Part shown: in pieces, positions 1 to 23,357 of the stretch
Layout of the letters: every line of letters starts with the position of its first letter
Position numbering within the stretch: position 1 is the first letter of the stretch
Translations under genes and position numbers: made by a program
Notes under the pieces: model-generated
What the model saw: only the letters and a program-made list of their open reading frames with translations
What the model was told of the DNA's origin: nothing
Databases searched by the model: none
IMG/VR virus record: IMGVR_UViG_3300012936_000177
Coordinates: 1 to 23,357 of that record
Origin: a virus
Length of the DNA: 23,357 bases
Reading direction: 5' to 3' (one strand)

Positions 1-10
1 TAGCATCTCT

Positions 11-946
11 CTAACTAAAGTCCGGTAACGGAATAATCTTAGGATTATCTTTATCTGGCACTTCTGTAGGTGGTTCCTTCTTAGGTGGTTCCTTCTTAGG
101 TGGTTCCTTCTTAGGTGGCTCTTTCTTAGGTGGCTCTTTCTTAGGTGGCTCTTTCTTAGGTGGCTCTTTCTTAGGTGGCTCTTTCTTCTTCGGCGGTGTC
201 TTATCTGGTTCTACAGTTGGTTCTTTTTTAGGCGTCACCGGCTTCTTAGGAGGCTCTTTCTTTGGTTTTGGCTTTGGTGTTCTCTTTGGTGTAACAGGAA
301 CACCATCATCGAAGTCATCTGGCTTTTGTATTTTAGGCGCATCTTTCTTTACGTTGGGTGTTTTGATAGTGTCATCAGTATCGGGAGTTTTTTCCGGTTC
401 TACTTTTCCGGGTTTAGAAGGTATAACTTTGTCTAATTTATCTGTTTTGAGTTCTCCACCTGGTGTTGTAATGTCGCTATCACCACCACCTGATGTATCA
501 TTGCCTGGTAATTTACTAGGTGGAGTATATCCTGGTATTCCCGGATCACCGTCTCCCCCTTTGCCTTTGCCTTTATCTCCTAGACCATCGCCTGTGCCTT
601 TATCACCTATACCATCGCCTGTTTTGCCCTTGCCCGGTCCTTCGCCTTCTTCTCCGCTACCTTTACCTTTGCCCTTGGTGCCGCTACCTGGTCCGTCACC
701 TGGACCTTTACCTGAGCCTGAACCTTTGAACGGTCCGTCACCTGGACCTTCTGAACACGCCATAAGATATTCAGTCCACTGTGGGTAATCTACTAAGAAT
801 TCATCTCTGTTTCTATCTGCTAAACTTATACGTTTTGCATTTTTACTTGCATATGCATTTGTGATTGCGGCACAAAGTTGAACAGGACCTTTGTATCCTT
901 CAACAAGTCTTTCTTCGCATTTTTTTAAATCTTTATTGTATTTCAT
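11..946 (-). CDS. Low-complexity Gly/Pro/Lys-rich protein, function unknown
   Basis: I do not recognise a family. The 311-residue protein has three parts. Residues 1-66 are an ordinary globular-looking N-terminus with Cys at 10, 25 and 64. Residues about 67-140 are a glycine-every-second-residue segment (GxGx, not the GXY of collagen). The remainder is Pro/Lys/Asp/Glu-rich and ends in eight perfect KKEPP pentapeptides (about residues 254-293) and a short tail. There is no signal peptide or membrane segment. The ATG shares one base with the gp14 stop (TAATG on the minus strand), so the gene is very probably co-transcribed and translationally coupled with gp14, which suggests a late, perhaps virion-associated role. 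The extended sequence would suit a flexible linker or spacer, but that is inference. The reading frame is open throughout despite the repeats. Confidence 0.75.
   Translation of the reverse strand: MKYNKDLKKCEERLVEGYKGPVQLCAAITNAYASKNAKRISLADRNRDEFLVDYPQWTEYLMACSEGPGDGPFKGSGSGKGPGDGPGSGTKGKGKGSGEEGEGPGKGKTGDGIGDKGTGDGLGDKGKGKGGDGDPGIPGYTPPSKLPGNDTSGGGDSDITTPGGELKTDKLDKVIPSKPGKVEPEKTPDTDDTIKTPNVKKDAPKIQKPDDFDDGVPVTPKRTPKPKPKKEPPKKPVTPKKEPTVEPDKTPPKKKEPPKKEPPKKEPPKKEPPKKEPPKKEPPKKEPPKKEPPTEVPDKDNPKIIPLPDFS
68..187. repeat. Tandem 15-bp repeat, eight units
   Basis: Eight head-to-tail 15-bp units encode KKEPP on the minus strand. Units at 68-112 (three copies) read aggtggttccttctt; units at 113-187 (five copies) read aggtggctctttctt. 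The two blocks differ by silent changes, so each block appears to have expanded separately. Length is a multiple of three, so the frame is kept. Confidence 0.95.
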
Positions 947-2082
947 TATTCATCTGCCTTTGGTCTAAGTGCTTCAGATAGACTCTGTCTTTCTACAACA
1001 GATTCGCCGCTGATGGTGTTTGTTGTAGTGTTATTTATGAATGTACCTTTTTGCGTTGACCTACTATTTGATTGGGTCATTGTCATACGCACATTATCTT
1101 CTTGTTTGACCCATCTGTTGCCGTCATATCTAAATAGTCTATTTGGATTGAAGTCTGTTCTAAGAAAATAATCACCTTCTGATTGATTAGTGGGGAATGA
1201 TATTCCATGTCCAAATTCTGCTCCGTTAGTTGGAATACCATCACCTAGTAGGTATCCATTATAACCTGACTTATTTACTGTTTTCATAGTGTCAGGTATA
1301 TTATCATCATCAGTGTCAACTAATTCTGTATTTCCATTCGCATCTAATTGTAAACTATAATAATGGCTAGTGTCATAACCTGATTTTGCGGCATCTGCTT
1401 CTGCTTGTTTTACAACCGCATCATTTATCTGCATTTCTTTTTCATATGTACTCAACATCTTGCGTAATGTATCGTCGCCTGTTGCACCTTCTTCTGCAGG
1501 TAGATCTAAAATTTCTTTGTATTCTTGTCCGTCATAAATTTGTTTAAGTTTTAGTCTATATAAGTGTGGATACCATGTTTGTGAAAAACCTTCTGCGGCT
1601 CTGTTAACATCTTCAACAACATAAAATCGTTTTAAAGCGTAAGATAGATCGTTTAGAGCGTATTCATCTTTCAAGTGCGGTAACTCTATGACATCACCTG
1701 CTATTATTTTTCTACCAAGTGTTTTTACACTGCTGTTAATATGAATTGTTAAAAACAATGTATCATTGCTTAGAAACAATCCAAATTGACTTAGATTAAA
1801 GTCAATGTCCTGTACATTGTAAATGCCACGCATTGTATATACGTCTGGATCGTATTTTCTATCTCTGTTTTCAAGGAACAAAAGATCTTGTATATTGGTT
1901 TCGGCAACTGCACTGTACTGAGGCTGATCAGCAGTGGCATTTTCATCTGTGGGATTTTCTGCACCTAAAAACTTATGTATATTAATATCTGTACCACCAA
2001 CAGTAAACATTTCATATACTTGTTTGTCTATGAATGAATAATCGTTGGTTTTTTGTGGTCTGTATAAACTTAATCTTGGCAT
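946..2082 (-). CDS. 14: Neck protein gp14-like (head-tail connector)
   Basis: The gp14 family forms part of the neck that closes the filled T4-type head and joins it to the tail. Family-like features are the N-terminus MPRLSLYRP, the segment GDVIELPH (residues 129-136), and the WYPHLYRLKL segment (170-179), which resembles the T4 gp14 stretch around GDLIYFP and its following Trp-rich part. The protein is 378 residues, longer than T4 gp14 (256). The excess lies mostly in the C-terminal half and includes a GDYF...YDGNRWV module (303-326) that resembles modules inside the sheath protein. The open frame extends upstream to 2175. I chose the ATG at 2082 because the late box at 2088-2095 would start transcription at about this A; the in-frame ATG at 2088 overlaps the box. 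Its stop overlaps the next gene by one base. Confidence 0.8.
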   Translation of the reverse strand: MPRLSLYRPQKTNDYSFIDKQVYEMFTVGGTDINIHKFLGAENPTDENATADQPQYSAVAETNIQDLLFLENRDRKYDPDVYTMRGIYNVQDIDFNLSQFGLFLSNDTLFLTIHINSSVKTLGRKIIAGDVIELPHLKDEYALNDLSYALKRFYVVEDVNRAAEGFSQTWYPHLYRLKLKQIYDGQEYKEILDLPAEEGATGDDTLRKMLSTYEKEMQINDAVVKQAEADAAKSGYDTSHYYSLQLDANGNTELVDTDDDNIPDTMKTVNKSGYNGYLLGDGIPTNGAEFGHGISFPTNQSEGDYFLRTDFNPNRLFRYDGNRWVKQEDNVRMTMTQSNSRSTQKGTFINNTTTNTISGESVVERQSLSEALRPKADE

Positions 2083-2087
2083 ATACA

Positions 2088-2095
2088 TATTTATC
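2088..2095 (-). promoter_or_regulatory. Late promoter box (GATAAATA) for gp14
   Basis: GATAAATA on the minus strand, one mismatch from the T4 late box TATAAATA. The A of the gp14 ATG is the sixth base after the box, about where T4 late transcripts start, so the mRNA is predicted to be leaderless. No Shine-Dalgarno sequence is present. Confidence 0.75.
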
Positions 2096-2111
2096 GATAC
2101 TAAACAATTAC

Positions 2112-2119
2112 GATAAATA
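2112..2119 (+). promoter_or_regulatory. Late promoter box (GATAAATA) for gp13
   Basis: GATAAATA lies 17 bases upstream of the gp13 ATG, leaving room for a short leader with GGAG at 2124-2127 as ribosome binding site. It is divergent from the gp14 box, with 16 bp between the two boxes. Confidence 0.8.
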
Positions 2120-2136
2120 CTACGGAGACTATAAAC

Positions 2137-2886
2137 ATGGCAATACAAAAACAAGATATATTCGATTATGTACATTCAATGCTAGGTGGAGGCATGGTTG
2201 ATGTAGAACTTGATCCTGTGCATTATGAAACAGCTCTTACAAAAGCATTGACTCGTTTCAGACAAAGGTCAGATAATTCAGTTGAAGAATCATATTTTTT
2301 CATGCCAACTATTATTGATACAAACGAATATACATTACCAAATGAAGTTGTAGAAGTAAGGAAAATATTTAGGCGCAGTGTTGGTAGTAGAACTGGTGGC
2401 GGCGACGGCGGCAGTATTTTTGAGCCTTTTAATCTAGCCTATACAAATGCGTATCTTCTTTCAAGTAGCAATTTAGGCGGACTTGCAACATATGATATGT
2501 TTAGTCAATACCAAGAACTAGTAGGACGTATGTTTGGTAGTTTTATAGAATTTAAATGGAATTCTTATACAAAGAAACTTACACTATTACAAAGACCTAG
2601 AGCAGAAGAAACACTGCTATTATATTGCTATAATTATCGTCCAGACGAAAATCTAATGAACGATTATCTTGCTCAGCAGTGGATAAAAGATTACACACTT
2701 GCGGCATGTAAGTATATGCTAGGAGAAGCAAGAGAAAAGTTTGCTACTATTGCTGGTCCACAAGGTGGTACAAGTTTAAACGGACAAAGTCTAAAATCAG
2801 AAGCACAGCAAGAAATGGAAAAACTTGAACAAGAAGTTATACAACAAGTTTCTGGCGGCGCAGGATACGGCTTCCTAATAGGATAA
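2137..2886 (+). CDS. 13: Neck protein gp13-like (head-tail connector)
   Basis: gp13 is the partner of gp14 in the T4-type neck and acts in head completion after DNA packaging. The 249-residue protein has the layout of gp13 proteins of marine T4-like phages: an N-terminal helical part (DIFDYVHSML, then ETALTKALTRFRQR), a Tyr/Phe-rich middle (EESYFFMPTII...EYTLPNEVVEVRKIF), and a C-terminal helical tail (WIKDYTLAACKYMLGEAREK) ending in a Gly-rich stretch. A short GGGDGG loop near residue 88 looks like a local expansion. It is divergent to gp14, which strengthens the pairing. Start ATG 2137 has GGAG at suitable spacing. T4 gp13 is about 309 residues, so this version is shorter. Confidence 0.8.
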   Translation: MAIQKQDIFDYVHSMLGGGMVDVELDPVHYETALTKALTRFRQRSDNSVEESYFFMPTIIDTNEYTLPNEVVEVRKIFRRSVGSRTGGGDGGSIFEPFNLAYTNAYLLSSSNLGGLATYDMFSQYQELVGRMFGSFIEFKWNSYTKKLTLLQRPRAEETLLLYCYNYRPDENLMNDYLAQQWIKDYTLAACKYMLGEAREKFATIAGPQGGTSLNGQSLKSEAQQEMEKLEQEVIQQVSGGAGYGFLIG

Positions 2887-2892
2887 TTTTTC

Positions 2893-2921
2893 TTGACATT
2901 TAGATTGTTTTCTACTATAAT
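2893..2921 (+). promoter_or_regulatory. Consensus sigma70 promoter for dNMP kinase
   Basis: TTGACA at 2893-2898, a 17-bp spacer, and TATAAT at 2916-2921: both hexamers are exact bacterial sigma70 consensus with ideal spacing. It starts directly after the gp13 stop and lies 23 bases before the kinase ATG. It is expected to be read by unmodified host RNA polymerase, i.e. early. Confidence 0.92.
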
Positions 2922-2944
2922 AAAGGTATTATAGAGGAACATTT

Positions 2945-3556
2945 ATGATCATTGGAATTTGTGGTTTAATTGGTAGCGGTAAAGGCACTGTTGCTGATGT
3001 ATTAGTCGAACAACATAATTTTACAAAAATAAGTTTTGCAGACAAGTTAAAAGATGGTGTTGCAACTGTGTTTGGTTGGGACAGATCAATGCTTGAAGGA
3101 GACACAGATGAAAGCAGAGAATGGCGAGAACAAGCAGACAGATTCTGGTCAACAGAAACTAATGAGCACATTACCCCTAGATTGGTCCTTCAAATGTTTG
3201 GCACTGATTGTATGCGTAATGGCTTTTATGATGGTATTTGGGTAAGTCTTGTTAAACAACAATTACTACATGATACTACAAAAAACTATGTAATACCTGA
3301 TGTAAGATTTCCAAACGAAGCTGACATGATACATTCTCTAAAAGGACAAGTCTGGCATGTCAAAAGAGGTCCTGATCCAGTTTGGTTTCGCATGTATCAG
3401 GACATAGGTGTTGAACCTAAAGATGTACATGAATCAGAATGGCGTTGGGCAAATGTAAACTTCAATGCAATTATAGGTAATAACACAACCATTGATGATC
3501 TTAAAAGTCAGGTATCAAATCACCTTGCCTCCAACGCACACCTTGCTTCTGCATAA
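2945..3556 (+). CDS. 1: Deoxynucleoside monophosphate kinase (T4 gene 1-like)
   Basis: Phosphorylates deoxynucleoside monophosphates with ATP to supply dNTP precursors for phage replication; cytoplasmic. The N-terminus has a P-loop GLIGSGKGT at residues 7-15, followed by ISFADKLKDGVATVFGWDR (substrate-side region) and VIPDVRFPNEAD, a stretch typical of the phage dNMP kinase family. At 203 residues it is shorter than T4 gp1 (241). The ATG at 2945 has AGAGGAA upstream at good spacing and is served by the consensus sigma70 promoter, so it should be expressed early although it sits among late genes. Its last 56 bases overlap the 3' end of the opposite-strand HNH gene, so about 18 C-terminal residues are encoded antisense to that gene. 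Confidence 0.85.
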   Translation: MIIGICGLIGSGKGTVADVLVEQHNFTKISFADKLKDGVATVFGWDRSMLEGDTDESREWREQADRFWSTETNEHITPRLVLQMFGTDCMRNGFYDGIWVSLVKQQLLHDTTKNYVIPDVRFPNEADMIHSLKGQVWHVKRGPDPVWFRMYQDIGVEPKDVHESEWRWANVNFNAIIGNNTTIDDLKSQVSNHLASNAHLASA

Positions 3557-3836
3557 TACGTTGACAGTTAGCACAGATTGTTTTCAAATTCATAGGACTG
3601 CAATTATTTAAATCTCCATCTATATGAAATACGTTGAACTGTTCCGAGTGCTTTGACTTATAACCACACTTTTCGCAAGTATCTTTTTTCTGGTATCCTC
3701 TTAATTTCCATTTAGGAATACCTACGTTTATTCCTCCGCGTAGACATCGTTCACATAATTTTCTATAGTAAACTTTTTTTCCTTTGCGATAGTTTATAGC
3801 CGCAGGTCGTTGTCCACACTTGCATAAAGGTCTCAT
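3501..3836 (-). CDS. HNH-type zinc protein, putative endonuclease
   Basis: This 111-residue basic protein has paired cysteines at the N-terminus (C5, C7, C28, C31) and a second set CEKC near residue 54. It then has an HNH-like core, FHIDGDLNNCSPMNL, followed by CANC. The arrangement H-x-D-G...N...P-x-N-L...CxxC is the beta-beta-alpha-metal fold of HNH nucleases. Similar small proteins occur in other T4-like marine phages. It could be a free-standing homing-type nuclease or a packaging or recombination nuclease; activity cannot be judged from sequence. It runs opposite to its neighbours, overlaps the kinase gene tail to tail, and has its own late-type box at 3841-3848. The ATG is the fifth base after that box. 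Confidence 0.7.
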   Translation of the reverse strand: MRPLCKCGQRPAAINYRKGKKVYYRKLCERCLRGGINVGIPKWKLRGYQKKDTCEKCGYKSKHSEQFNVFHIDGDLNNCSPMNLKTICANCQRIMQKQGVRWRQGDLIPDF

Positions 3837-3840
3837 ATTG

Positions 3841-3848
3841 TATTTACC
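3841..3848 (-). promoter_or_regulatory. Late promoter-like box (GGTAAATA) for HNH gene
   Basis: GGTAAATA on the minus strand followed by caat and ATG. The same box-to-ATG arrangement occurs before gp17, suggesting a leaderless late transcript. Two mismatches to T4 TATAAATA. Confidence 0.55.
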
Positions 3849-3903
3849 TCACCTTTTTGGTCCCTTTTTCATGGTGATATCGTGTACCTTTTTATTATAT
3901 TAT

Positions 3904-3911
3904 GCTAAATA
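3904..3911 (+). promoter_or_regulatory. Weak late promoter-like box (GCTAAATA) for sheath gene
   Basis: GCTAAATA lies 36 bases before the sheath ATG. It is the only late-like box in this intergenic region in the right orientation. A leader with AGGAGA at 3935-3940 follows, 7 bases from the ATG. Confidence 0.5.
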
Positions 3912-3947
3912 TATGTAGACACTAAGATTCCAACAGGAGAAAAAAAT

Positions 3948-6900
3948 ATGGCTTTAACATCACCAGGAGTACAGGTCAGCGTAATAGACGAAAGTTTCTA
4001 TACCCCAGCTGAGCCGGGTACAGTGCCTATGATTTTTGTTACCTCTGCAAGTAACAAACCAAATGCATCAGGAACAGGAACAGCATCAGGCACATTAAAA
4101 GCAAATGCAGGTAAGCCTTTCTTGCTTACTTCACAAAGAGATTTAGCGGATACATTTGGAGATCCGATATTCAAAACAGATAATAACAACAACCCAATTA
4201 ACGGCGGCGAACTGAACGAATATGGTTTACAAGCGGCATATAGTTTATTAGGTGTTAGCAATAGAGCTTATGTTGTTAGAGCTGATGTTGATTTAGGAGA
4301 ACTAGAAGCAAGCGCAGATGCGCCTAGTGCAAATCCATTAGCAGGAACGTACTGGTTTGATACAGCAAATACAAAGTATGGTATTCAACAATGGAATAGT
4401 AATCCAATTAATACCACAGGTGGACAAACATTTACTACCAAAACACCGTATGTAATTTATAAACAAAATGAAGTTGTTGATTATGACGGTGGTAACTATG
4501 CACCATTAGCGTCAATCGGAGCAATAGGTACATATGCATTAGTAGCAGTAACAACAATTAACAAACTTTGGTATAAAAACTCAAGCGGTTCATGGGTTGA
4601 AGTTGGAAGCAACGACTGGACAAAGAGTTGGCCAACAGTAAAAGGTTCGGTAGCAAATCCTACTTTTGCAGGTACAGCAGACATTACAATTAACGGAAGT
4701 GTTGTGTCAGTTGGAAGCAACACAGTTACACAGATTGCGGATGCTATAAATGCAGGTATAGGATTAGGTGGTGAAATATCAGCTGCCGCAGTAGACGGAT
4801 TTTTAGAAATTTACAGCAATGGTTCTAGCTCAGGAGCAGACGACTCAACATTAGGCGGTCCAATCGTAATTGGTGGTGATGCAACAAGACTGTCAGAGTT
4901 AGGAATCACAGCAGGAAGCTACTATCCTCCAGCATTACAAATTTCAGCACATACAAGTGTACCTGAATGGAAATCAGGAGATACATACCCACGCCCATCC
5001 GGAAGTGTTTGGTTTAAAACAACATTACCTAATGGCGGTGCAAAATTAATTGTAAAATTATGGAACAGTGGTACATTACTATGGGACGAGCAGTCTTCTC
5101 CAATATATGATAATGCCGCAAGTGCAATTTACAATTTGGACTCAACAGGAGGCGGTGCAAATTTAGCAATTGGTGATTTGTACGCAAAGAGTAACGTAGC
5201 GGCAGACACACAGCCTATGGCAAATTTTACAATTTTCCGTAGACAGGCAAGTGGAACAACTAAAATTACTAGTGCGGCGATTACTGGTAGTGCTCCGGGA
5301 GCAGGCACATTTACATTTACAATGCAAGCAACTGACACAGGTTCAGCGGCATATTCAGCATTAAAGACTGTAAGTGTTACTACTACTGGTTCTGCAAGCG
5401 GTGATGCAAACTTAATTGCAAGTGCTATTACTTCAGCTAATCTTGAGCATGTAAGTGCAACAGTTGATTCTGCAAATAAAATTGTTATTAGTCATGCAAC
5501 TGGTGGGGAAATTAAATTTGTTGATACAGACGGATTATTGAATGGAATTGGTTATAAGCCTTTTGATGCTAACGATTCTAGTTCAACACCAAATCTTGCA
5601 TTTGTCGATGGAACTACTAATGCTACAAGTCCTAAGCAGTTTCAAGCAACAAACTGGCGTGTTCTTTCATACACTGCAAGCGACGATGCAGTAACATCGT
5701 TAGCAACGCAAGGACAGCTTTGGTACAATTCAATTGTGGACGAAGTTGACATGATGTGGCACAATGGAACAACATGGGTAGGATATGGTGATTCAACAGC
5801 CTATCCAAATGCAAGTCCAGAAGGACCGATTGTTTCAGCAAGTATGCCAACTACACAAAGTGACGGTAGCGCACTTGTAACAGGTGACCTTTGGATTAGT
5901 ACAGCAGACTTAGAAAACTATCCAACAATATATCGTTACAACGTAGACATTTCGGGAACAACTGCCCAAAAATGGGGAAGCCCGCTAGACACAGGCGACC
6001 AAACAACTGAAAACGGTGTATTGTTTGCTGATGCACGTTATGGTACTGACGGCGGAACAACTACTACAGCACCTGACGGTACTATACCAGAACTGCTTGC
6101 AAGTAATTTCTTAGATCCAGATGCACCAGATCCTGCACTATATCCAAAAGGTATGTTGTTATGGAATCTACGCAGAAGCGGATTTAATGTAAAACGTTTC
6201 GAAAGAAACTATATTGATACATCAAGCGAAAACAAGCGCCAAGATGATGTTTCAATGGCAAACTACTATCCACATCGTTGGGTAACAGAATCAGGAAATC
6301 AAGCTGATGGTTCAGGTAGCTTTGGACGTAAAGCACAACGTAAAGTAGTTGTTCAAGCTCTACAAGCATTAGTAAACAGCAATGATGATATCAGAGATGA
6401 TGAATCAAGATTGTTCAACTTAATGGCAACACCAGGTTATCCAGAACTAATTGGCGAAATGATTAGCCTAAACTATGATAGAGGCTTAACAGCATTTATT
6501 TTAGGCGACTCACCGTTTAGACTAACACCTGATGCAACATCATTAAACGATTGGGCAACAAACGTTAATCTAGCAGTTGAAGATAATGATAGAGGTCTTG
6601 TAAGTAGAGACGAATATTTAGGAATCTTCTACCCTGCAGGATTTACAAGCGATAATGCAGGTAACAACGTAGTTGTTCCAGCATCACACATGATGCTAAG
6701 AACAATAGCACTGAGCGATCAAGTTTCGTTCCCATGGTTTGCACCAGCTGGTACAAGACGTGGCGGTATTACTAACGCAAGTTCAACAGGGTTCATAAGT
6801 AACGAAGGAGAATTTGTACCTGTAGCACTAAATGAAGGACAAAGAGATACACTGTACTCAAATAATGTGAACCCAATTACATTTATTACAGGTGCAGGAC

Positions 6901-7265
6901 TTGTAAACTTTGGACAGAAAACTCGTGCAAGAGGCGCAAGTGCATTGGATAGAATCAATGTTGCAAGACTAGTAATTTACTTACGTAGCCAACTTAACAC
7001 ACTTGCTAAACCTTATATCTTTGAACCAAATGATAAGATTACTAGAGATGAGATCAAGCAAGCGGCTGAAAGTTTACTATTAGAACTTGTAGGACAGCGT
7101 GGATTGTATGATTACTTGGTAGTTTGTGATGAGTCAAACAACACACCTAGCAGAATAGATAAAAATGAACTATACTTAGACATTGCTATTGAACCTGTTA
7201 AGGCTGTTGAGTTTATCTACATACCATTAAGATTAAAAAATACTGGAGAAATATCAGGACTATAA
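3948..7265 (+). CDS. 18: Contractile tail sheath protein gp18, enlarged
   Basis: gp18 polymerises around the tail tube and contracts to drive the tube through the host envelope. The N-terminus MALTSPGVQVSVIDES and the region of residues 20-120 (SNRAYVVRADVDL at 104-116) are typical. The C-terminal conserved part runs from about residue 730 to 1105: YPKGMLLWNLRRSGFNVKRF, the AGTRRGGI segment, INVARLVIYLRSQLN, and FIYIPLRLKNTGEI at the end. Between them, residues about 121-715 form an insertion that makes the protein 1105 residues against 659 in T4. It holds several short GxLW(Y/F/I) modules (near 132-150, 206-220, 352-382, 589-614, 646-680). It also has two similar Ser/Thr/Ala-rich alpha/beta units (about 238-326 and 440-540), probably displayed on the outside of the sheath. 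Start ATG has AGGAGA upstream. Confidence 0.93.
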   Translation: MALTSPGVQVSVIDESFYTPAEPGTVPMIFVTSASNKPNASGTGTASGTLKANAGKPFLLTSQRDLADTFGDPIFKTDNNNNPINGGELNEYGLQAAYSLLGVSNRAYVVRADVDLGELEASADAPSANPLAGTYWFDTANTKYGIQQWNSNPINTTGGQTFTTKTPYVIYKQNEVVDYDGGNYAPLASIGAIGTYALVAVTTINKLWYKNSSGSWVEVGSNDWTKSWPTVKGSVANPTFAGTADITINGSVVSVGSNTVTQIADAINAGIGLGGEISAAAVDGFLEIYSNGSSSGADDSTLGGPIVIGGDATRLSELGITAGSYYPPALQISAHTSVPEWKSGDTYPRPSGSVWFKTTLPNGGAKLIVKLWNSGTLLWDEQSSPIYDNAASAIYNLDSTGGGANLAIGDLYAKSNVAADTQPMANFTIFRRQASGTTKITSAAITGSAPGAGTFTFTMQATDTGSAAYSALKTVSVTTTGSASGDANLIASAITSANLEHVSATVDSANKIVISHATGGEIKFVDTDGLLNGIGYKPFDANDSSSTPNLAFVDGTTNATSPKQFQATNWRVLSYTASDDAVTSLATQGQLWYNSIVDEVDMMWHNGTTWVGYGDSTAYPNASPEGPIVSASMPTTQSDGSALVTGDLWISTADLENYPTIYRYNVDISGTTAQKWGSPLDTGDQTTENGVLFADARYGTDGGTTTTAPDGTIPELLASNFLDPDAPDPALYPKGMLLWNLRRSGFNVKRFERNYIDTSSENKRQDDVSMANYYPHRWVTESGNQADGSGSFGRKAQRKVVVQALQALVNSNDDIRDDESRLFNLMATPGYPELIGEMISLNYDRGLTAFILGDSPFRLTPDATSLNDWATNVNLAVEDNDRGLVSRDEYLGIFYPAGFTSDNAGNNVVVPASHMMLRTIALSDQVSFPWFAPAGTRRGGITNASSTGFISNEGEFVPVALNEGQRDTLYSNNVNPITFITGAGLVNFGQKTRARGASALDRINVARLVIYLRSQLNTLAKPYIFEPNDKITRDEIKQAAESLLLELVGQRGLYDYLVVCDESNNTPSRIDKNELYLDIAIEPVKAVEFIYIPLRLKNTGEISGL

Positions 7266-7268
7266 ACT

Positions 7269-7276
7269 GATAAATA
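7269..7276 (+). promoter_or_regulatory. Late promoter box (GATAAATA) for tail tube gene
   Basis: GATAAATA three bases after the sheath stop, 21 bases before the tube ATG; AGGAG at 7285-7289 provides a ribosome binding site in the short leader. Confidence 0.8.
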
Positions 7277-7297
7277 CTATTAACAGGAGCAGACTAA

Positions 7298-7927
7298 ATG
7301 GCAATATCAACACTATCAAAAATTACAGTTCCACTGGCTAGCGGAGATTCCGCTAGTAACCAGGGACTATTGATGCCAAAACTCCAATACCGCTTTAGAG
7401 TGAGTTTGGAAAACTTTGGCGTAAGTACACCAACAACAGAATTAACAAAACAGGTTATAGATGTAACTAGACCTAATGTTAGTTTTGAACAAATGACACT
7501 TGATGTATATAACTCAAGAGTATATCTAGCAGGTAAACATACTTGGGAACCAATTACACTTAATCTACGTGAAGATGTAAACAACAATGTACAGAAACTT
7601 GTAGGTGAGCAGTTGCAGAAACAATTTGATTTCTACGAGCAGTCAAGTGCGGCGTCAGGGCAGGATTATAAATTTACAACACGTATTGAAATACTAGATG
7701 GTGGTAACGGAGCAAATGTACCAACTGTACTAGAAACATTTGAATTATACGGTTGTTACTGTGAAAGTGCTAACTACAATTCATTAGCATATTCAAACTC
7801 AACTGATCCAGTAAGTGTTACACTTGCTATACGTTACGATAATGCAATCCAGTCACCACAAGGTACAGGTATTGGAACAGCAGTAGGACGTACAGTTAAC
7901 ACAGCAGTAACAGGCGGTGGCGCATAA
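7298..7927 (+). CDS. 19: Tail tube protein gp19
   Basis: gp19 hexamers stack into the inner tail tube inside the sheath and guide DNA into the cell. The 209-residue protein shows the family pattern: YRFRVSLENFG near residue 31, a middle VTRPNVSFEQMTLDVYNSRVYLAGKHTWEP-type region with the tube-family tract around residues 55-85, VLETFELYGCYCES near 147-160, and PVSVTLAIRYDNA near 177-189. It follows directly after the sheath gene, the standard T4-like order. T4 gp19 is 163 residues; the excess here is in an N-terminal extension and a Gly/Thr-rich C-terminal tail. ATG 7298 has a good AGGAG. A terminator follows. Confidence 0.92.
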   Translation: MAISTLSKITVPLASGDSASNQGLLMPKLQYRFRVSLENFGVSTPTTELTKQVIDVTRPNVSFEQMTLDVYNSRVYLAGKHTWEPITLNLREDVNNNVQKLVGEQLQKQFDFYEQSSAASGQDYKFTTRIEILDGGNGANVPTVLETFELYGCYCESANYNSLAYSNSTDPVSVTLAIRYDNAIQSPQGTGIGTAVGRTVNTAVTGGGA

Positions 7928-7952
7928 AAATAAAATACATTTAGTCTGATAC

Positions 7953-7982
7953 AAAGGGAGCCATTGCGCTCCCTTTCTTTTA
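7953..7982 (+). terminator. Rho-independent terminator after tail tube gene
   Basis: A perfect 9-bp stem, aaagggagc (7953-7961) with gctcccttt (7968-7976), has a 6-base loop and a T-rich tail from 7974. It separates the sheath-tube unit from the next gene. Confidence 0.88.
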
Positions 7983-8003
7983 TATACATACTTAATTCTT
8001 AAG

Positions 8004-8011
8004 GATAAATA
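8004..8011 (+). promoter_or_regulatory. Late promoter box (GATAAATA), leaderless type
   Basis: GATAAATA followed by ttagt and then ATG at 8017; the A of the ATG is the sixth base after the box. No Shine-Dalgarno is present. Confidence 0.8.
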
Positions 8012-8016
8012 TTAGT

Positions 8017-9303
8017 ATGGCAAATAAATTTAACGCATTACTTGATAGTATAGCCACAGGTGCTTTAACACCAAAGGGAAATTTAGGTGATTGGCAACAT
8101 GCATCTAGACTGTATGTTGACAGCAACATGCGTCTTGCACCAAAAAGCAAATTTAATTATCATGTACAGTTTGTTGTAACATCTGAAGGCGCAAGCATTA
8201 TCCCAAAATTGTTTGCAGGATTACCTTTAAATGAAATAGGTATGCTTGTAAAACAAGCAGATTTACCAAAATATTCTTCTAATGTTGATCAAAAAAGAAA
8301 ATACAATAGAATTAAAAACGTACAAACAGGTGTAAACTATACTCCTATAAATATAACATTTCATGATGATAATCAGGGATTAACAACTGCTCTTTTACAA
8401 GCCTACTATAGATATTATTTTGCAGATGGTAACCAAAGAATTAATGCTGGTAGAGCATATGCAGTAAAGCCTCATAATACATATATGGGCACTGAAATGA
8501 ACAAATACAAATATGGTATGGATGTAAATAACCCAGGTGTGCCTTTCTTTAAGGAAATAAGAATTAGCACTATGTCAAGAGGTGAGTACGTCACATATAC
8601 ATTAGTAAATCCATTGCTAACCGAATGGAGTCACGATGATGTCAATAATTCAGACGGTCAAGGTACATTAGAAAATAGAATTACAGTTGCATATGAAGCA
8701 GTCTTTTATGAGAGCGGAAAAGTTAGCGCAGGAGCCAATGGTGCACCAGCAGGATTTGGTCAAGATCATTATGATACAACACCAAGTCCTATATCACTTG
8801 CTGGTGGAGGAGCAACAGGACTAGGGGCCGCTATAGAAGGTGCATTTAGTTTATATGATTTTATTGCAAGCGGCGAAGCGTATGAAAATCCGTTACTTGC
8901 AGTGTTGATGGGTGCAAATTTAATTGGCAACATCAGAGGACTAAGCAAAGAAGGATTAAGACAAGAAGGATTTGGATTGTTAACCGGTGCGCTAGGAGCG
9001 GCAACTGGTATAAATGTTAGCGGTGTAAGTCAAACACTATTTCCTAAAAATGGAGGCAAAGGTGGAAGCAAGGATCTATTATTAGCGGCGGCTGGCGTTG
9101 CGGCAGTTGGTGCAATAACAAGTAGTAAGAGCTTTCTTAAAGGCAATCCAGCGGCACTAGATAGTGCAATGCAAAGACAAGCAGTGAAAAATTTCCAATC
9201 AGCAACTGGTGGTAGTGTATCTGACGGTAAAGCCGCATACGAAGCATCAAAAAGTAACCCTAATGATATGGCGGCATTAGAAAGACAAGTACTAGGAACA
9301 TAA
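8017..9303 (+). CDS. Tube-like structural protein, possible gp54-type tube initiator
   Basis: Residues about 40-240 resemble the tail-tube fold: KSKFNYHVQFVV, then LVKQADLPKYSSN, NVQTGVNYTPINITFHDDN, YFKEIRIS-like strands, YVTYTLVNPLLTEW and ITVAYEAVFYES. The remaining C-terminal part (about 255-428) is Gly/Ala-rich with hydrophobic helices (LLAVLMGANLIG, LLLAAAGVAAVGAI). A tube domain followed by a small-residue-rich tail recalls T4 gp54 and gp48, which start the tube on the baseplate, so I favour a baseplate-tube junction role. A second tube or tail-terminator role is possible. It has its own late promoter after a terminator and runs into two further small genes with 1-base gaps. Assignment beyond tube-like structural protein is inference. 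Confidence 0.6.
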   Translation: MANKFNALLDSIATGALTPKGNLGDWQHASRLYVDSNMRLAPKSKFNYHVQFVVTSEGASIIPKLFAGLPLNEIGMLVKQADLPKYSSNVDQKRKYNRIKNVQTGVNYTPINITFHDDNQGLTTALLQAYYRYYFADGNQRINAGRAYAVKPHNTYMGTEMNKYKYGMDVNNPGVPFFKEIRISTMSRGEYVTYTLVNPLLTEWSHDDVNNSDGQGTLENRITVAYEAVFYESGKVSAGANGAPAGFGQDHYDTTPSPISLAGGGATGLGAAIEGAFSLYDFIASGEAYENPLLAVLMGANLIGNIRGLSKEGLRQEGFGLLTGALGAATGINVSGVSQTLFPKNGGKGGSKDLLLAAAGVAAVGAITSSKSFLKGNPAALDSAMQRQAVKNFQSATGGSVSDGKAAYEASKSNPNDMAALERQVLGT

Positions 9304-9304
9304 A

Positions 9305-9667
9305 ATGAGTAGCCTACCTAATCCAGAAAAAACAAACGACAAACGTGTAACAGAATTTTTTGATAATTATTTTACAGAAAAACTTGCTTTTCCGTCAAAT
9401 GAAGTTGATGCAGTGATAGGTTTTTTTGAAAAAAGAGGTTTTGATAAATCAGCCGCTATAAGCACAAGTACAACATTACTTAATCAAGCAAAACTTGATA
9501 ATGTAAAAATATTTGAACTATTAGATACATTAAAAGGATTGAATGATGTTCAACTTAGTACAGTCGTAACAGAAGTTCTAAACTACAATAGATTAAAGAC
9601 AAGCACATTGGGATTTAGATTAACCGATTCAGTTGATACAGTTGAAAAGCGTAACGTAGTGGTATGA
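9305..9667 (+). CDS. Conserved-looking small protein, function unknown
   Basis: I do not recognise a named family. The 120-residue protein is mostly helical in appearance (DKRVTEFFDNYFTEKL, VDAVIGFFEKRGF, AAISTSTTLLNQA, IFELLDTLKGL) with no cysteine, signal peptide or membrane segment. It lies one base after the tube-like gene and one base before the head-completion gene gp4, without a promoter of its own, so it belongs to the same late unit. The context suggests a virion-assembly protein such as a tail or head accessory factor or chaperone; nothing in the sequence identifies which. Confidence 0.75.
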   Translation: MSSLPNPEKTNDKRVTEFFDNYFTEKLAFPSNEVDAVIGFFEKRGFDKSAAISTSTTLLNQAKLDNVKIFELLDTLKGLNDVQLSTVVTEVLNYNRLKTSTLGFRLTDSVDTVEKRNVVV

Positions 9668-9668
9668 C

Positions 9669-10103
9669 ATGGCAAGATTTGCACAAGGAAAGTTCAACTG
9701 TAAATTTCCTGAAAAATACATAGGAAATAAAACTCCAACATATCGTAGCAGTTGGGAGTTTGCATTTATGAATTTTTGCGATAGCCATCCTGCTGTTGAA
9801 AAATGGGCAAGTGAAGCAATTAAGATTCCTTATAGAAATCCACTAACCGGCAAGCACACAATTTACGTACCAGACTTTTTTATATCTTATGCTGACAGAG
9901 GCGGCAAAAGAAAAGTAGAATTAATAGAAGTAAAGCCTGCAAATCAAAGTATGAAAGAAAAACTTGGCAGAAGTAGGCACAATCAAGCGGCTTGGATTGT
10001 AAATCAAGCAAAATGGGAAGCCGCATATGCTTATTGTAAACAAAATGGCATACAATTCCGTATAGTAACCGAAGACGATATTTTTCACAACGGCCGTCGA
10101 TAG
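9669..10103 (+). CDS. 4: Head completion protein gp4, nuclease-like fold
   Basis: gp4 acts after DNA packaging to finish T4-type heads before tail attachment. The 144-residue protein is close to T4 gp4 in size (about 150). Typical features are the N-terminus MARFAQGKF, YIGNKTPTYRSSWE, PYRNPLTGKHTIYVPDF and ELIEVKP. E30, D69 (in VPDF) and E87-x-K89 match a PD-(D/E)xK nuclease core as in TnsA-type N-terminal domains, so it may cut or trim DNA; that activity is inferred. It follows the unknown 120-residue gene by one base and ends just before the gp16 late promoter. Confidence 0.87.
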   Translation: MARFAQGKFNCKFPEKYIGNKTPTYRSSWEFAFMNFCDSHPAVEKWASEAIKIPYRNPLTGKHTIYVPDFFISYADRGGKRKVELIEVKPANQSMKEKLGRSRHNQAAWIVNQAKWEAAYAYCKQNGIQFRIVTEDDIFHNGRR

Positions 10104-10104
10104 C

Positions 10105-10112
10105 GATAAATA
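10105..10112 (+). promoter_or_regulatory. Late promoter box (GATAAATA) for gp16
   Basis: GATAAATA one base after the gp4 stop, 27 bases before the gp16 ATG. The leader contains AAAGG at 10126-10130 as a weak ribosome binding site. Confidence 0.75.
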
Positions 10113-10139
10113 ACTGTATGTAAATAAAGGTTACATTCC

Positions 10140-10628
10140 ATGACGAAAAAACTAGAAGAACTTTTAAATCTACCTGACAGCAAAGAAATGATTGCTGAGG
10201 CAAAAAACGGCGATAAGGCAAAGGCCGCTGTTGTTGAGCAAAAAGAAACATTTAGAGATATGGCAGAATTTGATAAAATTGCTGCCGCATTACCAAGTGT
10301 CAAAGGTTTAGGTGACAAAGCAGACGACGAATTAAACGATATTGCTCAACGTGCATTACAAAGTTATGAAGACCTTATGGATCTTGGCATGAACGTAGAA
10401 AGTAGATACAGCGGTAGAGTATTTGAAGTAGCCGGCGGTATGCTTAAAACATCATTAGATGCTAAAGTAGCAAAAATGGATAAAAAGTTAAAAATGATCG
10501 AACTACAACTTAAGAAAGAAAAGTTGGATCAAGATACTCCTATGGGTGGAGATATTGTAAACGGCGACGGATATGTGGTTACAGATCGAAATAGTTTATT
10601 AGAAAAATTAAAAAGTATGGATAAATAG
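10140..10628 (+). CDS. 16: Terminase small subunit gp16
   Basis: gp16 recognises phage DNA and regulates the gp17 packaging motor. The 162-residue protein matches T4 gp16 (164 residues) in length and layout. A short N-terminal LEELLNLPDSKE segment precedes a central helical hairpin (ADDELNDIAQRALQSYEDLM, then VFEVAGGMLKTSLDAKVAK). A Lys/Glu coiled coil (KMDKKLKMIELQLKKEKL) follows, with a C-terminal tail containing VTDRNSLLEKL. The family makes ring oligomers through the central hairpin. It is separated from gp17 by two genes, whereas in T4 they are adjacent. The last codons (Met-Asp-Lys-stop) contain the late box of the next gene. Confidence 0.82.
   Translation: MTKKLEELLNLPDSKEMIAEAKNGDKAKAAVVEQKETFRDMAEFDKIAAALPSVKGLGDKADDELNDIAQRALQSYEDLMDLGMNVESRYSGRVFEVAGGMLKTSLDAKVAKMDKKLKMIELQLKKEKLDQDTPMGGDIVNGDGYVVTDRNSLLEKLKSMDK
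10620..10627 (+). promoter_or_regulatory. Late promoter box (GATAAATA) inside gp16 stop region
   Basis: GATAAATA overlaps the last two codons and the TAG stop (10626-10628) of gp16, 20 bases before the next ATG. A ribosome binding site AGGA lies at 10637-10640. Confidence 0.75.
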
Positions 10629-10647
10629 TTTATAACAGGAAAACGCC

Positions 10648-11205
10648 ATGAAAACATTTAAACATTTTTTAACAGAGTCTGAAAAGACATACAAATTTTT
10701 TATTAGGGTAGCAGGTGATTTACCAGAAGGTTTTGTAGACACTATGGAACGAAGCCTAAACAAATATGAACTTGTAAAACTAAGTCCAGGTAAAAGAACA
10801 CCAATTACAGAAAAACCAATGGATTTCCCACAGTTACAAAACTGTGAGGTAACACATTACGAAGCAGAAGTTAAGTACCCTACTACTTCACACATATTAG
10901 AAAAGTATTTGGTAGATTGTTGTGAAATATCACATGCACATATCATTGTACGTGGCGAAAATGATCCTGTAGAAAGACAGCAATCTGAAAAATCAGATGA
11001 ACCATATGAATCAATCTTAAACACTGAGGATATGGGTGGAGAGTCTGCACAGCAAGATGTAGCAGGCGCAAGAGTAATGGACTTGTTGAAAGAACTTGAA
11101 ACAGCTCGTAAAGAAAGAGAAATTGATCCTATGGAAGGCGCACCAAAAGGCGAAAGTGCAGACATAGGCGACACTGAAAATACAAAAGCTGTAGTGGGAA
11201 ACTAA
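10648..11205 (+). CDS. Putative head-internal protein with capsid-targeting-like N-terminus
   Basis: The N-terminus MKTFKHFLTES closely matches the capsid-targeting sequence of T4 internal proteins (MKTYQEFIAEA in IPII and IPIII). It has LTE followed by S, a fit to the gp21 protease cleavage pattern (L/I-x-E). Residues about 14-105 form a compact domain (YKFFIRVAGDLPEGFVDTM, SPGKRTPITEKPMDFPQL, ISHAHIIVRGENDP). The rest is acidic and Glu/Gly-rich with a helix near MDLLKELETARKE. I infer packaging into the prohead core and possible cleavage after residue 10; the enzymatic role of the central domain, if any, is unknown. It sits in the late packaging block between gp16 and a large acidic protein whose start lies one base past its stop. 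Confidence 0.65.
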   Translation: MKTFKHFLTESEKTYKFFIRVAGDLPEGFVDTMERSLNKYELVKLSPGKRTPITEKPMDFPQLQNCEVTHYEAEVKYPTTSHILEKYLVDCCEISHAHIIVRGENDPVERQQSEKSDEPYESILNTEDMGGESAQQDVAGARVMDLLKELETARKEREIDPMEGAPKGESADIGDTENTKAVVGN

Positions 11206-11206
11206 A

Positions 11207-13789
11207 ATGGATATCAGAGACTTAATTAAAACAGCAGACGTATACGGAAAAGAAGTTGAAAATCAAAAAAGCAAAATTGACGAAGATTTAGTTGGCTGGT
11301 TAAAGAAAACTTTAGGTCTCACAGACGCCGAAGAACAACAAATTGACGATGCTTTAGGTAAGGCGGGTGTAGATACATCAATAACACCCGATCCATTAGG
11401 ACTAGCTAATCCAAAAAAAGAACCTAAAGATGCTCCTAGAGATGGCGGCAATCCAGGAGGCACTTCTACAGCAGTTGAACCAGAAGTACAAGAATTTAAA
11501 GATATCGGCGATGCTATGTTAAATGTAGACAAAGTCAAAAAAGGTGATAAAGTTAAAATTGGAGGCGTAGAAGCAACAGCTGATGCAGGAGACGACGGAA
11601 AAATATTCTTTGTAGACGCTGACGGCAAGTCTATTTCAGCTACAGACCAAGAAGGAGGAGTTGCCCAAGGAATGGATCAAATAGAAGATCCTGATGCAAC
11701 AGATCCACGTGGTGACCAAACTACTCCGCCAGCAAGACAAGGTATTGACGGACCAGCAGATGCGGCGGCACAAGGTGGCGATAGCCTAGCAAAAAAATTA
11801 CCAACAGATCAAAATCTTATGAAAGCATACAATGATGGCGGCAAAAAACCAATGCAAGCTGTCAAAGACCTACAAACTTCTCTGAGCAGACTAGGACATG
11901 ATCCAAATGGTATAGACGGAAAATATGGTAATGGAACATATGCGGCAGTACAAGCATTCCAAAAAGCAAACGGATTAAGTGTAGACGGACAAGCAGGACC
12001 TAACACCCTAAAAGCAATACAAGATGCATTAAACAAAGGTGCAAGCACAGGTGCAAGCAACGCAGATCAACAAGCCGATGCACAAGCTCAAGGAGACCAA
12101 ACAGCGGCTGACAATCAAGCGGCTGCCGACGATGCACAAGATCAAGGTAATGCTAACTTTGCAGACGATCCACAAGCAACAGCTACACCAAATTTAAAAC
12201 AAAAAATAGATAGATTTAATGAACTACTTAAAAAATTACAAACACCAGACGTAGCTGGTGATCCAAACGCACCGACCTTAGTTGCAAGCAAAGATTTTAG
12301 ACACTTGATTGCACTTGTTGAAGGTGTGTTAAATGAAGCACTAACAGCTGAAGAAGAAAAAGAATTACAAGCACTATATCAAGAACTACAAGGTAGCGTT
12401 GGTGTAGAGCCAGACTTAGACCAAGCAATTGAAGATGCACTTAACAATTACCTTAAAGTAAAAGGTGATCCAGCATCTCCACAGACTGATGCAGAGTTAG
12501 ATAATGATGCTGTTGACAGTGGAGGAGAAGTAAAAGACACTACAGGTACAGATGGTAGCGATACAGAAGGTGAGCCGCCAGCAGTTACACTAGACAGTCT
12601 AGCAGGACAAATCAAACAAGGCATCAAATTTGATCAGTTTGCTAAAATTGTTAAAGATGCAGAAGCATTAGAACCAGAAGATGCAGAAAAAGATGCTAAC
12701 CTATTAAAGAAACTAGGCACAAAAGCCAAGCAATTAATTAGCACAGCAGATTACAGAAGTCGTTATGTAATTGCTAACGGCGCACAAAACTTGCAAATAG
12801 ATGGATTGTATCGTCCAGACGGAAGCAGTTTTATCTTTATGCAAAACGGTGAACCTTCAAGCGCAAAGGGCGGAACGTTAAATCAAGCAATGCAAGTTGC
12901 ACAAATGGGACTATTACCACAACAAAAGGTAGATGCGTTTACAAAACGTGCAGTAAAAGATAAGAAGTTCCAAGCAGTAATTGATGCACATAACAAAGCA
13001 ACTGGCGCAACACCTGCTCAACAAGATGATGCACAAGCCACTGATCCAAACGCACAAGGCGGCGAAGAACAAGTAATGTCACAAGATGTTACACCTAGTG
13101 TAGAAAAGAGAATTAATTCTAAAGGAGATAGAGACAATTTTAACCTATCAAGTGCAAGAAGTTTGCCATACGTTGACACAATTGAGGATGGCAAGCGTAC
13201 AAGAACATACGGTGACAAAGCCGCACTTGAAAAAATGTTCCCAGGTAAGAAAATAGGCGGTATTAAAGCACCAGCTGAACCAAAGAAAGAACCAACAAAA
13301 GCACCAGCGCCACAGGCAACGGGTACAGTGCAAATGGCTAGTAAGGAGCACGATATGACAAAACAAATCAACGAAGCATCAATGAACATTTCAATGAATG
13401 GTGCAGATGCAAAAGAAGTTGCAGACTTAGTAGCAATACTAAAAAATGCAGGAATGGATAGTTCACATATTGACATGCCAATGGCACACATGCATACACC
13501 AGAACCAGAAGGTCCTATGCCGTGTCCATCATGCGGAGGTGATCATGGAGATTCTCCATGTGGAATGGGAGAACAAACAGTAGACGAAGGTGAATGGGAT
13601 AACTCACCAGAAGAAACATATGCAGATCATCATACAATGACCAAAGATTTGTCAGGTGGTATCAATAGACAAAAAGATAGAAAAGCTATCAGGGTAAAAG
13701 ATCCAGCAATTGAATCTATCAAAAGTGATCTACAAAAAGCATTAGAAGAAGCATACAAAAAGAAAAAATCAAAAAAGAAAAAATACTAA
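11207..13789 (+). CDS. Large acidic protein with peptidoglycan-binding-1 domain, likely virion-related
   Basis: The 860-residue protein is highly acidic and modular. Residues 1-55 are a small N-terminal unit. Residues 215-275 match the PG_binding_1 fold (AVKDLQTSLSRLGHDPNGIDG, GNGTYAAVQAFQKANGL, VDGQAGPNTLKAI). An Ala/Gln/Asp low-complexity linker spans about 278-325. Further helical and beta segments follow, then MTKQINEASMNISMNGADAKEVADLVAILKNAGM late in the protein. A Cys/His cluster (CPSCGGDHGDSPCG) and a very basic end (YKKKKSKKKKY) close it. Lack of a signal peptide and of lysis-type catalytic motifs argues against an endolysin. I infer a structural or core protein contacting cell wall or scaffolding. 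It lies between gp16 and gp17 and ends at a terminator. The exact function is unknown. Confidence 0.75.
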   Translation: MDIRDLIKTADVYGKEVENQKSKIDEDLVGWLKKTLGLTDAEEQQIDDALGKAGVDTSITPDPLGLANPKKEPKDAPRDGGNPGGTSTAVEPEVQEFKDIGDAMLNVDKVKKGDKVKIGGVEATADAGDDGKIFFVDADGKSISATDQEGGVAQGMDQIEDPDATDPRGDQTTPPARQGIDGPADAAAQGGDSLAKKLPTDQNLMKAYNDGGKKPMQAVKDLQTSLSRLGHDPNGIDGKYGNGTYAAVQAFQKANGLSVDGQAGPNTLKAIQDALNKGASTGASNADQQADAQAQGDQTAADNQAAADDAQDQGNANFADDPQATATPNLKQKIDRFNELLKKLQTPDVAGDPNAPTLVASKDFRHLIALVEGVLNEALTAEEEKELQALYQELQGSVGVEPDLDQAIEDALNNYLKVKGDPASPQTDAELDNDAVDSGGEVKDTTGTDGSDTEGEPPAVTLDSLAGQIKQGIKFDQFAKIVKDAEALEPEDAEKDANLLKKLGTKAKQLISTADYRSRYVIANGAQNLQIDGLYRPDGSSFIFMQNGEPSSAKGGTLNQAMQVAQMGLLPQQKVDAFTKRAVKDKKFQAVIDAHNKATGATPAQQDDAQATDPNAQGGEEQVMSQDVTPSVEKRINSKGDRDNFNLSSARSLPYVDTIEDGKRTRTYGDKAALEKMFPGKKIGGIKAPAEPKKEPTKAPAPQATGTVQMASKEHDMTKQINEASMNISMNGADAKEVADLVAILKNAGMDSSHIDMPMAHMHTPEPEGPMPCPSCGGDHGDSPCGMGEQTVDEGEWDNSPEETYADHHTMTKDLSGGINRQKDRKAIRVKDPAIESIKSDLQKALEEAYKKKKSKKKKY

Positions 13790-13806
13790 TCCCCCCAGAT
13801 TAAATC

Positions 13807-13833
13807 AATAGGGCTTAATGGCCCTATTTTTTT
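13807..13833 (+). terminator. Rho-independent terminator before gp17
   Basis: An 8-bp stem, aatagggc (13807-13814) with gccctatt (13821-13828), has a 6-base loop and a run of T to 13833. It is followed immediately by the gp17 late box. Confidence 0.9.
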
Positions 13834-13834
13834 G

Positions 13835-13842
13835 AGTAAATA
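13835..13842 (+). promoter_or_regulatory. Late promoter-like box (AGTAAATA) for gp17, leaderless type
   Basis: AGTAAATA followed by caat and ATG at 13847; the A of the ATG is the fifth base after the box. There is no Shine-Dalgarno sequence. Same arrangement as before the HNH gene. Confidence 0.6.
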
Positions 13843-13846
13843 CAAT

Positions 13847-15427
13847 ATGTCAAAAAGTTTAGATGGCGTATTAACTAAAAAAGCCAATACACAAGAAACA
13901 TTTACCGAAGAACAAGTACAAGACTTGATGCAATGTATGGATCCTAATGAGGGCTATCTATACTTTGCACGTAAGTTTGCCTACATACAACATCCAGTGC
14001 AAGGTAAATTATTGTTCGCACCTTATGAATATCAATTACGATTAATGCATAGCTATCATAGTCATAGATTCAATATAAACATGATGCCACGACAAACAGG
14101 TAAAACTACATGTGCGGCTATCTATCTTGCATGGTATGCTATGTTTAGTCCAGACCAAACTATTCTTATTGCGGCACACAAATACACAGGTGCTCAAGAG
14201 ATTATGGCACGTATACGCTATGTGTACGAAACATGTCCAGATTACATTAGAGCTGGTGTTACAAGTTATAACAAAGGTAGCATTGAGTTCGAAAACGGTA
14301 GTAGAATTGTAAGTCAAACAACAACAGGCAACACAGGACGTGGTATGTCAATATCGTTATTATACTGTGACGAGTTTGCGTTTGTGCAACCTAATATTGC
14401 TGAAGAATTTTGGACATCAATATCACCTACACTTGCAACAGGTGGTCGTGCTATTATTACTTCTACTCCTAACTCGGACGAAGATACGTTTGCTACAATT
14501 TGGAAACAAGCTGAACAAAAATTTGACGAACACGGTAACGAACAAGATGTTGGTATAAACGGATTTCATAGCTTCCGTGCTAGTTGGGAAGAACATCCTG
14601 ACAGAGACGAAGCATGGAGAGATGCAGAACTAGGAAGAATTGGTGAAGAAAAATTTAGACGCGAATACGGATGCGAATTTTTAGTATTTGACGAAACACT
14701 AATTAATTCAATAAAACTTGCTGTAATGGAAGGTGGTAAACCAATTATTAACATGGGTCAAACACGCTGGTACAAAAAACCTACATCTGAATATACATAT
14801 GCAGTTGCACTTGATCCCTCAATGGGTACAGGTGGAGATTACAGTGCTATTCAAGTCTTCGAACTGCCTACATATGAACAAGTAGCAGAATGGCAACATA
14901 ACCAAACAGCTATTCCTGGACAAATTAGAGTACTTGCAGACATATGTTCTTACATACAAAAAGAAACAAATAATACGCAAGGAATTTATTGGAGTGTAGA
15001 AAATAACGGTATTGGAGAAGCGGCTCTTATTGTTATCAATGATTTTGGAGAAGAAAATATTCCAGGATTGTTTGTTAGTGAACCTATACGCAAAGGTCAT
15101 GTACGCAAGTTCCGCAAAGGTTTCAATACAACACACAGCACAAAAATTACAGCTTGTAGCAGATTAAAAACTATGATTGAAAATGATAAAATGACTGTGC
15201 ATTCTAAGCCGTTTATATCAGAACTAAAAAATTATGTCGCTACAGGCAGTAGCTATCAAGCAAAACTTGGACAAACAGATGATTTAATTAGTGCGACACT
15301 TCTTGCAATTAGAATGATGAGTGTACTGAAAGATTGGGATCCAAGAGTGTACAACAGTTTCAATCAAGCAGAAGATATTGAGGATTACGAAGCCCCAATG
15401 CCTATCTTCATAAGTAGTAATTATTGA
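13847..15427 (+). CDS. 17: Terminase large subunit gp17
   Basis: gp17 is the ATP-driven packaging motor and the nuclease that cuts concatemeric DNA. The ATPase part has Walker A PRQTGKTT (residues 81-88), Walker B LLYCDE (171-176) and coupling motif STPN (206-209). The nuclease part has the acidic residues D323 (in VALDPSMGTGGDYSA), E385 (in YWSVENNGIG) and D478/D479 (in GQTDDLISATLLA). These correspond to the T4 catalytic triad D401, E458, D542. At 526 residues it is shorter than T4 gp17 (610). An in-frame TTG at 13832 would add five residues but lies in the terminator T-run upstream of the predicted transcription start, so I use ATG 13847. The stop overlaps the next late promoter. Confidence 0.95.
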   Translation: MSKSLDGVLTKKANTQETFTEEQVQDLMQCMDPNEGYLYFARKFAYIQHPVQGKLLFAPYEYQLRLMHSYHSHRFNINMMPRQTGKTTCAAIYLAWYAMFSPDQTILIAAHKYTGAQEIMARIRYVYETCPDYIRAGVTSYNKGSIEFENGSRIVSQTTTGNTGRGMSISLLYCDEFAFVQPNIAEEFWTSISPTLATGGRAIITSTPNSDEDTFATIWKQAEQKFDEHGNEQDVGINGFHSFRASWEEHPDRDEAWRDAELGRIGEEKFRREYGCEFLVFDETLINSIKLAVMEGGKPIINMGQTRWYKKPTSEYTYAVALDPSMGTGGDYSAIQVFELPTYEQVAEWQHNQTAIPGQIRVLADICSYIQKETNNTQGIYWSVENNGIGEAALIVINDFGEENIPGLFVSEPIRKGHVRKFRKGFNTTHSTKITACSRLKTMIENDKMTVHSKPFISELKNYVATGSSYQAKLGQTDDLISATLLAIRMMSVLKDWDPRVYNSFNQAEDIEDYEAPMPIFISSNY

Positions 15428-15433
15428 TAAATA
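15426..15433 (+). promoter_or_regulatory. Late promoter box (GATAAATA) overlapping gp17 stop
   Basis: GATAAATA shares two bases with the gp17 TGA stop (15425-15427). The next gene's ATG at 15441 is the eighth base after the box, giving a predicted leader of about two bases; no Shine-Dalgarno. Confidence 0.75.
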
Positions 15434-15440
15434 CAATGCA

Positions 15441-17195
15441 ATGAAAAATTTAGACTTAATATCAGAAGAACTATTTAATAAAATACGTGGGCGTTTTCCA
15501 AGCGTTACTATTGGTAATGCAGACGGACAGGTTACTAACAAACCAAATGAAGCAAGATTTTTTGATTTTGACTTCAAAGAAGGTACTGTCAATCTAGGTA
15601 AAGTAAGCGTAAGTGTATCAGAAGAAGCAATAGAAGTTATGTATAGTGACAACTTTGTTGCAGAGCAAGATGAAATAACAAAAGAAAAATGGTATAATTT
15701 CCTCAAGGAACTTAGACAATTTAGCAAAAAAAGGTTAATGAAATTTGATACTAGGAATTTAAATAAGTCTAATTTAGATCGTAGAGACTACAAATTTTTG
15801 GCAACAAATCGCGGAGATAATACAATGGCTGAATCAAAAATGTATGGCACTAGTAAAATAAGCTACCAAAATGTAGATAATGCTAGGCTAGTAATCAAAC
15901 ACACAGAAAGTGTTAATCAAGAAAGTGTAAACGGACGTATTAGAAATATTGGTAAAATTTATATTGAAAGTGCAGACGGTGAACGTTTCTTATATCCATA
16001 CAAACATTTAACTGGTGCAAGAGCAATGGCAAGGCACGTTGCAGAAGGTGGTAAACCATTTGATGATTTTGGCACACACATTGTAGGGCTAAGTGAAGAA
16101 CTGAACAAACTCCGCAAGTTCAAATCTTACATGGGCCGTTCAAGTGTAATGGCAGAAAGCCTTAAAGATTATATGCCAGTAGTACAAGACAGAATTTCTA
16201 CAGTTAAGAAAACAATTGAATCTCTGCAAAAGCCATTATTTTATAAGACAGCATTTGAATCTTTTGAAAAGCCAATGATGGAAGAAGTACCAAACGATGT
16301 TGCAGAAAATTGGGTTGACCAACTTACAATTAAGCAATTTAACGAAGAACTTAAAGATGTATTTCCTTACATTTATAACTTAGTAAGCGAAGCAACGAAG
16401 GCAGAAGAAGTAGGACCTGAAGGACTTGCTGAAGATCACAGAGAAAAGTACACAGTACAAAAAGGCGACACACTTTACAGCATTGCTAGAGAAATGGTAA
16501 AGTATGAAATGCAGGGTATGAGTGTTCCAGAAGCAGTGCAAGAACTTGCAGAAATAAATGGTATAGATGATCCTGCAATGATACAACCAGGCATGGTTTT
16601 AAATATTCCTTGGAACATGGGAGCAGTAGGCGGTGATCCTATAACTGGTGAACCAATTACTAGAGGACTACCACATGGACATAGTACTGAAGCATCAATT
16701 GAAGATGCATTTGAATCTATGATGGGACAGTTTGCTGAAGGTAAGGATTGTGAATGCAAAGAGCATAATGATCATTCAAAATGCGACGATGACTGTGATT
16801 GCAAAGAATCAGTAACAGAAGAAGAAAAGAACGAAGATGAAACAGAAGGTAATAAGTTTACTAAACAACTGAAAAAGGCAAGAGATAATGGCGATGATGA
16901 AATCGATATGGGCGATAAAAAAATACCAGTAACCGAGTTTGTTTTATCCTTGTTTGATAGAGAAACTGGACAATTTCCAAAAGGCGAAACAGCAGTCCTT
17001 ACAGCAATCGAAAAAGACTATGGTGAACAATTTATTGAACCTGCAAAACAGTTTATAGAAAAAATTAATGCAACATATGAACAATACACTACACCAGACC
17101 AAGAAATAATTGTCGACGATGAACCACAAGGTACTGTTATGGAACCAACAATCGGACAAGAAGAAGCAGATCTTAAAAGATTAGCAGGAATATAA
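15441..17195 (+). CDS. LysM-domain protein, likely virion-associated
   Basis: The 584-residue protein has a conserved-looking N-terminal region (residues 1-130, with LFNKIRGRFPSVTIG and ARFFDFDF). A second region (about 138-240) contains YQNVDNARLVIKH, ERFLYPYKHLTGARAMARHV and LRKFKSYMGRSSVMAE. A LysM domain follows at about 336-389 (YTVQKGDTLYSIAREM ... INGIDDPAMIQPGMVLNIP), then a Cys/His/Asp cluster at 436-456 and an acidic C-terminus. LysM binds N-acetylglucosamine-containing wall polymers. Similar proteins lie near terminase genes in marine T4-like phages, to my recollection. No catalytic lysis domain or signal peptide is visible, so a structural or DNA-delivery role is inferred. It follows gp17 with 13 bases between, behind its own late box. 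Confidence 0.75.
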   Translation: MKNLDLISEELFNKIRGRFPSVTIGNADGQVTNKPNEARFFDFDFKEGTVNLGKVSVSVSEEAIEVMYSDNFVAEQDEITKEKWYNFLKELRQFSKKRLMKFDTRNLNKSNLDRRDYKFLATNRGDNTMAESKMYGTSKISYQNVDNARLVIKHTESVNQESVNGRIRNIGKIYIESADGERFLYPYKHLTGARAMARHVAEGGKPFDDFGTHIVGLSEELNKLRKFKSYMGRSSVMAESLKDYMPVVQDRISTVKKTIESLQKPLFYKTAFESFEKPMMEEVPNDVAENWVDQLTIKQFNEELKDVFPYIYNLVSEATKAEEVGPEGLAEDHREKYTVQKGDTLYSIAREMVKYEMQGMSVPEAVQELAEINGIDDPAMIQPGMVLNIPWNMGAVGGDPITGEPITRGLPHGHSTEASIEDAFESMMGQFAEGKDCECKEHNDHSKCDDDCDCKESVTEEEKNEDETEGNKFTKQLKKARDNGDDEIDMGDKKIPVTEFVLSLFDRETGQFPKGETAVLTAIEKDYGEQFIEPAKQFIEKINATYEQYTTPDQEIIVDDEPQGTVMEPTIGQEEADLKRLAGI

Positions 17196-17210
17196 AATAA
17201 TTTCAATAAT

Positions 17211-17238
17211 TTAGCAGAAAGAGGTTGACTTCTGCTAA
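17211..17238. repeat. Inverted repeat overlapping the gp32 promoter -35 region
   Basis: Perfect 9-bp arms ttagcagaa (17211-17219) and ttctgctaa (17230-17238) flank a 10-base spacer that contains most of the -35 hexamer. There is no T-run after it, so it is a poor terminator. Its position suits an operator. Confidence 0.7.
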
Positions 17239-17253
17239 ATAACAATGTATAGT
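17225..17253 (+). promoter_or_regulatory. Sigma70-type promoter for gp32-uvsX-uvsY block
   Basis: TTGACT at 17225-17230, a 17-bp spacer and TATAGT at 17248-17253; one mismatch to consensus in each hexamer. Transcription would start near 17260, leaving a leader of about 55 bases before gp32. The leader holds a strong ribosome binding site AAGGAGG (17302-17308) and a direct repeat aggcacaa (17278-17285 and 17306-17313), the second copy overlapping that site. Confidence 0.8.
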
Positions 17254-17315
17254 ACGTATTATGTGCTGTACAAATTTAGGCACAATGCAATAGGCAAATA
17301 TAAGGAGGCACAACT

Positions 17316-18311
17316 ATGGCATCATTAGCAGAAATTAGAGCTAAACTTAAAGAACAAGAATCACGCTCAGGTGGTTCGCAAGGACCAAGCGGTCCAAACC
17401 CAATCTACCCATTTTGGAATATCAAAGAAGGCGCAAGTGCAACACTGCGGTTCCTTCCTGATGGAGATCAAGACAACACGTTCTTCTGGAAAGAGCGTTT
17501 GATGATTAAACTTCCTTTTGCAGGAGTAAAAGGCGAAACTGACTCACGTCCAGTACAAGTACAGATTCCTTGTATGGAAATGTATGGCGACAGCTGTTCA
17601 ATCCTACAGGAAGTACGTGGTTGGTTTAAAGATCCAAGTCTTGAAGATATGGGTCGTAAGTACTGGAAGAAGAGAAGTTATATCTTCCAAGGCTTTGTAA
17701 CAGAAAATCCTTTAGCGGATGATGAAGCACCAGAAAATCCAATTCGTAGATTCATTATTGGTCCACAGATCTTCCAGATCATCAAGCAGGCGCTTATGGA
17801 TCCAGACATGGAAGAACTGCCAACAGATTATACTGCTGGTGTAGACTTCCGTCTAAACAAAACTTCAAAAGGTGGTTATGCAGACTATAGCACAAGTAAT
17901 TGGGCACGTAGAGAGCGTCCACTAGATGATGCCGAAATGCAAGCAGTGAACACACATGGCTTGTTTAACCTTTCAGACTTTCTTCCTAAGAAGCCAACTG
18001 ACGTTGAGCTAAAAGTTATGCAAGAAATGTTCGAAGCATCAGTAGACGGTGAAGCATATGATGCAGATCGTTGGAGCAACTACTTCCGTCCAGCAGGAAT
18101 GGCGGCAAGAACAGGTGATCCTAACACAGCATCATCAAATGGTACAGCAACTTCAATGACTTCGCCAGAACCTACACCTGCTCCTGCTGTAGAGGCGGCA
18201 CCTACGCCAACACCAGAAGCAACACCAGAGCCAGCCAAAGAAGAACCAGCGGCGGCATCTAGTGATGGTGCAGACATTCTTGCAATGATCAGAGCACGTC
18301 AAGGACAATAA
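17316..18311 (+). CDS. 32: Single-stranded DNA-binding protein gp32
   Basis: gp32 coats ssDNA at the replication fork and during recombination and interacts with UvsX and UvsY. The 331-residue protein has a Gly/Pro N-terminal linker, an OB-fold region starting near residue 31 (PFWNIKEGASATLRFLPDG), the CMEMYGDSC loop (86-94), and an RFIIGPQIFQIIKQAL helix region. A Pro/Ala/Thr/Glu linker (about 270-310) and a short conserved end follow. The T4 zinc site (H64, C77, C87, C90) is only partly kept: C86 and C94 are present, but the His and the last Cys have no counterpart. The far C-terminus (DILAMIRARQGQ) is not acidic, unlike T4. AAGGAGG gives a strong start. Translation self-control as in T4 is possible; the leader is AT-rich and carries repeats. 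Confidence 0.9.
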   Translation: MASLAEIRAKLKEQESRSGGSQGPSGPNPIYPFWNIKEGASATLRFLPDGDQDNTFFWKERLMIKLPFAGVKGETDSRPVQVQIPCMEMYGDSCSILQEVRGWFKDPSLEDMGRKYWKKRSYIFQGFVTENPLADDEAPENPIRRFIIGPQIFQIIKQALMDPDMEELPTDYTAGVDFRLNKTSKGGYADYSTSNWARRERPLDDAEMQAVNTHGLFNLSDFLPKKPTDVELKVMQEMFEASVDGEAYDADRWSNYFRPAGMAARTGDPNTASSNGTATSMTSPEPTPAPAVEAAPTPTPEATPEPAKEEPAAASSDGADILAMIRARQGQ

Positions 18312-18320
18312 TAAATTATG

Positions 18321-18340
18321 TAGGGGAGAAATCCCCTACA
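18321..18340 (+). terminator. Perfect stem-loop with GAAA loop between gp32 and uvsX
   Basis: An 8-bp stem gtagggga/tcccctac is closed by a GAAA tetraloop. It is followed only by acttt, so termination would be partial at best. It may be an attenuator or mRNA 3'-end protection site that lets gp32 exceed UvsX in amount. Confidence 0.6.
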
Positions 18341-18363
18341 CTTTGACTTAACAAGGAGAAACT

Positions 18364-19443
18364 ATGGCAAAGGCATTTGATCCGAGTAAGTTTCGGACAC
18401 AACTAACTAAATCTATTACAGGCATGAGTGCAGGTTTTAATGATCCTACTGATTGGATTTCGACAGGTAATTATGCACTTAACTATCTAGTATCAGGCGA
18501 CTTTAACAAAGGCGTTCCGCTAGGTAAGGTAACTGTATTTGCAGGCGAATCAGGTGCAGGTAAAAGTTACATTTGTGCAGGCAACATTGTAAAAGCCGCA
18601 CAAGAACAAGACATCTTTGTAGTTCTTATTGACTCGGAGAATGCACTTGATGAAGCGTGGCTACATGCTTTAGAAGTAGATACGTCAGAAGACAAACTAT
18701 TAAAATTAAACATGTCAATGATAGACGATGTTGCAAAAACAATTTCAACATTCATGGATGATTATCGTTCAATGGCTGAAGAAGATCGTCCTAAAGTTTT
18801 ATTTGTAATTGATTCATTAGGTATGTTACTTACACCTACAGATATCGATCAGTTTAACAAAGGTGATATGAAAGGTGATATGGGTCGTAAACCTAAACAG
18901 TTGACTGCACTTGTTCGTAACACAGTGAACATGATTGGTTCGCATAATGTAGGACTTGTGTGTACTAACCATACATATGCATCGCAAGATATGTTTGATC
19001 CAGATGATAAGATATCAGGTGGACAAGGCTTTATCTATGCTTCATCTATTGTAGTAGCAATGAAAAAGTTGAAACTAAAAGAAGATGAAGATGGTAATAA
19101 AGTTAGCGATGTACGTGGTATTCGTGCAGGTTGTAAAGTAATGAAGACACGTTACGCAAAACCTTTTGAAGGTGTACAGGTAAAGATTCCATATGAAACA
19201 GGTATGGATCCTTATAGTGGACTTGTTGATATGTTTGAAAAACAAGGATTACTTGTAAAACAAGGCAATAGATTAAAATATGTTGACCTAGCAGGTAATG
19301 AACATCTCGATTATCGTAAACAATGGGTTGGTGGAAAACTTGATTTGATTATGTCTGAATACAACCAAAAAGTTAGTCCTGTGGTAAATACCGCAGACGA
19401 CGATGTTGTAGAAGAACTAGTCGAAGAAATAATCGAGGAGTAA
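18364..19443 (+). CDS. uvsX: UvsX recombinase (RecA-like)
   Basis: UvsX forms ATP-dependent filaments on ssDNA and carries out strand exchange for recombination-dependent replication and repair. The 359-residue protein has Walker A GESGAGKS (residues 61-68), the acidic VVLIDSENALD segment (86-96), Walker B VLFVIDSLGML (145-155) and the TNHTY segment near 201 typical of UvsX/RecA L2-region neighbours. The acidic C-terminus (DDDVVEELVEEIIEE) matches the regulated tails of this family. T4 UvsX is about 391 residues. It lies 52 bases after gp32 with AAGGAGA upstream, and with the probable UvsY gene downstream it forms the recombination mediator set. Confidence 0.93.
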   Translation: MAKAFDPSKFRTQLTKSITGMSAGFNDPTDWISTGNYALNYLVSGDFNKGVPLGKVTVFAGESGAGKSYICAGNIVKAAQEQDIFVVLIDSENALDEAWLHALEVDTSEDKLLKLNMSMIDDVAKTISTFMDDYRSMAEEDRPKVLFVIDSLGMLLTPTDIDQFNKGDMKGDMGRKPKQLTALVRNTVNMIGSHNVGLVCTNHTYASQDMFDPDDKISGGQGFIYASSIVVAMKKLKLKEDEDGNKVSDVRGIRAGCKVMKTRYAKPFEGVQVKIPYETGMDPYSGLVDMFEKQGLLVKQGNRLKYVDLAGNEHLDYRKQWVGGKLDLIMSEYNQKVSPVVNTADDDVVEELVEEIIEE

Positions 19444-19448
19444 AACAC

Positions 19449-19685
19449 ATGGACGAAAGTCAAATCGTTGATGTATGGACATTATTTAAAGAATATATGG
19501 ATAAGAAAAATCTAGATGTTGCTGCCGAGCGGTTTGTAGATTTACTTGCTGATTACGGAGTTGATGATCATACGCTTACACAAGTATTAGGATCAGACAA
19601 TACTTTAGATAATGCTATAAATTATTTTTTAGATATTGATGCTGAAAATTACGAAGAAGATGATCCTTGGGATGATGAAGATTAA
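19449..19685 (+). CDS. Small acidic protein between uvsX and uvsY, unknown
   Basis: I do not recognise this 78-residue protein. It is strongly acidic, especially the last 20 residues (DIDAENYEEDDPWDDED). It appears all-helical, with no cysteine or membrane segment. A ribosome binding site GAGGAG lies at the end of uvsX, 5 bases separate it from the uvsX stop, and its TAA shares one base with the next ATG (TAATG), so all three genes are translationally linked. The acidic tail could mimic DNA or bind basic recombination proteins, or regulate UvsX; this is inference only. Confidence 0.8.
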   Translation: MDESQIVDVWTLFKEYMDKKNLDVAAERFVDLLADYGVDDHTLTQVLGSDNTLDNAINYFLDIDAENYEEDDPWDDED

Positions 19686-20140
19686 TGGGTTGGTATAGCG
19701 AAATATCTCGTGACGTATCTAAGATACCAAACGCAGTAAATTATTTTGAAGGCGAACTTAACCAAGCTCGTGTTGAAGTAAAATTAAAAGGTAATGTTGA
19801 ACGTGCGGCCGCTGAAATGCCTGGCATCGTTGAACATAGATTTAATCAACTGCAAGAGATTGAAGCTATACTAAACTATTTAAATATTGAACTAAGACGT
19901 CTTCGTAGTTCTTATTTCAAAAAATATCTTGAAAATTATCAACGAGCTCTGTCTAGCCGCGACGTTGAAAAATACGTTGACGGCGAGGCAGATGTTGTTG
20001 ACTACGAAAAAATTATCAACGAATTTGCGCTTTTGCGTAATAAATGGTTAGGAGTATTAAAGGCTCTTGATCAAAAACAGTGGCAAATAACCAATGTAGT
20101 AAAACTTCGTGTTGCTGGTATGGAAGATGCAACATTATAA
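19685..20140 (+). CDS. uvsY: Probable UvsY recombination mediator
   Basis: UvsY loads UvsX onto gp32-covered ssDNA. The 151-residue protein is near T4 UvsY size (137) and is all-helical. It has a central LRRLRSSYFKKYLENYQRALSS-type basic helix (residues about 70-92), then KYVDGEADVVDYEKIINEFALLRN, and an ending LDQKQWQITNVVKLRVAGMED. The last stretch is comparable in layout to the T4 UvsY C-terminus (ALDAIKSRGFAIKHIQDMRAFE). Sequence resemblance to T4 is weak; position directly downstream of uvsX supports the call. It starts at an ATG overlapping the preceding stop and ends within an exact T4 late box. Confidence 0.75.
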   Translation: MGWYSEISRDVSKIPNAVNYFEGELNQARVEVKLKGNVERAAAEMPGIVEHRFNQLQEIEAILNYLNIELRRLRSSYFKKYLENYQRALSSRDVEKYVDGEADVVDYEKIINEFALLRNKWLGVLKALDQKQWQITNVVKLRVAGMEDATL

Positions 20141-20143
20141 ATA
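20136..20143 (+). promoter_or_regulatory. Late promoter box (TATAAATA) for sugar cassette
   Basis: TATAAATA is identical to the T4 late consensus and overlaps the uvsY stop codon (20138-20140). A leader with AGGAAGGA (20147-20154) precedes ATG 20161. Confidence 0.88.
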
Positions 20144-20160
20144 CATAGGAAGGATTGCCA

Positions 20161-21018
20161 ATGGAAGATTTCACATACCTAATAGACAAAATTTATTCTG
20201 CTAAATTTACAGAAAATCCATTTAAATTTATATATGTAGAAGATTTTTTTACAGAGGATCATTTTACAAGAATTACAAATTGTAAACAAATAAAAGTTCC
20301 TCAGTTTAAATCTACAGAAGAAATGTGTAGTAGGCTTACTGACGAATTTAAATACAAACCTCAACCTTTTCCAGGATGCACTACTAGTGTAAAAAGTTAT
20401 ATTGAATGGTATAACAATAAAGATGTAGGAAAAGGAGTTGCAAACCAAGACCTTCTTGAAGGTTATGGTGTAGCCTTCAGATTGAAATATTATGAAGATA
20501 AAATACTAGAAGAACTTGTAGATTTCTTTAATAGCCAAGCCTGGCACAAATGTATAAAAAAGAAATTCAAAAAGTCGGGTGAAACTGGTGTTGATACTGC
20601 TATACAAAAATATGTAAGTGGGTATGAAATTAGCCCTCACCCGGATATCAGACGTAAATGTGCGACCTATATGATTAATATAAACACTCACGACGAAGCT
20701 GAGCATTTAGGTCTACACACTCATTTTATGGATTTTGAAGATAAAAGAAAATGGATATTTGAAGAATGGAGAACAAATACAACGAAAGATACATGTTGGG
20801 TGCCTTGGGATTGGGCTAAAACTTCTTTCGAACATTCAAAAAACAATTCAATTACAATGTTTGCTCCAGATTATAATACCTTACATGCTGTGAAGTTAGA
20901 TTACGATCATACTAAATTACAGAGAACACAAGTGTATGGTAACCTGTGGTATAAAGGAGATAGTATACCTAAAGTAGCAAAAGCAAATTGGAAAAGTTTA
21001 GATGCAATACAAACGTAA
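20161..21018 (+). CDS. 2OG-Fe(II) oxygenase-like protein
   Basis: Members of this superfamily use 2-oxoglutarate, O2 and Fe(II) to hydroxylate proteins, sugars or bases. The motif is visible: GYEISPHPDIRRKC gives H160 and D162, FAPDYNTLHAVKLDY gives the distal H242, and R255 (in QRTQVYGNLWY) would hold 2-oxoglutarate. The 285-residue protein is of a type I associate with marine T4-like phages. Start ATG 20161 has AGGAAGGA six bases upstream; an in-frame TTG at 20155 abuts that site and is unlikely. It opens a late unit with overlapping methyltransferase and pyruvyl-transferase genes, so the substrate may be a glycan or virion protein; this is inference. Confidence 0.75.
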   Translation: MEDFTYLIDKIYSAKFTENPFKFIYVEDFFTEDHFTRITNCKQIKVPQFKSTEEMCSRLTDEFKYKPQPFPGCTTSVKSYIEWYNNKDVGKGVANQDLLEGYGVAFRLKYYEDKILEELVDFFNSQAWHKCIKKKFKKSGETGVDTAIQKYVSGYEISPHPDIRRKCATYMININTHDEAEHLGLHTHFMDFEDKRKWIFEEWRTNTTKDTCWVPWDWAKTSFEHSKNNSITMFAPDYNTLHAVKLDYDHTKLQRTQVYGNLWYKGDSIPKVAKANWKSLDAIQT

Positions 21019-21655
21019 AGAGGACAATGTTATATTTCCTTGGTTGCAAAAAAATCTACAACCACAAACTAAAATTATTGACATAGGTGCAAGAAAGGGT
21101 AACTGGTATAGAAATATAGCAAAGTTTTTTCCTGACAGTGAAGCACATCTATTTGAGCCTACTCCTAAAATTGTTAATATTATAAAACCAAAGTTTAAGA
21201 AAAAACATCAGCATGTTCATCAAACAGCATTAAGTAACGAACAAGGAAATTTAGATTTTCATATTGATCTTGAACTAGGAGGATGGAGCGGCCTAACAAA
21301 GCAAAGAGAAAACGGTAAGTATCAAACTATACAAGTAGAGGTAAAAACACTAGACAGCTTCAATTTCAAAAATGTAGGTTTAATAAAAATAGATGTAGAA
21401 GGTAATGAACTAAAAACACTAATAGGTTCAACTCAAACAATAATAGATAGTAACCCGATTATATATTTTGAATGTGCAGATGTACACATGGTTAATTACA
21501 ACTACGGTAGTTCTGAAATATTTGATTTTTTTGAAAGCATAGATTATAAAATAATTGATCTTGACTTTAACACATGTACTAAACAAAGATTATTAGAACA
21601 CACAGCATCAAGTTCTAGTTTTTACCATAATTTTATAGCATGTCCAAAACAATAG
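21002..21655 (+). CDS. FkbM-family methyltransferase
   Basis: S-adenosylmethionine-dependent methyltransferase; FkbM proteins commonly O-methylate sugars in polysaccharides and natural products. The 217-residue protein has motif I IIDIGARKGNWYR (residues 25-37), HLFEPTP (49-55), an ALSNEQGNLDFH strand region (76-87) and IKIDVEGNELKTL (128-140), the typical FkbM signature. It overlaps the oxygenase gene by 17 bases and the next gene by 16, indicating translational coupling. No membrane segment or signal peptide. The acceptor is not predictable from sequence. Confidence 0.88.
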   Translation: MQYKRKEDNVIFPWLQKNLQPQTKIIDIGARKGNWYRNIAKFFPDSEAHLFEPTPKIVNIIKPKFKKKHQHVHQTALSNEQGNLDFHIDLELGGWSGLTKQRENGKYQTIQVEVKTLDSFNFKNVGLIKIDVEGNELKTLIGSTQTIIDSNPIIYFECADVHMVNYNYGSSEIFDFFESIDYKIIDLDFNTCTKQRLLEHTASSSSFYHNFIACPKQ

Positions 21656-22401
21656 AAGTACATAGAAAAGTACATAATAACGTAGGTGATTATTTTTGTA
21701 ATCCAAGCCGTTACTTTAGTATTGACGTTGACTCGCAAGAATTAATGTATAATCCTACTCCTTTAGATGATAAAGATTTGATAGTAGGAGGTGGCGGCCT
21801 AATACATAAAAAATTTAGCAAACACATACAAATGCTTTTAGATAAAAATCCTAAAACTACAACTCTTTGGGGTATAGGACATAATTTTGGTGCAAAGCAT
21901 GTTAGCAAAGTAGGTGATGTGTATTATCCTGATTGGATAGAACGTTGCGATCTTATTGGTATAAGAGATTGGATTGACGGATATCACAAATGGTATTTGC
22001 CTTGTGTAAGTTGTATGCATCCTTGTTTTAGTTGGGACTATAAGGTTAGGCACGACACTGTATATTTCATTCATGCATATAAAACAAAATATCAAAGCAA
22101 CGAAATGCCTGTTATGAAAAACAACAAAATGAATTTTGAAGATGTTATTGCATTTTTAGGAAGTGCAGAAACAGTTGTGACAGATAGTTATCATGGTGCA
22201 TATTGGGCACAACTATTAGGAAAAAATGTACACGTTGCTAGTTGGAGCGTTAAGTTTGATCATATGAAGCACCAACCTAATTTCCTTGAATCTATCAATA
22301 GTCCTTTACCTAGTATTAAAAATAAAATACCTGGATTTTTAGAAGAATGTCAAGAACACAATAGAAATTTTTATTTGAAGTTTCGAAACATTACTTCTTA
22401 G
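21640..22401 (+). CDS. Polysaccharide pyruvyl transferase-like protein
   Basis: The family (PS_pyruv_trans, CsaB-like) moves pyruvate from phosphoenolpyruvate to sugars to form ketal-pyruvylated glycans. In this 253-residue protein, NNVGDYFCNPSRYF (13-26), LIVGGGGLIHKKF (47-59), TLWGIGHNFGAKH (75-87), LIGIRDW (105-111) and SAETVVTDSYHGAYWAQLLGK (175-195) are the characteristic segments. It is shorter than many bacterial members (about 300-380), with a reduced middle. A Cys-rich PCVSCMHPCF (121-130) sits mid-protein. Overlap with the FkbM gene places it in the same late unit. It could instead transfer another group within a GT-B-like fold. Confidence 0.78.
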   Translation: MSKTIEVHRKVHNNVGDYFCNPSRYFSIDVDSQELMYNPTPLDDKDLIVGGGGLIHKKFSKHIQMLLDKNPKTTTLWGIGHNFGAKHVSKVGDVYYPDWIERCDLIGIRDWIDGYHKWYLPCVSCMHPCFSWDYKVRHDTVYFIHAYKTKYQSNEMPVMKNNKMNFEDVIAFLGSAETVVTDSYHGAYWAQLLGKNVHVASWSVKFDHMKHQPNFLESINSPLPSIKNKIPGFLEECQEHNRNFYLKFRNITS

Positions 22402-22412
22402 TTATATACGCA

Positions 22413-22420
22413 CATAAATA
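22413..22420 (+). promoter_or_regulatory. Late promoter box (CATAAATA), leaderless type
   Basis: CATAAATA followed by tcatt and ATG at 22426; the A of the ATG is the sixth base after the box, exactly as before 8017. No Shine-Dalgarno. Confidence 0.7.
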
Positions 22421-22425
22421 TCATT

Positions 22426-23196
22426 ATGAAAACAATCGTTCTTGTCACAGGTGGATTCGATCCATTACACTATGGCCACATAGAATATTTCAAAGCCGCA
22501 AAACAATTAGGTGACGAATTACATGTAGGTGTTAATTCAGACAAATGGCTTACTAACAAAAAAGGCAGACCATTCATGCCTTATTTGGATAGATGTGCAG
22601 TTATAGAATCTTTAGAAGTTGTAGATAAAGTAATAAGTTTTGACGATAGTGACGGTAGTGCTTGCGGCGCTATTTACAAAACTATGGCAACTAATGGAAA
22701 AATAAAAATTATTTTTGCTAACGGCGGAGATAGGACAAACACAACTACACCAGAATACAAAACATATGGAGATATGAATGACATAGAGTTTGCATTTGGA
22801 GTAGGAGGCACTAACAAACTTAACAGTAGTAGTTGGTTGCTAGACGAGTGGAAAGCACCTAAGACTGAGAGATCATGGGGGTATTACAGAGTGATACATG
22901 AATATGATAAACACACAAAAGTAAAAGAACTAGCTGTGCCGCCTGGCGGCAGACTATCTATGCAACGTCACGAAAAACGTAGCGAACATTGGTTTGTAGC
23001 CGAAGGCACTGCTACAGTTTATACATTGAACCGTGCAACTGACGTAGAAGAATTTGGAGTGTTTGAACAACATAGAAGTTTACATATACCACAAGGCATG
23101 TGGCACCAGCTTGTCAATGAACATGATGTGCCCTTAAAATTAGTAGAAATTCAATACGGCAAAGAATGTATTGAAGAAGATATAGAAAGAAAATGA
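22426..23196 (+). CDS. Nucleotidyltransferase-cupin fusion, sugar activation
   Basis: Two domains. Residues 1 to about 142 are a HxGH-type nucleotidyltransferase (TagD/RfaE-like): GGFDPLHYGHIEYF (9-22), DRCAVIESLEVVDKVI (55-70), and LNSSSWLL (132-139) in the place of the family ISSS/T motif. Residues about 148-256 are a cupin closely resembling the C-terminal half of type II mannose-6-phosphate isomerase/GDP-mannose pyrophosphorylase (ManC): SWGYYRVIHEYD, GGRLSMQRHEKRSEHWFVAEG, LHIPQGMWHQLVN and PLKLVEIQYGKECIEEDIER. The likely role is activating and isomerising a sugar phosphate for glycan synthesis; substrate and nucleotide are unknown. It follows the pyruvyl-transferase gene by 24 bases, has its own late box, and overlaps the next gene by four bases (ATGA). 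Confidence 0.85.
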   Translation: MKTIVLVTGGFDPLHYGHIEYFKAAKQLGDELHVGVNSDKWLTNKKGRPFMPYLDRCAVIESLEVVDKVISFDDSDGSACGAIYKTMATNGKIKIIFANGGDRTNTTTPEYKTYGDMNDIEFAFGVGGTNKLNSSSWLLDEWKAPKTERSWGYYRVIHEYDKHTKVKELAVPPGGRLSMQRHEKRSEHWFVAEGTATVYTLNRATDVEEFGVFEQHRSLHIPQGMWHQLVNEHDVPLKLVEIQYGKECIEEDIERK

Positions 23197-23357
23197 CAGA
23201 AACAGAATATCCAGATACTATTATATATACAGACAAGGAAAGAGTATGGTGCATGGGAGAAGCAATGGATCACCCAAAAGTATACTACACTGTGCCAGAT
23301 GAAGGATTTGTAGTATGCGGTTACTGTGATATAAAATTTGCAAAAAAGAAAGAAGAA
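23193..23357 (+). CDS. zf-CHCC (NDUFS6-like) zinc-finger protein, partial at window end
   Basis: The 55 codons seen start at an ATG that shares ATGA with the previous stop; the frame is open at the window edge. C20, H27, C42 and C45 give C-x6-H-x14-C-x2-C. With the words MDHPKVYY and VVCGYCDIKF, this is the zf-CHCC pattern found in mitochondrial complex I subunit NDUFS6 and in small proteins of proteobacteria. Family proteins are about 60-75 residues, so nearly all of it is here. Its role in a phage is unknown; translational coupling to the sugar fusion gene puts it in the same late unit. It may be host-derived. Confidence 0.75.
   Translation, partial: MTETEYPDTIIYTDKERVWCMGEAMDHPKVYYTVPDEGFVVCGYCDIKFAKKKEE

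Follow-up and report, generated by a model that had tools for sequence, protein, structure and literature searches.

Predicted flagellin/FliD-like domains at two optional positions in the large insert of a jumbo-phage tail sheath protein

The window analysed here, a virus record of 23,357 bases (IMG/VR record IMGVR_UViG_3300012936_000177), contains a tail sheath gene at 3948-7265 on the plus strand, encoding 1105 residues. The protein matches the 'tail sheath' profile PHROG 10581 (915 positions) along its full length, from residue 1 to 1100 (E 1.1e-225), as well as PF17482 above its cut-off (E 4.1e-14), while PF04984, searched in the same record, gave no match. It shows the core fold of a contractile tail sheath and aligns with T4 gp18 at both ends. 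The identification as a sheath thus follows from PF17482, the PHROGs and structure. As expected of a sheath gene, a tail tube gene lies beside it (7298..7927, plus strand; 209 aa; phrog_4542 tail tube, E 3.2e-52). A larger second tube-like gene (8017-9303, plus strand; 428 aa) adjoins the 209-aa tube gene and matches tail tube families at E 1.7e-13; RaK2 carries three tube-like genes consecutively. Upstream of the sheath gene lies a deoxynucleotide monophosphate kinase gene (2945..3556, plus strand; PF21448, E 1.8e-16), and the order from this kinase to the sheath is shared with RaK2, 121Q and PA5oct. The named relatives of the sheath all belong to jumbo phages, i.e., Atu_ph07, Phosso, PA5oct-type phages, SCTP-2, 121Q and RaK2. 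Querying viral contigs with the SCTP-2 sheath returned zero relatives. An intein, a frameshift or an assembly artefact as the source of the unusual length is unsupported, as the full length is preserved in dozens of contigs. The gene encodes a contractile sheath subunit from a myovirus of jumbo type, and the middle of this subunit carries extra domains.

Four further genes of the window, all on the plus strand, were recorded. The gene at 21640-22401 resembles polysaccharide pyruvyl transferase genes, with a match (E 2.9e-5) that falls slightly short of the cut-off, and the one at 22426-23196 resembles a fusion of a cytidylyltransferase with the C-terminal cupin domain of a mannose-6-phosphate isomerase (E 1.9e-23); judged by these matches, the two may form a phage sugar-modification module. 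In the 860-residue product of 11207-13789, family matches are all but confined to a lone peptidoglycan-binding domain (PF01471, E 5e-19), located in the first third. Gene 15441-17195 encodes a 584-aa protein of virion structural type with a LysM domain.

Both ends of the sheath protein belong to the core. The N-terminal core (residues 1-120; 3948..4307, plus strand) aligns with residues 1-83 of T4 gp18 at an hhalign probability of 66.9 and has a mean pairwise identity of 0.79 among 79 close rows. The C-terminal core (residues 721-1105; 6108..7262, plus strand) aligns with gp18 residues 468-650 at a probability of 99.8 and contains the PF17482 match at residues 999-1094. Structural comparison agrees with this assignment: the best Foldseek match of the core was T4 gp18 (E 1.4e-18), and the sheath of the Klebsiella phage KP1 superimposed over 342 residues with a VIA Z of 34.0. 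A sequence-only reading of this locus had proposed a multi-module insertion between conserved sheath ends at 4308-6092, corresponding to residues 121-715. This is borne out, with core-to-core boundaries from residue 121 to about 720 (4308..6107, plus strand): relatives align from residue 1 to about 120 and then again from 721-722 onward, and both ends were alignable throughout the 151 sheath ORFs from relatives' loci, whose lengths range from 714 to 1292. Among the 79 near rows, mean pairwise identity was 0.78-0.90 in three core parts versus 0.42-0.60 in the parts of the insert.

In the hhalign alignment, the insertion point at residue 112 of the window's protein corresponds to residue 83 of T4 gp18, which we take to be the position where the outer domains of gp18 begin. 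Core and insertion point are thus common to both proteins, whereas their lengths differ (659 aa for gp18 versus 1105 aa), and the insert of about 600 residues has no sequence-profile similarity to the middle of gp18 (best probability 1.8). The gp18 alignment, the alignable ends and the contrast in identity together indicate a genuine insert, located where outer sheath domains are known to be inserted. That extra sheath domains are inserted in the core chain is stated in general form in PMC9230969.

To describe the insert, two structure models were used. The full-length model, built from a 128-row alignment, reached a mean pLDDT of 87.1 and a pTM of 0.73, and the model of the insert alone (residues 116-725, 79 rows) a pLDDT of 84.8. 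Folding by itself at this confidence, and retained or dropped in parts by relatives that keep the core, the insert lies outside the core sheath fold, in line with the earlier reading. The alternative that it forms part of the core fold is ruled out by the core match, the lone folding and the gp18 alignment. Residues from about 590 to 720 behaved differently from the rest, with block means of about 53-86 in the insert-alone model versus mostly 87-95 in the full model; this drop in confidence without the core suggests that the segment is probably packed on the core.

Along the chain, scaffold and alpha/beta units alternate, all encoded on the plus strand. Scaffold part A (residues 121-238; 4308..4661) is recognized by the HMMs A1 and/or A2 in most relatives. 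It is followed by the first alpha/beta unit, which occupies a position here called slot 1 (residues 239-330; 4662..4937), and by scaffold part C (residues 331-428; 4938..5231), whose HMM match is retained when the slots are empty. The second alpha/beta unit, in slot 2 (residues 429-545; 5232..5582), precedes scaffold parts E/F (residues 546-720; 5583..6107), which contain two GxLW modules and have the lower confidence without the core described above. By tblastn, parts E/F were found in 15 phage records only, in sheath genes or in sheath-matching genes annotated as hypothetical. With two units, scaffold and core, the modelled protein has the composition of a type 3 multi-domain sheath (at least three domains, extras inserted in the core chain).

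The two alpha/beta units, already suspected to be similar, proved to be repeats of one another. Comparison of residues 239-330 with 440-545 by hhalign gave a probability of 81.5 (E 1.1e-5, 71 columns), whereas 150 column shuffles reached at most 7.2 and a reversed control 3.2. In the profile comparison of insert regions, these units (regions B and D) were the sole non-overlapping pair above 22%. The predicted order of strands and helices is identical in both, beta-beta-alpha-beta-beta-beta-alpha, and L116 and L163, relatives with a single unit, each match the models of both.

Structural comparison points to a flagellar fold for both units. The slot-2 unit matched Helicobacter pylori FliD (6iwy; VIA Z 9.2 over 101 residues, 2.4 Å) and Vibrio cholerae flagellins (Z 8.6-8.9), and the slot-1 unit matched Escherichia coli FliD (5h5v; VIA Z 8.0 over 83 residues, 2.3 Å); Z values of 8-9 for FliD exceed the noise level that VIA states only moderately. 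Solved phage tail chains also matched the insert, namely PhiTE (9cba, Z 8.0) and the A-1(L) sheath-tube (8kee, Z 7.3). Foldseek matches of the insert were weak, the best flagellin scoring E 0.011 at a probability of 0.95. Sequence profile searches of the units against the PDB returned nothing significant among nine matches for slot 1 and eight for slot 2, collected up to E 10; the best E values were 0.37 and 0.23, respectively. FliD or flagellin accounted for three of the nine slot-1 matches (E 0.68, 2.9 and 4.2) and for none of the eight slot-2 matches.

The Pfam family PF07196 (Flagellin_IN; cut-off 22.7 bits) gave no match to the window's own two units. It was nevertheless the commonest Pfam match in both slots across relatives, found at E up to 1 in 9 of 33 slot-1 members and 8 of 42 slot-2 members (best E 1.3e-6 and 3.1e-5), and the slot-mates L028 (28.9 bits) and L119 (24.5 bits) lie above the cut-off. 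When whole records of 15 relatives were searched, three had Flagellin_IN above the cut-off, each with one match in the sheath gene and one of them with a further match outside it. Neither unit searched alone matched PHROG 10581, and tblastn of the slot-2 unit in named phages gave no match. As the window's units themselves lack a PF07196 match, we describe them as having the FliD/flagellin fold and slot-mates from the family, and not as Pfam members. In this form, we hold the anatomy and fold of the sheath arm with high confidence.

The short modules with a GxLW-type start and a Trp or Asn-Gly-x-x-Trp end, which had also been proposed, stood up in part. The motif G-x-[LYVMIF]-W occurs four times in the insert and not at all in the core, compared to a mean of 0.41 in shuffled inserts (P 0.0004). 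The four starts, all on the plus strand, are a GxYW at residues 133-137 (4344..4358), a GxVW at 352-356 (5001..5015) and two GxLW at 589-593 (5712..5726) and 646-650 (5883..5897). The count of Asn-Gly-x-x-Trp ends does not clearly exceed the chance expectation (five versus 1.99, P 0.054), and homologous repetition of the modules was not demonstrable, as the module-bearing regions reached at most 21% in profile comparison.

To follow the two slots across relatives, the extra length between HMM anchors of the insert parts was scored in 131 of 135 unique proteins, the four without anchors being dropped; the anchors derive from the 79 near rows and lose strength in distant relatives, with some E values up to 0.05. 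Both slots were bimodal and free of intermediates. The extra length in slot 1 fell between -37 and +5 residues or between +50 and +365, and that in slot 2 between -32 and +3 or between +65 and +454 (n = 131 each). Both slots were filled in 69 proteins, slot 2 only in 26, slot 1 only in 18 and neither in 18, so that slot 1 is empty in 44 and slot 2 in 36 of the 131. A core-column tree required at least eight changes for slot 1 and at least four for slot 2; it was computed by the 'quick' method on 87 of the 131 rows, about one row in three of the both-filled group being kept, and flagged L084, L130 and others as long branches. Even within the window's own group of 35 rows, a supported clade of ten is without the slot-1 unit. 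Relatives gain and lose slot domains, and both positions are optional.

The rate of evolution follows the same division. Given as medians over 28 pairs of eight sequences, dN/dS was 0.057 and 0.066 in the core, 0.105 (part A), 0.163 and 0.104 in the scaffold. The slots, at 0.226 and 0.279, are hence the fastest-evolving part of the sheath, with purifying selection in all regions. Two slot-1 cargos, those of L167 and L148, are of a different kind and resemble the virion structural protein phrog_6005 (matches at E 8.5e-19 and 6.3e-7), and the L167 cargo also matches cyanophage structural proteins in 32 records; the L110 and L148 cargos gave no match by tblastn against phages. In L110, sheath residues 290-801 cover a slot 2 with about 454 extra residues and without a Pfam, PHROG or phage tblastn match. 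The sheaths of Atu_ph07 and Phosso (L081, L082) carry a Flagellin_IN unit at about residues 194-269, ahead of the slot-1 position. This placement complicates their slot assignment and hints at a third insertion point.

A large insert, this domain type and the idea of adhesion are already in print for relatives, and the domain type is known as a lateral domain from solved sheaths of phages. PMC9230969 (2022) describes models of 112 sheaths, including SCTP-2 and Atu_ph07 (1086 aa, type 3, five or more domains), locates the additional domains at a distance from the tube and proposes adhesion, appendage formation or stability for them. A lateral sheath domain with the FliD/flagellin fold is reported for Adele, phiTE and Sf14 in PMC12846349, which also reports the fold in nozzle and capsid proteins, and PMC10172136 adds a capsid protein of a crassvirus; where these two papers deal with nozzle and capsid proteins, they do not describe the role as adhesion. 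The structures 6iwy, 5h5w, 8erm and 7qof, cited in PMC12846349, are all among the VIA matches obtained here. The fold family is thus shared with the type 2 sheaths (phiTE, Sf14, Adele), which, going by that paper, have one FliD-like copy, whereas the window's sheath has two, in two slots of a larger scaffold.

Atu_ph07, the nearest named relative, is 42% identical over 85% of the window's protein and shares core, scaffold, a filled slot 1 and a Flagellin_IN match above the cut-off within the sheath gene; it differs in its empty slot 2 and in the place of its Flagellin_IN unit, which precedes slot 1 at about residues 194-239. The sheaths of 121Q, RaK2, PA5oct and SCTP-2 belong to the same gene family but are shorter (879-955 aa), and for 121Q, PA5oct and SCTP-2, the three with a slot score, slot 1 is empty and slot 2 holds a different cargo. 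What is added here, relative to a literature search not aimed at either point, is the duplicated unit and the two-slot pattern.

Taken as a whole, the reading towards which we lean, with modest confidence, is that of a sheath core bearing an exchangeable outward display arm. The N- and C-terminal ends form the ordinary sheath core, identified by its fold match, which wraps the tube and contracts; injection would be the task of this core. The scaffold departs from it where the outer domains of T4 gp18 start, and its two loops each hold one domain with the flagellar-cap or flagellin (FliD D2-like) fold. Across relatives, each loop is either empty or filled with a FliD-like or another virion-surface module, with the core unchanged; loops so variable on a constant core suggest that the arm is a dispensable, exchangeable outer display on every subunit. 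The two-slot pattern and the fast evolution of the slots fit such an arm. Its outward position is very probable, judged by homology and the T4 insertion point. Staying out of contraction, the arm could offer many weak contacts, and its likeliest job would be to engage the cell surface or its polymers weakly and at many points ahead of contraction; in the relative phAPEC6, 25 hexameric rings amount to 150 sheath copies (PMC7247149). Adhesion as the main job is plausible, and we put it forward tentatively.

A mainly mechanical role is the rival that we consider viable, if rather unlikely: scaffold and lateral domains would hold together adjacent subunits, or adjacent rings, in a tail that is long and wide, with the slots as passengers. 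Reinforcement of this kind was proposed for extra sheath domains in PMC9230969, citing phage 812, and it is consistent with purifying selection across all regions. It stays viable since the E/F part, with its loss of confidence when modelled alone, seems to need the core, and since the outward placement of the arm rests on homology. The repeated changes of the slots, both of which are empty in 18 of the 131 proteins, and their position as the fastest-evolving regions argue against it.

The insert could instead be a docking site for separate tail appendages, e.g., the hairy fibres of 121Q/phAPEC6-type phages, an idea also proposed in PMC9230969. Tail-associated hairs are described for 121Q/phAPEC6 and CBB, and whiskers for Atu_ph07 (PMC7247149, PMC6102473). 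However, the phAPEC6 hairs are confined to three rings of a sheath made of 25 rings of one protein (PMC7247149), which makes docking less likely, the Atu_ph07 whiskers are mainly capsid-borne (PMC6102473), and 121Q lacks a slot-1 domain; we regard this explanation as improbable. Quite improbable, too, is a specific receptor- or glycan-binding module resembling a tail-fibre tip. The insert is Trp-rich, with 16 of the sheath's 20 Trp residues, but several Trp residues are invariant in the family, which suggests a part in the fold rather than in variable specificity. Moreover, Pfam and PHROGs yielded no carbohydrate-binding or lectin family for the window's insert, with none reaching a cut-off in Pfam, and the VIA matches listed include no lectin, although a missing match is no exclusion.

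Returning to the display arm, the unusual central part of a sheath widespread among jumbo phages can now be described as a scaffold with two flagellar-type domains at positions that are optional across 131 proteins. This distinguishes the parts required for contraction from mere cargo and points to natural sites of insertion in a contractile tail. More speculatively, and with considerable doubt on our side, the sheath of this jumbo-phage group might be a general two-slot display platform, with a conserved scaffold on each subunit offering two exchangeable cargo positions. The cargo would come from a domain pool in common with flagella and other surface proteins of virions, and its exchange would adjust the stickiness of the tail side towards cells or polymers. 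The question why big phages have oversized sheaths becomes testable by deletion of a single slot.
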